Assembly (NCBI RefSeq): GCF_900176365.1
Contig: NZ_FWXY01000009.1
Location: 62,001-126,000, forward strand
Origin: Desulfocicer vacuolatum DSM 3385
Lineage (GTDB): Bacteria > Desulfobacterota > Desulfobacteria > Desulfobacterales > Desulfobacteraceae
Direction of reading: 5' to 3'
DNA length: 64,000 nt
The position numbers and the translations under genes were made by a program. Position 1 is the first letter of the stretch; every line of letters begins with the position of its first letter. Of this stretch, positions 1-64,000 are shown piece by piece. The notes under the pieces were generated by a model that saw only the letters and a list, made by a program, of their open reading frames with translations, searched no databases and had not been told where the DNA came from.

Positions 1-1
1 A

Positions 2-667
2 GAAAACACAAGTTTTAGTAATTTGAATCGGTTTGATAAATATGATTTTGGTGTGGTGGGCCCTCCGGGTGAAGGGTTGTTTCATAAAATTGCCGATGAC
101 GGTGAAGTCCTTTTCAAGGGGAGAAATGTGATGAAGGGCTATTATAAAATGCCCGATGAGACCCGGGCAAACTTCACCGAAGACGGATGGCTCAGAAGTG
201 GAGACATTGGAAAAATCCTGGAAGGCAATGTTCTGAAAATCACCGGCAGAAAAAAAGAGATTATCATCACCTCCGGTGGAAAGAATGTGGCGCCTTCTGC
301 CATCGAAGGTCTCATGAGCACCTCTAAATACATTAATCAGGTTTGTGTTGTGGGGGATCAGCGCAAATTTCTCAGCGCCATTGTTACCCTGGATGAGGAG
401 AATGTCACCGCCTATGCCCGGGAAAAGGGATTTTTCAATGAGTGCGCCACCACCAAAGACCTGCTTGCCCATGATGCAGTGATTCAACTCATTGATGGGG
501 AAGTCGCCCGCAAAAACAAGGAACTCCCCTCCTTTGAAACATTAAAGAAAGTCACCATTGTGCCGGAATTCACCATTGAGAACAAGATGATGACCCCCAC
601 ATTTAAGGTGAAAAAAAATGTGATCATGGATAATTATCAGGATCACATTGAAAATATGTATCACTAA
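2..667 (+). CDS. Long-chain acyl-CoA synthetase (AMP-forming), C-terminal part
   Basis: This is the 3' part of an ANL-superfamily ligase that activates fatty acids to acyl-AMP and then acyl-CoA at the cytoplasmic face of the membrane. The frame is open to the left edge, so the start and the phosphate-binding loop lie outside the window. Visible are the A5-type segment before residue 20, the hinge-region pattern DGWLRSGDIG followed by ITGRKKEIIITSGGKNVAP, and a C-terminal lid domain. The GGKN.AP.xIE wording is typical of the FadD15/Faa1-like long-chain branch. The expected C-terminal lysine region (FKVKKN) is present. An intrinsic terminator follows. Family assignment is firm; chain-length preference cannot be read from the sequence. 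Confidence 0.9.
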   Translation, partial: ENTSFSNLNRFDKYDFGVVGPPGEGLFHKIADDGEVLFKGRNVMKGYYKMPDETRANFTEDGWLRSGDIGKILEGNVLKITGRKKEIIITSGGKNVAPSAIEGLMSTSKYINQVCVVGDQRKFLSAIVTLDEENVTAYAREKGFFNECATTKDLLAHDAVIQLIDGEVARKNKELPSFETLKKVTIVPEFTIENKMMTPTFKVKKNVIMDNYQDHIENMYH

Positions 668-705
668 TTCCTGATTTTCGCCTTGCTCTCCATATTTCCT
701 CACAT

Positions 706-744
706 CGCCAGGGATGAATATTCCCTGGCGCGTTATTATTTTTT
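706..744 (+). terminator. Intrinsic terminator after acyl-CoA synthetase
   Basis: A 9-bp perfect stem (CGCCAGGGA / TCCCTGGCG) with a 7-base loop is followed by a T-rich run. It lies 39 bases past the stop codon of the acyl-CoA synthetase and should end that transcript. Confidence 0.75.
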
Positions 745-1182
745 CGGTCATAAATTTTCCAATTTGTCGCCACATAATGCTTTTTTTGGGGATTGAAATC
801 TTCACATGCGGTATGTGAAATGAGAAGTTCGGCCCCATGGTCTATTACGTTTTATGAAAAGAATTCTTGATTTCTCCTGTTCATTGTTTTTTTGATTAAA
901 ACAACCGGTTTTCTGTTTTATTTTTCGTGAATGAAAATATATTTTCTTAAAAATTGAGGTATGCATAACTATTTCTAAATAATACCTTATCCATATATCC
1001 AGGGAGTCATTGCTGCTGCAGGTGTTAGATATCCCTTTAAAAAGAAGGTTGACAAACATAGATCATTGCATTAATCAGTTATGGCCATAATGAGTTCCGA
1101 ACTGTTGCGCTTCTAACCACATGGAAGGGCAGAACCGTTCTCTTTTTGCTTTCCAAGGTTTCGATCAAATTGATCGTTGGAG
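745..1182. other. Gene-free AT-rich spacer
   Basis: No frame here has a ribosome binding site or a recognisable protein. A TTGACA hexamer at 1049-1054 has only a poor -10 partner (TAATCA near 1072), so a promoter for the transporter downstream is possible but not shown. Confidence 0.4.
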
Positions 1183-1238
1183 GCGTTGTTGTGGGTAGAA
1201 CCGGATTAAAATAAGGGCTGCCCATGACAGTTTTATGA
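1183..1238 (-). repeat. Dispersed palindromic repeat R1, partial copy
   Basis: Partial member of the roughly 90-bp family R1 (best copies at 17697-17790 and 18457-18549). It matches the half running from GTTGTGGGTAGAACCGGAT to the terminal GACAGTTTTAT, read on the opposite strand to those copies. It ends about 27 bases before the BCCT transporter start. Confidence 0.65.
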
Positions 1239-1264
1239 TATAATTCAGATTACAGGAGTATTTA

Positions 1265-2782
1265 ATGACGACACAATCCAACACCATTGACAAGGGCATC
1301 ACCATCACATCGGTGCTCTGTTGTGCTGCGTTTATCGTGGCCACCATGATTTCGCCGGAAGGCGTAAAAGGACTGTTTGACACCCTGTTTAAATTTTTCA
1401 TTAATAACTTTGGATGGACCTACCTGTTATGCGTGGCAGCTTTTGTGCTGTTTTGTTTTGTCATGGCATTCAGTCGGTATGGTAATATTAAACTTGGAAA
1501 GGACGATGAAACACCAGAGTTTACCCTTATGGCCTGGTTTTCCATGCTGTTTGCCGCCGGCATGGGCATCGGCCTTGTGTTCTGGGGCGTTGCCGAACCC
1601 ATTTATCATTTTGCAGGCCCTCCCTTTGCGGAACCTAAAACCCCCCAGGCCGCTGCCGATGCCATGAGAACGGTGTTTTTCCATTGGGGGCTTCATCCCT
1701 GGGCCTGTTATGCGGTGGTTGCCATGCTGCTGGCTTATTCCCATTTTCGTAAAGGAAACCCGGCATTGCTGAGTTACATTTTAAAACCCCTCATAGGCAT
1801 TGACGGGGTTAAGGGAATTATTGGTAAATCCATTGATACCCTGGCCGTGGTGGTGACGCTTTTTGGTGTGGCCACCTCCCTTGGTCTGGGTGCCATGCAG
1901 GTGTCCACCGGTCTTAATAAACTTTACGGGATTCCCAACAGCACAACGGTTTCCATCATTATTATTGTGGTTGTGACGGTGCTTTATATTATTTCCGCTG
2001 TAACCGGTGTCAGCAAAGGCATTAAGATTCTTTCCAACATCAACATGGTTCTGGCCTTTGGATTAATGCTCCTTATGCTGTTCATCGGTCCCACCATTTA
2101 TATTCTTCAAACCCTTTTGGAGTCCCTGGGAAATTATTTTCAAAACATTGTGTGGCTAAGTTTTTTCATGGATACCACCGGAGGTGTGGAAAAACATGCC
2201 GGATATGACTGGGTGGGTGCCTGGACAGTTTTTTATTGGGCCTGGTGGTTGACCTGGGCACCTTTTGTGGGGGCTTTTATTGCCCGTATTTCAAGGGGAC
2301 GGACCATCCGTGAATTTGTATTGGGGGCACTTCTGGCACCCACACTGTTGTGTGCCATCTGGTTCAGTATTCTGGGGGGCTCGGCCATCAGTCTGGAACT
2401 TGCCAATGGTGCCGTGGGCATTGCCGATGCCACATTCAAGGATGTTACCACAGCCATTTTTGTGTTGTTTGATAACGTTCCCATGGGTGGTCTTATGTCA
2501 TTGCTTTCCATGATTATTGTTTCCATCTTTTTTGTCACCTCTGCTGATTCCGCCACCTATGTGGTGGGAATGATGAGTTCCGGTGGCAGCCTTGATCCCA
2601 AGAACGGACTCAAAATTTTCTGGGGGCTTTTGTGTTCCACCATTGCAGCCATGCTGCTGGTTGCCGGGGGCTTAAAGGCCATTCAAACGGTTTCCTTTGT
2701 GGTTTCATTTCCTTTTATGATTCTCATGGTCGTGATGATCATCGCCTTTTTGCGAAATATCAGAGAAGAGCCGGGAATTTAA
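1265..2782 (+). CDS. BCCT-family betaine/choline/carnitine transporter
   Basis: Secondary transporter for quaternary ammonium compounds such as glycine betaine, in the inner membrane; it gives osmoprotection and, in some anaerobes, imports methylated amines. At 505 residues it has the family's usual length and about 12 hydrophobic segments. The family landmarks are visible: MGIGLVFWGVAEP in the third segment, HWGLHPWACY, and the tryptophan-rich substrate box WTVFYWAWWLTWAPFVG. The start is fixed by AGGAG seven bases upstream. Long regulatory tails like those of Corynebacterium BetP are absent, so osmosensing by a C-terminal domain is unlikely. It is a single gene closed by a strong terminator. 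The substrate is inferred only at family level. Confidence 0.93.
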   Translation: MTTQSNTIDKGITITSVLCCAAFIVATMISPEGVKGLFDTLFKFFINNFGWTYLLCVAAFVLFCFVMAFSRYGNIKLGKDDETPEFTLMAWFSMLFAAGMGIGLVFWGVAEPIYHFAGPPFAEPKTPQAAADAMRTVFFHWGLHPWACYAVVAMLLAYSHFRKGNPALLSYILKPLIGIDGVKGIIGKSIDTLAVVVTLFGVATSLGLGAMQVSTGLNKLYGIPNSTTVSIIIIVVVTVLYIISAVTGVSKGIKILSNINMVLAFGLMLLMLFIGPTIYILQTLLESLGNYFQNIVWLSFFMDTTGGVEKHAGYDWVGAWTVFYWAWWLTWAPFVGAFIARISRGRTIREFVLGALLAPTLLCAIWFSILGGSAISLELANGAVGIADATFKDVTTAIFVLFDNVPMGGLMSLLSMIIVSIFFVTSADSATYVVGMMSSGGSLDPKNGLKIFWGLLCSTIAAMLLVAGGLKAIQTVSFVVSFPFMILMVVMIIAFLRNIREEPGI

Positions 2783-2838
2783 GCATTTTTAATGGGTCCG
2801 GTGTGCTGTGATGCCGCCGGGCTGACCGGCCTTGAACA

Positions 2839-2885
2839 GAAAAGATTTTTTTCACCCTGAGGGGTGGGAAAAATCTTTTTTTGTT
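2839..2885 (+). terminator. Intrinsic terminator after BCCT transporter
   Basis: Long stem (AAAAGATTTTTTTCACCC paired with GGGTGGGAAAAATCTTTT) around a TGAG loop, followed by a T run. The A-rich left arm and T-rich right arm would let it work in both directions. Confidence 0.85.
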
Positions 2886-3002
2886 TTTGGGACAGTTGAT
2901 GCTGATGCACCAACGGTTTTTTTTGTGGCTTTACAAAATTACAGGGGACTGTTAGTGATGGATGGCGTTTTATTCTAATTTGGCAAAACACGGAGAAACA
3001 TA

Positions 3003-4259
3003 ATGGGTTTTTTCAGTTTCTTATCGGGAAAAACACCCGAAGCATTGATGGAAAATGGGGATCTTTTGTTTGACCGGGGGCAATTTGGTCTTGCAAAAAT
3101 TGATTATGAAAAGGCCAGGGACCGTCATGGGAAAAAACCGGCCCGGGCCCGGGATTTTCTGGAAAATCTGGATTCAAAGGTTGCTCGCTGCTGTGACGCC
3201 CTGGCCCGACAGCATCTTAACAAGGGGCATGAACTCATGGAATCCGGGTGTCACCGGGAGGCCGGTGAGATTCTCTCCCTGGCCCTTGAACTCACCGCAT
3301 CCCCGGGATTGGTTCAGGACATTGAGACAGCTTTAAATGTCTGCCGTTCCTCATCCCGGGAACCGGAGCATGGGGCTGTTGATGAAAAAAGAGCAGATCC
3401 TGACACTCAACCGGGTGTGGCGCAGTTGCCGGATGAAGAATTGGACAGCCAGGAAGCCCTTGAAACCTTTGAGGTGATACTCAGTACGCTTTCCCAGGAT
3501 GAACAGGCTGCCTATGGAGAATATGGGGATGCTTTTGTTCAGGGGGTTGTTGCCTTGAATGCCGGGGATTTTCAAGGGGCGCTCACTGCATTGGAGCAGG
3601 CCGTTGAAGAGAACGCATCCACTGAAAATTACATAGCCCTGGAGCTTGGCACGGCTTTACTTAATTTGGGGGATCTTCACCGGGCCGAGGCGTTATTGAT
3701 GGGATTTCTGGCGTGGTGCCCCGGTTCGGTGAGGGGGTACTATGTATTGTGTGAGGTGTTGTGGATGCAAAAGGCCTTTGACCGGGCCCACCGTGTTTTG
3801 GATGCCTGCCCGGACTCCATGACTCACTGGGTGCCCATGGTATTGCTCAAAGGAGAAACCTGGTGTCTGGAAGGGGAGTTAAAAAAAGCAGAAACCTTGT
3901 ACCGGGAAGCCCTGGATCAAAATGGGATGGATGATTCAATTCTCAGGGCACTGGCGGCTGTTTATGAAACCCGGGGCTATCCGGACAAGGCCTTTCAGCT
4001 TTACTCCGGGCTCATGGCCTCCTGTAGCGGATGTGGCCGGGCACCGGACACAGAGCTGAAACAAAAATTTGCCCATGCAGGGGTTGCTTCCGGGATCATG
4101 ACCCTTCAGATCATTGATATTTATCTTGATCTGGTGATGGAAGATCCAGATAACCGGGCATTGTATTATGAAAACGTAAGCGCTGTTTATGAACACCTTG
4201 GCAACAGTGAAGAGGCCCGGCGTTTCAAAGCTTTTGCCCTGGAATTGCAGGAAAAATAA
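3003..4259 (+). CDS. Tetratricopeptide-repeat protein
   Basis: A 418-residue protein of helical TPR-like repeats, presumably a cytoplasmic scaffold for protein contacts. Repeats are recognisable from about residue 15 (LMENGDLLFDRGQFGLAKIDYEKA) and again at about 180-350 (e.g. GDLHRAEALLMGFL; GELKKAETLYREAL; GYPDKAFQLYSGL), with a charged, repeat-poor linker at about 115-160. There is no signal peptide and no membrane segment. A C-G-C-type cysteine group (CSGCGRAPD) sits near residue 340, which in related proteins of sulfate reducers could be a small metal knuckle; this is a guess. GGAGA precedes the ATG. The gene stands alone and no specific partner can be named. Confidence 0.85.
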   Translation: MGFFSFLSGKTPEALMENGDLLFDRGQFGLAKIDYEKARDRHGKKPARARDFLENLDSKVARCCDALARQHLNKGHELMESGCHREAGEILSLALELTASPGLVQDIETALNVCRSSSREPEHGAVDEKRADPDTQPGVAQLPDEELDSQEALETFEVILSTLSQDEQAAYGEYGDAFVQGVVALNAGDFQGALTALEQAVEENASTENYIALELGTALLNLGDLHRAEALLMGFLAWCPGSVRGYYVLCEVLWMQKAFDRAHRVLDACPDSMTHWVPMVLLKGETWCLEGELKKAETLYREALDQNGMDDSILRALAAVYETRGYPDKAFQLYSGLMASCSGCGRAPDTELKQKFAHAGVASGIMTLQIIDIYLDLVMEDPDNRALYYENVSAVYEHLGNSEEARRFKAFALELQEK

Positions 4260-4568
4260 TAAATCGTATATCAACACCTTGGCCAAATTTAAAAGAGTCC
4301 ATTGTCATCGCTTGATTTCAGGATAGCCGATATTTCCCATATGCTGTGGTGTTATACGCCACCGCATGTTTAATCCTGAATTGTGGCCTTGGCTGTTCAA
4401 TAGGTTGCAAATCAGGTAAAATAAAAGCCATATGTTACCTTGACAGGGTGTTTAAATATATCTATGTGTGGATTTTAAAATGGGTTAAAAAAATTGGCAA
4501 AGGTTATTGTATATGCCAATATGAAAAATGATGATAATATTATAGATTAAGATCCGGGAGGAAATAAA
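4260..4568. other. Gene-free region with possible promoter
   Basis: A 309-base gap. A short frame inside it (4346-4531) has no ribosome site and odd composition, so it is not called. TTGACA at 4440-4445 is followed after 17 bases by TATGTG, a weak sigma-70-like pair that could drive the next gene. Confidence 0.3.
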
Positions 4569-4901
4569 ATGACGGAAATGAAGATTTTTGCCGGTATTTG
4601 TGGGTTTACCACCGTGGTAAAGGCAGAAGATCAGGGAGGATATCAGGCCATGATTCACATTGAGAGTGAATGCCCCAATTGGAGAAAGGTGAACGGGGTG
4701 CTGGAAGGACAGAAGATTAATGTAATGACTGAACTGTTCAAGGATAAGAAAACCGGTACTTTAAATTCCCAGGTGCTGGATGTATCCTTAAAAACCATTC
4801 CCCATGTCTCCTGTCCGGTGATTTCCGGCGTGTTGAAAACATTGGAGGTGGGTGTGGGGCTTGCCCTGCCAAAGGATGCAACCCTTACGTTTAAAGAGTA
4901 A
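4569..4901 (+). CDS. Conserved uncharacterised small protein
   Basis: A 110-residue soluble protein with a good ribosome site (GGGAGG) just upstream. It reads as a small alpha/beta domain: a beta-rich start (MKIFAGICGFTTVVKAE), a central region with a Cys at SECPNW, and a closing CPVISGVLKTLEVGVGLALPKDA. The three conserved-looking cysteines (residues about 11, 36 and 79) and the CPV..GV.K..EV.....LP wording recall a domain-of-unknown-function family seen in sulfate reducers and methanogens. I recognise the pattern but cannot assign a role. It is monocistronic or read with the next gene, from which it is separated by a strongly folded spacer. Confidence 0.8.
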   Translation: MTEMKIFAGICGFTTVVKAEDQGGYQAMIHIESECPNWRKVNGVLEGQKINVMTELFKDKKTGTLNSQVLDVSLKTIPHVSCPVISGVLKTLEVGVGLALPKDATLTFKE

Positions 4902-4903
4902 AA

Positions 4904-5044
4904 CCTGAAAATTGCATTCAATTGAACCCTCCGGGAGCGCCCTATGGCCGGATCTGAAGCGTTCCCGGATATTTGTGACAGACTACTGTCGCTGCATGTC
5001 CGGCGCCCTGTATATCCGGGAAAATGACACTTGCAATTTTCAGG
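4904..5044. repeat. Nested inverted repeats between two genes
   Basis: Outer perfect 13-bp arms CCTGAAAATTGCA (4904-4916) and its complement (5032-5044) enclose a second perfect 11-bp pair, TTCCCGGATAT (4962-4972) with its complement at 5012-5022. The outer left arm begins two bases after the preceding stop codon. There is no T run, so a simple terminator does not explain it; a small mobile palindrome or a structured 5' leader for the next gene are the alternatives. Confidence 0.7.
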
Positions 5045-5096
5045 CAAAACGCGATGCTCAATTTTTTCCACATTTGAAAAGTAAAAGGAGACGACC

Positions 5097-5885
5097 ATGA
5101 AAAATTTGACAAAAAGATTTTCGGTTGGTTTTGCAGTGCTCATCATTGCAGGTTTTCTGTTTCTTATCATTGGTTCAAATCCGGTGTCTGCCGGTAACAC
5201 CTGGTTGAAAACCGGGACAGATCTTTTGAATTCGGTTTCAGGGGGCAGTGGGGAAAATGCCGGCGTTTCAAGCACTGGGGGACCCGGCGTGTCCCAGATC
5301 ACCGATGCCTTTAAAGAGGCGTTGTCCATGGCATCCCAGGCAGTGGTGGATCAGGTGGGGGCAGCAGATGGATTTAATAAGGATGATGCCATCCATATTC
5401 CCCTGCCCGGAACACTGGAAAAAGTAAAATCCATCTTAGGTACGGTGGGGCTTTCCGGCATGGCCGATGACCTGGAACTAAAACTCAATCGTGCGGCAGA
5501 GGCCGCGGCACCCAAGGCAAAGGATCTGTTTCTTTCAGCCATCACGGACATGAGTTTTGAGGATGTCAAAACCATTTATGATGGACCCAAAGATTCTGCC
5601 ACCCGGTATTTCAAGGAGAAAATGTCCCTGCCACTGTCCGATGAAATGCGGCCCATTGTTGATGATACCCTGGCCCAGGTGGGGGCTGTGAATGCCTATG
5701 ATCAGCTCATGGGAAAATATAAAGACATTCCCTTTGTGCCCGATGTAAAGGCGGATCTTACCCAGCATGTTCTGGATAAAGGGCTTGAGGGGATATTTTA
5801 CTACATGGCACAAAAGGAAGCGGCCATCCGGGAAAATCCGGTGGAGCAGACCACTGAATTGCTTAAATCTGTTTTTGGCCGGTGA
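5097..5885 (+). CDS. DUF4197 family exported protein
   Basis: A 262-residue protein with an N-terminal signal peptide (KR followed by a hydrophobic stretch to about residue 30, then VSAGNT), so it is exported to the periplasm or anchored to the membrane. The rest matches the DUF4197 family: an early ALSMA...AV segment, IPLPGTLEKVKSIL, an alanine-rich helical region around residues 125-145, a SFEDVKTIYDGP box and FVPDVKADLTQHVLDKGLEGIFYYMA near the end. The length and all family blocks are intact. The function of the family is unknown. AAGGAG precedes the ATG. It converges on the leftward gene that follows. Confidence 0.85.
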   Translation: MKNLTKRFSVGFAVLIIAGFLFLIIGSNPVSAGNTWLKTGTDLLNSVSGGSGENAGVSSTGGPGVSQITDAFKEALSMASQAVVDQVGAADGFNKDDAIHIPLPGTLEKVKSILGTVGLSGMADDLELKLNRAAEAAAPKAKDLFLSAITDMSFEDVKTIYDGPKDSATRYFKEKMSLPLSDEMRPIVDDTLAQVGAVNAYDQLMGKYKDIPFVPDVKADLTQHVLDKGLEGIFYYMAQKEAAIRENPVEQTTELLKSVFGR

Positions 5886-5913
5886 TCTTGACGGATCTGT
5901 AAAGAGGGGGTGT

Positions 5914-6210
5914 TTATTTTTTTTTGAAGCCCTGGAAAATCCATACCCCGGCCCAGCACATGACAACGGGGAAAATTCCCCCAAAAAGAAATATGAGTCG
6001 GTTTTCCCCATGCCAGGGTTGCAGTACCGCTGCCATGGCCAGGGGAAAAAGGATTGACATCACAATGGCCAGGCGCATTTTACCCGAAGGGGAGATGGGC
6101 CCGGCCTTTTTTTTACCGGCAGAAGGTCTGCCCCCCCCAAACAGGCGTGGCAGGAAAATGATGCAGGTGATAAGTAAGATAATTGTGAGAATTTCCTGGA
6201 TACCGGCCAA
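5914..6210 (-). CDS. Small inner-membrane protein, unknown
   Basis: A 98-residue protein with two or three hydrophobic segments (residues about 5-24, 48-66 and 72-93) and a basic loop between the first two, so a small inner-membrane protein. The start is a TTG with AAGGA nine bases upstream. It lies 56 bases downstream of the acyl-CoA ligase gene on the same strand and may be cotranscribed with it. I do not recognise the family. Confidence 0.65.
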   Translation of the reverse strand: MAGIQEILTIILLITCIIFLPRLFGGGRPSAGKKKAGPISPSGKMRLAIVMSILFPLAMAAVLQPWHGENRLIFLFGGIFPVVMCWAGVWIFQGFKKK

Positions 6211-6266
6211 GGGATATGTTCCTTTTTGATTATGTGTCTTTTTTGTGAATAGATCTGGCTGTGAAC

Positions 6267-7781
6267 TCAGGCCCGTCCGTATTTTTCTTTGACCTGCATG
6301 CGGTCAATGGTGCCATTTTCCTTTTCCGGCATGGCATCAACAAATTCCACATAACCGGGTTTTTTGTACCGGGCAATGCGTTCCCCCACAAAGGCAATCA
6401 GGGCAGGGCCGTCAAGATTTGCCTCGGGTTTCTTGACACACACCGCTTTAACCCCCTCCCCAAATTTGGGATCAGGTACCCCGATGACACACACAGAAAG
6501 CACATCTGGATGGGTCAATATCACTTTTTCCACCTCAGCAGGGTAGACATTTTCTCCACCGGGTTTAATGAGCTCCTTTTCAGGTTTTCTGCCTTCAAAC
6601 CACAGAAAGCCGTTTTTGTCAATTCTGCCCATGTCACCGGTGTGGTGCCAGCCGTTGCGTATGGTGGATCGATCAAGATTTCCGTCTTTTTTCCAGAATC
6701 CCTGGAACACTACAGGCCCCCGCACAGCGATTTCCCCGGGGGTATCCCGGGGCAGGGCGGTGTCATCATCGTCCAGTACGGCAATGTTGGAAACCGGGCA
6801 TTGTTTACCGGCAGCGCCGGGCATGAGGGAATGGTCGGAAAGGGTAACAAAACCCGAGGTTTCACTCTGGCCGTAGAGTATCCAGAATTGTGCCCCTGTT
6901 TTTTGGGTGAATGTTGTTATATTATCCGGGGAATCAATGCCGGTGACATGGTTGATGGAGGTAAGGTCTCCTTGTTTCATGTTATCCAGCAGGGTGGAAA
7001 GAATGGGGGGGAAGCTTGCCACAAGGGAAACATTCTCTTTTGCGGCCAGGGCAATGGCTTCCGGTGCATTAAATTTTTCCATGATAATATTTTTACCCCC
7101 CATGTGCAGGGTGGCCAGAGCCAGATTCATGCCGGTGATGTGAAACAGGGGCACCATGTTAAGGTAGGCATCTTCCCGGGTCAGTCCCATGGTCAGACAG
7201 GTTTGAAGATTGCTTATGACCATATTTTCATGGGACAGGGCCGCTCCCCGGGGGTGGCCTTCCACGGCGGCGGTGTAGATCAGGCAGAATATATCGTCCC
7301 GTTCCGGAGGGGTCAAAGGGCTTGCTGATACCGGGGGCTGATTAAAATCTTCCCAGCCGGGCCCGTTTTTGTGGATTCCGGATATGGACACCGGGGTGCC
7401 GGTGAATTGTTCGGCATTTACAAGGGCGTCCAGCTGTGCTTTGCAGGCATCATCAAAAAAGAGCAGCTTTGCCCCTGAGTCCTCCAGAATATATGCGATT
7501 TCATCCTGGGAGAGTCGCCAGTTAATGGGGACCAGAATGGCACCCATGGCAGCGGCAGCACCTTTAAGCACAAGGTATTCCAGATGGTTCATGGCCAGGA
7601 TGGCAATGCGGTCTTTGGGGGCAATACCATGGTTTAAAAGGCCCTGGGCCACGGTGTTCACCTGCTCCAGGAGCGCTTCAAAGGTCAGTGTCCGGTCTTG
7701 TTCGGTGACGGCAATGCCGGTGGCATATCGTCTGGCATTCATTTCAAAGATATCATAAACTGTAAAGGTCTGTACCGACAT
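6267..7781 (-). CDS. Acyl-CoA synthetase-like AMP-binding enzyme, atypical motifs
   Basis: ANL-superfamily adenylate-forming protein of 504 residues, the usual length. The two-domain layout is clear: N-terminal Rossmann-like part, WILYGQSETSGF (A5), GWHHTGDMG (A7), FEGRKPEKELIKPGGENVYPAEVE (hinge, A8), and a short lid domain. Two catalytic motifs are unusual. The phosphate loop, normally like YTSGTTGxPKG, reads YTAAVEGHPRG. The C-terminal motif that normally supplies the adenylation lysine (GKIxR) reads NGTIDR, with Thr in place of Lys. It may be a ligase with altered chemistry or an acyl-carrier-type homolog. The start at 7781 is preferred to one 21 bases upstream because AGGGGGA lies before it. 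It precedes the small membrane gene. Confidence 0.85.
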   Translation of the reverse strand: MSVQTFTVYDIFEMNARRYATGIAVTEQDRTLTFEALLEQVNTVAQGLLNHGIAPKDRIAILAMNHLEYLVLKGAAAAMGAILVPINWRLSQDEIAYILEDSGAKLLFFDDACKAQLDALVNAEQFTGTPVSISGIHKNGPGWEDFNQPPVSASPLTPPERDDIFCLIYTAAVEGHPRGAALSHENMVISNLQTCLTMGLTREDAYLNMVPLFHITGMNLALATLHMGGKNIIMEKFNAPEAIALAAKENVSLVASFPPILSTLLDNMKQGDLTSINHVTGIDSPDNITTFTQKTGAQFWILYGQSETSGFVTLSDHSLMPGAAGKQCPVSNIAVLDDDDTALPRDTPGEIAVRGPVVFQGFWKKDGNLDRSTIRNGWHHTGDMGRIDKNGFLWFEGRKPEKELIKPGGENVYPAEVEKVILTHPDVLSVCVIGVPDPKFGEGVKAVCVKKPEANLDGPALIAFVGERIARYKKPGYVEFVDAMPEKENGTIDRMQVKEKYGRA

Positions 7782-7830
7782 GTAAATTCCCCCTTTTGGC
7801 AATGAATGATGAGCAATTTAAATTTTGAAA

Positions 7831-7958
7831 GGGTTGATCATCAGCTGGGCCACTGTACGTGAGATAATGTTTTATTAACCCCAAGAGACTGTAATTGCAG
7901 ATATTGGTTTTTGCCGCTAAAATTTTATCACAAAATGGCAGACATTATGACCAAGCCC
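7831..7958 (-). repeat. Palindromic repeat R3, copy 1
   Basis: About 128 bp, matching base by base with the copy at 18569-18699 in the opposite orientation. Both carry imperfect terminal inverted repeats of the form GGGCTTGGTNATAA and an internal TAAAATTTTA near the right end. It lies 49 bases upstream of the acyl-CoA ligase start. Confidence 0.75.
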
Positions 7959-8000
7959 GTTTTGAATATTAAGATCAAAATTAAGATCCGCCTGGGGTGC

Positions 8001-8090
8001 TTTATTTAAAATTTCCCGCAAATTCGGGGAGAGTCTCCGTCTTTGTTGTGACAGAACCGGATCAGAATAAGGTTCACCCATGGCAGCTAA
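8001..8090 (-). repeat. Dispersed palindromic repeat R1
   Basis: A diverged but full-length R1 copy: TTTAT..., a degenerate ATTTC.../GGAGAGTC hairpin part, then GTTGTGACAGAACCGGATCAGAATAAGG and CACCCATGGCAGCTAA. It sits between tRNA-Gly and the R3 copy. Confidence 0.7.
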
Positions 8091-8202
8091 TGCATTTAAG
8101 AAGCTGTATCAGTTGAGGTATATAAATACAAGGGGGAAGAGAAATCAATGCAATGAATGTCTGGAAATAAGAAAAAAGGAAGGGGGGAAAAAAGAAAAAA
8201 AG

Positions 8203-8277
8203 TGGAGCGGGAAACGGGATTTGAACCCGCGACTTCGACCTTGGCAAGGTCGCACTCTACCACTGAGTTATTCCCGC
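8203..8277 (-). tRNA. tRNA-Gly (anticodon GCC)
   Basis: Read on the minus strand it starts GCGGGAAUAACUCAG, has the anticodon arm GACCUUGCCAAGGUC (GCC, reading GGC/GGU), a T arm with GGGUUCAAAUCCC, and an acceptor stem GCGGGAA/UUCCCGC, discriminator U and an encoded CCA. A pyrimidine-rich tract follows on the minus strand and may end the transcript. Confidence 0.97.
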
Positions 8278-8367
8278 TCAACGGAAAGAACTTTTATATA
8301 ATAATCATTTGTTTGTCAAGAAATAAATTCTTTGGTGTGAAAATTTGTTTTTAAAATCAGTTTTAAA

Positions 8368-8589
8368 TCAGCCGGGCACCACCAGGTGCATCTCTTCCCC
8401 CTGAAACGCCACCACATCCCCGGCAAAAATCTTTTTTCGTTTCCGGGTCTCCACCTTGCCGTTCAGTGTAACTAATCCTTGTGCAATCACATGCTTTGCT
8501 TCTCCGCCGCTCATGACAAGGTTTTCAAACTTAAGAATTTTATAAAGTTCCACCGGTTCCTGATTTATCACAACATCCCTTGGTTCCAT
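8368..8589 (-). CDS. S4-domain RNA-binding protein (YbcJ/RlbA-like)
   Basis: A 73-residue single S4 domain: ELYKILKFENLVMSGGEAKHVIAQGLVTLNGKVETRKRKKIFAGDVV carries the family pattern L.k...v.sG..ak..i..G.V.vNg..e.r...kl..Gd.v. Such stand-alone S4 proteins bind structured RNA, often ribosomal; the exact target is not known. GGAGGAG lies before the ATG, inside the end of the upstream activator gene, and only three bases separate the two genes, so they are probably translated from one message. Confidence 0.9.
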   Translation of the reverse strand: MEPRDVVINQEPVELYKILKFENLVMSGGEAKHVIAQGLVTLNGKVETRKRKKIFAGDVVAFQGEEMHLVVPG

Positions 8590-8592
8590 TTT

Positions 8593-10005
8593 TTATATCT
8601 CCTCCATGGATTGCCCGTGCCCCATGGGCAGAACAATCTTGTATCGTTTTATTTGATTCCAGACACTTGTCCTGGAAATACCTAATAATTGAGCTGTTTT
8701 GGTTCTGTTACCTCCGGTTTTTTCAAGGGCATGGACAAGGCGCCGGCGTTTAATGTCGTCTATTCCTCCCCCTTCAAAGGCCGCAGGTGAAGATATGGAA
8801 GGAGCATTCCCGGGGGGGGCGATAATGTGAGCGGGCAGATGACTGGATTGAATCATCCCCTCCCGGCAGGTGACAAAGGCATACTCAAAGGCACTTTTCA
8901 GCTCCCGCACATTGCCGGGCCAGGCATAGGCCGCCAAACTGTCAAAGGCCCCGGGAGAAATGCCCTGCACCTCATTTCTGGCACTTTTCAAACGTATGCG
9001 CCGGAAAAAAAATTCTGCCAGCAGTGGGATATCCTCCCGTCTTTCCCTTAAAGGAGGCAGTTCAATGGGAATCACATTGATGCGATAATAAAAATCCTCC
9101 CTCAATTGTCCGGAATCCACCAGTTTTTTTAAATTCCGGTTGGTGGCGGAAATGATTCTGGCATGGATGGGCACCGGTCGATTATCCCCCACCTTTTCCA
9201 CCACCCTTTCTTCCAGAACCCGCAGCAGCTTCACCTGAATGGCAGGGGAGAGATCACCAATCTCATCCAGAAAGATGTCCCCTGCACCGGCAGCTTCAAA
9301 TTTACCCATGCGATCCCGGTGGGCCCCGGTAAAGGCGCCGCGCACATGGCCGAACAATTCACTCTCCAGGATGGATTCATTCAGGGCCGAACAGTTCACC
9401 TTAATATAAGGATCTTTTTTCCGCTCCCCCATTTCATGGATGGCACTGGCCACCATCTCCTTGCCTGTGCCGCTTTCACCATAAATAATCACCGGAGCAT
9501 CGGACCTTGCTGCATTGGCTATGAGGTCAAAAACCCGCTGCATGCCGGAAGAGGTGCCGATCATGCCATGGAAGGTGTCCTTTAATTCAAGTTCCCGGCG
9601 GAACACTTCAATCTGGCGATCCCGCATGACAATCTGGGTGATGTCCGTGAGGGTTTCAACAGCCCCGGTGACCCGCCCGTCGGGTTCCTTTAGCACCGAG
9701 GCATTTTTTACCACATGCACATGCCTGCCATCCTTGGTCACAATTTTGCACTGTTTATGGTGCAACTCTCCTTCCCGGAATAAAATACACCAGCGCTGCT
9801 CTTCTCTTTGTCTGGAGACCCGGCAGACATTACAGTTTAAAACCGTACAGGGTTGTCCCACAATATCTTCCCGGGCATACCCGGTGATTTTTTCAAAGCC
9901 GCGATTAACAAACACAATAACTCCCTTTGTGTCCACAATCATCACCCCGTCCTGGATGGTTTTTACAACGGTTTTCCAATATTTGTTTAAGGCATGTTCA
10001 CTCAT
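8593..10005 (-). CDS. Sigma-54-dependent transcriptional activator with PAS sensor
   Basis: A 470-residue enhancer-binding protein. Order: PAS domain (residues about 10-125), AAA+ ATPase with Walker A GESGTGKE at 176-183 and the sigma-54 contact loop GAFTGA, and a C-terminal Fis-type helix-turn-helix (GGNRTKTAQLLGISRTSVWNQIKRY). There is no receiver domain, so it senses a signal directly. The PAS domain holds Cys53, Cys58, Cys61 and Cys73 (C-x4-C-x2-C-x11-C), which suggests a bound metal, Fe-S cluster or thiol switch; that is inference. AGGAA precedes the ATG. It is divergent from the CoA-disulfide reductase gene, whose upstream region carries a -24/-12 promoter and phased boxes, so this oxidoreductase is its likely target. 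Confidence 0.95.
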   Translation of the reverse strand: MSEHALNKYWKTVVKTIQDGVMIVDTKGVIVFVNRGFEKITGYAREDIVGQPCTVLNCNVCRVSRQREEQRWCILFREGELHHKQCKIVTKDGRHVHVVKNASVLKEPDGRVTGAVETLTDITQIVMRDRQIEVFRRELELKDTFHGMIGTSSGMQRVFDLIANAARSDAPVIIYGESGTGKEMVASAIHEMGERKKDPYIKVNCSALNESILESELFGHVRGAFTGAHRDRMGKFEAAGAGDIFLDEIGDLSPAIQVKLLRVLEERVVEKVGDNRPVPIHARIISATNRNLKKLVDSGQLREDFYYRINVIPIELPPLRERREDIPLLAEFFFRRIRLKSARNEVQGISPGAFDSLAAYAWPGNVRELKSAFEYAFVTCREGMIQSSHLPAHIIAPPGNAPSISSPAAFEGGGIDDIKRRRLVHALEKTGGNRTKTAQLLGISRTSVWNQIKRYKIVLPMGHGQSMEEI

Positions 10006-10054
10006 TTATCGTTCCTGTGTTCACTAATTTAACAAAAATGTTCACCTCTTTAAC
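9996..10054. promoter_or_regulatory. Three phased boxes, putative activator binding sites
   Basis: GTTCACTAATTTAAC (10019-10033) and GTTCACCTCTTTAAC (10040-10054) are 21 bases apart, two helical turns. A weaker third copy, GTTCACTCATTTATC, begins at 9996 and covers the start codon of the activator gene. They lie about 145-200 bases upstream of the -24 element at 10200, the normal distance for sigma-54 upstream activating sequences, and could also give autorepression. Confidence 0.55.
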
Positions 10055-10198
10055 AGAATTTGAAGAGATATGCCAACAAAAAGTGTGTATAAATAAATTT
10101 TATTTTTAAAACATTTTCCATGTAAGCCCCATTCCCATTGAAAATCACTCTTTTATGTTTAAGATAATTTTGAAAAACAACATAAATAACAAAAATAA

Positions 10199-10214
10199 AG
10201 GCACTAATATTGCT
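10199..10214 (+). promoter_or_regulatory. Sigma-54 (-24/-12) promoter
   Basis: GGCAC-TAATA-TTGC has the invariant GG and GC dinucleotides exactly ten bases apart and fits TGGCAC-N5-TTGC except for the first base. It points at the CoA-disulfide reductase gene 150 bases downstream, and a sigma-54 activator is the divergent neighbour. Confidence 0.65.
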
Positions 10215-10255
10215 TGTGGCATCTAAGACGACAAAGGACGGAGTAAAGCCCAAGG

Positions 10256-10284
10256 TTGACAAAAAACATAGGATTATATATGAA
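10256..10284 (+). promoter_or_regulatory. Possible sigma-70-type promoter
   Basis: TTGACA with TATGAA after 17 bases, about 80 bases before the oxidoreductase start. It could give basal expression beside the sigma-54 promoter. Confidence 0.4.
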
Positions 10285-10364
10285 GTTCTAACGAACATAT
10301 TGTAATTATAGGAACTTTGCTGACATAATAAGATATCAGCAAGATGATGGATTAAGGAGAAGAA

Positions 10365-12071
10365 ATGTCCAAAAAAGTACTGATTATTGGCGCTGTGGCG
10401 CTGGGTCCCAAGGTGGCCTGCAGATTACGACGTATTGATCCGGATGTTGAAATTACCATGATTGACAGGGATGAGCTCATCTCCTATGGCGGATGCGGGA
10501 TACCCTATTATGTGGGTGGAGATGTGGCAGACATTGAAGGACTTCGCTCCACAATCGCCCATGCCATAAGGGATGCTGAATTTTTCAAGGCCACCAAGGG
10601 GGCAGAGGTGCTCACCGGTGTTGAGGCCGTTGCCATTAAACGGGCAGAAAAAAAGGTGGTGGTGCGTCATCTCAAAGAAGACAGAGAAGAGGAGATGCCC
10701 TATGACCAGCTGGTCATTGCCACCGGTGCCACCCCCATGCGTCCCCCCATCCCCGGGGCTGATCTTCCCCAGGTCCATGTGGTGTCCAATCTTCACCATG
10801 CCAAGGCCATCAAAGATGCCATCTCCAAAGGTGAGGTGGAAAATGCCGTGGTCATCGGCGCCGGTGCCATTGGCATTGAAATGGCAGAGGCTTTCACCGA
10901 TCTGTGGGGCATTGACACCACCCTTATTGAAATGGCGGACCAGGTGCTTCCCCAGGCCCTGGGAAAAGACATGTCAAGAATTGCAGAGAAAAAACTCCGG
11001 GAACACGGGGTGGAACTTCTCTTGTCCCAGCGGGTCATGAAAATCAACGGAGATGCTGAAAACGGCGTGCAATCCGTGGAAACCCAGGAAAAAACCATTC
11101 CTTGCAGCATGGTGATCCTGGCAGCGGGGGTTCGTCCCAATTCACAGCTGGCCGCCGATGCCGGCCTTGCCCTGGGGCGATGTGGCGGTGTATTGGTGAA
11201 CCGACGCATGCAGACCTCGGACCCCAATATCTTTTCCGGTGGAGACTGTGCTGAATTTCCCAATCTCATCAGCGGGCAGGAGATTCTCATGCCCCTTGGT
11301 TCCCTTGCCAACCGTCAGGGGCGTATCATTGCCACCAATTTAAATGGCGGTGCGGCCCAGTTTCCCGGTGCTGTGGGTGCCTTTTGCATTAAAATATTTG
11401 ACATGGGCATGGCCAAGGCCGGTCTCACCACGGCCCAGGCCGCAGCGGCCGGTTTTGATCCCGTGGATGTGGTGGTGGCCCAGTCCGACCGGGCACACTT
11501 TTTTCCCGATGCCGACTTCATGTTCATGAAGCTCATTGCCGACAGAAAAAGCCGTAAAATCCTCGGCGTGGAGGCTGCAGGTCCCCAGGGGGATGCGGTT
11601 AAAGCCAGGGTGGATGCCGTGGCACCCTTGTTGAAGTTCGGGGTGGATGTGGATGAAATCGCCAATCTGGAAGTGAGTTATGCACCACCCTATGCGTCGG
11701 CCATGGACATTGTGAACAATGCGGGTAACGCCCTTGACAACACCTTGAACGGAAGTCTCAAATCCATTGACACCTGGGAATTTCTTGAAAAATTCAAAAA
11801 TGAAAATGCCCGGGTGGTGGATGTCAGAAGCACAGTCCAGGCAGAACCTTTTGTGGAAAAATATGGGGATCAATGGCTGAATATTCCCCAGGATGAGTTC
11901 AGAAAAAGAGTCAACGAAATTCCCAAGGATGAACCAATCTACATGTTGTGCGGCACCGGCCCCCGCTCCTATGAGTGCCAGGTGATTCTGGCGGCCCACG
12001 GCATCACAAATTCCTTTAACATCCAGGGTGGTTATGGCATGATTCTGGCCATCCACGAACCCCTGGTGTGA
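10365..12071 (+). CDS. CoA-disulfide reductase/NADH oxidase-rhodanese fusion
   Basis: A 568-residue flavoprotein of the CoADR-Rhd type: an FAD/NAD(P)H disulfide-reductase core (about 1-450) and a C-terminal rhodanese domain (about 465-568). The core has the FAD fold (IIGAVALGPKVA), the single redox cysteine in SYGGCG (Cys44), the NAD-binding GAGAIGIE segment and the FAD-contact SGGDCAE. The rhodanese loop is CGTGPRS with Cys529 as the persulfide residue. Related enzymes reduce CoA disulfide, CoA persulfide or polysulfide with NAD(P)H, consistent with sulfur metabolism in an anaerobe. AAGGAG precedes the ATG. Likely controlled by the divergent sigma-54 activator. Whether the main substrate is oxygen, CoA persulfide or polysulfide cannot be decided here. 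Confidence 0.93.
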   Translation: MSKKVLIIGAVALGPKVACRLRRIDPDVEITMIDRDELISYGGCGIPYYVGGDVADIEGLRSTIAHAIRDAEFFKATKGAEVLTGVEAVAIKRAEKKVVVRHLKEDREEEMPYDQLVIATGATPMRPPIPGADLPQVHVVSNLHHAKAIKDAISKGEVENAVVIGAGAIGIEMAEAFTDLWGIDTTLIEMADQVLPQALGKDMSRIAEKKLREHGVELLLSQRVMKINGDAENGVQSVETQEKTIPCSMVILAAGVRPNSQLAADAGLALGRCGGVLVNRRMQTSDPNIFSGGDCAEFPNLISGQEILMPLGSLANRQGRIIATNLNGGAAQFPGAVGAFCIKIFDMGMAKAGLTTAQAAAAGFDPVDVVVAQSDRAHFFPDADFMFMKLIADRKSRKILGVEAAGPQGDAVKARVDAVAPLLKFGVDVDEIANLEVSYAPPYASAMDIVNNAGNALDNTLNGSLKSIDTWEFLEKFKNENARVVDVRSTVQAEPFVEKYGDQWLNIPQDEFRKRVNEIPKDEPIYMLCGTGPRSYECQVILAAHGITNSFNIQGGYGMILAIHEPLV

Positions 12072-12211
12072 TTCAGGTCTGTTCTCATTTGCATGGTTTT
12101 GGCACGTTTTGAGGCCATATCCTTGATTTTGGGATTTTTCTTAAAAACGTGTCAACAACCTGTAATGTCATGACAAGGAGATCAGATCCTGCTTGACAAT
12201 TATATTTTCAT

Positions 12212-12258
12212 GGCCATCTTCATACCATTATACCACGGAGGTATTTGGGAAGATGGCC
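12212..12258. repeat. Hairpin in gap before fxsA
   Basis: GGCCATCTTC (12212-12221) pairs perfectly with GAAGATGGCC (12249-12258) around a 27-base loop that can itself fold (ATACC...GGTAT). No T run follows, so it is either a processing site after the oxidoreductase gene or part of an fxsA leader. The rest of this 290-base gap shows nothing else. Confidence 0.5.
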
Positions 12259-12363
12259 GTGATTTCAATTCATTGAACCCACACCCGGCCGGATGTGCAT
12301 AAAGACATTCCTGCTTACCCCCTCCTTCCCCCTCCTGAAAATAACCCTTTAAGGAGATATTCC

Positions 12364-12756
12364 ATGCTTTTCAGACTTTTTCTCTGTTTTACCCTGATTC
12401 CCATGATTGAGCTCTACCTATTAATACAGGTGGGCAGTGTCATTGGCGGCTTTAATACCATTGTTCTTGTGATCATCAGTGGGTTTCTGGGAGCCTGGCT
12501 GGCCAGATTGGAAGGACTGAACACCTTGATGCGGGTACGCGCCAACATGCAGCAGGGTATCATGCCCACAGAGGATCTCCTGGACGGGTTGATCATACTC
12601 ATCGCCGGAATCGTACTTATCACCCCCGGTCTTATGACAGATGCCATGGGGCTTGCTTTGCTGTGGCCTGTGAGTCGCAATGCCTTTAAGCGATTTTTAA
12701 GAAAAAAATTTGATGAATTAACAGCCAACAACACCATTGACATTACCCATTTATAA
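12364..12756 (+). CDS. fxsA: FxsA family membrane protein
   Basis: A 130-residue inner-membrane protein of the FxsA family: RLFLCFTLIPMIELYLLIQVGSVIGG, a glycine-rich FLGAWLARLEG loop, DLLDGLIILIAGIVLITPGLMTDAMGLALLWP, then a basic soluble tail. FxsA overproduction relieves phage T7 exclusion in F-plasmid E. coli; its normal role is unknown. The start at 12364 has AAGGAG eight bases upstream and gives the family's usual N-terminus. It is followed after 23 bases by the nitroreductase. Confidence 0.92.
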   Translation: MLFRLFLCFTLIPMIELYLLIQVGSVIGGFNTIVLVIISGFLGAWLARLEGLNTLMRVRANMQQGIMPTEDLLDGLIILIAGIVLITPGLMTDAMGLALLWPVSRNAFKRFLRKKFDELTANNTIDITHL

Positions 12757-12779
12757 GAAAATCCCGATAAAGGAGCCCC

Positions 12780-13304
12780 ATGTTTTTTTCACTCATTGAA
12801 AAGAGAAGAAGCATTCGAAAATTTAAAGACATCCCCGTTGAAAAAGAAAACGTCAATAAACTCATTGAAGCGGCCCTGCGCCCCATGTCCGGCCGCAGTC
12901 GCAATCCCTGGCGATTCATTGTGGTGGATCAGCCGGATCTGATTCAAAAACTTGCCGGGGCCCGTCCCAGTGGCTCTACTTTTTTAAAGAATGCGCCCCT
13001 GGCCTTTGTGATTCTGGCTGATCCTGAAAAAACCGACGTATGGGTGGAGGATGCGGCCATTGCCACCACCTTTCTTCACCTTGCGGCAACGGATCTTGGA
13101 CTTGGCAGCTGCTGGATTCAGGTACGCAGGCGGGACCATGACGAAACCACAACGGCCGAGGAATATATCCGCAGTCTTTTAAATATTCCGTCAAACTTCA
13201 AGGTGGAGTCCATGCTTGCCGTGGGCCATGCTGATGAAGAAAAGTCTCCCCATGCCAAAGAATCCCTTCAATTGGAAAAAGTCACCTTCAATACCTTCAG
13301 CTGA
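12780..13304 (+). CDS. Nitroreductase-family flavoprotein
   Basis: A 174-residue FMN-dependent oxidoreductase of the nitroreductase superfamily. The start motif EKRRSIRKFKDIPVEKENVNKLIEAAL is the FMN-phosphate contact region, RNPWRFIVV the second conserved block, and AIATTFLHLAATDLGLGSCWIQ the helix near the flavin, ending with MLAVGHADE. Partners normally transfer electrons from NAD(P)H to nitro, quinone or flavin substrates; the native substrate is unknown. AAGGAG precedes the ATG. Probably cotranscribed with fxsA. Its last eight bases overlap the end of the convergent dehydrogenase gene. Confidence 0.93.
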   Translation: MFFSLIEKRRSIRKFKDIPVEKENVNKLIEAALRPMSGRSRNPWRFIVVDQPDLIQKLAGARPSGSTFLKNAPLAFVILADPEKTDVWVEDAAIATTFLHLAATDLGLGSCWIQVRRRDHDETTTAEEYIRSLLNIPSNFKVESMLAVGHADEEKSPHAKESLQLEKVTFNTFS

Positions 13305-14310
13305 CACCAACCCTTTGGGGATTTTCATTCAGCCAGGCTGTCATACGCTTGAGCCCCTCATGGGTGGAAACCAGGGGAACATATCCCAGGTCCTGCTTTG
13401 CCCGGGAGATGTCAAACCAGTGGGAAGTGGCAAGCTCCCGGGCTGCAAATCGAGTCATTGGCGGTTCTGTTTTAAAGGGAAATATCTTAAACAATACCTC
13501 CAGTATTGCTCCGGCCCAATACGCTGTACGGCCGGATACACTCCCCTGCACCGGCGGTAACCCCGCAGCTTTGAGAAAATGATCCACCATCTCCCACAAG
13601 GCAATGGGATCATCCTGGCTGATGAAATAGATGTTCCCTGACAGGGAGGCATTTTTTTTAAGGGCATCTCCGGCCAGTACATGGGCCTGGGCCGCATTGT
13701 CCACATAGATGGTATCCACCACATTGGTACCGCTCCCAATGCGGCGCAATTGTTTTGCCCGGGCCACAATCCCCGGCAATAGATGGTTGTCTCCGGGGCC
13801 CCAGATGAGATGGGGTCTTAAAATAATGGTGTCACACCCGGAAGCGGCCCTAACTTTTTTTTCCGCCATGGCCTTGGTTTCAGGATAAGGTGCATGAAAC
13901 TGTTCAGGGTAGGGCACCGATTCATTTACCCCTTCCATGTCATTGCTGTCAAACACCACACTGGGGGAGCTGGTGTATATCAACCGCTGTACCCCCTTTT
14001 CCCGGCATGCGGCAAGAATATTTTCCGTACCCAGTACATTGGCCCGGTAAAATTCCTGAAAAGGTCCCCAGACACCGGCTTTGGCTGCCACGTGATACAC
14101 CGCATCCATGCCCTCACAGGCTGTTTTAGCGGCCCCGGGATCTGCAATGTCCCCCTGGATTTGCCGGACTTTTAACGTTTCAAGTTCGGGATAAAACCCC
14201 CTTGAAAAACTTGTGACCTGATCCCCCCGGGCCACCAATGCCTTTACAATGGCTTTACCCAGAAAACCACCGCCACCGGTTACAAGAACATTTTCTGATT
14301 TGTATTGCAT
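13297..14310 (-). CDS. NAD-dependent epimerase/3-beta-HSD-like dehydrogenase (OleD-like)
   Basis: A 337-residue extended short-chain dehydrogenase: Rossmann loop VTGGGGFLGKAIV at residue 10, catalytic serine region YTSSPSVVF, and active-site YPETKAMAEK (YxxxK). The wording HVAAKAGVWGPF, RPHLIWGPGD and AQAHVLAGDAL is like OleD, the reductase of long-chain olefin synthesis, and related 3-beta-hydroxysteroid dehydrogenases. No oleA, oleB or oleC homolog is in the window, so an olefin role is unsupported. GGAG lies 10 bases before the ATG. It begins 52 bases after bioN on the same strand and may be the last gene of the biotin operon's transcript. Confidence 0.88.
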   Translation of the reverse strand: MQYKSENVLVTGGGGFLGKAIVKALVARGDQVTSFSRGFYPELETLKVRQIQGDIADPGAAKTACEGMDAVYHVAAKAGVWGPFQEFYRANVLGTENILAACREKGVQRLIYTSSPSVVFDSNDMEGVNESVPYPEQFHAPYPETKAMAEKKVRAASGCDTIILRPHLIWGPGDNHLLPGIVARAKQLRRIGSGTNVVDTIYVDNAAQAHVLAGDALKKNASLSGNIYFISQDDPIALWEMVDHFLKAAGLPPVQGSVSGRTAYWAGAILEVLFKIFPFKTEPPMTRFAARELATSHWFDISRAKQDLGYVPLVSTHEGLKRMTAWLNENPQRVGVS

Positions 14311-14362
14311 TCTATTATTTCTCCATTTTCGGCTGCCATGGCCGATGCCAAGCCCGAGCTCC

Positions 14363-15115
14363 TCAAATCAATATAAGTGCAGACATAAAAACAGAGAAAA
14401 TCATCACAGGTATTTCCCGTCCCGAAGGTTCAAGGGCAAGTTCAGTTCGATCCTCTGTGTATCCCCGACAAGTCATGCCAAGGGCCAGGCCGTCGGCACT
14501 TTGAACCATGTTTTTCAATAAAGGAAGGGCCAGATGTTTCACCCGCTTCACGGGATTTTTTTCAAGATGCCCGCATCGGGATTTTTGGGCCATGGCCACC
14601 TGGCGGGACTTTTGCACCATCAGGGGCAGAAATCTTAAAAAAAGGCTCACCATGACCCCGGCCCGTTTTTCCGGAATAAAGGGAATGGGGGCAAGGAACC
14701 ATTGCACCGCCACCTTGACATGGGAGGGGCGGGTGGTGACGGTGAAAAGAATGCCTGAAATCATCACCAGAAAAAATCGCCACACCACCATTGTACCCGC
14801 AAAGATACCTTCTTTGGTGATGGTGATCTCCATGAAGGTGACCATGGCCTCCCCACCGGTGGTCATGGTCCTTGATATAAAAATCAATACCAGCAGCACC
14901 AGAAAGTACTTGAGATTTTTTACCACCTCCCAGGGATGAATCCCGCTGTGAATCATCAACATAAAAAGAAGCAGTGAAATCCCTGAAAGGGCCGGAATTG
15001 TTGCCTTTAAAAGGGATAGACTCATAAGGGATATGCAGATGAGTTTGCAGCGGACATCCAGTTCATGGAGCAGGGATGATCCGGCATGGTGGGCAAAGGC
15101 ATTGCCGTTATCCAT
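14363..15115 (-). CDS. bioN: ECF transporter T component (BioN/CbiQ family)
   Basis: Membrane-embedded coupling protein of an energy-coupling-factor importer, 250 residues, with about five hydrophobic segments. It carries the T-component signature helices: AQKSRCGHLEKNPVKRVKHL (first Ala-Arg-Gly type motif, here with SRCG) and LALGMTCRGYTEDR (second motif, RGY). These transmit ATP hydrolysis by BioM to the substrate-binding BioY. GGAGGTGAT precedes the ATG. Its first eight bases overlap bioM, and the operon birA-bioY-bioM-bioN makes biotin the substrate with good confidence. Confidence 0.9.
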   Translation of the reverse strand: MDNGNAFAHHAGSSLLHELDVRCKLICISLMSLSLLKATIPALSGISLLLFMLMIHSGIHPWEVVKNLKYFLVLLVLIFISRTMTTGGEAMVTFMEITITKEGIFAGTMVVWRFFLVMISGILFTVTTRPSHVKVAVQWFLAPIPFIPEKRAGVMVSLFLRFLPLMVQKSRQVAMAQKSRCGHLEKNPVKRVKHLALPLLKNMVQSADGLALGMTCRGYTEDRTELALEPSGREIPVMIFSVFMSALILI

Positions 15116-16016
15116 GGATCACCTCCGGGATTTTGATCTTTTCAGGGGCGTTGCACCAGGGTGATCCCTTTTTTTTTGACTGGGTCTTTTGTTCCCGGAA
15201 GGTGTTTTTCATGGGGGTGGGATCTGTTTTTCCGGACAATGGGGCAACAGGTGGGGCATCACGGTCCCACGGCGCAATGGGCATGCCCAGACGCTGGGCA
15301 CAGGGTTGCCGGATACCAAGCGGTTCCAGGTGGTTTAAAAGTACCTGTGGCATATCATCATGCACCAGGGTTCCCCGGGAGAGTAGCAGCATCCTTGTGG
15401 CATAAAAGATGATTTTCTCAAGATCATGGGTGGAGAGAATAATGGTGTGCCCGGCCCGGTGAAGGGAGACCACCGACGCAATAAGATCCCGGGTGCCGGG
15501 GTAATCCAGGTTGGAAAAGGGCTCATCAAACACCAGAATTTCCGGCTCCATGGCAAGCACTCCGGCAATGGCAAGTTTTCGTTTTTCTCCCCCGGACAGG
15601 GTGGACGGGTCCCTCTCCTTCAGGTGCAGAAGATTCATGGCAGTCAAGGCCCGGAGGCCCCGGTCATGGATCTCATCCGGGGAGAGCTTCAGGTTGCAGG
15701 GGCCAAAGATCACATCTTCCCACACGGTTTCCCCCACAATCTGGGTGTCTGCATCCTGAAAAATGAGTCCCACCTTGGTCAGGGCTGTCTGTTTTTGTTC
15801 TTTCAGGGGACTGCCATGGAGAGAGATGCTGCCTGTGGTGGGGGATTGCAGACCGTTGAGATGCCGGAAAAGAGTGGATTTCCCAGAGCCGTTTCTACCT
15901 GCCACAAGAATGAAGTCTCCTTTATTGACAGAAAAAGAGATATTGGAAAGACCGGGGGTGCCGTTGGCATATGTGTGGGAGAGGTTTTCCACCACCATGA
16001 TGGGGTTTTGATTCAT
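15108..16016 (-). CDS. bioM: ECF transporter ATPase (BioM)
   Basis: ATP-binding subunit of the biotin ECF importer. Residues about 8-225 form the ABC domain: Walker A GRNGSGKST, Q-loop IFQDADTQ, signature LSGGEKRK, Walker B ILVFDEPF, and the switch histidine in LSTHDLE. The protein is 302 residues; the last 45 or so form a Lys/Pro-rich tail unlike the usual EcfA C-terminus and of unknown use. It starts 11 bases after bioY and overlaps bioN, which shows tight translational coupling. It works with BioY and BioN. Confidence 0.93.
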   Translation of the reverse strand: MNQNPIMVVENLSHTYANGTPGLSNISFSVNKGDFILVAGRNGSGKSTLFRHLNGLQSPTTGSISLHGSPLKEQKQTALTKVGLIFQDADTQIVGETVWEDVIFGPCNLKLSPDEIHDRGLRALTAMNLLHLKERDPSTLSGGEKRKLAIAGVLAMEPEILVFDEPFSNLDYPGTRDLIASVVSLHRAGHTIILSTHDLEKIIFYATRMLLLSRGTLVHDDMPQVLLNHLEPLGIRQPCAQRLGMPIAPWDRDAPPVAPLSGKTDPTPMKNTFREQKTQSKKKGSPWCNAPEKIKIPEVIHG

Positions 16017-16027
16017 AAATAATCTCT

Positions 16028-16567
16028 TTACGCTCCTGTTTTATCCATGATCCGTCTCATCATCCCGGCAGCCCAGGTACCGGCGGCAATCTTAATGAGG
16101 TCTCCGATGATAAAGGGCAAAAGTCCCAGGGCCAGGGCTTTGTCCCAGGGCATGCCTGTGGCAAATTTCAGCCAGGGCACTCCGGCACCGTATACCAGAA
16201 GTGATCCCACGGCCATGGCCAGGGCATCGGTGAGGGGGCGGTGTCCCAGGCTTTTTGCCAGGGTTGCTGTGACGGCCACGGCGGGAATGTAGCCCAGAAG
16301 ATAGCCGCCGGTGGGACCAAACAGCCACCCTAATCCCCCGGAGCCGCCGGAAAATACCGGAAAGCCGCAGGCCCCCATGAAAAGGTAGAGCAAAATGGCA
16401 GCAAGACCCCACCGGGGACCCAGTACCAGGGCAGCCATGAGTACAAACATGTTCTGCAGCACAATGGGCACCGGTCCCACCGGTATGGCAATAAAGGCTC
16501 CGGCAGCAATGAGTGCTGCAAAAAGGGCCGTGTATATGGTCATTTTAAGTGTGTTGGATGGGTTCAT
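16028..16567 (-). CDS. bioY: Biotin transporter substrate-binding subunit BioY
   Basis: S component that binds biotin in the membrane. The 179 residues form about six hydrophobic segments and show the BioY signature: GAFIAIPVGPVPIVLQNMFVLMAALVLGPRWG, LLYLFMGACGFPVFSGGSGGLGWLFGPTGGYLLG and a final FIIGDLIKIAAGTWAA. The start at 16567 has AAAGGAT before it; a start 30 bases further upstream lacks such a site. BioY can import biotin alone in some bacteria, but here bioM and bioN follow directly, so a full ECF complex is expected. Confidence 0.96.
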   Translation of the reverse strand: MNPSNTLKMTIYTALFAALIAAGAFIAIPVGPVPIVLQNMFVLMAALVLGPRWGLAAILLYLFMGACGFPVFSGGSGGLGWLFGPTGGYLLGYIPAVAVTATLAKSLGHRPLTDALAMAVGSLLVYGAGVPWLKFATGMPWDKALALGLLPFIIGDLIKIAAGTWAAGMMRRIMDKTGA

Positions 16568-16597
16568 GGAAAAATCCTTTGTATACAGGTAAGGCAT

Positions 16598-17530
16598 TTA
16601 TAGTTGTGCTTGATGGAAACAATCTCCATAAATAACTTTTTTTTCTGTGCCATCACCCTGGCCAAGAATAAGGGCCCCGGTGTCGTCCACATCCAGGGCC
16701 ACCCCGTGGCCGGTCTCCCCCCGGGTCTCAATGGTGACGGTTTTACCAATGGTGGCGGTGATGGTTTTCCATGGACCGATGACATCCTTTGTGGCGATGT
16801 CCTGCATCTGCATTTCAAATTTATCCAGAAATGCCATTAAAATATCCCGGCGGGAAACGGTTTTGCCCAGCAGCATTTTAATGGAAACGGCTTTTTTTTC
16901 TTGGGGGGGGGGATCATTATTCACATTGAGCCCCATGCCGATGTTCACAAAGGAGATCATATCCCCCTGGGTTTCCATTTCCGAGAGCAGGCCTGCCACT
17001 TTTTTTTCCCCTGCCAGGAGATCATTGGGCCATTTTACCCGGATGTCGGTGCCATACAGCCCATTCAATGTGGTGGCCATGGAAAAAGAAGCTGCAAAAT
17101 TAACTTTAAAAGCCAGGGGCGGGGGGAGATCCGGTCTTAAGATGAGGCTCATCCACAATCCCCCGGGGCTGGAAAACCAGTTACGGTTCAATCGGCCCCT
17201 TCCCCGGGTCTGGTTGTCTGCAACCACCACGCTGAGGTGGGGGGCACCGGATCTGGCAAGTTCCCTTGCCTCATCCATGGTGCTGGTGACCTGGGAATAA
17301 AAATGGATGTGATCTTCCCTTCCCGGAAAACAAAAGGGGTTCAGCAGGTTTTCCGGGTCAGCCAGTCTGTATCCTTTGGGGGTGGATTCAATGCTGTATC
17401 CTGCGTCCTTAAGTTGCTGCAAGTGTTTCCATACCCCCACCCGGGAGATGCCAAGGATCCGGCTTAGCTCAACCCCGGAAACAATGCGGTGGGGGTGTTC
17501 CCATAATTGTTTTAAAATTTTATTTTTCAT
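16598..17530 (-). CDS. birA: Bifunctional biotin ligase/biotin repressor BirA
   Basis: Cytoplasmic enzyme that makes biotinyl-5'-AMP, transfers biotin to carboxylase carrier domains, and represses biotin genes when loaded. About 310 residues: N-terminal winged helix (VSGVELSRILGISRVGVWKHLQQL), catalytic core with the biotinyl-AMP loop GRGRLNRNWFSSPGG, KWPNDLL and GIGMGLNVN, and a C-terminal SH3-like cap. The start at 17530 has AAGGGA five bases upstream; an earlier in-frame ATG at 17620 would run through the operator-like site and lacks such a signal. It heads the biotin uptake operon with a GTTAAC-N16-GTTAAC site upstream, so autoregulation is likely. Confidence 0.95.
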   Translation of the reverse strand: MKNKILKQLWEHPHRIVSGVELSRILGISRVGVWKHLQQLKDAGYSIESTPKGYRLADPENLLNPFCFPGREDHIHFYSQVTSTMDEARELARSGAPHLSVVVADNQTRGRGRLNRNWFSSPGGLWMSLILRPDLPPPLAFKVNFAASFSMATTLNGLYGTDIRVKWPNDLLAGEKKVAGLLSEMETQGDMISFVNIGMGLNVNNDPPPQEKKAVSIKMLLGKTVSRRDILMAFLDKFEMQMQDIATKDVIGPWKTITATIGKTVTIETRGETGHGVALDVDDTGALILGQGDGTEKKVIYGDCFHQAQL

Positions 17531-17590
17531 AAGATCCCTTTTGCTGAGGTTGTGCTTTAGGTGCTGCTGTGGGGATGAATTTGTAAAGTG

Positions 17591-17618
17591 GTTAACTTTT
17601 TTTATTGGTATGGTTAAC
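17591..17618. promoter_or_regulatory. BirA operator candidate
   Basis: GTTAAC and GTTAAC, 16 bases apart, as the core of GTTAACT-N14-GGTTAAC. This matches the shape of BirA boxes (TGTNAACC-N14 to 16-GGTTNACA), with the outermost bases diverged on the left. It lies 61-88 bases upstream of birA. Confidence 0.6.
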
Positions 17619-17696
17619 ATGAAATACTCATGGCGGTCAAGTAAATTTCAAATCTTGATAAATGCTTCTCAGTTAGATTTTTGTTTTTTGATTTGC

Positions 17697-17790
17697 TATA
17701 TAACCGCCACGGGCGGATCGTATTTTGATCCGGTTCTGCCCACAACGAAAATTGAAATACGCCTTATATTTTCGGAGTATTTCATATAAA
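17697..17790 (+). repeat. Dispersed palindromic repeat R1, reference copy
   Basis: Begins TATATAACCGCCACGGGCGG and ends GGAGTATTTCATATAAA. It contains two hairpins: CCGCC-ACG-GGCGG at the left, and GAAATACGCC...GGAGTATTTC at the right. An alternative fold pairs GGGCGGATC with GATCCGGTTCTGCCC. It lies 94 bases before the unknown gene at 17885. Confidence 0.85.
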
Positions 17791-17884
17791 CATTTTTTTC
17801 ACTTCAGACAGGATGCTTAAAAAAGATATCTTTTGGCAGTCCAAAAATGTTTTTGTTCAATGTTTAAAATAAGGAGTCAGGATC

Positions 17885-18412
17885 ATGGGAGAGGTAATTG
17901 GGAAAATTTTGCCCACTGTAACAGAATTTAAAGCCTTTTGGAAAAAACAGGGGCCTTTCAGATATGCGCTGACAAGCAGGGAGTTTCCCCCCACTCTTCT
18001 GGCGCCTGAAGAGTGGTTGTTTTCAGATGAAATTATTCCCCTTTTAAAGGCGTTGATGAAGTGGGATGAGCGCAAAATGAAAATTGTTGCAGCGCCTTTT
18101 AGCCGAAAAAAACAGAACGTACTTAAGCCGGAAACCCTCACTCCCTGGAAAATTAACAATTTTCCCGAAGAGTGGGAAACCGCTGTGTGTGATGCGTTTA
18201 CACCGGTGGGGCATTTAACCCAGGCCGTGGTTCCGGAATCTGACACTGTGGATGTTAAAACAGTGGAGGCCGCTTTTTTTAAATGTCTTGAAGGAGAAAT
18301 CAATGACATCGGGTATGTCTTGCTGGGGCCGGAACCTTCCCTTGGAAGTCCTGCAAGTGCCTTTGTTGATGATTATGTGAAGGAATGGGAATCCGATGAT
18401 CTGCCCTGTTAG
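17885..18412 (+). CDS. Hypothetical protein between two R1 repeats
   Basis: A 175-residue soluble protein without signal peptide or membrane segment. It is rich in aromatic residues and charged at the C-terminus (DDYVKEWESDDLPC), and contains three Trp in the first 60 residues. AAGGAGTCAGGATC precedes the ATG. I do not recognise a family. It is a lone gene bracketed by two R1 copies in the same orientation (94 bases before the start and 44 bases after the stop), which gives it the look of a cassette, although base composition does not differ visibly from its neighbours. Confidence 0.7.
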   Translation: MGEVIGKILPTVTEFKAFWKKQGPFRYALTSREFPPTLLAPEEWLFSDEIIPLLKALMKWDERKMKIVAAPFSRKKQNVLKPETLTPWKINNFPEEWETAVCDAFTPVGHLTQAVVPESDTVDVKTVEAAFFKCLEGEINDIGYVLLGPEPSLGSPASAFVDDYVKEWESDDLPC

Positions 18413-18456
18413 GCCAGTGTGCTTGCACAGGCTTTAACTCCATCGTTATAGGTTGT

Positions 18457-18549
18457 TATAACCGCCACGGGCGGACCGTATTCCGATTCGGCTCTGCCCA
18501 CAACGAAGCTTGAAATACACTCCTGATTTGCCGAGTATTTCATATAAAA
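18457..18549 (+). repeat. Dispersed palindromic repeat R1
   Basis: Close match to the copy at 17697-17790: TTATAACCGCCACGGGCGG, GGCTCTGCCCACAACGAAG, TTGAAATACAC and GAGTATTTCATATAAA. Same orientation, 44 bases after the stop codon of the unknown gene. Confidence 0.85.
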
Positions 18550-18568
18550 ATTTTCTGAAATCATTCTT

Positions 18569-18699
18569 GGGGCTTGGTCATAAAATCGGCCATTTTATTG
18601 TAAAATTTTACTGGTAACAATTAAGCCCAGTCATTACGGTATCTTGAAATGAATAAAATTTTATTCTCCGTATAGTGGCTCAGCTTATAACCAAGCCCC
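18569..18699 (+). repeat. Palindromic repeat R3, copy 2
   Basis: A 131-bp near-palindrome with ends GGGGCTTGGTCATAA (18569-18583) and TTATAACCAAGCCCC (18685-18699). On the opposite strand it aligns along its length with 7831-7958, including AGCTGAGCCACT, CAAGA-AC-GTAAT and TAAAATTTTA. It follows an R1 copy by 19 bases. Confidence 0.8.
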
Positions 18700-18820
18700 A
18701 TTCTTGTTAATAAGGTGAGTTCTTGGGGTTTCAGTTTGATGAATTCAGTTGATTAGCTGGGGCCTGAACAAGGCGTACAGTGGGCTGATGACTGACGAGG
18801 CTCTAAGGGGAAATGCATAA

Positions 18821-18856
18821 AAAAAACCGGAATGGCTGGGCCATTCCGGTTTTTTA
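18821..18856 (-). terminator. Intrinsic terminator after pyrG
   Basis: AAAAAACCGGAATGG-CTGG-GCCATTCCGGTTTTTT: a perfect stem with A and T runs on both sides, able to work on either strand. It lies 41 bases past the pyrG stop codon. Confidence 0.85.
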
Positions 18857-18896
18857 ATGTGATTTTGTATTTCATCGGCCCGGCGGCAGACGGCGG

Positions 18897-20707
<1,811 letters not shown>

Positions 20708-20756
20708 GGCATAATACCATTCTCTATATTCCTTGTGTCTGCCAGGACATGCCCAC

Positions 20757-22280
<1,524 letters not shown>

Positions 22281-22340
22281 GAAATCTTCATAAAACTGGC
22301 GTATCATTACAATTTATAAGAGGGTCTGTCAAGAAATGGG

Positions 22341-22460
22341 TAAATATTCGGTCATCACTCCATTTTTACCCATCTGGACCTGTTTATTTATGATATTCGT
22401 ATGCTGCACAGTAGATATGGGGCACTGCCCAGACATTTGCATTGCCGGACCGAATATTTA
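22341..22460 (+). repeat. Terminal-inverted-repeat element R2, copy 1
   Basis: A 120-bp element with perfect 13-bp ends TAAATATTCGGTC and GACCGAATATTTA. The right half (ATATGGGGCACTGCCCAGACATTT) is nearly identical in the copy at 24169-24303. It lies about 100 bases upstream of galE. MITE-like, no coding capacity. A short second similarity (GCAAATGTGGGGCTCTGCT) follows at about 22481. Confidence 0.75.
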
Positions 22461-22561
22461 CGCGGCACAGTACCAGTTAAGCAAATGTGGGGCTCTGCTG
22501 AGGGGCTTTAATATGGTTGTTTTACATAACCGGATATTTATCGTTGAAAACGGGGAAAAAT

Positions 22562-23590
22562 ATGAAAATACTTGTCACCGGCGGGGCCGGATATATCGGC
22601 AGCCACACCTGTGTTGAACTGCTTTTAAATAATTTTGAAGTGGTGGTGGTGGACGATTTGTCCAACAGCTCCGAAGAATCTTTGAACCGGGTCCGGGAAA
22701 TTACCGGAAAAAAAATTGATTTTTATCCGGTGAACCTTCTGGACAGGGCAAAGCTTAATGGAATATTTCAGGATCATGATATTGATGCTGTGATTCATTT
22801 TGCAGGGTTCAAGGCTGTGGGGGAGTCCGTTGACATGCCGCTGGCGTATTATACCAATAACCTCACCGGCACCTTGACCCTGCTTGATGTGATGCGGAAT
22901 CATAAAACAAGACATTTTGTTTTCAGCTCTTCTGCAACGGTTTATGGTGATCCCGCATCCTTGCCCATCACAGAAAATTTTCCATTGTCTGTCACCAACC
23001 CCTATGGTCGCACAAAGCTCATGATTGAAGAGATTCTTCAAGATCTGTATGTTTCAGATGATTCCTGGAACATTGCCCTGTTGCGTTATTTTAATCCGGT
23101 GGGTGCCCATGAAAGCGGTAAAATCGGTGAAGATCCCCGGGGGATTCCCAATAATCTGGTCCCTTATATTGCCCAGGTGGCTGTGGGCCGACGGCCTTTT
23201 TTAAATGTTTTTGGGGATGATTACGATACTGTGGACGGCACCGGGGTGAGGGATTTTATCCATGTGTCAGATCTTGCCCGGGGGCACATAAAAGCCCTGG
23301 AGAAGTTGTTTTCCGGGCCCGGTGTGGTGATCTATAATCTGGGCACCGGTACCGGTACATCGGTGCTGGAGCTGGTCAAAGGGTTTGAAGCTGCCTGCGG
23401 GAAAGAGATTCCCTTTTGTGTGGTTCCCCGCCGGGCCGGGGATATTGCGGCCTGCTATGCCGATGCAGCCCTGGCAGAAAAAGAGTTGGGGTGGAAAGCT
23501 GTGAAAAGTGTTGCCGACATGTGCCGGGACACCTGGAGGTGGCAGCAGAACAACCCCCATGGATATGATGATACAGCAAATTTACCCTGA
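22562..23590 (+). CDS. galE: UDP-glucose 4-epimerase
   Basis: Interconverts UDP-glucose and UDP-galactose (or the N-acetyl forms) to supply surface polysaccharide synthesis. 342 residues of the extended SDR fold: MKILVTGGAGYIGSHTCVELL, DDLSNSS, IHFAGFKAVGESV, catalytic serine in FSSSATVYG, YGRTK (YxxxK), RYFNPVGAHESG, DGTGVRDFIHVSDLARGH and YNLGTGTGTSVLE. This start, with GGGG upstream, gives the normal N-terminus; an in-frame ATG 45 bases earlier has no such support. Together with the next small gene it sits between two R2 elements in direct orientation. Confidence 0.96.
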   Translation: MKILVTGGAGYIGSHTCVELLLNNFEVVVVDDLSNSSEESLNRVREITGKKIDFYPVNLLDRAKLNGIFQDHDIDAVIHFAGFKAVGESVDMPLAYYTNNLTGTLTLLDVMRNHKTRHFVFSSSATVYGDPASLPITENFPLSVTNPYGRTKLMIEEILQDLYVSDDSWNIALLRYFNPVGAHESGKIGEDPRGIPNNLVPYIAQVAVGRRPFLNVFGDDYDTVDGTGVRDFIHVSDLARGHIKALEKLFSGPGVVIYNLGTGTGTSVLELVKGFEAACGKEIPFCVVPRRAGDIAACYADAALAEKELGWKAVKSVADMCRDTWRWQQNNPHGYDDTANLP

Positions 23591-23715
23591 TCGGGGATTC
23601 CATGGGTACCGGGGGCAGTGAGAGTTAAGCACTTGCGCAAAATGATTTTCTGATATAAGGTGCCCCACGAGGAATGATGATCTGAAAATTTATTAACCCC
23701 GGAGAAAAAATTATC

Positions 23716-24111
23716 ATGACTGTAAATCATTTTTCAGATGTTTTTACCCCAGAAATCCTGAGAAATCTCTTTCCGGAAGACAGGGCAGATGCTTTTTTTG
23801 AAGCTCTTTACGGCGATGCCGAAGACGGAGCCTATGATATTCGTCTTGCATTTAACAAGGCAGAAGACAACACCCTCTATTTTGATTTTCTCCTGGAGCA
23901 GCGTCCGGGTAAGTGCCTTGCCTGTAACGTAACCCATGGATTGCCCATGGTGTTTGAACGCCATCCCATTATTAATCTCAATGGCCTTGCCAGGGAGATT
24001 GAAGGTGTTCTGCAAATGGAGTGCACCGGATGGAAGGTGGGCACCACCAGGGAAAAAAACCGTCAAATCCATAAACTTCCAGTACAGTTCAGCCTCTCCC
24101 CCCGGAAATAA
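23716..24111 (+). CDS. Conserved hypothetical protein with CxxC motif
   Basis: A 131-residue cytoplasmic protein. The start FSDVFTPEILRNLFPEDRADAFFEALYGDAEDGAYDI and the block RPGKCLACNVTHGLPMVFERHPIINLNG, with a CxxC and a following His, look strongly constrained, and I recall similar proteins in other sulfate reducers; the role is unknown. A third cysteine lies at MECTGW. GGAG lies 11 bases before the ATG. A terminator follows directly. It could be cotranscribed with galE, 125 bases upstream. Confidence 0.8.
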   Translation: MTVNHFSDVFTPEILRNLFPEDRADAFFEALYGDAEDGAYDIRLAFNKAEDNTLYFDFLLEQRPGKCLACNVTHGLPMVFERHPIINLNGLAREIEGVLQMECTGWKVGTTREKNRQIHKLPVQFSLSPRK

Positions 24112-24123
24112 TTCCACCACCAC

Positions 24124-24160
24124 ATCGGGGTGTTTTTAAACACCCCGATATTTTTCTTTT
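24124..24160 (+). terminator. Intrinsic terminator
   Basis: ATCGGGGTGTTT-TT-AAACACCCCGAT, a perfect 12-bp stem, followed by a T-rich run. It closes the galE/23716 unit. Confidence 0.88.
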
Positions 24161-24168
24161 ATTCTGAG

Positions 24169-24303
24169 AAAATAGTCGGTCAGCACCCCATCATCTTTAC
24201 CTGTTTTGGCCTGCCCACCCGTGGCAATCGTCTGCTACGCAGTCCCAAACAGGCAAATATGGGGCACTGCCCAAACATTTACATTACCAAATCGAATATT
24301 TAC
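24169..24303 (+). repeat. Terminal-inverted-repeat element R2, copy 2
   Basis: Matches 22341-22460 in the same orientation: left end AAAATAGTCGGTC, centre GTCTGCTACGCAGT, right half AAATATGGGGCACTGCCCAAACATTT and right end TCGAATATTTA. It reaches the stop codon of the GlmS-like gene at 24303. Confidence 0.75.
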
Positions 24304-27300
24304 TATTCTGATTGATGATGTTCCATGTAATCGGCAATTTTTTCTGCTGAATCCCCGAACAGATCCTCCATGGGAATGAGATTTAACAAAGTATCATCCC
24401 ATTTTATTTTGTCAGATTCCAGTACGGTGTCTTTTATACGGATAAATTTACCCCCCAGGGCCTTGATGCGTTTAATCAGGGGAACTTCTCTCATATCTTT
24501 AAAGGAGACATTTAAAGAGAGGAGAAACTCAATGGCGCTGGTGCCGGGCAAGGAGGATATCACCGGTATGACCAGTATGCTTTTGCCATCTTTTCTGCCT
24601 TTACCGATGTAGACATTCCCCTCACGGACAATGATGTTTTTGGTGCCTTTGAGCCGGTGGTCTGTTTCTGCCCTGGAAACTTCCGATGTAAGAGTGCCGG
24701 TTTTACGGATCACCTCAATGCGGGTGTCAGGGGTTTCTTCCCCCAGAAGGGTGAGGCCGGATATCCGGTACAGCAGTGCGCCGTTGATTTTTGAAATCAC
24801 CTCCTGGAGATTTCTAATAACCATTACATTTCTGTTGGTCAGCTGGGAGAGTTGAATGTCATGGGTTGTCAACTCCTCAAATATCAATCCTTCAAATGTC
24901 TGGGCAATGCGGGTGGTTCCCACTGTGACGGTTTTGGCCTGGTGCTTGATGGCATCCACCGGTCTTGCCAGGGTGTTGACAGCGGTGTCCATGGTTTTAA
25001 AAAATTGCTCCAGCATGTTGGCTGGGGTTCCTTTTCTGGCAAAATCAATTTCAAAGTCCCCCACCGGCAGCCTGCCGGAAAGATATTTACAAAGAAGCGT
25101 AATATTGGAAGTAACGTCAATGCCCAGGGTTCCAGGAAATCTGTTCTCCCGTCGTCTTTGAGAAAACTCATTGTAAAATTTTGCAATTTTTTCCCGGAAC
25201 CGTTTTTCCAGGATCACCTCGTAGGTGTCGTGCCCCAGGGTTTGATAGTCGTCAATGAGATCTTTGATTTCCCGCTGGTGGGTATAAAAGAAACGGGAAC
25301 CGTCATTGATGGATAACGCGGCATAGTATCCCCAGATATGACCCACCAGTGTGGTGAGCACCGGAGCCAGATGCTCCCTTGTGGCAGGGATTTGAAACAG
25401 GTCATGGGCATAGGGTATAAATCGGTCCTCTCCCTCATCGGCAATGATCACAGTGGTGGCCTTGTGGGCATGGAAGATGGCGGTATCCTTTATGATGTCC
25501 CCCAGTACACTTTCCCGGGTGCCAGCGGCACACACAATGATGAGCGGTTCTGATGAGAGATCAATGTGCTTTTTGTCTTCCACATAATCAGACGAGATGG
25601 TTTTGTAGCACAGCTCACTGAGTTTTATGCGGATTTCATCTGCTGCGGTTTTGTTGGCACCGCTGCCCACTGTGGCCCAGTATTGTTTGGCAATGGAAAC
25701 GCGCTGGGCAGACTTTTTGATGTCAGTCTTCATGGCCAGGATTTTTTTCATTTTTCCGGGCAGTTGATTTAACTCATTGATCTCATCTGTGACCTGTTCC
25801 GGGTCAACGGCTTTGAGCATGGCTGCCATGTGAAGCCCCAGCAGTGCCCCGGCTGTGAGCTGGGCGTAAAAGGCCTTGGTGGAGGCAACGGACATTTCAA
25901 TATCTCTGCCGCTGCTGGTGTAAAGAACCCCGTCGGTTTTAAAGGTCAAATCAGAATCCCGCCGGTTCACAATGGCAAGTGTGGCAGCTCCCCGGGCCTT
26001 GACCATGTCAACGGTGCGGTTGGTGTCTGTTGTGGTCCCTGACTGGCTGATGGCCACCACCAGATAGGATGCCATGGCATTTTTGTCGTCCGGGGTGCCG
26101 GGGATGGCAAATCCGGAAAGCTCCGACGCTTTCATGGCACGGATATCAAGGCCTTTCACAGTCAAAAATGTTTTTAAAATATCGGCACATCCCTGGGCGG
26201 CAATGCCTGCGGTCCCCTGGCCGATGAAGTATATTTTTGTAATGGTGCCCTTTGTAAGGGCTGTTTTGATGTTTTCCGGCACCACGGTGTCATCCAGTGC
26301 GGTGTTGTAAAATCCTGTTTCAGGGTCGGTTTTCCATCGGTTTTGAAGGGTTCTTTCCACAGACAAAGGGGCTTCGGAAATCTCTTTTAGAAAATAGTGG
26401 GGAAAGTGCTGGCGATCAATGTCCCGGGAGGTGATTTCACTGGTCAGGATCTGTTTTTCTGTGATGGTGATGGGGGTGCTGTCATAGGCCAGGGAGGATA
26501 TGCCGGAAAGCCCGCCGTGACTGTTCTGGTCCAGGATGACAATCTGTCCCTTTTTTTCTCCGTTGAGTTTGATGTAATCCTGGGTCTCTTCCACCAGACC
26601 GTAGAGCTCCGATGCGGTTATGTAATGGTCCCGGGCAAGTCCCACAAAAAGGGCCTGGCCGCTGCCCTTCTGGGCCAGGAACAGTTTGCCCGGGGCACGG
26701 TCCGTGTGCATGGAGATGGCATGGGACCCTTTAAAATCATTCACTGCCAGGCGAAAGGCTTCTTCAATGGGATTGCCCTTGTTAAGATAATGTTCAATGT
26801 GCAGGGGAATGATCTTGGTATCTGTGGTGATCTCCTCTGGAAGGGGAGCATACCGGGATTCATAGGCGGACTTTAAGGCAAGGTAGTTGTCAATGTCACC
26901 GTTGAGGCTCACATGGATAACGCCCGGTTTTTCCCGGAGCGGGTCTGTGGTCTGGTTGTCAACAGGATGGCAGTTGGGTTGACCGATGCTTCCCACCGAG
27001 GCCCAGCGGGTGTGGGCAGATATGCTGAAAGAAGCGGTGGGGCAGGAAAGAAATCGTTGGAGAATCAGATCATTTTTTATCTGGGTTCGAAGGTAGGTGA
27101 CGTTGTCGCCAAGGGCACCGATGACAGCGGCAAATTTATACACAAAGGCCATGCAGACCTGGGAGTCCCCACCCTTTTCCGGGAAATTGTGAATGGTGAT
27201 GCAGTTGTTTGTCAGAACGGTTTTTCCGGTGCGCTGTTTTAATTGTTCCCCCAGACCGGCGGTGTCAAGCTCCCGGCAGAAGGTGTCAAATGTTTGCCGG

Positions 27301-28013
27301 GGAAGGGTGGCCAAAAGGGATATTCCGGCAGAATCCCTTCCCCTGACCTCCAGGCGGTCAATGCTGTTGAGAATGGCATTGATGGTTTTAAACCGTACCA
27401 GCTCCTCCCGGGGGCACTTGCCGGAGGGGGCGTGGCGCATATTTTCTATTTTTAAGAGATTTTTTAAAATTTCTTCCTGGATACACCAGTGGGCATCCTG
27501 ACAGGCGTCCATGCGTTTCCGGGCCGTTTCAAATTCCCGGGCATCCAGAAGGGCCATGCGCTGGAAAAGTTGCTCTTTTTCCGCAGTGATGAGGGCATCG
27601 AGGCGGGTGCTGATCTCAGAAAGCTGCTGCTGTTTTTCCGGTGTGTTGAAAATATCTGAAAAAGGAGCATTTTCCTTTAATGCCCTTGCCGTTTCTACAA
27701 CATCGTCCATGTGCCCGCTACCCCCCAGATAGCAACTGAGTACAGATCTGTTCTGGTCAAGGCAGATAGAAAGCAGGTTGGCCTCCATGGTGTTCAGTTT
27801 GTTTTCCAGGGTATTGAGATCCATGGCTGTGGATTTTTTTTTGCCCTGGAATGCCACCAGGGCCGCAATGCCGCAGGAAAACGCATTGGTATATTGGGGA
27901 AATACGACAAGTGTATTTTCCGCTGCCCTGTGGGGGCAGGTGGCAAATTCAACGTGAACACTTAACATTTTTCGGGTGTGGCTGTTGAGTTTATTGAGAA
28001 GGGATTTGATCAT
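24303..28013 (-). CDS. Double-length GlmS-like protein (glutaminase plus SIS domains)
   Basis: A 1236-residue relative of glutamine-fructose-6-phosphate aminotransferase, about twice GlmS's 600-610. The glutaminase part has the nucleophile motif CGI, but at Cys47 rather than directly after Met1, then a helical insert of about 175 residues before RGRDSAG (224-230), HTRWASVGS, VSLNGDIDNYLAL and TDTKIIPLH. Two SIS domains follow: IGQGTAGIAAQG with ISQSGTTTDTNR and DIEMSVASTKAFYAQL, then VGSGANKTAADEIRIKLSELCYKTI. About 300 residues of unrecognised sequence close the protein. Glutamine-site residues are kept, so the enzyme would need its first 46 residues removed. AAAAGGAT supports the start. The last gene of the leftward unit, 93 bases after the transpeptidase. 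Role in amino-sugar supply for the envelope is inferred. Confidence 0.85.
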   Translation of the reverse strand: MIKSLLNKLNSHTRKMLSVHVEFATCPHRAAENTLVVFPQYTNAFSCGIAALVAFQGKKKSTAMDLNTLENKLNTMEANLLSICLDQNRSVLSCYLGGSGHMDDVVETARALKENAPFSDIFNTPEKQQQLSEISTRLDALITAEKEQLFQRMALLDAREFETARKRMDACQDAHWCIQEEILKNLLKIENMRHAPSGKCPREELVRFKTINAILNSIDRLEVRGRDSAGISLLATLPRQTFDTFCRELDTAGLGEQLKQRTGKTVLTNNCITIHNFPEKGGDSQVCMAFVYKFAAVIGALGDNVTYLRTQIKNDLILQRFLSCPTASFSISAHTRWASVGSIGQPNCHPVDNQTTDPLREKPGVIHVSLNGDIDNYLALKSAYESRYAPLPEEITTDTKIIPLHIEHYLNKGNPIEEAFRLAVNDFKGSHAISMHTDRAPGKLFLAQKGSGQALFVGLARDHYITASELYGLVEETQDYIKLNGEKKGQIVILDQNSHGGLSGISSLAYDSTPITITEKQILTSEITSRDIDRQHFPHYFLKEISEAPLSVERTLQNRWKTDPETGFYNTALDDTVVPENIKTALTKGTITKIYFIGQGTAGIAAQGCADILKTFLTVKGLDIRAMKASELSGFAIPGTPDDKNAMASYLVVAISQSGTTTDTNRTVDMVKARGAATLAIVNRRDSDLTFKTDGVLYTSSGRDIEMSVASTKAFYAQLTAGALLGLHMAAMLKAVDPEQVTDEINELNQLPGKMKKILAMKTDIKKSAQRVSIAKQYWATVGSGANKTAADEIRIKLSELCYKTISSDYVEDKKHIDLSSEPLIIVCAAGTRESVLGDIIKDTAIFHAHKATTVIIADEGEDRFIPYAHDLFQIPATREHLAPVLTTLVGHIWGYYAALSINDGSRFFYTHQREIKDLIDDYQTLGHDTYEVILEKRFREKIAKFYNEFSQRRRENRFPGTLGIDVTSNITLLCKYLSGRLPVGDFEIDFARKGTPANMLEQFFKTMDTAVNTLARPVDAIKHQAKTVTVGTTRIAQTFEGLIFEELTTHDIQLSQLTNRNVMVIRNLQEVISKINGALLYRISGLTLLGEETPDTRIEVIRKTGTLTSEVSRAETDHRLKGTKNIIVREGNVYIGKGRKDGKSILVIPVISSLPGTSAIEFLLSLNVSFKDMREVPLIKRIKALGGKFIRIKDTVLESDKIKWDDTLLNLIPMEDLFGDSAEKIADYMEHHQSE

Positions 28014-28106
28014 GGTCTGTATCCTTTTTAAGAAAAAGATAAAATGATGCTTAATTTTCAGTTTGTCAGATCTTGATGCCCTGCCGGACAGGTGTGCCTG
28101 TGGCAG

Positions 28107-29474
28107 TTATTTGGAGCTGGATGCCGGAAAACGGCTGAAATACGCCTTAAAAATTTTTCTGGCAAAGGTGCCAGCCCGGGTGCCGATGTATTCACCGTGG
28201 CCCACAAGGATGGAGACTGCTATTTGATGTTTTTCCTTGTTTTTTGCAAATCCTGTGAACCAGTCCAGTTTAACTGTGTGATCTTTGTTGTAAAGGGAGC
28301 CTGTTTTTCCTCCCATGGTTAACCGGGCAAGGACCTTATCTTTGCGATATTTTCGAAACGCTTTTTTTGCCGTTCCTGTGGTAATGGTGTGGGTCATCAT
28401 TTTCACCACAGTGGCTGCTGTTTTTGGGGAGATGGCCCGGGGGCCCTGGCTGTGATTTTTTTTGTAAAGGATTTTTCCCCGGTCATTGGTGACGGTTTCC
28501 ACAAGATAGGGGGTGGGGATATTGCCGTGGTTGAGCAGGGTGGCTGTGATCATGGCCCCGAACAGGGGGGAAATGGTGGTGGTTTTATTGAATCCGCTTG
28601 CCACCTCTGCCCATTGATAGGGGGTGTCCGTTACCTTAATAGAACCTGAAAGCCCCTTGAAATCAGCATCCAGGGGCAGGTTAAACCCGAATAAACCGGC
28701 ATATTTTTTTAATTGATCCGCCTTTAGCTCGTGGCTTCCCAGCTTTCCGAACACGGGGTTGACGGACTGGGAAAAAGCTTTTTCCAGGGTGGTGCGGGAG
28801 GTGTATTTGTTTTTAACTTTTTTTAACTGACGTTTGTACAGGGTGTACTTTCCACCGTTAAAGAAAAGGGGGGTGTCCGGCCCCATGAGATTTTGTTCCA
28901 GCACCGCTGCTGCGGTGATGATTTTAAAAATACTGGCTGCGGGGTATTCCTTGAAAATGGCGGGGTTCATTCCGGGAGAAGCTGCATCAAATCCGGCCAT
29001 GGCAAGCAGTTGTCCGGTATCCGGGACCATGACCACCAGGGCAATGATTTCCGGTTTTGCCCGGGTTAATGTTTTTAAATGGCTGATTTCATTGAGCAAA
29101 AATTGCTGCAAATAAGGGTTGAGACCTGTTTCAAGTGTCAGGGAATCCCCCTCCTTTAAGACAGTGACATGCCCGGAGGCAGGGTTGTCCAAAAGCGATG
29201 GCGGTAAAAGAGAGATCACCTGTTCCCGGGTGAGCGGTGTTTCTGTCTTTTCTTGACCGGCATCTTCCAGGGATGGGGAGGGTGTAAAAAAAACGACAAA
29301 TTCCGTTAATTTTCCACGGATTTCCGGAAAAAAATTCACCATTGCCCATGCGGCAACTGCCATGACAACAACGGCCAGAGCCATGGCGCAAAAAGGGAAC
29401 AACCGCTTTTTTTTGAAACGGTTGTCCCGGGGTTGAAATTTTTGCCATGGATTTGAGGGATCAGAAGGGTACAA
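28107..29474 (-). CDS. Penicillin-binding-protein-type transpeptidase
   Basis: A 455-residue membrane-anchored serine DD-transpeptidase that crosslinks peptidoglycan in the periplasm. One N-terminal membrane segment (residues about 26-48) after a basic stretch, a short linker, then the catalytic domain with all three motifs: S181-x-x-K184 (SIFK), S237-V-N239, and K390-T-G. It lacks the long N-terminal pedestal of FtsI/PbpA, so it is a minimal class-B-like enzyme. It starts 13 bases after metG and precedes the GlmS-like gene, placing cell-wall crosslinking next to a putative amino-sugar enzyme. Confidence 0.9.
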   Translation of the reverse strand: MYPSDPSNPWQKFQPRDNRFKKKRLFPFCAMALAVVVMAVAAWAMVNFFPEIRGKLTEFVVFFTPSPSLEDAGQEKTETPLTREQVISLLPPSLLDNPASGHVTVLKEGDSLTLETGLNPYLQQFLLNEISHLKTLTRAKPEIIALVVMVPDTGQLLAMAGFDAASPGMNPAIFKEYPAASIFKIITAAAVLEQNLMGPDTPLFFNGGKYTLYKRQLKKVKNKYTSRTTLEKAFSQSVNPVFGKLGSHELKADQLKKYAGLFGFNLPLDADFKGLSGSIKVTDTPYQWAEVASGFNKTTTISPLFGAMITATLLNHGNIPTPYLVETVTNDRGKILYKKNHSQGPRAISPKTAATVVKMMTHTITTGTAKKAFRKYRKDKVLARLTMGGKTGSLYNKDHTVKLDWFTGFAKNKEKHQIAVSILVGHGEYIGTRAGTFARKIFKAYFSRFPASSSK

Positions 29475-29487
29475 ATCAGACTCCCGG

Positions 29488-31425
29488 TTATTTTACAGGA
29501 AGTCCGGGGGTAACAGATTGGTCAAATCCCGCCAGAAAAAGTTGTTTTTTGCCGTTGGCCGCCACAATCATTCCCTGGGAAAGTTCCCCCATGAGTTTGG
29601 CAGGTTTTAAATTGGCCACCACCACCACCTGTTTGCCGATGAGGGTCTCCGGTTCATAACTTTTGGCAATTCCGGCAATGATTTGCCGGGCTTCCTGACC
29701 CAGGTTCACTTGAAGTTTCAGCAGCTTATTTGATTTTTCAATTTTTTCTGCAGCCACAATGGTTCCCGTGCGAAGATCCAGGCGGGAAAATTCCTCAAAG
29801 GTGATTTCCGGCTTCAGATTTTTTAACCCCTTTGGGGGTTTGTTTGCCACTGGGGCTTTTTTTTCCGGTTTTTCAACGTCCACCCGGGGAAAGAGCATGG
29901 GGGGCTTTTGGGTGGGCATCCCCGGTTTCATGAAAGGCCATTTTTTGAGTTCATCCATGGTGTAAAAATCATTGGCATCTGTTTTTTCAAGACCCAGAAC
30001 CGCCAGCATTGTGCCGGCTGTTTCGGGCATGACAGGGTGGATGAGGCAGGCAATGAGGCGAAGGCTCTCCACCATATTGGTGATGACAACGGCAAGCTCA
30101 TCTGCGGCTGCTTCATCTTTGGCCAGGGTCCAGGGGGCCGTGGTGTCAATGTATTTATTTAACGTGCTGATAAATTCCCATACTGCTGTGAGGGCTTTAT
30201 GAAATTCAGTGTTGTCCATGGCCTTTATGTAGGCTTCAATGGCTTGGTTCGCCGCTGTTTTCAGGGAAAGTTCTTTTTGGGCCTCCAGGGTGGAATCGGT
30301 TTTCGGTATCACCCCTTTGAAGTAACGGTGGAGCATGGAGAGGACCCGGGAAAAGAGATTTCCAAGGTCATTGGCAAGATCTGAATTGATGCGCTGGACA
30401 ATGGCATCTTCGGTGAAATTGGCATCCAGGCCAAACACCATTTCTCTCATGAGAAAATATCGAAAGGGGTCCACGCCATAGGTGTCGGTGACCTCCACTG
30501 GATCGGTGACATTTCCGATACTTTTGGACATTTTGCTGCCACTGACGTTCCAGAATCCATGGACGTTGAGGCTCTGGTAGCGCTCAATGCCAGCGGCCTT
30601 TAGCATGGTGGGCCAGTATATTCCATGGGGTTTGATGATATCTTTTGCCACAAAGTGCCGGGTGTGGGGCCAGAATTGCGAATATAGATCTCCGCCGGGA
30701 TATCCCAGTGCTGAAATATAGTTGGTCAGGGCATCAAACCACACATAGGTGACATAGTTGTCATCAAAGGGAAGGTCTATGCCCCAGGTGAGGCGGGATT
30801 TGGGCCGGGAGATACAAAGATCCTCCAGGGGTTCCTTTAAAAAGGAGAGCACTTCATTGCGGTAGCGTTCCGGACGGATAAAGTCGGGATTGGTTTTAAT
30901 GTGATCAATGAGCCAGTCCTGGTATTTTGACATGGCAAAAAAGTAGTTGGACTCTTTGATTTTGCTGGGCTCTGTGCCGTGGTCCGGGCATTTACCGTCC
31001 ACAAGCTCCCGCTCCTGGTAAAATCGTTCACACCCATAGCAGTAAATCCCCTCATATTCACTGAAATAGATATCTCCACTGTCATGGATTTTTGTTAAAA
31101 GGGATTGAACCACCTTGATGTGTTCCGGGTGTGTGGTGCGGATAAAATGGTCATTGCTGATATTAAGCCGGGGCCACAGTCCCTGGAAAAGGCCACTGAT
31201 ATTATCCACAAAGGCCTTGGGGGTGATGTTTTGCTGTTCGGCTGCCTGCACAATCTTGTCCCCGTGCTCGTCTGTGCCGGTGAGAAAGTAGGTGGGATGT
31301 CCACACATGCGGCTGTAGCGTGCTGCCACATCTGTTGTGATGGTTGTGTAGGCATGTCCCAGGTGGGGTTTGGCATTGACATAATATATGGGGGTGGTGA
31401 AAAAACGGGGGGTATCAGTTTTCAT
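29488..31425 (-). CDS. metG: Methionyl-tRNA synthetase
   Basis: Charges tRNA-Met. 645 residues in the normal order: class I catalytic fold with HLGHAY (HIGH) near residue 19, a zinc knuckle region (CYGCERFY...GKCPDHG), KMSKSIGN, the helical anticodon-binding domain, and a C-terminal EMAP/Trbp111-like tRNA-binding domain (FSRLDLRTGTIVAAEKIEKSNKLLKLQVNLG) that dimerises the enzyme. The start at 31425 has AAGGAA 12 bases upstream; the in-frame extension to 31524 reads into an R1 repeat and is not conserved-looking. Downstream of ricT, upstream of the transpeptidase gene. Confidence 0.97.
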   Translation of the reverse strand: MKTDTPRFFTTPIYYVNAKPHLGHAYTTITTDVAARYSRMCGHPTYFLTGTDEHGDKIVQAAEQQNITPKAFVDNISGLFQGLWPRLNISNDHFIRTTHPEHIKVVQSLLTKIHDSGDIYFSEYEGIYCYGCERFYQERELVDGKCPDHGTEPSKIKESNYFFAMSKYQDWLIDHIKTNPDFIRPERYRNEVLSFLKEPLEDLCISRPKSRLTWGIDLPFDDNYVTYVWFDALTNYISALGYPGGDLYSQFWPHTRHFVAKDIIKPHGIYWPTMLKAAGIERYQSLNVHGFWNVSGSKMSKSIGNVTDPVEVTDTYGVDPFRYFLMREMVFGLDANFTEDAIVQRINSDLANDLGNLFSRVLSMLHRYFKGVIPKTDSTLEAQKELSLKTAANQAIEAYIKAMDNTEFHKALTAVWEFISTLNKYIDTTAPWTLAKDEAAADELAVVITNMVESLRLIACLIHPVMPETAGTMLAVLGLEKTDANDFYTMDELKKWPFMKPGMPTQKPPMLFPRVDVEKPEKKAPVANKPPKGLKNLKPEITFEEFSRLDLRTGTIVAAEKIEKSNKLLKLQVNLGQEARQIIAGIAKSYEPETLIGKQVVVVANLKPAKLMGELSQGMIVAANGKKQLFLAGFDQSVTPGLPVK

Positions 31426-31497
31426 TTTATCTTTAGTTTCCTTGCATATGCATGCATTTTTCCATGAAAATTTAATGTCCAGATGTCTTAAGAGAGC

Positions 31498-31575
31498 CCG
31501 CAGATATCGGGACGGCATTTCCAAGCGTTGTTGCGGGTAAAACCCGGAATATCAGACTTTGCCCATGATTGTTAT
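31498..31575 (-). repeat. Dispersed palindromic repeat R1 at ricT stop codon
   Basis: Diverged copy: CCGCAGATATCGGGACGGCATTTCCAAGCG, TTGTTGCGGGTAAAACCCGG and GACTTTGCCCATGATTGTTAT. Read with the gene direction it begins at the ricT stop codon, as the copy after eno does. Confidence 0.65.
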
Positions 31576-32393
31576 CAATTGTGGGGTTTTCCCTTGTGAA
31601 TCTTTAAGATCTTTTCTGCGCTGATTTCAGATTCTGAACCGTCCTCAAGGCGGATGGAAACCTTTCCCTTGAGCACATTCTGGCGGATGATCTTTCCCTT
31701 GCCTGCATCGGTTTCCACCAGTCGACCCGGTCTGGGGAGCTTCTTTTTAAGGTGTTTATAGGTGGCATTTTCAAAGGTAAGGCAGCACATGAGCCTGCCG
31801 CACAGGCCGGATATTTTGGTGGGATTCAGGGAGAGCCCCTGCTCTTTGGCCATTTTAATGGAAACCGGTTCAAAGTTGTTCATAAAGGATGAGCAGCATA
31901 TTTCCCGGCCGCATCGACCAATGCCCCCGCATTGTTTGGATTGATTCCGGATGCCCACCTGGCGCATTTCTATGCGGATGCGGTACTCTTTGACCAGTCG
32001 TTTGACAAGTTCCCGGAAGTCCACCCGTCCGTCAGCGGTGTAAAAAAATGTAAGTTTTGTGGTGTCAAAGGTGCTTTCCACGGAAAAAAGGTTCATTTTC
32101 AGGGAAAGGGATTTAATGCACCCTTGGCAAAAATCAAAGGCCTGTTGCTCAAGATCTTGGTTTTCCTCTCTTTTTTTGTAATCTGCTTTGGTGGCAATGC
32201 GGAAAACCTTTTTAAGAGGCTTGTTTTTGTCCGATGCTTTAAGGGGGGCAGGGGGGACGGTGACCACCCCGAACCCCAGTCCTTGTTCGGTTTCAACAAT
32301 TACCTTGTCACCCGCATTGAGGACAAACACGCCGCTGTCAAAATCATATATTTTACCGGCAGGTTTGAATCGGATGCCTGCGACTTTGGTCAT
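31575..32393 (-). CDS. ricT: PSP1-domain protein RicT
   Basis: A 272-residue protein of the RicT/YaaT (PSP1) family. In Bacillus the Ric complex steers RNase Y processing and development; in proteobacteria the gene is usually beside holB, as here, but the role is not settled. The family's cysteine blocks are all present: QCGGIGRCGREICCSSFM and KISGLCGRLMCCLTFE, likely ligands of a metal or Fe-S cluster. AGGAGG lies just before the start at 32393, where the conserved N-terminus (KVAGIRFKPAGKIYDF) begins. 13 bases downstream of holB. Confidence 0.94.
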   Translation of the reverse strand: MTKVAGIRFKPAGKIYDFDSGVFVLNAGDKVIVETEQGLGFGVVTVPPAPLKASDKNKPLKKVFRIATKADYKKREENQDLEQQAFDFCQGCIKSLSLKMNLFSVESTFDTTKLTFFYTADGRVDFRELVKRLVKEYRIRIEMRQVGIRNQSKQCGGIGRCGREICCSSFMNNFEPVSIKMAKEQGLSLNPTKISGLCGRLMCCLTFENATYKHLKKKLPRPGRLVETDAGKGKIIRQNVLKGKVSIRLEDGSESEISAEKILKIHKGKPHN

Positions 32394-32406
32394 GGTAACC
32401 TCCTGA

Positions 32407-33489
32407 TTAAATAGTATATCCCGTGGGAACGGATGAGAGTTCCAGAAAAAAAGACTCCAGCACCAGCCGGGGGGTGGCATTGGATTTGATGCGTTTTTCC
32501 GCCCTGTTGAGGGCCTTGATCCATTGGGCCGCCCTTGTCCCGGGTAAGCTGTCTGAAATTTTCTGGAGTTGCGTGAAAAAGTCTTTGTTCACCACCTGTT
32601 CCGGGTCATGGGCCATCACCATTATATCCCGGAGCCAGGTATTGATAAGGGTCAGGGGCATTTCCAGCTCTCCGGTGTCCCGGGTGAGGCGCTCTGCCAG
32701 AAAAAGGGCCGGGCCCGCCTGGGTGATACCCCTGACACCATTTTGTATTAATTGGGAAATGGCTGCGATAAGCCACTGTCTCCTGCGTATCCAGTCCGTG
32801 GTGCAGGCGGCATCCAGATTTAAAAATTGCCGGGTCATCTCCATGTTGCCGTCGGCGGTGGCTGCGGCAATGGCAGTGTATTCCGGGGCTGCGTCCGTGG
32901 TTTTCTGGAGTTCCCGGATCATCACTGCCATGGGAGTTGCCTGGAATCTTAAATGCCTGCAACGGGATATGATGGTGGGCAAAAGGCCGCTTAAATCCCG
33001 GGCAGTTAAAATAAAAAAAGTGCCCGGCGGGGGCTCTTCCAGGATTTTTAATAATGCATTGCCCGCTTCCGGGTTCATGGTGTGGGCATCCACCACAAGA
33101 ATCATGCGCTGGGCAGATTCATGGGGAGGGGAGGATATTATGGTGTATATATCCCGGATTTGAGCAATTTTTATTTTTTCTTTTTCCGGGGTGATAACAA
33201 TGACATCCGGATGCATGCCGGCAACTCTTTTTTTGCATGAAACACAATGCATGCATGGTGCCAGGGGCTCCTTTTTTTCAGCTGAAGCATCTTTATTGCC
33301 CGGAGCCCTGCAGTTCAGGGACATGGCAAAAAGGTGGGCCGCCTCTTTTTTTCCGGTGTTGCAATTTCCTGTGAACAGCAGGGCATTGGGCAGTCTTCCA
33401 CTGTGGAGGATGGCCTCCAGACCGGTGATGACATGGGGCTGCTTTTCCCGGAGGATTGCGGCCCGGGATGGGGGTGACAACGGAGGCAT
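32407..33489 (-). CDS. holB: DNA polymerase III delta prime subunit
   Basis: Clamp-loader subunit, 360 residues. The AAA+ fold starts at about residue 17 with HVITGLEAILHSGRLPNALLFTGNCNTGKKEAAHLFA (a relaxed Walker A), then a zinc-binding cysteine group (NCRAPG...PCMHCVSCKK), the sensor region MILVVDAHTMNPEAGNALLKILEEPPPGTFFILTA, and the SRC motif (ISRCRHLRF). The C-terminal collar domain is divergent as usual. It lies four bases after the HU gene and 13 bases before ricT. The ricT-holB pairing supports the call. Confidence 0.93.
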   Translation of the reverse strand: MPPLSPPSRAAILREKQPHVITGLEAILHSGRLPNALLFTGNCNTGKKEAAHLFAMSLNCRAPGNKDASAEKKEPLAPCMHCVSCKKRVAGMHPDVIVITPEKEKIKIAQIRDIYTIISSPPHESAQRMILVVDAHTMNPEAGNALLKILEEPPPGTFFILTARDLSGLLPTIISRCRHLRFQATPMAVMIRELQKTTDAAPEYTAIAAATADGNMEMTRQFLNLDAACTTDWIRRRQWLIAAISQLIQNGVRGITQAGPALFLAERLTRDTGELEMPLTLINTWLRDIMVMAHDPEQVVNKDFFTQLQKISDSLPGTRAAQWIKALNRAEKRIKSNATPRLVLESFFLELSSVPTGYTI

Positions 33490-33492
33490 GGG

Positions 33493-33768
33493 TTAAAAGT
33501 CTACACGCTCTTTAAGCTCTTTTCCACACTTGAAAAAAGGAAGTTTTTTGGGGGGGATGGTGACTTTTTCACCGGTTTTGGGATTTCTACCGGTGTAACT
33601 TTCATAATCTTTGATAAAAAAACTGCATAATCCTCGAATTTCGACCCGATCACCCTGTACCAGGGCCTGGGTTAATGAATCAAAGAAAGTCTGGACCACG
33701 TCTGCGGCCTCGGCCTTTGTAAGTCCTGTTTTCTGCTTCAGGGTGGAAATCAGTTCAAGTTTGTTCAT
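33493..33768 (-). CDS. HU/IHF-family DNA-binding protein
   Basis: A 91-residue nucleoid protein that binds and bends DNA as a dimer. The N-terminal helices (MNKLELISTLKQKTGLTKAEAADVVQTFFDSL) and the arm region GRNPKTGEKVTIPPKKLPFFKCGKELKERV with the intercalating Pro are standard. It is IHF-like in length (IHF beta about 94). GCTTCFFIK-type divergence in the saddle (RGLCSFFIKDYE) is mild. GAGGACC precedes the ATG. First gene of the leftward HU-holB-ricT-metG block. Confidence 0.95.
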   Translation of the reverse strand: MNKLELISTLKQKTGLTKAEAADVVQTFFDSLTQALVQGDRVEIRGLCSFFIKDYESYTGRNPKTGEKVTIPPKKLPFFKCGKELKERVDF

Positions 33769-33851
33769 AGGTCCTCTTTACGGCTGACAGGGAAAATTCT
33801 TTGGCCACGGGCCAACCCTGCTTTTGTTTTTTGGGGGGGTCAGCGATTTAA

Positions 33852-33873
33852 CCATGGAAACACCATTCCATGG
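33852..33873 (-). repeat. Short hairpin upstream of HU gene
   Basis: CCATGGAA-ACACCA-TTCCATGG, a perfect 8-bp stem, 84 bases before the HU gene start. It may be part of a leader or a binding site for a dimeric protein; nothing in the sequence decides. Confidence 0.4.
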
Positions 33874-33972
33874 AGGTGCCTGATCCGGTTTGTTCGCGGT
33901 GGTGATAACTTAAACCCGAAAGTTTAAAGCAAAGACACTTAATAAACAAATTACAGCAATAAGTCAAGGGGG

Positions 33973-34497
33973 TTATGGCATCATGTGGGGCGTTTTTTCA
34001 ATGTCTGCCTCGTCAATCTCCACCCCGGCAAACTGCCCCAATGCCTCTATTTTGATGATGACCCGGCCCTTTCCTTTATATTGAATAAATTCCCCTGTGG
34101 CACCGGTCATGGGACCATTCACCACCAGAACAGGGTCTCCCTTGGCAAGTCCTGCACCCGGGCCTGTGATAATGTCCAGCCCTGATCCGGTGATGATTTT
34201 TAAGGACTCAATGTGATCATCGGGAATGGGCACCGGACCGTCTTTGTATCCAAGAAGGCGAACGGCTCCCATGGTTTTAAGGACCATTAGCTGTTCCCGG
34301 GGGGTGGGAGAGATGTTGACAAATACATACCCCGGGAAGAGGGGCACATGGAGCATTTTGTTTCGGTCTTTTCTCTGGCTTTTCACCTTGATCTTAGGAA
34401 GAAAAACGTGGATGGATTTCTGGTGGATCTTGTCATGGACTACGTTTTCAAAACGGCTTCGGGTGAGAAGCGCATACCATTGCTGGGTCAGTTTCAT
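33973..34497 (-). CDS. NusG-like antitermination factor (UpxY/RfaH type)
   Basis: A 174-residue NusG paralog that would ride RNA polymerase and reduce termination at specific operons. The NGN domain is clear (WYALLTRSRFENVVHDKIHQKSIHVFLPKIKVKSQRKDR...LFPGYVFVNI), and the end has a KOW-like segment (KGDPVLVVNGPMTGATGEFIQYKGKGRVIIKIEALGQFAGVEID). Such paralogs usually precede polysaccharide operons. None is adjacent here, so its target is elsewhere or is the downstream block. A long hairpin (34641-34727) lies upstream. It is not the housekeeping nusG, which sits with ribosomal protein genes. Confidence 0.9.
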   Translation of the reverse strand: MKLTQQWYALLTRSRFENVVHDKIHQKSIHVFLPKIKVKSQRKDRNKMLHVPLFPGYVFVNISPTPREQLMVLKTMGAVRLLGYKDGPVPIPDDHIESLKIITGSGLDIITGPGAGLAKGDPVLVVNGPMTGATGEFIQYKGKGRVIIKIEALGQFAGVEIDEADIEKTPHMMP

Positions 34498-34640
34498 AAG
34501 TCGCTTTCATTTTTCAGGTTTGGATTGTTTTCATATTTTGAGATCAGAGTCCGGTTCGTCCGTGCCTTATGGGCTCAACTTTCGGGCTTCATTTCAAAGC
34601 CAGCATTTTTAAATGTACCGATGGGCTCAGTGTGCCGACG

Positions 34641-34727
34641 GGGTCAGGCTTTTGTTATTGATGTTATCGACCAAGGCCTTTGCTAACGAAAAAAGCCTCG
34701 ATAATGTCAATAACGAAAGCCTGACCC
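34641..34727. repeat. Long 29-bp inverted repeat between lptD and NusG-like gene
   Basis: Arms 34641-34669 and 34699-34727 match at 26 of 29 positions, and all three mismatches would still form G-U pairs in the leftward or rightward RNA. The core GGGTCAGGCTTT is at the outer end, and AGGC/GCCT extends the stem inward. Weaker complementarity (TATGGGCTCAACTTT with AAAGTTGAGTTATGG) continues outward to about 34567 and 34762. No T run follows. Confidence 0.8.
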
Positions 34728-34756
34728 ACCACGAAATGCGAACACCAAAAGTTGAG

Positions 34757-36997
34757 TTATGGGTTGCCAAATTCTCCAAGACCCTTTAAATTAATAAGGA
34801 AACCCATGGCGCTGTCATCGCTGGTCTTGGTGTAGGAGAGCTTCATGGACCAGCAGTCTCGATCTAATTCAATGCCGGTGGTTGTCTCAATGGTTTCATC
34901 TTCGTAAAGATTTTTTTCATATTCCAAAAATCCCCGCAGCCGCGGTGTCAAACCCACATTGACACCGGTGTAAATGGATTCGGTTTCTTCTTCATTTTCA
35001 TCCGGGTCTTCCCGGGAGTATCGATATTGGAGGCGTATGCGGTTTTGTTTGTCATCTTTTACGGTGATGGCGCTGTTGTGGGAAAAAATACCCGTGCCGT
35101 AGGGGGACCATTCCATGTCACTGTTAAGATAAACATGGGGCATTGGGGAGAGTTCAAGATCCAGCAGAATGTTGGAAAAATTCTTTTGGGTGTCTTCATC
35201 CCGGCCGGATAAATAATAGGTCTGGGACATTTTCAGCCAGGCAAGTTCCCGGTAGGCAAAGGCCGGTGTGTTTGAGTCGGATGGGTTAATCTGTCTTTTT
35301 GAGGTCAGTCTCTGGGTCAACTGCCAGGTCAGGGTGTTTTCTTTGTCAATGAGATCAATATCATCAAACTGGGGAATATCAGTCTGATCCACGTGGGGGA
35401 TAAAGCTGTAGGCCAGGGCCGGGGTGATTTGGTGTCTTATCTTCTGATTGGCGGCATTGTCAATGGAAAAAATACGGGTGAAAACGGTGGAAAGATCCAA
35501 ATTGATATCAAACAGTTCCCGGTGGCTGTATCCGTTTCGGGTTTCATTGATGTCTGCGGCATCATGGGTGTACCATGCGGTGTGACGTCCCCCCAGGGAG
35601 GGAGTCAGCCGGAATCCATTTATGTGAAAGGGATAATAAATTCTGGGGTAGAGGTCCATGCGCTGGCCGGTTATCAAGGTGTTTGTGGTGTCTTGCCGGA
35701 AAAAAGATGTGTAGCTGGAGTTCAGGTCAAAATAGAAGGGGGATTGTCCAAGTTTTTGCCGCATGCCCCGGAAGGTGATGGAGGGCAGTGATTGCAAGGT
35801 GGTGTCGTCGGTATTCTGGCGGCGGGCAGTGACATTGTCATACCACAGTACATCCATGTTAAGATTATAACGATCCCAGGCCCGCTTGATGTTCAGCTGA
35901 TTTTTCCGGGTGGTGTCATCATAGTCATCCAGATCCCTGCCAAAGGTGGATTCAAAGGCTTTGTCAGTGGCTGTGAGGCCTGTGTATCCTTTTTTGAACT
36001 CATGGAGATAGTCGCCGTCACTGACATAATCCACATCAAGCCGGGCCTGCCAGTGGGGGAAAATTTCCCGGTCATTTTTCATGCGGAACCAATATCTGTT
36101 GCGGTTGGTCCGTTGGGGGGTGCTGTCATAGGCATAGTGGCTTGTGGCATCTGTGCCGTCATCAATTTTATCATCTTTTAAATAATCAAAAAAAAGGGTG
36201 CCTTTATTATTGTTGTCCTGCATATACCGATACTCTGCTCCCAGCTTTATCCCCCGATCCGACATGTAATCCACATAAAACGTGGCATCAGAACTTCGGT
36301 TCAGGGCCAGAAACAGGGGTTGCTCGTATTCAATTCCCTTGCGGTCCGAGTGGGTGATGTTGGGGGAAAGAAGGCCGGTCTGACGTTTGTTTTTAACGGG
36401 AAAGGCCATGAACGGAGTGTAAAGTGCCGGAAGGTTGCCGGCCCACAGGGTGGCGTGTTTTACCATGCCGTATCCTTCAATGGTCACATGGATGTCCCGG
36501 CCTGTGATTTTCCAGTCAGGATTTTCCCCGGCGCAAGAGGTTAGAGATGCCTTGTCCGCACTATAGGTGTTTTTGCCGGTTTTTTTGATGTGATCCCCGG
36601 AAATATAGAAATTATTTTCTTCCACAAAGATAATGCCGTTCATAATGGTGCCGGTTTCTGTTTCAAGGTTCAGGTGCATGGCATCACAATGAATGGTGTC
36701 CTTTCCTGACATGAGGGTCACATGGCCTGTGGCCCGGGCATCTTTGGTCAGATTGTTATATAAAATATGGTCGGCTGTAATACGGGCCGTCTCCCCGGTG
36801 AGCACCACCTCCCCTTGGGCTGTGTAAAGATTCCGGGACGGGTCATAGGTGGCTTTTTCGGCAGAGATGTGCCATGAGTTGCCCGGTGCCCTAAGGGGGA
36901 GTGCCTGGATTTGACATGGGAGAACTCCCATGAGCACAAGACAACATACAATGAGACAGTACGATTTTGGGGCCAGTGGCAGGTGTGGTAAAGTCAA
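34757..36997 (-). CDS. lptD: LPS-assembly outer-membrane protein LptD
   Basis: Outer-membrane beta-barrel that inserts lipopolysaccharide into the outer leaflet. 746 residues: a hydrophobic signal sequence (about 10-32), an OstA/LptA-like jellyroll (ISAEKATYDPSRNLYTAQGEVVLTGETARITADHILYN...), then a C-terminal barrel rich in alternating aromatic strands. The family block LPALYTPFMAFPVKNKRQTGLLSP is intact. The first possible start is a TTG with only a weak ribosome site; the next ATG would cut through the signal peptide, so the TTG is kept. It is divergent from tmk. The TTG start and long frame suggest modest expression. Confidence 0.94.
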   Translation of the reverse strand: MTLPHLPLAPKSYCLIVCCLVLMGVLPCQIQALPLRAPGNSWHISAEKATYDPSRNLYTAQGEVVLTGETARITADHILYNNLTKDARATGHVTLMSGKDTIHCDAMHLNLETETGTIMNGIIFVEENNFYISGDHIKKTGKNTYSADKASLTSCAGENPDWKITGRDIHVTIEGYGMVKHATLWAGNLPALYTPFMAFPVKNKRQTGLLSPNITHSDRKGIEYEQPLFLALNRSSDATFYVDYMSDRGIKLGAEYRYMQDNNNKGTLFFDYLKDDKIDDGTDATSHYAYDSTPQRTNRNRYWFRMKNDREIFPHWQARLDVDYVSDGDYLHEFKKGYTGLTATDKAFESTFGRDLDDYDDTTRKNQLNIKRAWDRYNLNMDVLWYDNVTARRQNTDDTTLQSLPSITFRGMRQKLGQSPFYFDLNSSYTSFFRQDTTNTLITGQRMDLYPRIYYPFHINGFRLTPSLGGRHTAWYTHDAADINETRNGYSHRELFDINLDLSTVFTRIFSIDNAANQKIRHQITPALAYSFIPHVDQTDIPQFDDIDLIDKENTLTWQLTQRLTSKRQINPSDSNTPAFAYRELAWLKMSQTYYLSGRDEDTQKNFSNILLDLELSPMPHVYLNSDMEWSPYGTGIFSHNSAITVKDDKQNRIRLQYRYSREDPDENEEETESIYTGVNVGLTPRLRGFLEYEKNLYEDETIETTTGIELDRDCWSMKLSYTKTSDDSAMGFLINLKGLGEFGNP

Positions 36998-37255
36998 TGG
37001 TTTTTTGCTCTTTTGGGGGTGGGTAAAATTGCACTTCCATTCAAAATACTGTATAAAGCCATTTTAGTAATAAAAAGTCAAGGGCGTGGGGTTTTGTTAC
37101 CGCCAATGGCCGATAACTTTGTTGTGGATACACTCCTTTCAAAGGTGTGTAAGCTGGTTTTGGAAATAATACAATGGAGTGTCGAAAATAAATGTTTGTT
37201 TTTTTATGTTGCAGAACCGTCATCGGGATCTTCAATGACCCGGGAAGAAGTGTCT

Positions 37256-37897
37256 ATGTTTATCACACTTGAGGGGATTGAGGGCTCAGGAAAAACCACC
37301 CAGATCACCGCAATAAAAAAATATCTTGAAGCCGCAGGGCATGGGGTGGTTGTCACCCGGGAGCCCGGGGCCACCGCCATTGGACAGCGTATCCGTTCCA
37401 TTGTACTGGACCCGGAAAACCATGACATCTCCCCCCTTTGTGAGCTGCTGCTCTATGGCGCAGACCGAGCCCAGCACCTGGCCCAGGTGGTGGTGCCAGC
37501 CCTTGATGCCGGTAAGATTGTTTTATGTGACCGGTTTGCCGATGCCACCCGGGTGTACCAGGGCGTTGCCCGGGGGCTTGACATGGCCCTGATTGATGCC
37601 ATCCATGGGATGGTGGTGGGGCCTTTGACACCGGATTTAACCATTTTATTTGACCTGGAACCTGAAACGGGACTATCAAGAACTTTTAAAGCCCTGGAAA
37701 ATGGCCAGCGGGAGAGTCAGGAGTCTCGTTTTGAAAAAGAAGCCCTGGCCTTTCATGCCGCGGTGAGGTCTGGCTATCTTGCCCTTGCCCAAAAGGAAAA
37801 ACAGCGGTTTTTTGTTGTGGATGCCTCCCTGCAGCCTGACGAGGTTTTCATTCAAATCAAGCAGGGGCTTGCCACCTGCTTAGGGATACATATATGA
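37256..37897 (+). CDS. tmk: Thymidylate kinase
   Basis: Phosphorylates dTMP to dTDP. 213 residues, the usual size: P-loop FITLEGIEGSGKTTQ, the DR(F/Y) motif CDRFADATRVYQG with TREPGATAIG before it, and the lid REXX-type region QESRFEKEALAFH. An ATG at 37235 is a possible alternative, but the family begins at MFITLEG. Its TGA overlaps the ATG of the next gene (ATGA), so the two are translationally coupled. Confidence 0.96.
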   Translation: MFITLEGIEGSGKTTQITAIKKYLEAAGHGVVVTREPGATAIGQRIRSIVLDPENHDISPLCELLLYGADRAQHLAQVVVPALDAGKIVLCDRFADATRVYQGVARGLDMALIDAIHGMVVGPLTPDLTILFDLEPETGLSRTFKALENGQRESQESRFEKEALAFHAAVRSGYLALAQKEKQRFFVVDASLQPDEVFIQIKQGLATCLGIHI

Positions 37898-40176
37898 GCT
37901 ATTCAATACTCAATTCCATTGGAAATACACCACTTGTGGAGATCACCCGTCTCAATGAAGTGCCCGGGGTTACCTTGCTTGCCAAGCTGGAATATCTCAA
38001 TCCGGGGGGCTCCATAAAGGACAGGGCCGCCCTTTCCATGATTGAAAGCGGAGAAAAAACCGGGGAGCTGACCCGGGATAAAATTGTTGTGGAGGCCACC
38101 AGCGGCAACACTGGCATTGGCCTTGCCATGATCTGTTCTGTTAAGGGCTATAAGCTGTTACTGACCATGTCAGAGTCGGCCAGTGAAGAGCGCAAGATGA
38201 TTTTGCGGGCCAGGGGAGCACAGATACTGCTCACCCCGGGCACCAAGGGATCTGACGGTGCCATTGAAGAGGTGTACCGCCTGGCCCGGGAAAATCCGGA
38301 CCGTTACTTTATGACGGATCAATACAATAATAAAGCCAACTGGCAGGCCCATTACCGCACCACAGCGCATGAGATATGGGAGCAGACCCAGGGTAAAGTC
38401 AGTTCTGTGGTGGCCACCCTTGGCACCGGCGGTACCCTCATGGGGCTCTCCCGGGGGCTTAAGGAGTTTAACCCTGCCATTCGCATCATTGGGGCAGAGC
38501 CGTTTCTGGGCCATGGTATCCAGGGATTGAAAAATATGAAGGAGTCCTACCGGCCCCATATTTTTGATAAAAAACGCCTGGATGAAAAGATTAACATTGC
38601 CGATGATGAGGCCTTTGAAACAGCCCGGCAGCTGGCCCGGAAAGAGGGGCTTTTTGTGGGCATGAGCAGCGGGGCCGCCATGGCTGTTGCCCTTAAAGAA
38701 GCCAGAAAAATTAAGAGCGGCGTCATTGTGGTGATTCTGCCGGACAGCGGGGAACGCTATCTTTCCACATCATTGTTCACGGTGAAGGATCATATTTCCT
38801 TGAATTTGTACAACTCCCTGACCCGTTCCCAGGCCCTGTTCAAGCCCCTGAACCAGGGTAAGGCCGGGATTTATACCTGTGGTCCCACCGTTCATAAACG
38901 TCTGGAGCCGGGGCAGTTTCGGCGATATGTGGCAACGGATCTGCTGTGTCGGTATCTGGAATATAAAAAAATTGCCGTGAACCATGTGGTGAACATCACG
39001 GATCTGGACGATAAAACCATACAGGGAGCTGAGGCGGCAGAGGAGGATCTTTCCCGGTACACCCGGCATTACATTGATCTATTTAAGAAAGATTTAACTG
39101 CCCTTGGGGTTCGACCGGCCCAGGCCATGCCCCTTGTGAGTGAGCAGGTGGACAGCATGGTGCAGCTGGCCACCACCCTTGCAGATAAGGGGTTTGCCTA
39201 TGAAAAACTCAATTCCCTTTATTTTGATATCTCAAGCCTGCCCGGTTATGGTACTTTTTCCGGTGTGGATCTTGACAAAATTCGCCTGGGGGCCACGGTT
39301 GATCTGGATGATTATGAAAAGGACAATCCCAGAGATTTTACGCTGTTAAAACGCATTGGTTTGTCTGAACTTAAAAAGGGCATCTGCGTCAATACCCGCT
39401 GGGGCAATGTCCGCCCTTCGCTTCACCTGCAATGTGCGGCCATCTCCATGTCCTATCTTGGGGAGCGGTTTGATATTCACACCGGTTCCCGGGAACTTGT
39501 GTTTCCCCACCATGAAAATGAGATGGCCATTGCCAGGGCCGCCACCGGTTCTGCCCTGGTGGAGACATGGATGCACTGTGAATCGGTGCAGTACGACGGG
39601 TCCCTGGGGGGGGAGGATGCTTCTGATTTTACCCTGGAGGATTTGGTGAATCAGGGCTGGTCTTACCGGGTGATTCGATTCTGGCTGCTGTCCATCCATT
39701 ATCGAAAGGTACTGGTTTTGTCGGCATCTGCCCTGGATGCGGCCCGGTCTTCCCTGGACAAGCTGGATCGCTGTGTCAAAGGGCTTCTTCGGGTGACCGA
39801 CGGAACTCCCTTTGCCGAACTTGACCAGCTTCTTTACGACATTCGGCATGGTTTCAGTACGGCCATGGACGATGATTTTAAGATTTCCCAGGTACTGGCC
39901 ATGCTCTTTAAAAGTGTTAAAACCCTGAACCGTCTCATGGATATGAAGGCCATTGATCCCCAGGGTGCCGGGGCTGTTATTGCGGCATTTAAAGAGGTGG
40001 ACCAGGTGCTCAATGTGATGGATTTTACCCCGGCGGACCATCCTTCTGAAACGGTGAAAAATTTGATGGAAAAAAGGGAACTGGCCCGCACCAACCAGGA
40101 ATGGGAAGAGGCGGACCGCCTGAGGGATGAGCTGGTGGCCATGGGTGTTGAGTTACACGATAAAAAGGTGGATTAA
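37894..40176 (+). CDS. Cysteine synthase fused to a degenerate cysteinyl-tRNA synthetase domain
   Basis: A 760-residue two-part protein. Residues 1-305 are a PLP cysteine synthase: NPGGSIKDR (Schiff-base Lys), TSGNTGIGLA, GTGGTLMG, GMSSGAAMA and LPDSGERYLST; it should make cysteine from O-acetylserine and sulfide. Residues about 308-760 follow CysRS throughout (LYNSLTRSQALFKPLNQGKAGIYTCGPTV; NITDLDDK; FPHHENE; HYR). The zinc ligands are kept (Cys329, Cys514, His539, Glu543), but the HIGH site reads EPGQ (338-341) and the KMSKS site reads QYDGS (566-570). Aminoacylation by this domain is therefore doubtful. The frame is continuous, so a frameshift is not the cause. Coupled to tmk by ATGA; one base before the next gene. 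A separate true cysS is expected elsewhere. Confidence 0.9.
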   Translation: MSYSILNSIGNTPLVEITRLNEVPGVTLLAKLEYLNPGGSIKDRAALSMIESGEKTGELTRDKIVVEATSGNTGIGLAMICSVKGYKLLLTMSESASEERKMILRARGAQILLTPGTKGSDGAIEEVYRLARENPDRYFMTDQYNNKANWQAHYRTTAHEIWEQTQGKVSSVVATLGTGGTLMGLSRGLKEFNPAIRIIGAEPFLGHGIQGLKNMKESYRPHIFDKKRLDEKINIADDEAFETARQLARKEGLFVGMSSGAAMAVALKEARKIKSGVIVVILPDSGERYLSTSLFTVKDHISLNLYNSLTRSQALFKPLNQGKAGIYTCGPTVHKRLEPGQFRRYVATDLLCRYLEYKKIAVNHVVNITDLDDKTIQGAEAAEEDLSRYTRHYIDLFKKDLTALGVRPAQAMPLVSEQVDSMVQLATTLADKGFAYEKLNSLYFDISSLPGYGTFSGVDLDKIRLGATVDLDDYEKDNPRDFTLLKRIGLSELKKGICVNTRWGNVRPSLHLQCAAISMSYLGERFDIHTGSRELVFPHHENEMAIARAATGSALVETWMHCESVQYDGSLGGEDASDFTLEDLVNQGWSYRVIRFWLLSIHYRKVLVLSASALDAARSSLDKLDRCVKGLLRVTDGTPFAELDQLLYDIRHGFSTAMDDDFKISQVLAMLFKSVKTLNRLMDMKAIDPQGAGAVIAAFKEVDQVLNVMDFTPADHPSETVKNLMEKRELARTNQEWEEADRLRDELVAMGVELHDKKVD

Positions 40177-40177
40177 T

Positions 40178-41272
40178 ATGAAGTTATTTTACTTTCCCTT
40201 GACCCGTGTGTCCCGGCAGGACCGGGATATTTTGGGGCTTTTTTTCCAGAAGCTTTTTTATATTTCATCTGACACATGGCATGGGGCACCGGGCGGCCCG
40301 TGCCGGAAAGAAACGTTGTCCCCTTATGGAAAAAAAGAGTCTCCGGAAGAAACACCGGATCAAGAGAATACCCTTGAGCTCATGCCGCTGGGTTTTCCCC
40401 AAGCAATGCGGGAGCAGGTGATGGGCAGCCTTGGGGATTATCAACAGTGGGCCCGTCATTCCGGTGCCGGTCCCGGCCAGTTGAAGTCTTTGCTGCGTAA
40501 AACCCCCTATTTTACCAGTGACACCCATGTGGGGGCCATTCGTTCCCAGATAAAAAAAGGAGGGCACCCGGAAACATTCCGGGAAGATCCATCCCAGGAT
40601 CTGGTAAAGGCCCTTGTGTTCCTTTGCCTGGCCGGGGAACATGATGAACAAAAGGCATCCATTGATGCGGCATTGTCCAGTGTGGATGAAAAAAAACATC
40701 GTCTTTTTTCCACACTGGCAGGGGATGTACCAATGGCTTCTTCTGAAAAAATTCCGGGAAAGGATGCTGTTAACCTTGATTTCTCGGTTTCCGGGACGTC
40801 TGGGGACCCCGGGGCTGTGATGACCCAATCACGACTCTCTTCCTGGTTTCGGGTATTCCAGGAGGTGTGTCCACCGGTTTGTGATGATGACCCCTGTGTG
40901 TTCATCACCGCCAGTCCGGGGGGGCTTGCTTTTTTTGAGCAGATTTGTCCGGGGCGGCTGGTGCTTGATTCAGAAGATATCTCCGGGGCTCCAGGGGGAG
41001 CTGTCATGGGCAGCCACGATTTCAAAGAACAGATCATGGCCCGGATGACGGCGGTTTTTTCTGATTTGCAAGGCACGTGTCCGGTGCAGGCACCCGGGGA
41101 TGAAACCGCCCACCGGGAAAAAAGATCATCAAGGGGGTTCAGACTTTATTTTTTTAAAGGATCTGCCCTGAAATCGTTTTTTTGTCCCCATGGAGAGAAA
41201 GGGCGATCTTTACTGCCCCTTCCATGGATTGAGCGGGGGATTTTTGTGGGTTTCGTGGGGGATTGGAAATAA
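40178..41272 (+). CDS. Hypothetical protein after the cysteine synthase fusion
   Basis: A 364-residue soluble protein with no signal peptide or membrane segment and no family I can name. The start at 40178 has AAGGTGG upstream and lies one base past the fusion gene's stop codon, so the two are cotranslated. The N-terminal KLFYFPLTRVSRQDRDILGLFFQKLFYI and a middle CVFITASPGGLAFFEQICPGRLVLDSED read as alpha/beta segments; a Gly/Pro/Ser-rich stretch around 200-225 looks like a linker. Tight coupling to a sulfur-assimilation fusion suggests a linked role, but nothing more can be said. Confidence 0.75.
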   Translation: MKLFYFPLTRVSRQDRDILGLFFQKLFYISSDTWHGAPGGPCRKETLSPYGKKESPEETPDQENTLELMPLGFPQAMREQVMGSLGDYQQWARHSGAGPGQLKSLLRKTPYFTSDTHVGAIRSQIKKGGHPETFREDPSQDLVKALVFLCLAGEHDEQKASIDAALSSVDEKKHRLFSTLAGDVPMASSEKIPGKDAVNLDFSVSGTSGDPGAVMTQSRLSSWFRVFQEVCPPVCDDDPCVFITASPGGLAFFEQICPGRLVLDSEDISGAPGGAVMGSHDFKEQIMARMTAVFSDLQGTCPVQAPGDETAHREKRSSRGFRLYFFKGSALKSFFCPHGEKGRSLLPLPWIERGIFVGFVGDWK

Positions 41273-41286
41273 AATCCTTGATTTGC

Positions 41287-41323
41287 TTTTTTATCTGTTG
41301 TAAATGCGCAATCTATAAGGTAT
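41287..41323. promoter_or_regulatory. Shared upstream box, copy 1 (before ferredoxin)
   Basis: TTTTTATCTGTTGTAAAT followed by a CGC, and after a further stretch GGTATC. A closely similar box (TTTTTATCTGTTGCAAAT...CGC...GGTATC) lies at 41678-41715 before the next gene. Common regulation or a small duplication are both possible. Confidence 0.4.
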
Positions 41324-41393
41324 CTAAAATAGGTCGTAAAGATCTAAGAAATAGATCATGTATTAATAATCCAATTTAGGAGGTTTTTTTAAG

Positions 41394-41582
41394 ATGGCTT
41401 TTACCCCAGTCGTAGACGAAAGCAAATGTGTAGGTTGTGAAGAGTGTGTGGATGTATGCCCTGTGGAAGTATTTGAAATGGAAGACGGTAAATCCGTTCC
41501 TGTTAATGCCGAAGAGTGCATGGGCTGCGAGAGCTGCGTTGAAGTGTGTGAAGAAGATGCAATTGTAATTGAAGAAGATTAA
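41394..41582 (+). CDS. 2x[4Fe-4S] ferredoxin
   Basis: A 62-residue acidic electron carrier with two full cluster motifs, CVGCEECVDVCP and CMGCESCVEVCE, each CxxCxxCxxxC. The second lacks the usual Pro after the last Cys. Its pI must be very low (Glu/Asp-rich). Ferredoxins of this type serve pyruvate and CO oxidation and other low-potential steps in sulfate reducers; the partner is not shown here. AGGAGG precedes the ATG and a strong terminator follows, so it is a short, probably abundant monocistronic message. Confidence 0.97.
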   Translation: MAFTPVVDESKCVGCEECVDVCPVEVFEMEDGKSVPVNAEECMGCESCVEVCEEDAIVIEED

Positions 41583-41606
41583 TTCTTTTTTTACTGCTTG
41601 ATTTAT

Positions 41607-41651
41607 AAAACCCCCGGAAGCGAGTCTTTCTCGTCTTTGGGGGTTTTTTTA
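41607..41651 (+). terminator. Intrinsic terminator after ferredoxin
   Basis: AAAACCCCC...AAGCGAG-TCTT-TCTCGTCTT...GGGGGTTTT, a two-part stem followed by a T run, 25 bases after the stop codon. Confidence 0.88.
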
Positions 41652-41677
41652 TAGGCAGGAGATGCCCGTTATATTCC

Positions 41678-41715
41678 TTTTTATCTGTTGCAAATATTCG
41701 CTACTGTGTGGTATC
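41678..41715. promoter_or_regulatory. Shared upstream box, copy 2
   Basis: Resembles 41287-41323 at most positions (TTTTTATCTGTTG-AAAT ... CGC ... GGTATC) and ends 13 bases before the next start codon, so it would overlap any ribosome site. Confidence 0.4.
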
Positions 41716-41728
41716 CCTTTAAACCATT

Positions 41729-42061
41729 ATGAAACAATATCGCATTGACGGTCTTGATTTACAGGACCACCGGAAACTCAAATCGTACTTGGATACCCAT
41801 CTTGGTGCCCCCATGCTGGGTAATATTTATTGGCTTGAGCTGGATTCTCACCTGCTCACCCCCATCCAGAAGGACCATGAAAAGTGTTCCCCCCACTGTT
41901 TTGCCCTGGAGCTGGAAGAAAGCTTCCTGTCCTGCGAATTTCTCGTCAGAATTAAGAAAAATATAAGATGTGACTGTATGGGGTATGCCACCCCGGAGCA
42001 GCGGGAATGGTTGATCACCACCGTGGATGCCATTTTGGAGACGCTTTCCATCACAGCCTGA
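41729..42061 (+). CDS. Conserved hypothetical protein with cysteine cluster
   Basis: A 110-residue soluble protein. Five cysteines with a His form a possible metal site (KCSPHC, LSCEF, RCDC). The pattern YWLELD..LLTPIQKDHEKCSPHCFALELEESFLSCEFLVR looks constrained but I do not know the family. No good ribosome site is visible before the ATG. The stop lies 37 bases before the RNase J start, so it is likely in one transcript with it. Confidence 0.7.
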   Translation: MKQYRIDGLDLQDHRKLKSYLDTHLGAPMLGNIYWLELDSHLLTPIQKDHEKCSPHCFALELEESFLSCEFLVRIKKNIRCDCMGYATPEQREWLITTVDAILETLSITA

Positions 42062-42098
42062 TGGAAGGGGTGAACACCTCTTTCAGGAGAAAACACAA

Positions 42099-43748
42099 AT
42101 GTTGAAAGTTATACCGTTGGGCGGACTGGGTGAAATTGGTCTGAACATGATGGTGGTGGAATACGATGATACCATTATCATTATTGATGCGGGGCTCATG
42201 TTCCCCGAGGATTATATGCTGGGCGTGGATATTGTTATTCCCGAAATGGAGTATGTCCGGGAAAATAGAGATAAGGTCAAGGGGATTATCCTGACCCATG
42301 CCCATGAGGATCACATCGGTGCAGTGGCGTACCTGTTAAGGGATAGGCTCATACCTGTGTATGGTACAGCCTTTACCCTCAGTGTGGTGAAAAATAAGTT
42401 CAGGGATTTTGACTCCCTGGGCAATGCAGAGCTCAATCAGGTATTCCCCGGTGGAAGCATCACACTTGGTCCCTTTGACATTGAGTTTATCCGGGTGAGT
42501 CACAGCACCGTGGACGGGGTCGGGCTGGCCATCAATACCCCGGAGGGGATGATTGTCCACACAGGGGATTTCAGAATAAATCATTGCATGGAAGAGTGTA
42601 ATGTCACTGATATTTCAAGATTTTCCCGCCTGGGAGATGAAGGGGTGCTGGCATTGTTCTCTGACTCCACCAATGTGGAACGCGAAGGCTACACCGATTC
42701 AGACCAGAAGGTGAGCGAGTCCATCAATAAGATTGTGGCAGAAAGTGAGGGGCGGGTGATTGTGGCCCTGTTTGCCTCCAATGTATTTCGAATTCAACAG
42801 ATTATCAATATTGCCCTGCAACACCATCGAAAGATTGTATTTAACGGCCGAAGTATAGAGCAGACTGTGGCAGTGGCCCGGGAGCTTGGCTATCTTAAAT
42901 ACCCCGATAACATGTGCCTGGATGTTAAAAAGATCAACTCCTGCAAAGATACCGATGTGGTGATCATCACCACCGGAAGCCAGGGGGAGCCCATGTCTGC
43001 CCTTTCCCGCATGGCAACGGGATTTCACAAGCAGGTGAACATCAAAAAAGGGGACAGCGTGATTCTCTCCTCCAAATCCATTCCCGGCAATGAAAAAGCC
43101 ATTTCCAATATTATCAACAATCTCTACCGCCGGGGGGCCCAGGTGGTATACGACAAAGTGGCCCAGGTGCATGTGTCCGGCCATGCCTGCCAGGAAGAGT
43201 TAAAGTTGATGATTAAATTGACCAAACCGCGCTATTTTATTCCCATCCATGGGGAGTATCGTCACCTGGTCACCCATGCCCGTCTGGCAGAAGGTTTGGG
43301 CCTTCCCCGGTCCAATGTTCTTCTGGCGGAAAATGGAAAGGTGATCTCCTTTGACAGCACCGGGGGCAGAATTGCCGGAACCGTGAACACAGGTCGGGTG
43401 CTCATTGACGGCAAGGGCATTGGGGATGTGGGCCGCAGTGTTTTAAAGGAGCGGCGAAATCTGTCTGAAGACGGTCTGGTGGTGGTGTCCATGATCATTG
43501 ATGAAGAGACGGGAATTGTACTGTATGGTCCGGAGCTCATCTCCAAGGGGTTTGTGTTTGGCGCAGAGACCGGTTATCTGGTGGATGATGCCCAGTGCGT
43601 GATATTGGAAATTGTGGAGGAGGTGGAGGCAGGCTCTGATTCCCGGGTGGAAATTTTAAGAACCCGGCTTCAAAAGGCCCTGAAACAATATTTCTTTTTC
43701 ACCATCCGACGGCGTCCCGTGATTTTGCCCATTATTATTGAGGTGTGA
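42099..43748 (+). CDS. rnj: Ribonuclease J
   Basis: Metallo-beta-lactamase/beta-CASP RNase that matures and degrades RNA, with 5'-exonuclease and endonuclease activity. 549 residues: MLKVIPLGGLGEIGLNMMVVEY, metal motif THAHEDHIGA, VSHSTVDG, HTGDFRI, SDSTNVEREG, then the beta-CASP insert (FASNVFRIQQI, TGSQGEPMSALSRMA) and SGHACQEELKLMIKL with HGEYRHL. CAGGAG precedes the chosen ATG. Presence of RNase J beside RicT in the same window fits a gram-positive-like RNA decay set in this lineage. Confidence 0.96.
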   Translation: MLKVIPLGGLGEIGLNMMVVEYDDTIIIIDAGLMFPEDYMLGVDIVIPEMEYVRENRDKVKGIILTHAHEDHIGAVAYLLRDRLIPVYGTAFTLSVVKNKFRDFDSLGNAELNQVFPGGSITLGPFDIEFIRVSHSTVDGVGLAINTPEGMIVHTGDFRINHCMEECNVTDISRFSRLGDEGVLALFSDSTNVEREGYTDSDQKVSESINKIVAESEGRVIVALFASNVFRIQQIINIALQHHRKIVFNGRSIEQTVAVARELGYLKYPDNMCLDVKKINSCKDTDVVIITTGSQGEPMSALSRMATGFHKQVNIKKGDSVILSSKSIPGNEKAISNIINNLYRRGAQVVYDKVAQVHVSGHACQEELKLMIKLTKPRYFIPIHGEYRHLVTHARLAEGLGLPRSNVLLAENGKVISFDSTGGRIAGTVNTGRVLIDGKGIGDVGRSVLKERRNLSEDGLVVVSMIIDEETGIVLYGPELISKGFVFGAETGYLVDDAQCVILEIVEEVEAGSDSRVEILRTRLQKALKQYFFFTIRRRPVILPIIIEV

Positions 43749-43824
43749 TCCAGGCGGTTGCCTATGGCTGTTTGTGTCAAAGAACATACCGGCCTGCTTG
43801 TCTTTTTGTATTTCTCCAAACCTT

Positions 43825-43857
43825 TCCATGCATAGAAACACTATGACTATGCATGGA
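43825..43857. repeat. Perfect 11-bp hairpin
   Basis: TCCATGCATAG (43825-43835) with its exact complement (43847-43857). It lies between the convergent RNase J and methyltransferase genes, where a bidirectional transcript end is needed, but lacks flanking T runs. Confidence 0.5.
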
Positions 43858-43936
43858 GCAACCCGCTGTGAATACGAATAAAAGTTCTGCACATTTCGGT
43901 ATGATCTTATTCACCGATATCCTGTTTTTGATTTTT

Positions 43937-44647
43937 TCACGGTTTTTTGAAATAAAGGGCTGTACTTTTTCCCATGAAAGGGTTGAGAAGTTGTTCTGCC
44001 AGCCGTGTAATGGTTGGCTTTTCCATGAGATCCCACACCAGCAGACGGTGGTATGCATTGACCGGGGTTGAATCTGTGCGATTGATGCCCACCAGGCATT
44101 TGAGCCACCAGTAAAGGGTGTGAAGGGCATGGGCATGGTGTTTTCCCATGGAAATCATGCCCAGGGCGTTTATTTTTTTCTCCAGTCGGGTGCAATGATA
44201 AATGCGAATATGTCCACCGGGGGTGCTGCTGTATTGGGGGGACAGGTGCCAGCATATTTTTTCCGGCCAGCGTCTGGGAACGGTGATAACCAATTTCCCC
44301 CCGGGTTTTAATACCCGGACAAGTTCCCGGAGTGCGGTTTGTTCCTTTTTGATGTGCTCCATCACTTCTGAGCAGATCACCAGGTTGAAACTATTGTTTT
44401 TAAAGGGCAATTTGCCAATGTCCGACCGGGCCAGGGTCCAGTGCCCACCCGGGCCGGGGACCAGCCGGTGGTGAAGCGTTAATTTTTCTCCTGCTGTTAC
44501 AAGGTCCCGGTGGCTCATGTCCGACCCCACACAAAGGGTGCCGGGAAATTCAGATGCCTTGGCAGTGTGTCTTCCCTCTCCACACCCCATGTCCAGTATC
44601 TTATCCCCGGATTTCGGGGCCAGTCGCTTAAAATCAACGGTAATCAC
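43937..44647 (-). CDS. Class I SAM-dependent methyltransferase
   Basis: A 236-residue methyltransferase: motif I ILDMGCGEGRH, acidic loop GSDMS, motif II region GKLPFKNNSFNLVICSEVMEHI, and LRELVRVLKPGGKLVITVPR. The C-terminal half is His-rich and lipid/sugar-substrate-like, but the substrate is unknown. It starts with GTG inside the last codons of the glycosyltransferase gene (14-base overlap), so both proteins probably act on the same surface glycan or glycolipid. Confidence 0.9.
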   Translation of the reverse strand: MITVDFKRLAPKSGDKILDMGCGEGRHTAKASEFPGTLCVGSDMSHRDLVTAGEKLTLHHRLVPGPGGHWTLARSDIGKLPFKNNSFNLVICSEVMEHIKKEQTALRELVRVLKPGGKLVITVPRRWPEKICWHLSPQYSSTPGGHIRIYHCTRLEKKINALGMISMGKHHAHALHTLYWWLKCLVGINRTDSTPVNAYHRLLVWDLMEKPTITRLAEQLLNPFMGKSTALYFKKP

Positions 44648-45869
44648 GGATCACGTCCCTGTAAGTTTCAACGGTTTTTACGGCGGTTTTTTCCCATGTG
44701 AATTCTGTCATGATGCGCCGGTATCCTGCCCGGGCCAGTTTTTCCCGCTGCTGTTTATCCTCCAGGAGTTCCAGGATGGCCAGGGCCAGTGCATCGGCGT
44801 TCCCGGGGGGGACAAGTTTTGCGGCATCGCCGGCCACCTCGGGCAATGCCCCTCCGGTGGTGCAGATAACAGGAAGTCCACACGCCATGGCCTCCCCCAC
44901 GGGCAGGCCGAATCCTTCGTAAAGGGAGGGTACCACGGCAAGACCGGCCTTTGTATATTCAAGGAGAAACTCCCCATGATCAAGCCTGCCGGTGAAGCGC
45001 ACATGACGCTTGAGATCAAGGGTGTGGATCAATTTTTCAATGATACCGTTCTTTTTGGGGGTTCCCACCACCACCAGCTCCACAGGTCTGATATCTGCCA
45101 CCTGTTTTACGGCATGGATGAGGTAATAAAGTCCCTTCAGGGGGGTGTCTGCACTGTTGGTGACAATGATGCGGTGGGGCACAGGTTTTACTGTGTCCAC
45201 AGGGTGAAACAGCTCCGTGTCAATGCCAATGGGAATGGTGGAAAAATTGTCTTTGGGTATATTAAATTCCAGGGCAATGTCATCCCGGGAGGAGCGGGAC
45301 ACTGTGATAATCCGGGGAAGACGCCGGGCCACAAATTTTTGCATGCCAATGAAGGAATACCACCGAAGTTGCTGCACTTTTTTGTAAAAAGAGCGGGTGG
45401 ATTGAACAGCAATGCGCCGGTCCACGGTCATGGGGTGATGGATGGTGGCGGTGACGGGCATTTTCCGGGAAAGATCCAGAATACCATAGGCCAGGCACTG
45501 GTTGTCATGGATAATGTCGTATCTGTCCATGCGTCCCTTGAGATATCTTTTGGTCCGCATGCCAAAGGTCAGGGGCTCTGGGTATCCCATGGTGGAAACC
45601 CCCAGCCATTCCATTAAATTAATGGGGTCTTTGAGTTCGTCCGGTTTTGGGGTTCTGAAAAGGTCGTCTGGATTGTAAAGATCCAGGGTGTCAAGTTTGG
45701 TCAGGAGGGGGCCCGGTGTCAGTTGAGGGTCCGGGGGGCCAGCAATTACCTCCACCCGGTGTCCAAGGTCGGACAATGCACGGCCAAGATTTCTGATATA
45801 AACGCCCTGGCCCCCGCAATGGGGATTACTGCGATAACTGACAATGGCAATGGAAAGTGGGGATTGCAT
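44634..45869 (-). CDS. Glycosyltransferase family 4
   Basis: A 411-residue GT-B glycosyltransferase, cytoplasmic or at the inner membrane. The N-terminal Rossmann start (SIAIVSYRSNPHCGGQGVYIRNLGRALSDLGHRVEVI) is GT4, and the C-terminal donor-binding block ends SLYEGFGLPVGEAMACGLPVICTTGGALPEV with the EX7E motif (E...GLPVGEAMACG). Donor and acceptor sugars are unknown. Its ATG is only nine bases after tRNA-Arg and has no visible ribosome site, so translation may depend on tRNA processing upstream. Overlaps the methyltransferase gene. Confidence 0.93.
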   Translation of the reverse strand: MQSPLSIAIVSYRSNPHCGGQGVYIRNLGRALSDLGHRVEVIAGPPDPQLTPGPLLTKLDTLDLYNPDDLFRTPKPDELKDPINLMEWLGVSTMGYPEPLTFGMRTKRYLKGRMDRYDIIHDNQCLAYGILDLSRKMPVTATIHHPMTVDRRIAVQSTRSFYKKVQQLRWYSFIGMQKFVARRLPRIITVSRSSRDDIALEFNIPKDNFSTIPIGIDTELFHPVDTVKPVPHRIIVTNSADTPLKGLYYLIHAVKQVADIRPVELVVVGTPKKNGIIEKLIHTLDLKRHVRFTGRLDHGEFLLEYTKAGLAVVPSLYEGFGLPVGEAMACGLPVICTTGGALPEVAGDAAKLVPPGNADALALAILELLEDKQQREKLARAGYRRIMTEFTWEKTAVKTVETYRDVIRDYR

Positions 45870-45878
45870 GATGTTTGA

Positions 45879-45954
45879 TGGTGCGCCCGGCTGGAATCGA
45901 ACCAGCGATCTTCAGCTTCGGAGGCTGACGCCTTATCCACTGGGCTACGAGCGC
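45879..45954 (-). tRNA. tRNA-Arg (anticodon CCG)
   Basis: On the minus strand: GCGCUCGUAGCCCAGUGGAUAAGGC, anticodon arm UCAGC-CUCCGAA-GCUGA (CCG, reading CGG), T arm CUGGUUCGAUUCCAG, acceptor end CGGGCGC with discriminator A and encoded CCA. One G-U pair in the acceptor stem. It precedes the glycosyltransferase gene directly. Confidence 0.97.
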
Positions 45955-45996
45955 ATATCCTTTCTTATAATCCTCTTTTTATGAAAAATCAATTTT

Positions 45997-47310
45997 TTAT
46001 TTGATATATTTTTTTAAAATACAGGATCTGGCTTCGCCCACCACATAAAGGGAGCCTGCAATGCAGACAGTGCCGGTTGAAGGGGCTGTTTCTATGGCGT
46101 GAACAGCCGCTTCCCCCACATCATCAATGATGGTTGTTTCCACCCGGGTGAACTCTTTTGAAGCCCTTTGAAGAACGGCAGGATCAAGGTTGCGATTGAT
46201 TTTTGGCCGGGTGAATATGATGCGGTCCGCTGTGGGAACAAGAAATTGCAGCATTTTTTCATAGGGTTTGTCATCCAGAATACCCAGCACCAGGGTGAGG
46301 TGGGAGGGTTTTCCCTCTTCCCTTAAAAAACGGCCCAGGTTTTCTGCAGAGTGAAGATTATGTGCACCGTCCAGAATCACATGGGGTTCATTGAGTATAT
46401 ACTCCAGGCGACCGGGCCATCGGGTGGCCAGCAGTCCCTTTCGTATGGTTTCAGGGGTGATGACCGGGGGCCGGGGATTGGTGGGGCCGGATTTGGATAG
46501 AAGTTCGCAGGCTGCCAGGGCCAGAGCTGCGTTCTGGATCTGGTGGGCACCGGGAAGGGGTGTCTCAAGGTCTTTGAGGGTAAGACCGATTCCCTGATAA
46601 TCAAAGGGTGCGGATGGACTGTGGATGATGGCCTTTGTGGAAAAGGATTCTCCCATGGTGTAAAGGGGGGCGTCTTTTTTTTGGGCGGTATCCTTTATGA
46701 CAGCAAGAGCCCGGGGTTGGGAAACTCCGGTGATCACCGGGACTTCCTGTTTGATGATTCCAGCCTTTTCAGCGGCAATTTCTTCCAGGGTGTTTCCCAG
46801 ATAATCGGTGTGCTCAATGGAGAGATTGGTGATGAGGCAAAGGGCCGGGTTTAATATGTTGGTGGCATCCAGTCTGCCCCCCATGCCTGTTTCAATGACA
46901 GCCCACTGGACTTTTTTTTGGGCAAATAGATAAAAGGCCATGGTGGTGGTCAGTTCGAAATAGGTGGCTTTTCGCTCTCCGGTGTCCACAGCCTTGACAG
47001 CCATGTAGGCATCAACGATTTCATCATCAGATACCTGGACCCCGTTTATGATAAAACGTTCATTGAATTTAATCAGATGGGGAGAGGTGTAAAGCCCGGT
47101 GGTAACGCCGGCGGTCTGCAATATGCTGGCAACGGTGGATGCTATGGAGCCCTTGCCGTTGGTGCCGGCGATGTGTACGGCATTAAAAGTTTTTTCTGGA
47201 GATCCCAGTCGTTCCAGGATGCCTGCCACGGTATCCAGCTCCAGCTTTATGCCAAACCGTCCCAATGCAAACAACTCTTCCAGACACTGCTCGTATGATA
47301 ATTTTTCCAT
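45997..47310 (-). CDS. folC: Bifunctional folylpolyglutamate/dihydrofolate synthase
   Basis: Adds glutamate to dihydropteroate and folates. 437 residues of the Mur-ligase type: GIKLELDTVAGILERLG, P-loop HIAGTNGKGSIASTVASIL, YTSPHLIKFNERFIING, the GMGGRLDATNI block and SIEHTDYLGNTLEEIAAEKAGIIK with the carbamylated Lys region, then the C-terminal domain (LDGAHNLHSAENLGRFL). GGGGGAAGC lies before the ATG. It follows rpsU, separated by a terminator, and is upstream of tRNA-Arg. Confidence 0.96.
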   Translation of the reverse strand: MEKLSYEQCLEELFALGRFGIKLELDTVAGILERLGSPEKTFNAVHIAGTNGKGSIASTVASILQTAGVTTGLYTSPHLIKFNERFIINGVQVSDDEIVDAYMAVKAVDTGERKATYFELTTTMAFYLFAQKKVQWAVIETGMGGRLDATNILNPALCLITNLSIEHTDYLGNTLEEIAAEKAGIIKQEVPVITGVSQPRALAVIKDTAQKKDAPLYTMGESFSTKAIIHSPSAPFDYQGIGLTLKDLETPLPGAHQIQNAALALAACELLSKSGPTNPRPPVITPETIRKGLLATRWPGRLEYILNEPHVILDGAHNLHSAENLGRFLREEGKPSHLTLVLGILDDKPYEKMLQFLVPTADRIIFTRPKINRNLDPAVLQRASKEFTRVETTIIDDVGEAAVHAIETAPSTGTVCIAGSLYVVGEARSCILKKYIK

Positions 47311-47343
47311 GCTTCCCCCGGGGGCGTTTAGTGGCCATCAGGA

Positions 47344-47393
47344 TAAAAACCCGGCTGAAGCGGCCGGTTGAATCCGGCTTTCAGTCGGGTTTT
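47344..47393 (-). terminator. Intrinsic terminator after rpsU
   Basis: AAAAACCCG-CTGAA-CCGG...CCGG-TTCAG-CGGGTTTTT style stem: AAAAACCCGGCTGAAGCGGCCGG pairs with CCGGCTTTCAGTCGGGTTTTT through small mismatches. It could act on both strands and separates rpsU from folC. Confidence 0.75.
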
Positions 47394-47427
47394 TATAAAC
47401 CTGAGCAAGATGTATGAGTCTATGTCA

Positions 47428-47631
47428 CTATTTTCTTCGAGAAGCGGCTATTCTTTGTCTTCTCATGGCTTCTCTCATCTTGCGTCGTCTGTACTGACTC
47501 GGCTTTTCAAAGTTTTTTTTCATTTTCAGACGTTTAAAAAGACCATCGTTCTGGATTTTTTTCTTCAGAATTTTCATGGCTCTTTCAACGTCATTGTCAA
47601 TGACCTTGACTGTGATATCCTTCAACTGCAT
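47428..47631 (-). CDS. rpsU: Ribosomal protein bS21
   Basis: Small-subunit protein near the anti-Shine-Dalgarno region, 67 residues: ITVKVIDNDVERAMKILKKKIQNDGLFKRLKMKKNFEKPSQYRRRKMREAMRRQRIAA, with the basic tail of the family. The chosen ATG is closest to the conserved start; two in-frame ATGs at 47649 and 47652 would add seven or eight residues and have no better ribosome site. It lies downstream of adk, behind a folded 180-base spacer, and ends at a terminator. Confidence 0.93.
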   Translation of the reverse strand: MQLKDITVKVIDNDVERAMKILKKKIQNDGLFKRLKMKKNFEKPSQYRRRKMREAMRRQRIAASRRK

Positions 47632-47733
47632 CGCCCCTTTCTTGCCCATCATAAATGTCGATGGTTTATTTTTTTATAACCCTTAATCTATAGCACTGTT
47701 AAACGGTATGATCAAGTAAAAAATAAAATAACC

Positions 47734-47804
47734 CTGCAATTCCGGTCCTGACTTGAAAAGTCCACGGCCATGGGCCGTGTTGTGGGGCAAGATCAGAATT
47801 GCAG
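47734..47804. repeat. Folded spacer between adk and rpsU
   Basis: Outer perfect arms CTGCAATTC (47734-47742) and GAATTGCAG (47796-47804) enclose a tight hairpin CACGGCC-ATG-GGCCGTG (47763-47779). Part of the right side (GTTGTGGGGCAAGATCAG) faintly resembles R1. It could be a structured leader for rpsU. Confidence 0.55.
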
Positions 47805-47834
47805 TGTAAAAGGTGCAGTAAAATTAAAGAAGAA

Positions 47835-48509
47835 TTACAGTTTTGAAATCAGTTCTTCTGTGACAGATTTCAGATCCTTCTCTCCCTGGAGGGTGAAGTA
47901 TTTGACACTGTCATCCTTGGCTGCCAGATCACGGAAATGGTAGGCAGATGCCAATGTGCCGTCCACATCGTTGTAGTAAATGGAGTGTCTTTTGTCTATG
48001 GCTGCTTCGTCTTGATCGTCTGCCCGTTTGATCAGATTTCCGCCGCACACCCGGCATTTGTCTCCGTCGGGTTTAATGGCATCAATGAAGATGTTGTTGG
48101 GGTGGTTGTTGTCTGTTTCACACAGTCTGCGACCCATGATGCGGTCTTTGGCAATTTGTCGGTCCAGGAGCATTTCAATGACATAGTCCAGTTTCATGCC
48201 GGCTTCTTTAAGGGATGCATCCAGTTTTTCTGCCTGCACCTTGTTGCGGGGGAAACCGTCCAGGAGCCATCCGTTTTTGCAGTCATCTTGTTTTAGTCGA
48301 TCAAGCACCATGGGGATGGTGATTTCATCGGGGACCAGGTCGCCTTTGTCAATGTAGGCCTTGGCCTGTTTGCCAAGCTCGGTACCGCCCTTGATGTTTT
48401 CCCGGAAGATGGCACCGGATTCGATGTGGGCGATGTTGTATTTGTCCTTGAGAATTGAGCCCTGGGTACCTTTGCCACTGCCGTTGGGTCCAAAAAAAAT
48501 GATGTTCAT
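47835..48509 (-). CDS. adk: Adenylate kinase, metal-binding lid type
   Basis: Balances ATP, ADP and AMP. 224 residues: P-loop FFGPNGSGKGTQ, SGAIFRENI, LLDGFPRN, and a lid domain with a metal site Cys130-x5-His136-x15-Cys152-x2-Cys155. That spacing is the one described for the cobalt/zinc/iron-binding adenylate kinase of Desulfovibrio gigas and differs from the four-Cys lids of gram-positive enzymes. The rest of the lid (RADDQDEAAIDKRHSIYYND) is also of this branch. AAAAGGAG precedes the ATG. Confidence 0.95.
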   Translation of the reverse strand: MNIIFFGPNGSGKGTQGSILKDKYNIAHIESGAIFRENIKGGTELGKQAKAYIDKGDLVPDEITIPMVLDRLKQDDCKNGWLLDGFPRNKVQAEKLDASLKEAGMKLDYVIEMLLDRQIAKDRIMGRRLCETDNNHPNNIFIDAIKPDGDKCRVCGGNLIKRADDQDEAAIDKRHSIYYNDVDGTLASAYHFRDLAAKDDSVKYFTLQGEKDLKSVTEELISKL

Positions 48510-49155
48510 GGAATGCTCCTTTTGGGATTGATGGTTAATGGTACTATTAAATAAAGGGGATGACGCCCCGATTCGTCGATTTTGTTATGTTAAAAACTGC
48601 ACCCCTTAAGTATAAAAGTGATTGATGAATGTCAAGCTTTGGGGTATTGAAAAAAGAAATTTTAAAGTCGCATTAAAGGATCTGCCCGGTGGGCGGGTTT
48701 TTTATTTTTATCCCTTGGGACGCTTTTGCTTGACATTGGATTAAAAGGGGTTTACATCATGTAGCGATACGGTTCATAATATTTTCGCATGCGGTCTTTT
48801 ACATAAACTGTGCGCCTGTAAAATGTATGGACTTTTTGCACCAAATGCTTCCTGCCGTCAGCATCACTATTTCGTGTCAGTTGGACAGCGAGTATCAACA
48901 CGCTTTGACATGGTTCTCTCAGTGGCTTTTGTCTGTTACACTGCAAGCGTGTCTGAAAAAAAATATAGACGTCATTTATTTTCTGGAAACAGATTGCTTC
49001 AGCAGCATATCACCCATGCCAATTAAACCATTTCGATTTATACACCCATCTGATTTTACCTGCCCCTGTTTTTCAGGCTTTTCCGGATACACTCTTGGTC
49101 TGTCAAAAAAACTGGATACTGTTATTGATGTGATGGCAGGGATAAAGCTTTGTTG
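48510..49155. other. Long gene-free region before R1 copy
   Basis: No frame here has a plausible start, ribosome site and protein-like composition. A frame on the minus strand ending at 48752 (ending RTVYVKDRMRKYYEPYRYMM) has codon-like character and may be the tail of a decayed gene. A GCCC-GGT-GGGC hairpin followed by T runs (48682-48712) looks like a rightward terminator without a gene. TTGACA at 48733-48738 has no good -10. The block may be a decayed gene or an insertion. Confidence 0.45.
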
Positions 49156-49251
49156 TTTATATGAAATGCTCCGCCAATCGGGGGGGGCGTATTTCAACAC
49201 TTTGCTGTGGGCAGAGCCGGATCAGGATACGGTCCGCCCGTGGCGGTTATA
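49156..49251 (-). repeat. Dispersed palindromic repeat R1
   Basis: One of the best copies: TTTATATGAAATGCTCCG, GGCGTATTTCAACAC, TTGCTGTGGGCAGAGCCGGATC, GGATACGGTCCGCCCGTGGCGGTTATA. It lies 187 bases before rho; another partial copy follows rho. Confidence 0.88.
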
Positions 49252-49438
49252 GTGTAAAATTGCATCAAAACAATAATTGTCTTTGATTTTGGGGTGTTTG
49301 TCATAATTTATTTTAATAAGTATTGTGCCGGAGGGTGCGTTCAGGATGGCGTGTTGCTTTTTTATCAAGGTTGGGTCTGGTCCGGGAGAATATTCAGGGG
49401 GAGAAGTATGATAAAACAATTTTACGGGGTATGTTTCC

Positions 49439-50686
49439 ATGAATCTTGAAGAGTTAAAGCGGATGAAGATGAGTGAGCTGACCAAGCTTGCCAAAAAGTA
49501 CAATATCACAGGGGTGGGCGGTGTAAAAAAACAGGAGCTTATTTTTGCGCTTCTCCAGGCAGCCATTGAGGAAAGTGGCCAAATTTATGGAGAGGGTACC
49601 CTTGAGATTCTTCCCGACGGTTTTGGCTTTTTAAGGGCGCCCGATTACAATTACCTGCCCGGCCCTGACGATATTTATGTTTCTCCTTCCCAGATACGAC
49701 GGTTTAATCTCAGGACCGGCGATACCATTTCCGGTCAGGTGCGCCAGCCCAAGGATTCAGAACGTTACTTTGCCTTGCTCAAAGTGGAAGCGGTGAATTT
49801 TGAAAATCCCGAACTTGCCGCTGAAACCATTTTGTTTGATAATTTGACCCCTCTTTATCCGGATCGAAAAATGAACCTTGCGTGTCAGCCGGATAACTAT
49901 CCCACCCGCATCATTGATCTGATGTCACCCATCGGTTTTGGTCAGCGTGGCCTGATTGTGTCCCCCCCCAGATCCGGTAAAACCATGCTCTTGAAAAATA
50001 TTGCCAACAGTATGATTGCAGCCCATGAGCACATTGTGCCCATGATTCTGCTCATTGATGAGCGGCCCGAAGAGGTGACGGATATGGCCCGGTCTGTGGA
50101 TGCAGAGGTGATCAGCTCCACCTTTGATGAGCCTGCCGAGCGTCATGTTCAGGTGGCGGAAATGGTTATTGAAAAGGCCAAGCGCATTGTGGAACAGGGT
50201 CATGATGTGGTTATTCTGCTTGACAGTATCACAAGGCTTGCCAGGGCCTACAACTCTGTGATGCCCCCGTCGGGGAAGATTTTGTCCGGCGGGGTGGACT
50301 CCAATGCTCTGGATCGTCCCAAGCGCTTTTTCGGGGCTGCCAGAAATATTGAAGAGGGGGGGAGTTTGACCATCATTGCAACGGCCCTCATTGACACGGG
50401 CAGTCGCATGGATGAAGTTATTTTTGAAGAGTTCAAGGGAACAGGTAACATGGAACTGGTGCTGGACCGCAAGCTGGCGGACCGGCGGATTTTTCCGGCC
50501 ATTAATATCAATAAGTCCGGTACCCGCAAGGAAGAATTGCTTTTGGATGCCGCCACTCTGAACCGGGTGTGGATACTGCGAAAATTACTTTCCAGTTTAA
50601 ATTCTGTGGACAGTATGACTTTTTTACTTGAAAAAATGGAAGGAACAGAGGATAATAAAGAATTTCTTGATTCAATGAACTCGTAA
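49439..50686 (+). CDS. rho: Transcription termination factor Rho
   Basis: Hexameric RNA-dependent ATPase that ends transcription. 415 residues, near the E. coli length: N-terminal helix domain ([39 protein letters not shown]), RNA-binding cold-shock fold with [35 protein letters not shown], Walker [16 protein letters not shown], Walker [19 protein letters not shown] and the R-loop ERPEEVTDM. No insertion in the N-domain. It heads the conserved rho-rpmE-prfA-prmC cluster. The ribosome site is weak (GGGG 12 bases away). Confidence 0.97.
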
Positions 50687-50705
50687 AATACGGGAAAAGC
50701 ATAAA

Positions 50706-50757
50706 TATAACCGCCATGGACGGACCTTGTTTTGGCTTGGTTTGTCCACAACAAAGT
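50706..50757 (+). repeat. Dispersed palindromic repeat R1, partial, after rho
   Basis: TATAACCGCCATGGACGGACC followed by GGCTTGGTTTGTCCACAACAAAG: the left half of R1 in sense orientation, starting about 20 bases after the rho stop codon. The ATTTC hairpin of the full element is missing. Confidence 0.7.
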
Positions 50758-50763
50758 AAGAAG

Positions 50764-50790
50764 ATCCGTCAGGTTGACGGGTGTTTTTTA
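50764..50790 (+). terminator. Short terminator or attenuator between rho and rpmE
   Basis: CCGTCA-GGT-TGACGG followed by GTGTTTTTTAT. A short 6-bp stem with a T run, 27 bases before rpmE. It may reduce read-through into rpmE. Confidence 0.6.
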
Positions 50791-50816
50791 TAAAAAATAT
50801 TTAAGGAGTGGTAAAG

Positions 50817-51041
50817 ATGAAGAAAGATATACATCCGGAATATAAGAAAACAACGGCTTCCTGCGCCTGCGGCAATGTCCTGGAGGTGGGGTCCACCAAG
50901 GAGAACATCAGGGTGGAAATATGTGCCGCCTGTCATCCTTTTTTCACCGGCAAACAAAAGCTTGTGGATACAGCGGGACGTATTGACCGTTTCCGGAAAA
51001 AATATGCGGGCTTTGATGCCGTGGCTGCATCAAAAAAATAG
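50817..51041 (+). CDS. rpmE: Ribosomal protein bL31 (zinc type)
   Basis: Large-subunit protein that bridges to the 30S head. 74 residues: [20 protein letters not shown] with CxC and [30 protein letters not shown] with CxxC, so the zinc-binding C+ form. AAGGAG lies 11 bases before this ATG; a GTG nine bases upstream is less likely. Second gene of the rho cluster. Confidence 0.97.
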
Positions 51042-51109
51042 TTTTGTTAAATTAAATTAAAGTGGGAAATCAGGGCTTTGCCTGATTTCCCCTTTCGAGT
51101 TTAAGGGCC

Positions 51110-52174
51110 ATGATAAATAAATTACAGGGTATTGAAGAGCATTTTATAAAATTGGAGCAGCTCCTGAGTGATCCTGATGTGATCGGGGATCAGGTTCGGT
51201 ATCAAAAATGCCTTAAGGAGCATGGGGAGTTGACCCGGGTGGTCACGGCTTTTCGTGAATATAAGGGGGTTCGTGAAGAGCTTTCCGATGCCCGTGAGAT
51301 GCTCAAGGATGAGGACCTGGAAATTCAGGAGATGGCCAGGGAAGAGGTTGCGTCTCTTACCCAGGCGGTTGAGGCCCTTGAAAAAGAGATAAAAATTTTG
51401 TTGATTCCCAAGGACCCCCGGGATGATAAAAATGTAATTCTGGAAATACGTGCAGGCACCGGTGGAGAAGAGGCCGGGCTTTTTGCTGCGGATCTTTTTC
51501 GCATGTATTCCCGGTTTTCCGAGTCCAGAAATTGGACCGTTGAAATTATTGACAGCAGCATGGCCCATGCAGGCGGTTTCAAAGAAGTGGTGTGCATGGT
51601 CCGGGGAAAGGGCGCTTACAGCAGCTTTAAATTTGAAAGCGGCATTCATCGGGTGCAGCGGGTTCCGGAAACCGAAGCCCAGGGCCGGGTTCATACCTCT
51701 GCGGTCACTGTGGCTGTGTTGCCCGAAGCCCAGGATGTGGAACTGGATCTCAATCCCAGTGATGTAAAAGTGGATGTGTTCAGGGCCTCGGGGCCCGGGG
51801 GGCAGTCTGTTAATACCACGGATTCTGCGGTGCGTCTGACCCATCTTCCCACGGGCATTATTGCCACCTGTCAGGATGAAAAGTCCCAGATTAAAAATAA
51901 GATCCAGGCCATGAAGGTGCTCAAGGCGCGTATTCTGGATGCCATGGTGCGGGAGCAGGAAGAAAAAAGAGCTGCCGAACGTAAAGGGCAGGTGGGCACC
52001 GGTGATCGAAGCGGTCGGATTCGCACCTACAACTATCCCCAGGGCCGCATGACTGATCATCGCATCGGGCTTACCCTGTATCGGCTGGATCAGATCATGG
52101 CCGGGGATATCCAGGAGATCATTGACGAGCTTACCACCCATCACCAGGCCGAGTTGATGAAGGAGTCTCAGTAA
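51110..52174 (+). CDS. prfA: Peptide chain release factor 1
   Basis: Recognises UAA and UAG and releases the peptide. 354 residues, one continuous frame: N-terminal helical domain, [20 protein letters not shown], the decoding domain ([26 protein letters not shown]), the catalytic loop [22 protein letters not shown] with GGQ, and [24 protein letters not shown]. There is no in-frame stop or frameshift of the kind that regulates RF2. It is followed after five bases by prmC, which methylates the GGQ glutamine. Confidence 0.97.
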
Positions 52175-52179
52175 ATTTC

Positions 52180-53088
52180 ATGGCACCAAAGGGCCAGCAG
52201 GTGTGGACACTGCTTGATACTGTGGCGTGGACGGCAACTTACTTTAAGAACAAGGGGCTGGACAGTCCCAGGCTCACCGCAGAAATGCTCATGTGTCATT
52301 GTCTTGAAATGGATCGCATGGCCCTTTACATGGAGTTTGACCGCCCCTTGCATTCAGATGAGCTGGCACGCTATAAAGCCCTTATTCAGCGGCGGGTGCA
52401 GCGGGAGCCTGTGGCATACATCACCGGGAAAAAAGGATTCTGGGACATTGAGGTGGCAGTGTCACCCCATGTGCTCATCCCCCGGCCGGACACAGAAACC
52501 CTGGTGGAAGCTGCATTGTCTGAAATGACACAGCGACGTCAAAGTCAAACACAAAGACCGTTAAAAATTTTGGAGCTGGGGCCGGGCTCCGGCGCTGTTA
52601 TTGTTTCCCTTGCCCGGGCCATGCCGGACAATGAATATGTTGCCGTGGATGTGTCCCCCGCTGCTGCTGAAAACACCCTTGAAAATGCCCGCAGGCTTGG
52701 ATGTGACAAAGACCTTTCTGTGGTATCAGGTTCTTGGTTTGATCCCTTTGCCCCCGGGACCGTCTTTGATCTCATCGTGTCAAATCCCCCCTATATTCCC
52801 ACCCGGGATATTGAATCCCTTGCCCCGGAAATACAAGATTATGAGCCCAGACTGGCCCTTGACGGCGGGATGAGCGGGCTGGACTGCATTGAACATATCC
52901 TTTCCCGGGCTCCGGCCCACCTTGCCCATGGCGGTATTATTCTCATGGAAACCGGTTTTGATCAAAAAACTGCTGTTGAGGCCCTGGTGAATGAATTGGC
53001 GGTTTATGACGGTTTTGAGTCCATCCGGGACGAGGCCGGGCACCACCGGGTGGTGAAAATAAAAAAAAGAATTGATAAAAAAAACTGA
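52180..53088 (+). CDS. prmC: Release factor glutamine N5-methyltransferase
   Basis: Methylates the Gln of the GGQ loop in release factors. 302 residues: an N-terminal helical substrate domain (about 1-85), FWDIEVAVSPHVLIPRPDTETLVEAAL, SAM motif ILELGPGSGAVIVSLA, and the catalytic VSNPPYIPTRDIESLAPEIQDYEPRLALDGGMSGLD (NPPY). Standing beside prfA is the normal arrangement. The last 20 residues are very Lys-rich. It is slightly longer than E. coli PrmC (277). Confidence 0.96.
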   Translation: MAPKGQQVWTLLDTVAWTATYFKNKGLDSPRLTAEMLMCHCLEMDRMALYMEFDRPLHSDELARYKALIQRRVQREPVAYITGKKGFWDIEVAVSPHVLIPRPDTETLVEAALSEMTQRRQSQTQRPLKILELGPGSGAVIVSLARAMPDNEYVAVDVSPAAAENTLENARRLGCDKDLSVVSGSWFDPFAPGTVFDLIVSNPPYIPTRDIESLAPEIQDYEPRLALDGGMSGLDCIEHILSRAPAHLAHGGIILMETGFDQKTAVEALVNELAVYDGFESIRDEAGHHRVVKIKKRIDKKN

Positions 53089-53174
53089 TTTTGATATAGC
53101 AGTTTGGATTTATGTCCGGGCGCTGTTTGTGCGTCTTGGATAACAACTCACACCCTTGGACCCGGCATGGGGTG

Positions 53175-53192
53175 CCGTCCTTTGTGGGACGG
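53175..53192 (+). promoter_or_regulatory. Hairpin in rpsB leader
   Basis: CCGTCC-TTTGTG-GGACGG, a perfect 6-bp stem, 58 bases before rpsB. The whole 160-base gap carries stem-forming GC-rich segments, which would fit feedback control by S2, as known for rpsB leaders in other bacteria; not demonstrated here. Confidence 0.35.
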
Positions 53193-53250
53193 TCTGTTCC
53201 GGGAATGACAGGGGTGGTGGCAAAACAATAAAGATGAATGGAGAAACAAA

Positions 53251-54090
53251 ATGGTAGATATTTCAATACGTGAGCTGCTGGAAGCAGGCGTTCATTTTGG
53301 GCACCAGACACGGCGCTGGAACCCAAAAATGAAAAAATATATTTTTGGTGCCAGAAACGGTATCTATATCATTGATCTGCAACAGACGGTGAAGATGTTT
53401 AAAACCGCTGTTGATTTTATCAGTGACATCACCGCCGAAGGTAAACAGGTGCTGTTTGTGGGAACCAAAAAACAGGCCCGTGAATCCATCTACGAAGAGG
53501 CCAATCGGGCAGAAACCTATTATGTCCAGAACCGATGGCTGGGTGGCATGCTCACCAATTTCCAGACCATTAAAAAGAACATCAGTCGTCTGGAGTTTCT
53601 CAATACCATTGAAATGGATGGCCGCATTGAAGAATATCCCAAAAAAGAGCGGGTTAAAATGGGGAAAGAACGGGCCAAGCTGGAAAATGATATAGGCGGC
53701 ATCAGCAACATGAAGGGTGTCCCCGGAGCCATTTTCATCATTGACCCCAAAAATGAAGCCATTGCCGTGCGCGAAGGTAAACGTCTTGGCATTCCCATTG
53801 TGGCTGTGGTGGATACCAATTGTGATCCCGATGATATCGATTATGTGATCCCGGGTAATGATGATGCCATTCGTTCCATCCGGTTGTTTGCCAGCCGCGT
53901 TGCCGATGCCTGCATTGAAGGTCAGGCCCGCTACGAAGAGAAACAGCAGGCCGGTCGCGATAAAGCCGCTGATGACACAGAGATGGATGCTGCCATGATG
54001 GAAACTGCCGAACGCACCGTTGTCTCCGACGGTAGTGACGGCCCTGTGGTGGAAAAAATTAAAAGACAAACAGCCGCTCAGGCAGAATAA
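53251..54090 (+). CDS. rpsB: Ribosomal protein uS2
   Basis: Small-subunit protein needed for bS1 binding. 279 residues: [131 protein letters not shown]. The Asp/Glu/Lys-mixed C-terminal tail of about 40 residues is longer than in E. coli (241 residues). Start with GGAG eight bases upstream. First gene of the translation/lipid cluster. Confidence 0.97.
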
Positions 54091-54103
54091 GGAGTGTTTA
54101 AAG

Positions 54104-54700
54104 ATGGTTAATATTACAGCAGCAATGGTCAAGGAGCTTCGTGACCAGACCGGATCCGGCATGATGGATTGCAAAAAAGCCCTGGCAGAAAATGATGGCG
54201 ATGTGGCCAAATCTTTGGACTTTTTGAGAAAAAAAGGTCTTGCCAAGGCCCAGAAACGTGCCGGTCGCGCCACCTCCGAAGGGGTTATTTATTCTTATAT
54301 CCATGCCGGTGCCAAGCTGGGTGTGCTGGTTGAGGTTAACTGTGAGTCAGACTTTGTGGCCAAGACCGATGATTTTCTGGAATTTGCCAAGAATATCGCC
54401 ATGCACATTGCCGCAAGCAATCCTGCAGGCCTCAACCCTGAAGATATTCCCCAGGATGTTATTGAACGGGAGCGCGGAGTCTACCGTGCCCTGGCCCTGG
54501 AGCAGGGCAAGCCTGAAAATATTGTGGACAAAATTGTGGACGGTCAGATTGAAAAATTTTACAAAGATTCCTGCCTGCTGAGCCAGCCCTACATTAAAGA
54601 TCCCAAAAAGAGTGTGGCGGAAATGACCACCGAAGCCATTGGTAAAATCGGTGAAAATATTCAGATTAAACGATTTGTCCGTTTTCAGCTGGGAGAATAA
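54104..54700 (+). CDS. tsf: Elongation factor Ts
   Basis: Nucleotide exchange factor for EF-Tu. 198 residues, the short form common outside enterics: UBA-like [38 protein letters not shown] with the TDVP-like contact here as [12 protein letters not shown], then [34 protein letters not shown] single core subdomain follows. The start at 54104 has AAGGAG and lies 13 bases after rpsB. Confidence 0.97.
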
Positions 54701-54704
54701 TTCC

Positions 54705-55433
54705 ATGGAAAAAAGACCTGAATTTCAAAGAATTCTCATCAAGCTCAGTGGTGAAGCCCTCATGGGCGACCAGGGGTTTGGCATCAAACCTGAAATGATT
54801 AATTTTGTGGCAGGCGAGGTGGCCAAGGTGCATAATCTTGGGGTGCAGGTCTCCATGGTGGTGGGGGGCGGCAATATTTTCCGGGGGGTTGCTGGCAGTT
54901 CTGCCGGCATGGACCGGGCCGCCGCCGACAACATGGGCATGCTGGCCACGGTGATCAACAGCCTTGCCCTGTCAGATGCCCTGGAAAAAAAGGGAGTTCC
55001 CACCCGTGTTCAGTCGGCCTTGTCCATGGACCAGGTGGCAGAACCCTTTATTCGTCTTAAGGCCGTACGCCATCTGGAAAAAGGTCGCGCTGTTATTTTT
55101 GCCGCAGGCACCGGTAATCCCTATTTCACCACAGACACCGCAGCCGTGCTCAGAGCCCAGGAGATCAATGCCCAGATTCTGTTCAAGGCCACCAAGGTGG
55201 ACGGGGTGTATGATAAAGATCCGGTCCTCCATGAAGATGCCGCCTTTATTCCTGAAATTTCTTACATGCACGTGCTGGAACGCCAACTCCATGTCATGGA
55301 CATGACAGCCATTTCCCTTGCCATGGACAACAATCTGCCCCTGCAGGTGTTTGACCTTCACCGGGAAGATAATATCCTGGCTGCGGTGTGTGGGCAGGGA
55401 GTGGGAACCCGCATCTATAGCTCGGAAGAGTAG
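54705..55433 (+). CDS. pyrH: UMP kinase
   Basis: Phosphorylates UMP to UDP; hexameric amino-acid-kinase fold. 242 residues: [88 protein letters not shown] and [19 protein letters not shown], inside the end of tsf, precedes the ATG, which is four bases past the tsf stop codon. Confidence 0.97.
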
Positions 55434-55568
55434 ATATTGTAAGACTTCAACACCTTGGGTCCTTATTCTCCGCTTTGGATACTGCCCTGTATTTAAAGGG
55501 AATAGTTGTTTTTGTAACCCGGTTTTGTTGGGAACTTGCTGAATATTAAAGTTATGAGGTGAATGCAT

Positions 55569-56126
55569 ATGATAAAAGAAGTGTTGCAGGAAACAAAGGA
55601 TCGCATGGAAAAAACCATCAAAGCCCTGGACAAAGATATGAAAAGGGTGCGCACCGGAAGGGCTTCCATGACCATGCTTGACAGTGTAAAGGTGGATTAT
55701 TACGGTACTTTGACTCCCTTGAGTCAGATGGCTTCTGTTGCCATCCCGGAAAGTCGCCTCATCACTGTGCAGCCCTGGGATGTTTCTGCCATCAAAGAGG
55801 TGGAAAAGGGCATCTTAAAGGCCAACCTGGGGTTGACACCCTCCAGTGACGGTAAGATTGTGCGTATTTCCATCCCCCCCCTCACCGAGGAGCGGAGAAA
55901 GGAGATCGCCAAAAATACCCGTCAGACCTGTGAAGATTTTAAAGTGGCCATCCGCAACATCCGGCGGGATTCCAATGAAAATCTTAAATCCCTGCAAAAG
56001 GATGGGGATATCTCAGAGGATGACAGCTTTAAGGGTCAGAAACAGATCCAGGAACTCACAGATACCTATGTGGAATCTGTGGACAACATTTACCAGGAAA
56101 AAGAGAAAGAAATCCTTGAAGTCTAA
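55569..56126 (+). CDS. frr: Ribosome recycling factor
   Basis: Splits post-termination ribosomes with EF-G. 185 residues, exactly the usual length: KDMKRVRTGRASMTMLDSVKVDYYGTLTPLSQMASVAIPESRLITVQPWD and LTEERRKEIAKNTRQTCEDFKVAIRNIRRDSNENLK. The second ATG of ATGCATATG is chosen because GAGGTG is then seven bases away. Its final codons overlap the likely TTG start of uppS. Confidence 0.97.
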   Translation: MIKEVLQETKDRMEKTIKALDKDMKRVRTGRASMTMLDSVKVDYYGTLTPLSQMASVAIPESRLITVQPWDVSAIKEVEKGILKANLGLTPSSDGKIVRISIPPLTEERRKEIAKNTRQTCEDFKVAIRNIRRDSNENLKSLQKDGDISEDDSFKGQKQIQELTDTYVESVDNIYQEKEKEILEV

Positions 56127-56901
56127 AATAGATCAAGGCACTGATCCTGTTTCCTGCCATGGGCTGGACCCAGAAAAGATGCCGGTCCATGTGGCCGTCA
56201 TCATGGATGGAAACGGTCGATGGGCCAAGAAAAAATTAATGAACCGTGTCAGAGGCCATGAAAAAGGCGCTGATACGGTTCGTTCCATTGTAACGGTGTG
56301 CCGGAAACTCAATATCAAAGTGTTGACTCTTTATGCCTTTTCCACGGAAAACTGGGGGCGTCCCCGGGCCGAGGTGACCGCCTTGATGGCATTGCTTAAG
56401 AAATTTGTCACAGATGAGCGCCAGACCCTTATGGATAAAAATATTTGTCTGGGGGTCATCGGGCAAAAGGAACGGCTTCCCGGGGATGTGGGCCGGGCCG
56501 TGGACGAGACCATCCGTCTAACCCGGAACAACACTGCCATGCGACTTAATCTGGCATTGAGCTACGGCGGCAGGGAAGAGATGACCCGGGCCGTTAAACA
56601 GATGGCTGAAAAGGTGGCGGCAGGCTCACTTTGTCTGGAAGATATTTCAGAAGAGACTGTGTCCCGGCATCTTTACACCGCCGATATCCCTGATCCGGAC
56701 ATTGTGATCCGAACCAGCGGGGAAAAACGGTTGAGTAACTTCATGCTCTGGCAGGCAGGCTATGCTGAGTTGTTTTTCACCGATACCCTGTGGCCTGATT
56801 TCACGGACCGGGCTTTCATGGATATTATCAGGGACTACCAGAAACGTGATCGCAGATTCGGGAAGGTCCAATGCTCCTCAAACGATGGCTCACCGCAATA
56901 G
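56116..56901 (+). CDS. uppS: Undecaprenyl diphosphate synthase
   Basis: Cis-prenyltransferase making the C55 lipid carrier for wall and surface polymers. Conserved HVAVIMDGNGRWAKKKLMNRVRGHEKGADTVRSIV with the catalytic Asp, LTLYAFSTENWGRPRAEV, LNLALSYGGREEM and the dimer region IVIRTSGEKRLSNFMLWQAGYAELFFTDTLWPDF. The start is uncertain: a TTG at 56116 (overlapping frr) gives about 20 residues before the core, as in most relatives, while an ATG at 56179 would begin four residues before HVAV. Neither has a strong ribosome site. Overlaps cdsA by 31 bases. Confidence 0.92.
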   Translation: MKSKIDQGTDPVSCHGLDPEKMPVHVAVIMDGNGRWAKKKLMNRVRGHEKGADTVRSIVTVCRKLNIKVLTLYAFSTENWGRPRAEVTALMALLKKFVTDERQTLMDKNICLGVIGQKERLPGDVGRAVDETIRLTRNNTAMRLNLALSYGGREEMTRAVKQMAEKVAAGSLCLEDISEETVSRHLYTADIPDPDIVIRTSGEKRLSNFMLWQAGYAELFFTDTLWPDFTDRAFMDIIRDYQKRDRRFGKVQCSSNDGSPQ

Positions 56902-57857
56902 TTCTGCTGCCCCTTTTATTGCTCATTCTTCTCTGGGGCACCCCCTTGATGTTCACCTGTCTTGTATTTGTCATATCCCTTCTGGGATTGCGGGAATATT
57001 TCTGCATTGTTCCCCTTCCCGTCCATGGGGATGCCCCGGATTGCCGGGGTGCCTGCCTTGATCCTGCCCATTTTGATGATGCCGGGGGGAGTGAAGAAAA
57101 AAAAAAATCAAAAACAGATATTGACCTGGATAATTCCTGCTGCCCTGAAGTATCCCACTCCTTTATTTTGTCTGTGCTGGGGCGATGCCCCAATTATATC
57201 AAAGAAAAGCGTAATATCGGGGTGGCCCTTATCTCCGGTGTCACTGCTTTTTTTATGATGGTGGCGGCCCACAATGCCTCCCTTGGGTTGATGCTGCTCA
57301 TGCCTGCATTGAATGTCATGGCTTTGACATTGCTGGTTCTGGTGGTGTACGCTCCGGGCTCTGATATTCTCCGGGCCATAGAAACGCAGATCCAGGGGGT
57401 TGTTTATGTACCGTTTTTCCTCTCTTTTCTGGTGTTGCTCCGGGGAGGGGATAACGGCGGTCTGTGGATTGTATGGCTCTGGCTGATGGTGGCAGCCGGT
57501 GACACCGGGGCCTTTTATTGCGGCTCCTATTACGGCAAGAGACCTTTATCCCCACGGATCAGTCCCAATAAAACCATTGAAGGTGCCTTGGGCGGACTTG
57601 TTTTTGCCATGGGGGTGGGGGTGGGGTTTGAAGCCCTTTTTATTCATGATATATCCTTTTTGGGCACCCTTGGCTTTGCCCTGACAGCATCCATGGCAGG
57701 ACAGATTGGTGATTTGTTTGAATCCGCCTTAAAGCGCACCGGAGGAATTAAAGATTCAGGACACCTTCTTCCCGGACACGGGGGGGTTTTAGATCGTCTG
57801 GACGGTGTGATTTTTGCGGCCCCGGTGGCCTATCTTTTCAAGGAGTTTCTGCTATGA
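56871..57857 (+). CDS. cdsA: Phosphatidate cytidylyltransferase
   Basis: Integral membrane enzyme making CDP-diacylglycerol for phospholipids. 328 residues; the C-terminal signature (GQIGDLFESALKRTGGIKDSGHLLPGHGGVLDRLDG) is complete, and GDTGAFYCGSYYGKRPLSPRISPNKTIEGALGG is the preceding block. Unusually, a polar stretch with Cys, Asp and a Lys/Glu-rich run (about residues 50-105) separates the first two hydrophobic segments from the rest, making it some 40 residues longer than E. coli CdsA. The start lies within the end of uppS; its TGA overlaps the dxr ATG. Confidence 0.95.
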   Translation: MLLKRWLTAIVLLPLLLLILLWGTPLMFTCLVFVISLLGLREYFCIVPLPVHGDAPDCRGACLDPAHFDDAGGSEEKKKSKTDIDLDNSCCPEVSHSFILSVLGRCPNYIKEKRNIGVALISGVTAFFMMVAAHNASLGLMLLMPALNVMALTLLVLVVYAPGSDILRAIETQIQGVVYVPFFLSFLVLLRGGDNGGLWIVWLWLMVAAGDTGAFYCGSYYGKRPLSPRISPNKTIEGALGGLVFAMGVGVGFEALFIHDISFLGTLGFALTASMAGQIGDLFESALKRTGGIKDSGHLLPGHGGVLDRLDGVIFAAPVAYLFKEFLL

Positions 57858-59011
57858 GACAGCTGTCCATCCTTGGGAGCACCGGTTCCATCGGGCAAAG
57901 TGCTCTTGCTGTTGTGGCCCGTTATCCCCATAGATTTAACGTGAGAATTCTGGCCGCTGCCAACAATGTCACCCTTTTGGCCCGGCAGATTGAAATGTTT
58001 GCCCCTGACATGGTGGCGGTGATTAACCGGGAAAAGGCCCGGGAACTTAAATCTCTTATCCCTGATACCTCATCTGTGGATGTTTTATGGGGTGAAAAAG
58101 GCTACCTTGTTGCCGCCTCCCACGATATGGTGGATACAGTGTTGCTTGCCATGGTGGGGGCCGCAGGACTCATGCCGGCCCTGGCCGCCATTGATGCCCA
58201 AAAAAAGGTGGCCCTGGCCAACAAGGAGACATTGGTCATGGCCGGGGAGATTGTCATGGCAAGGGCCGCAGAAAAACAGGTGACCGTCTATCCGGTGGAC
58301 AGCGAGCACAGTGCTATCTTTCAATGCCTGGAGGGGAACCGCCAGCGGGATCTTCGCAAGATATTTCTCACCGCTTCAGGGGGGCCCTTCCGCCTGATTC
58401 CCCGGGAGAGATTTTCCAGCCTGACTCCCAAAGACGCCCTGAGTCATCCCACCTGGGATATGGGGGCCAAAATTTCCATTGATTCTGCCACCCTTATGAA
58501 CAAAGCCCTGGAGATCATTGAGGCGGTGCACCTTTTTAAGCTGATGCCGGATCAGGTGGAGGTGGTGGTGCATCCCCAAAGTATTGTCCACTCCATGGTG
58601 GGATTTTCCGATGGCACGGTGATGGCCCAGATGGGGCTTCCTGATATGAAGGCTGCCATTTCCTATGCCCTGTCTTGGCCGGAGCGCCTGGACCTGGGAC
58701 TTGATTTTCCTGATTTTCCTGATTTGGCAGGGCTTTTTTTTGAGGCCCCGGATCGAGAAAAATTCCCTTCCATTGATTTTGCCTTTAAGGCCCTTGAGGC
58801 CGGGGGAACACTGCCCGGGGTGATGAATGCTGCCAATGAGGTGGCTGTGGATGGTTTTTTGAATCACGCCATCGGGTTCCTTGACATTTTTCATATCATT
58901 GAAACCACCATGTCGGCCCACAAGGTGATTCCTTCACCCGGGGTGGCCGATATTGTGGCCGCCGATGGCTGGGCCCGGGAACGGGCCGGGGCAATGGTTG
59001 AAACCATTTAG
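57854..59011 (+). CDS. dxr: 1-deoxy-D-xylulose 5-phosphate reductoisomerase
   Basis: NADPH-dependent step of the MEP isoprenoid pathway, which feeds UppS. 385 residues: ILGSTGSIGQSAL, ALANKETLVMAGEIVM, PVDSEHSAIFQCLEG, TASGGPFR, HPTWDMGAKISIDSATLMNKALEIIEA (metal and substrate ligands) and HPQSIVHSMVGFSDGTVMAQMGLPDMKAAISYAL. ATGA overlap with cdsA. Confidence 0.97.
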   Translation: MRQLSILGSTGSIGQSALAVVARYPHRFNVRILAAANNVTLLARQIEMFAPDMVAVINREKARELKSLIPDTSSVDVLWGEKGYLVAASHDMVDTVLLAMVGAAGLMPALAAIDAQKKVALANKETLVMAGEIVMARAAEKQVTVYPVDSEHSAIFQCLEGNRQRDLRKIFLTASGGPFRLIPRERFSSLTPKDALSHPTWDMGAKISIDSATLMNKALEIIEAVHLFKLMPDQVEVVVHPQSIVHSMVGFSDGTVMAQMGLPDMKAAISYALSWPERLDLGLDFPDFPDLAGLFFEAPDREKFPSIDFAFKALEAGGTLPGVMNAANEVAVDGFLNHAIGFLDIFHIIETTMSAHKVIPSPGVADIVAADGWARERAGAMVETI

Positions 59012-59025
59012 CTTGTAGAGGTATT

Positions 59026-60096
59026 ATGGGTAATTCACTGGTGGCCTTTGTCATCGTTCTGGGTATTTTGGTTTTTTTTCACGAGTTGGGGCATTTTTTG
59101 ATGGCCCGGTTTTTTGGTGTGGGTGTTGAAACTTTTTCCTTGGGCTTTGGGCCCAAAATCTACCGGCGCAGGGTGGGATTTACCCAGTACTGCATCTCTT
59201 TGATTCCCCTGGGAGGATATGTGAAAATGGTGGGGGAAGAGCCCGGGGCACCTTTGGCTGAAACCGATCTCCATCTTTCCTTTAACCACAAAAAACTGTA
59301 CCAGAAAATACTCATTGTGGCGGCAGGGCCTTTGTTTAATTTTTTGCTGGCCTTTTTAATTTTTTATGCCATTTTTCAGTTTTCCGGTCTTTATTTTGTC
59401 AAACCTGTGGTGGGGGAAATAGGAGAAAACAGCCCGGCCCAGGTGGCGGGCATGGTCACCGGGGATGTGGTGGTGGCCATTGACGGAAAACCGGTGACTT
59501 CCTGGGATGATATGGTGGCGCTGATTGGAGACAGTGCCGGTGAGATACTTGCCATACAGGTGGAACGATCCGGCAGGGATCTTCTACTCCAGGTGGTGCC
59601 TGAGACCCGTGTGTCAAAAAATATTTTTGGTGAAGATATTAATCGCCATATGATCGGTGTGGGGGCCAGCGGGGATGTCACACACATTTCCCTTAACCCT
59701 TTCCAGGCTCTGTGGCATGGGGCTTTGAGAACCTGGGAGATTTCCAGACTCACCGTGTTATCCGTGGTGAAGATTTTTAAGGGATCGGTGTCCGCCGACA
59801 GCCTTGGCGGTCCCATCATGATTGCCCAGATGGCCGGTAAACAGGCAAAGGCAGGGGTGGCAAGTTTCTTTTTTTTCATTGCCATGCTCAGCGTGAATTT
59901 GGGTATTATTAATCTGTTTCCTGTGCCGGTGCTGGACGGGGGGCATATTCTCTTTTTTTGTTATGAGGCGGTGACAGGTAAGCCCGCCGGTGAAAAATTT
60001 CGGGAGCAGGCCAACCGTTTGGGTATGGGCCTTCTTCTGGCATTGATGGTATTTGTATTTTATAATGATATAATAAGGATTTTCAATGGTGGATAA
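59026..60096 (+). CDS. rseP: Site-2-type intramembrane zinc metalloprotease RseP
   Basis: Cuts membrane substrates inside the bilayer, typically anti-sigma factors or leftover signal peptides. 356 residues: zinc motif HELGHF in the first membrane segment, FGVGVETFSLGFGPKI, PLGGYVKMVGE, one PDZ domain (about 112-200; E. coli RseP has two), and the second zinc ligand in LFPVPVLDGGHILF. About four membrane segments. Start is 14 bases after dxr; its end overlaps the start of purL by 11 bases. Confidence 0.96.
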   Translation: MGNSLVAFVIVLGILVFFHELGHFLMARFFGVGVETFSLGFGPKIYRRRVGFTQYCISLIPLGGYVKMVGEEPGAPLAETDLHLSFNHKKLYQKILIVAAGPLFNFLLAFLIFYAIFQFSGLYFVKPVVGEIGENSPAQVAGMVTGDVVVAIDGKPVTSWDDMVALIGDSAGEILAIQVERSGRDLLLQVVPETRVSKNIFGEDINRHMIGVGASGDVTHISLNPFQALWHGALRTWEISRLTVLSVVKIFKGSVSADSLGGPIMIAQMAGKQAKAGVASFFFFIAMLSVNLGIINLFPVPVLDGGHILFFCYEAVTGKPAGEKFREQANRLGMGLLLALMVFVFYNDIIRIFNGG

Positions 60097-63000
60097 AATG
60101 CGTTCCTGTATTGAAATTGCCCTGAGCCCCCAGCTGATGGATGCCGAGGCCCAAGGCCTCATCAAAAAAGCCCGGGATTATTTTGATATTGGCATTGAGG
60201 CGGGGCGTTGCATACATCTGGTCACCATGGAGGCGGATTTATCCCCGGATGACCTGGCACTGGTGAAGGATGAAATTTTTACCAATCCCGTGATTCAGGT
60301 TTCCTCTTTGTCTCCCCTGGATGTGGATTTTGACTGGTGTATCTGGGTGGGTTTTCGACCCGGTGTAAGGGACAACGCTGGCAGCACGGCCATGGAGGCC
60401 ATCTCTGACCTGTTAAAACGGGAATTTTTACCCGATGAAGGCATTTACACCTCTAAACGGTATTGCCTCACAGGGAAAAATTTAAGCAAAAATGATGTGG
60501 AAAAAATTGCAGATGAGCTGCTGGCCAATGCCATTATCCAGCAATGGAAGGTGTTTTCCCGATCTGAGTGGGATGCATCCAAAGGGGTGGGTGCCATTAT
60601 TCCCAAGGTGCTGCTCAACCACGAACCCAAGTGCGATGTCATGGACATTGACTCCAATGAGGCGTTGCAGGCCATCAGTGATGCAAGAAATCTTGCCCTT
60701 AACTCCAGGGATATTCCTGTGATCCGGGATTATTTTCTGGATCCTGATGTGGTGGCTTCCCGTAAAAAAGCAGGTCTTTCCCAGCCCACGGATGTGGAGC
60801 TCGAATATATCTCCCAGGCCCGCAGTGATCATTGCAATCACAATACCTTTCAAGGGCTTTTTCGGTACACGGACGGGGCCACAAATGAGACGGTGGAAGA
60901 GGTCAACCTCTTTAAAACCTATATTAAAGAACCCACCCTGGCCCTGAAGGATGAAAAAAACTGGGTGGTGTCTGTGCTGTGGGACAATGCCGGTGTGGGT
61001 AAGTTTGACGACACAAACAACTATGTGATCACCGGGGAGACCCATAATTCACCCTCTAACATGGAAGCCTATGGCGGTGCCATCACCGGCATTGTGGGGG
61101 TGTACAGAGATCCCATGGGTACAGGCCTTGGTTCCCGGCTCATCATGGGAAGCTATGGGTTCTGCGTGGGGGACATGAACTATGACGGTCCCTTAAAAGC
61201 ACCTTTGCACCCCCGGCGGCTTTTGGACGGGGTCATTGAAGGCGTCAAGGACGGCGGCAACAAGAGCGGGGTTCCCACCACCTTTGGTCAGACCCTGTTT
61301 AACCAGGGTTACATGGGAAAAAGCCTTGTGTTTGTCACGGCCCTTGGCATAATGCCATCCATGGTGGATGGTAAACCCAGCCATGAAAAAACAACGGTGC
61401 CGGGGGAACTCATTGTGATGAGCGGCGGCCGGGTGGGTAAAGACGGTATCCATGGGGTGACCGCATCCTCTGAGGTATTATCGGAAAATACCCCGGCAGG
61501 CCATGTTCAGATAGGTGATCCCTACACCCAGAAAAAAATGCATGATTTTCTTCTGGCGGCCCGGGATGAGGGGCTTTATGGTTTCATCACCGACAATGGC
61601 GGTGGGGGACTTTCTTCCTCTGTGGGTGAATCGGCCATGCTCAGTAACGGCTGTGAGGTCTGGCTGGACAAAGTCCCCTTAAAATATGACGGCCTTGACA
61701 TGTGGGAGATTTGGATTTCCGAATCCCAGGAGCGCATGACCATTGCTGTAAAACCGGAAAACATTGATCGGTTCATGGCATTGTCCAAAGAGCACGAGGT
61801 GGAAAGCACAGTTATTGGTGAGTACACCGATTCCGGCAAGCTTCACATCAAATACAATGATCACACCTGTGCCTATGTGGACATGGATCTTCTGGACAAG
61901 GGCTTTCCCCAATGGGAGTTTGATGCCCTGTGGATGCCGCCTGCCCTGCGGGGATTAACGGAGCCTGTGCTTTCCCCGCCAAAGGATGTCAATGCATTGA
62001 TTTTGAGCATGATGGCCCGGCCCAACATCTGTTCCAAGGAGTGGATTGCAAGGCAATATGACCATGAGGTCCAGGGGGGCAGTGTGATAAAACCCCTGGT
62101 GGGAATGAAACACAATATTCCCTCCGATGCCTCGGTGATCCGACCGGTGTTGACCTCCATGAAGGGTCTTGCCTTTTCCCAGGCATTGCTGCCGTGGTAT
62201 TCTAAAATTGATGCCTACCATATGATGACCGCCACCATTGACGAAGCTGTACGGCGGCTCATTGCCGTGGGCGGCACCCTTTCCCACATGGGCGGGGTGG
62301 ATAATTTCTGCTGGCCCGATATTCAGTTTCATCCGGTGAAAAATCCCGATGGAAAATTCAAGGCAGCCCAGCTGGTGCGGGCCTGCCGGGCCTTAAAAGA
62401 TGCGTGCATGGCCTATGGCATCCCCCTGTTGTCCGGCAAGGACAGCATGTATGTGGATGGATACCTCACCGGAGAATTTGGAGAGGCCATCAAGGTGTCG
62501 GCCCTTGAGACTGTGCAGTTTTCCGCCACTGGTGTGGTGGATGATGTGACAAAATGCATGACCCTGGCCCCCAAGGTGTCCGGGGATCTTGTGTATGTGC
62601 TGGGGACCACCGCCAATGAGATGGGGGCTTCTGAATATTATGAATTATTGGATCAGACAGGACTTAATGTCCCCCAGGTGAATTTTGATCAATTCAAGGT
62701 GGTGTACAGAGCGCTTGAAAAGGCCATTACCAACGGTTTGACTGCCTCTGCCCATGCCGTGGCCCGGGGCGGACTTGCCACCCATGGAGCCTTGGTGGCC
62801 CTGGGCGGTGGCATGGGATTTGAACTGGATCTTACCCGGGTGCCGGTGGATGAAAAAAACGGGATGCCTGGAATGGATGCCCTTTTATTTTCTGAATCTG
62901 CCGGACGATTCATTGTGACGGTGGCCCCGGAAAATCAAAGCACTTTTGAAAAGATGTTTAAAGGTATGGCATGTGCCATGGTGGGACGTGTCACTGATGA

Positions 63001-63106
63001 GCACTCCTGTTTTGTGATTAAAGGAACAGATGGGAAAGTGCTTTCTGATCTTTCCCTGGATGCCTTGGAGGCCGCCTGGGCCGCTCCCTTTGGAGATATG
63101 ATATGA
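60086..63106 (+). CDS. purL: Phosphoribosylformylglycinamidine synthase, synthetase subunit
   Basis: Purine pathway step 4: FGAR + glutamine + ATP to FGAM. 1006 residues correspond to the large PurL without its glutaminase domain, so no separate PurS is expected. An N-terminal PurS-like domain (about 1-150) precedes a linker with QPTDVELEYISQARSDHCNHNTFQG, then two AIRS-like halves (THNSPSNMEAYGGAITGIVGVYRDPMGTG; TDNGGGGLSSSVGESAML; LSGKDSMYVDG; ARGGLATHGALVALGGGMGF). The ATG has AAGGAT upstream and overlaps rseP. The glutaminase is encoded by the next full gene; a small coupled frame lies between. Confidence 0.95.
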   Translation: MVDKMRSCIEIALSPQLMDAEAQGLIKKARDYFDIGIEAGRCIHLVTMEADLSPDDLALVKDEIFTNPVIQVSSLSPLDVDFDWCIWVGFRPGVRDNAGSTAMEAISDLLKREFLPDEGIYTSKRYCLTGKNLSKNDVEKIADELLANAIIQQWKVFSRSEWDASKGVGAIIPKVLLNHEPKCDVMDIDSNEALQAISDARNLALNSRDIPVIRDYFLDPDVVASRKKAGLSQPTDVELEYISQARSDHCNHNTFQGLFRYTDGATNETVEEVNLFKTYIKEPTLALKDEKNWVVSVLWDNAGVGKFDDTNNYVITGETHNSPSNMEAYGGAITGIVGVYRDPMGTGLGSRLIMGSYGFCVGDMNYDGPLKAPLHPRRLLDGVIEGVKDGGNKSGVPTTFGQTLFNQGYMGKSLVFVTALGIMPSMVDGKPSHEKTTVPGELIVMSGGRVGKDGIHGVTASSEVLSENTPAGHVQIGDPYTQKKMHDFLLAARDEGLYGFITDNGGGGLSSSVGESAMLSNGCEVWLDKVPLKYDGLDMWEIWISESQERMTIAVKPENIDRFMALSKEHEVESTVIGEYTDSGKLHIKYNDHTCAYVDMDLLDKGFPQWEFDALWMPPALRGLTEPVLSPPKDVNALILSMMARPNICSKEWIARQYDHEVQGGSVIKPLVGMKHNIPSDASVIRPVLTSMKGLAFSQALLPWYSKIDAYHMMTATIDEAVRRLIAVGGTLSHMGGVDNFCWPDIQFHPVKNPDGKFKAAQLVRACRALKDACMAYGIPLLSGKDSMYVDGYLTGEFGEAIKVSALETVQFSATGVVDDVTKCMTLAPKVSGDLVYVLGTTANEMGASEYYELLDQTGLNVPQVNFDQFKVVYRALEKAITNGLTASAHAVARGGLATHGALVALGGGMGFELDLTRVPVDEKNGMPGMDALLFSESAGRFIVTVAPENQSTFEKMFKGMACAMVGRVTDEHSCFVIKGTDGKVLSDLSLDALEAAWAAPFGDMI

Positions 63107-63177
63107 TAAAATTCAAATATTTGACTGCCGATTTGAACAAATATACCTGGACCCTGCCCTTGGGAGATATGATATGA
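63103..63177 (+). CDS. 24-codon coupled reading frame between purL and purQ
   Basis: ATG at 63103 overlaps the purL TGA (ATGA), with GGAG eight bases before it. The frame runs MIKFKYLTADLNKYTWTLPL-GDMI and its TGA overlaps the purQ ATG (again ATGA). The last four residues repeat PurL's own last four (GDMI), because GGAGATATGATATGA is present at both ends (63092-63106 and 63163-63177). It may be a translated linker peptide or simply keep ribosomes moving after a local duplication. Expression is unproven. Confidence 0.4.
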   Translation: MIKFKYLTADLNKYTWTLPLGDMI

Positions 63178-63995
63178 CAACGGTAAATGCACTTGTTTTA
63201 ACCGGTTTTGGACTCAATTGTGACATGGAGACGGCTGCAGCCTTTGAACTTGCCGGTGCCAGGGCCCACAGGGTTCATATTAATGCTTTGGTGGGGGGCA
63301 AGGTGAATCTGGATGATTTCCAGATTTTGGCCTTTGGCGGCGGATTCAGCTGGGGGGATGACCATGGTGCCGGGGTGATCCAGGCCCTTAAGCTTAAAAA
63401 TCATCTGGGGGAGCAGCTGCTCAAATTTGTGGATGATAAAAAGCTGATCATCGGTATCTGTAATGGATTCCAGACACTTGTTAATCTGGGGCTTTTGCCG
63501 GGGTTTGATGGTGATTATACGGATCGGTCCGTGGCACTGACCTGGAATGATTGCGGAAATTTCCGGGATCACTGGGTGCATCTGGGAATTAATGGGAAGA
63601 GCCCCTGTGTGTTTACCAGGGGGCTTGATCCGGTTATTGATCTGCCTGTTCGCCATGGTGAGGGTAAATTTGTGGCGGATGGGGCTGTGGTGGAGCGACT
63701 GGAAGCGAACAATCAGGTGGTTATGCGTTATGCCCTTGGGGATGGCAGTTGTGCCGGAGGAAAATTTCCGGAAAATCCCAATGGGTCTGTGGGGGATATT
63801 GCGGGGATTTGTGATCCCACAGGACGGGTGTTTGGTTTGATGCCCCATCCTGAGGCTTTTAATCATTTTACTAATCATCCGGATTGGTGCTGTAACCTGG
63901 AGCGTGCTCAGCGTCAAGGTTCTTTTTCCATAAAACAAGAAGGAACAACGTCGGGCATTCAGATTTTTAAGAATGCCGTGGCGTGTGTGTCTTAG
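63174..63995 (+). CDS. purQ: Phosphoribosylformylglycinamidine synthase, glutaminase subunit
   Basis: Class-I glutamine amidotransferase supplying ammonia to PurL. 273 residues: VLTGFGLNCDMETAAAFELAGARAHRVHINAL, FGGGFSWGDDHGAG, the nucleophile loop GICNGFQTLVNLGLLPG and the catalytic pair in LMPHPEAFNHF. It is longer than the small PurQ (about 225) and matches the C-terminal domain of large PurL, so this pair looks like a large PurL split in two. GGGAG lies just before the ATG. Translation is coupled through the small upstream frame. Confidence 0.93.
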   Translation: MTTVNALVLTGFGLNCDMETAAAFELAGARAHRVHINALVGGKVNLDDFQILAFGGGFSWGDDHGAGVIQALKLKNHLGEQLLKFVDDKKLIIGICNGFQTLVNLGLLPGFDGDYTDRSVALTWNDCGNFRDHWVHLGINGKSPCVFTRGLDPVIDLPVRHGEGKFVADGAVVERLEANNQVVMRYALGDGSCAGGKFPENPNGSVGDIAGICDPTGRVFGLMPHPEAFNHFTNHPDWCCNLERAQRQGSFSIKQEGTTSGIQIFKNAVACVS

Positions 63996-64000
63996 TTAAG

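Follow-up and report, generated by a model that had tools for sequence, protein, structure and literature searches.

A double-length GlmS, probably cut before an internal cysteine, in place of the canonical enzyme in Desulfobacterales

Introduction

GlmS is the first enzyme of amino-sugar (cell-wall) synthesis, and both of its ends lie at active sites: at one end is the nucleophile, an N-terminal Cys, and at the other the C-tail, which bears the catalytic lysine and closes off the ammonia channel. In the window (the whole 64,000-nucleotide stretch of Desulfocicer vacuolatum DSM 3385 DNA analysed here), a gene encodes a GlmS-like protein in which both ends are extended, with the CGI motif at residues 47-49 and the C-tail internal, followed by a further 204 residues. 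The locus thus raises the question of what such a protein does and how its Cys47 could come to act as a nucleophile. The reading developed here is that the gene very probably encodes the organism's working GlmS, an enlarged form that replaces the canonical one and is made as a precursor that would be cut before Cys47. No account of a propeptide-bearing GlmS, or of one whose C-tail is internal, was found in the literature searched, outside which most subscription journals lay.

Architecture of the gene and protein

The features of the locus are listed below.

24303..28013, minus strand: long-form GlmS gene, 1236 aa, an open frame with its ATG at 28013
28022..28026, minus strand: AAGGA, which probably serves as the ribosome-binding site, 8 nt upstream of the ATG, read from the sequence
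27876..28013, minus strand: N-terminal extension, residues 1-46, proposed propeptide, with a conserved fixed-spacing motif ending FPxxxNxLx|C
27873..27875, minus strand: Cys47, nucleophile, equivalent of E. coli GlmS Cys1 (alignments)
27399..27842, minus strand: helical insert, residues ~58-205, lying in the glutaminase domain after its first beta strand and before its first helix
27324..27344, minus strand: RGRDSAG, residues 224-230, equivalent of E. coli R26-G32 (alignment)
27003..27014, minus strand: HTRW, residues 334-337, equivalent of E. coli H71-W74, the Q-loop with R73 and W74 (alignment)
26895..26903, minus strand: NGD, residues 371-373, equivalent of E. coli N98 G99 (alignment)
26817..26825, minus strand: TDT, residues 397-399, D398 being equivalent to E. 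coli D123 (alignment)
25794..26276, minus strand: first SIS domain, residues ~580-740, with SQSGTT and VASTKAF (Pfam, NCBIfam, alignment)
25314..25706, minus strand: second SIS domain, residues ~770-900 (NCBIfam, PDB, alignment)
Within the second SIS domain, minus strand: E793, K797, E800 and H816, equivalents of E. coli E481, K485, E488 and H504 (alignment)
24966..25310, minus strand: second helical insert, residues ~902-1016, ~115 residues, between the second SIS domain and the C-tail
24918..24947, minus strand: internal C-tail KHQAKTVTVG, residues 1023-1032, K1027 being equivalent to E. coli K603 (alignment)
24306..24911, minus strand: C-terminal alpha/beta domain, residues ~1035-1236, ~205 residues, of no known family
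28107..29474, minus strand: penicillin-binding-protein (PBP) transpeptidase gene, upstream of glmS in a conserved cluster
29488..31524, minus strand: metG, conserved neighbour

The coordinates, the open reading frame, the CGI at residue 47, the glutamine-binding motifs and the two SIS domains given by the first-pass annotation were all confirmed, the strand, which had gone unstated, being minus. The order of an Ntn glutaminase and two SIS domains is shared with GlmS/GFAT (TIGR01135, NF001484; E. coli GlmS, 608 aa, PDB 2j6h), and the C-tail lysine and all active-site residues tested are likewise conserved. In a PDB search the closest solved structures were E. coli GlmS and human GFAT, and the AlphaFold model of the window protein has a GlmS/GFAT-like glutaminase fold. 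Pfam returned SIS matches and marginal matches to GATase_6/7, and the NCBIfam GlmS models cover residues 330-901 with 243-258 bits against cut-offs of 381-418, the TIGR01135 equivalog among them scoring 243 bits, far under its 418-bit cut-off. Judged by sequence and by the inferred mechanism, the protein is a GlmS; by architecture it is a distinct subfamily under current model cut-offs.

Compared with E. coli GlmS, the long form is twice as long, has a 46-residue extension before the Cys and helical inserts of ~150 and ~115 residues, and carries its C-tail internally, followed by a ~205-residue domain. The first insert (residues 58-205) is almost wholly helical in the predicted structure, with pLDDT mostly >90, and is present after the CGI as first described, at ~150 rather than ~175 residues. 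What had been taken for a 300-residue C-terminal region of unknown nature is indeed a long C-terminal part, but actually comprises an insert (902-1016), the C-tail (1022-1032) and the ~205-residue domain. Eukaryotic GFAT also has an extra regulatory insert in its glutaminase/interdomain region (PMC7948480), although in human GFAT1/2 (PDB 6r4e) this is ~46 residues long and lies elsewhere in the domain. Moreover, human GFAT has its Cys directly after Met and a free C-tail, neither of which holds for the long form as encoded in the window. A genome scan recovered 80 homologues, at least 77 with the same architecture, and Cys47-Gly48, equivalent to E. coli Cys1-Gly2, is invariant in both alignments in which it was followed (A1 and A3), so that the architecture cannot be put down to chance.

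The C-terminal alpha/beta domain of ~205 residues is predicted confidently. Searches with the C-terminal region yielded neither a Pfam family nor a match among PDB sequences (best E 0.28); a Foldseek search with the domain gave only non-significant PAS/LOV/Cache-like matches (best E 0.054), and none of the plasmid records searched encodes it. The weak PAS/LOV-like fold matches do no more than hint at a part in sensing.

The extension before the catalytic cysteine

The extension precedes the Cys in 109 of the 126 long-form rows compared, where the codon before the Cys is not a start codon, while the other 17 rows begin exactly Met-Cys (one of them GTG-Cys) and include all the divergent outgroup members. 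These rows are related sequences, some being the same gene twice and many coming from metagenome assemblies. Across the 109 extended rows the segment carries a motif of fixed spacing, [IV][YF]xG[KR]...[SA][IL][VI][FL]FPxxxNxLx|C; 106 rows have P at -8, 96 have F at -9 and 93 have G at -23, and in the great majority of them the stretch from -27 to the Cys shows no length variation. In 22 close pairs pN/pS is 0.33 for the extension, 0.43 for the insert and 0.15 for the remaining protein, the first of these values showing an extension that is translated and under selection. On a quick LG+G4 tree, from which the extension was left out and for which canonical GlmS served as the root, parsimony needs no more than five changes: absence is ancestral, followed by one gain and four losses (L160; L090/L092; L113; the clade containing Desulfonema), each ending exactly at Met-Cys. 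Because the tree is a quick one with a long root branch, the count of changes is firmer than the direction assigned to the gain.

The simplest account of these two sets of sequences would be a mature enzyme with a free N-terminal Cys in both, reached by removal of Met in one set and by cutting of the extension in the other. A Cys directly after the initiator Met, the arrangement of GlmS/GFAT, is absent from the window gene and present in the 17 relatives. The same combination of propeptide and Met-Cys forms within one class II glutaminase family is seen in PurF, where the Cys is exposed by cleavage of an N-terminal peptide in B. subtilis and by Met removal in E. coli (PMC3261824). PurF differs in having another synthase domain, and its propeptides are short, compared with ~46 residues with a conserved motif here. 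The glutamate synthase large subunit GltB has a propeptide of about 36-42 residues before its catalytic Cys; its synthase domains differ from those of long-form GlmS, and the likeness of the propeptides is one of length and position. Within the same genome, PurF has a short pre-Cys peptide and the AsnB-like proteins start Met-Cys. Processing in the manner of B. subtilis PurF, with a cut before Cys47, is the best reading of the long form.

The cut would most likely be made by the enzyme itself. In the known cases within the Ntn glutaminase superfamily processing is usually autocatalytic, which counts against a separate host peptidase, as does the absence of a conserved peptidase among the neighbours examined (holB, ricT, metG, PBP, pyrG and eno). 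The conserved 27-residue motif of fixed spacing could nevertheless serve as a recognition site for such an enzyme, but position -1 is variable (C, S, N, G or F), so that no sequence-specific protease site is evident. Cleavage by a host peptidase is thus judged unlikely, while retaining a substantial minority share of the probability. In the AlphaFold model of the precursor the Cys strand (residues 45-57) has pLDDT <50 with the extension attached, which is compatible with a precursor state and neither backs nor refutes self-cleavage.

Conservation of the active sites and the internal C-tail

If the extension stayed on, the glutaminase would be inactive and the enzyme would run on free ammonia, a reading that draws on the requirement of class II glutaminases for a free N-terminal Cys (PMC7948480) and on the internal position of the encoded Cys here. 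However, all 126 long-form rows retain the glutaminase equivalents of E. coli C1, R26, G27, D29, S30, H71, R73, W74, H86, N98, G99 and D123, the ammonia-channel Trp included; C1, R73, W74, N98, G99 and D123 are among the glutamine-site residues. A dead site should drift, and the invariance of every glutamine-site residue tested makes a dead glutaminase unlikely; the exact Met-Cys start of extension-less relatives in four independent lineages also stands against it. The first-pass annotation had proposed a self-processing or dead glutaminase: the first half of this proposal is well supported, albeit indirectly, by the 17 Met-Cys starts set against 109 conserved and selected extensions, while the second is contradicted, and an enzyme that retains its extension and lives on ammonia is very improbable.

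The isomerase half is similarly conserved. The equivalents of E. coli T302, Q348, S349, T352 and S401 are retained in 126/126 rows, as are those of E481, K485, E488, H504 and the C-tail K603; the position of S347 holds Ser or Thr, and the Ser after T302 (S303) is Ala in all long-form rows and likewise in the canonical GlmS L088. The same active-site conservation extends to five divergent members (L147-L151) with ~33% identity to the window protein. In E. coli GlmS (RNLAKSVTVE) and in a canonical GlmS from a related genome (RNLAKTVTVG), it is the very end of the protein that aligns with the segment IKHQAKTVTVG (1022-1032). This match comes from a MAFFT alignment including E. coli GlmS and L088; in an hhalign comparison of A3 with E. 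coli GlmS both halves aligned and the tail did not.

Distribution of long-form and canonical GlmS

A normal glmS elsewhere in the genome was searched for and none was found. In the genome of the window (98% complete) the long form is the only match spanning both the glutaminase and isomerase halves; the remaining TIGR01135 matches are PurF, two AsnB-like proteins and a small SIS match, covering the glutaminase alone or a piece of SIS. Among 117 genomes from a class-level draw, all of one order, the long form alone is present in 112, the canonical GlmS of ~609 aa alone in two (G014 and G101) and neither form in three (G006, G023 and G102), counts that take in one partial match (G037). Across 395 genomes of the phylum, the C-domain of the long form occurs in 50, canonical GlmS above cut-off in 311 and both in only one (G295), a near-exclusion with a Fisher p of 1.9e-38 that ignores the relatedness of the genomes. 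From these sequence surveys, the long form is seen to have replaced canonical GlmS in Desulfobacterales and in some other families of the phylum. The double-length architecture described at first sight as new is real, and it represents a GlmS replacement internal to the phylum instead of a one-off.

The long-form gene sits in a conserved cluster, holB-ricT-metG-PBP-glmS, often near pyrG and eno. Neither a glmS ribozyme nor any other Rfam element was found near the gene, two tRNAs being the only such elements in the window. The large extra domains and the adjoining transpeptidase gene had led to the suggestion of a paralogue, distinct from normal GlmS, that makes a special amino sugar. Against this suggestion, the protein is the sole GlmS of its genome and its kind excludes canonical GlmS across the phylum, GlmM is present in the genome, the isomerase residues are unchanged apart from S303 to Ala, which canonical L088 shares, and the conserved neighbours holB, ricT, metG and PBP are housekeeping genes. 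A special-sugar paralogue is accordingly very improbable.

The translation start

A true start at the codon directly before Cys47 would leave no propeptide to be cut, and 17 of the 126 relatives do begin there. However, neither in the window nor in the other extended relatives is that codon ATG, GTG or TTG. The extension is itself conserved (pN/pS 0.33), and the AAGGA located 8 nt upstream supports translation from the ATG at 28013, making the later start hardly credible. The extension could least of all be a lipoprotein signal peptide with Cys47 lipidated after signal-peptidase II cleavage, a negligible prospect even though a conserved Cys would directly follow the cut: the lipobox and hydrophobic signal core of bacterial lipoproteins are absent, with the conserved Leu at -2 rather than -3, a residue at -1 that is often bulky and a hydrophobic core no longer than about 5 residues, the Met-Cys relatives have no signal at all, and the substrates are cytosolic. 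The readings as a dead glutaminase, an alternative start, a lipoprotein signal and a special-sugar enzyme were all rejected on the evidence given with each.

Proposed mechanism and significance

The preferred reading remains that of an enlarged working GlmS made as a precursor, from which the ~46-residue extension would be cut just before Cys47 to free its alpha-amino group. Once the protein had folded, the peptide bond ahead of the Cys would be broken by that residue or its surroundings, most likely in an intramolecular attack within the Ntn domain itself, or else by a peptidase. The freed amino group would then act as the general base for glutamine hydrolysis at the now N-terminal Cys, and the ammonia would travel to the isomerase site in a channel that the Trp337 loop and the C-tail line, and would there join fructose-6-phosphate at the site formed by E793, K797, E800, H816 and the C-tail K1027. 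The C-terminal domain and helical inserts may regulate the enzyme or serve in its assembly. A more speculative extension of this scheme, held as less likely than not, is that of a GlmS zymogen, which would be made inactive and cut itself before the catalytic Cys, perhaps upon assembly, with its C-tail tethered to a controlling sensor-like domain.

The long form extends both of the ends at which GlmS has its active sites, and throughout an order of sulfate reducers it has taken the place of the normal enzyme. The family, in which the pre-Cys extension arose once and was lost about four times, offers a natural experiment in the ways of obtaining a free N-terminal nucleophile. Recognition of the long form also corrects the annotation of genomes that the standard family cut-off would score as being without GlmS.

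Distribution of the two GlmS forms

Two genomes of one family, G014 (locus L088) and G101 (L089), carry a canonical GlmS of about 609 residues and lack the long form, and other members of that family have the long-form enzyme, an apparent case of GlmS replacement within a family. Both forms occur together in G295 (L163), the sole such genome among those sampled. Two long-form copies were observed in a further genome, G105, on contigs C84 and C45. Neither the long nor the canonical form was found in three near-complete genomes of the order (G006, G023 and G102), for which the alternatives are salvage, divergence or an assembly gap. The closest relative of the window glmS is a single gene represented by two loci (L004:5853-9942 and L109), whose first insert is about 78 residues longer (255 vs about 177 residues from the nucleophile Cys to RGRDSAG).

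Neighbouring ORF, GlmU and PurF

One ORF beside the long-form glmS gene matched no family in Pfam or NCBIfam:

23716-24111, + strand, 131-aa ORF, convergent with long-form glmS

The best GlmU match in the D. vacuolatum genome is a 259-aa frame (L168, G000:C63:5211-5933), in which the uridylyltransferase half alone is covered (positions 3-240); the acetyltransferase half seems to be separate or replaced. PurF of the same genome (L083, G000:C34:113904-114596) carries a short peptide, MESERPKDE, immediately before its Cys. Judging from this peptide, one glutaminase of this kind is probably already matured in the host through loss of a propeptide, the type of processing proposed for the long-form GlmS before Cys47.
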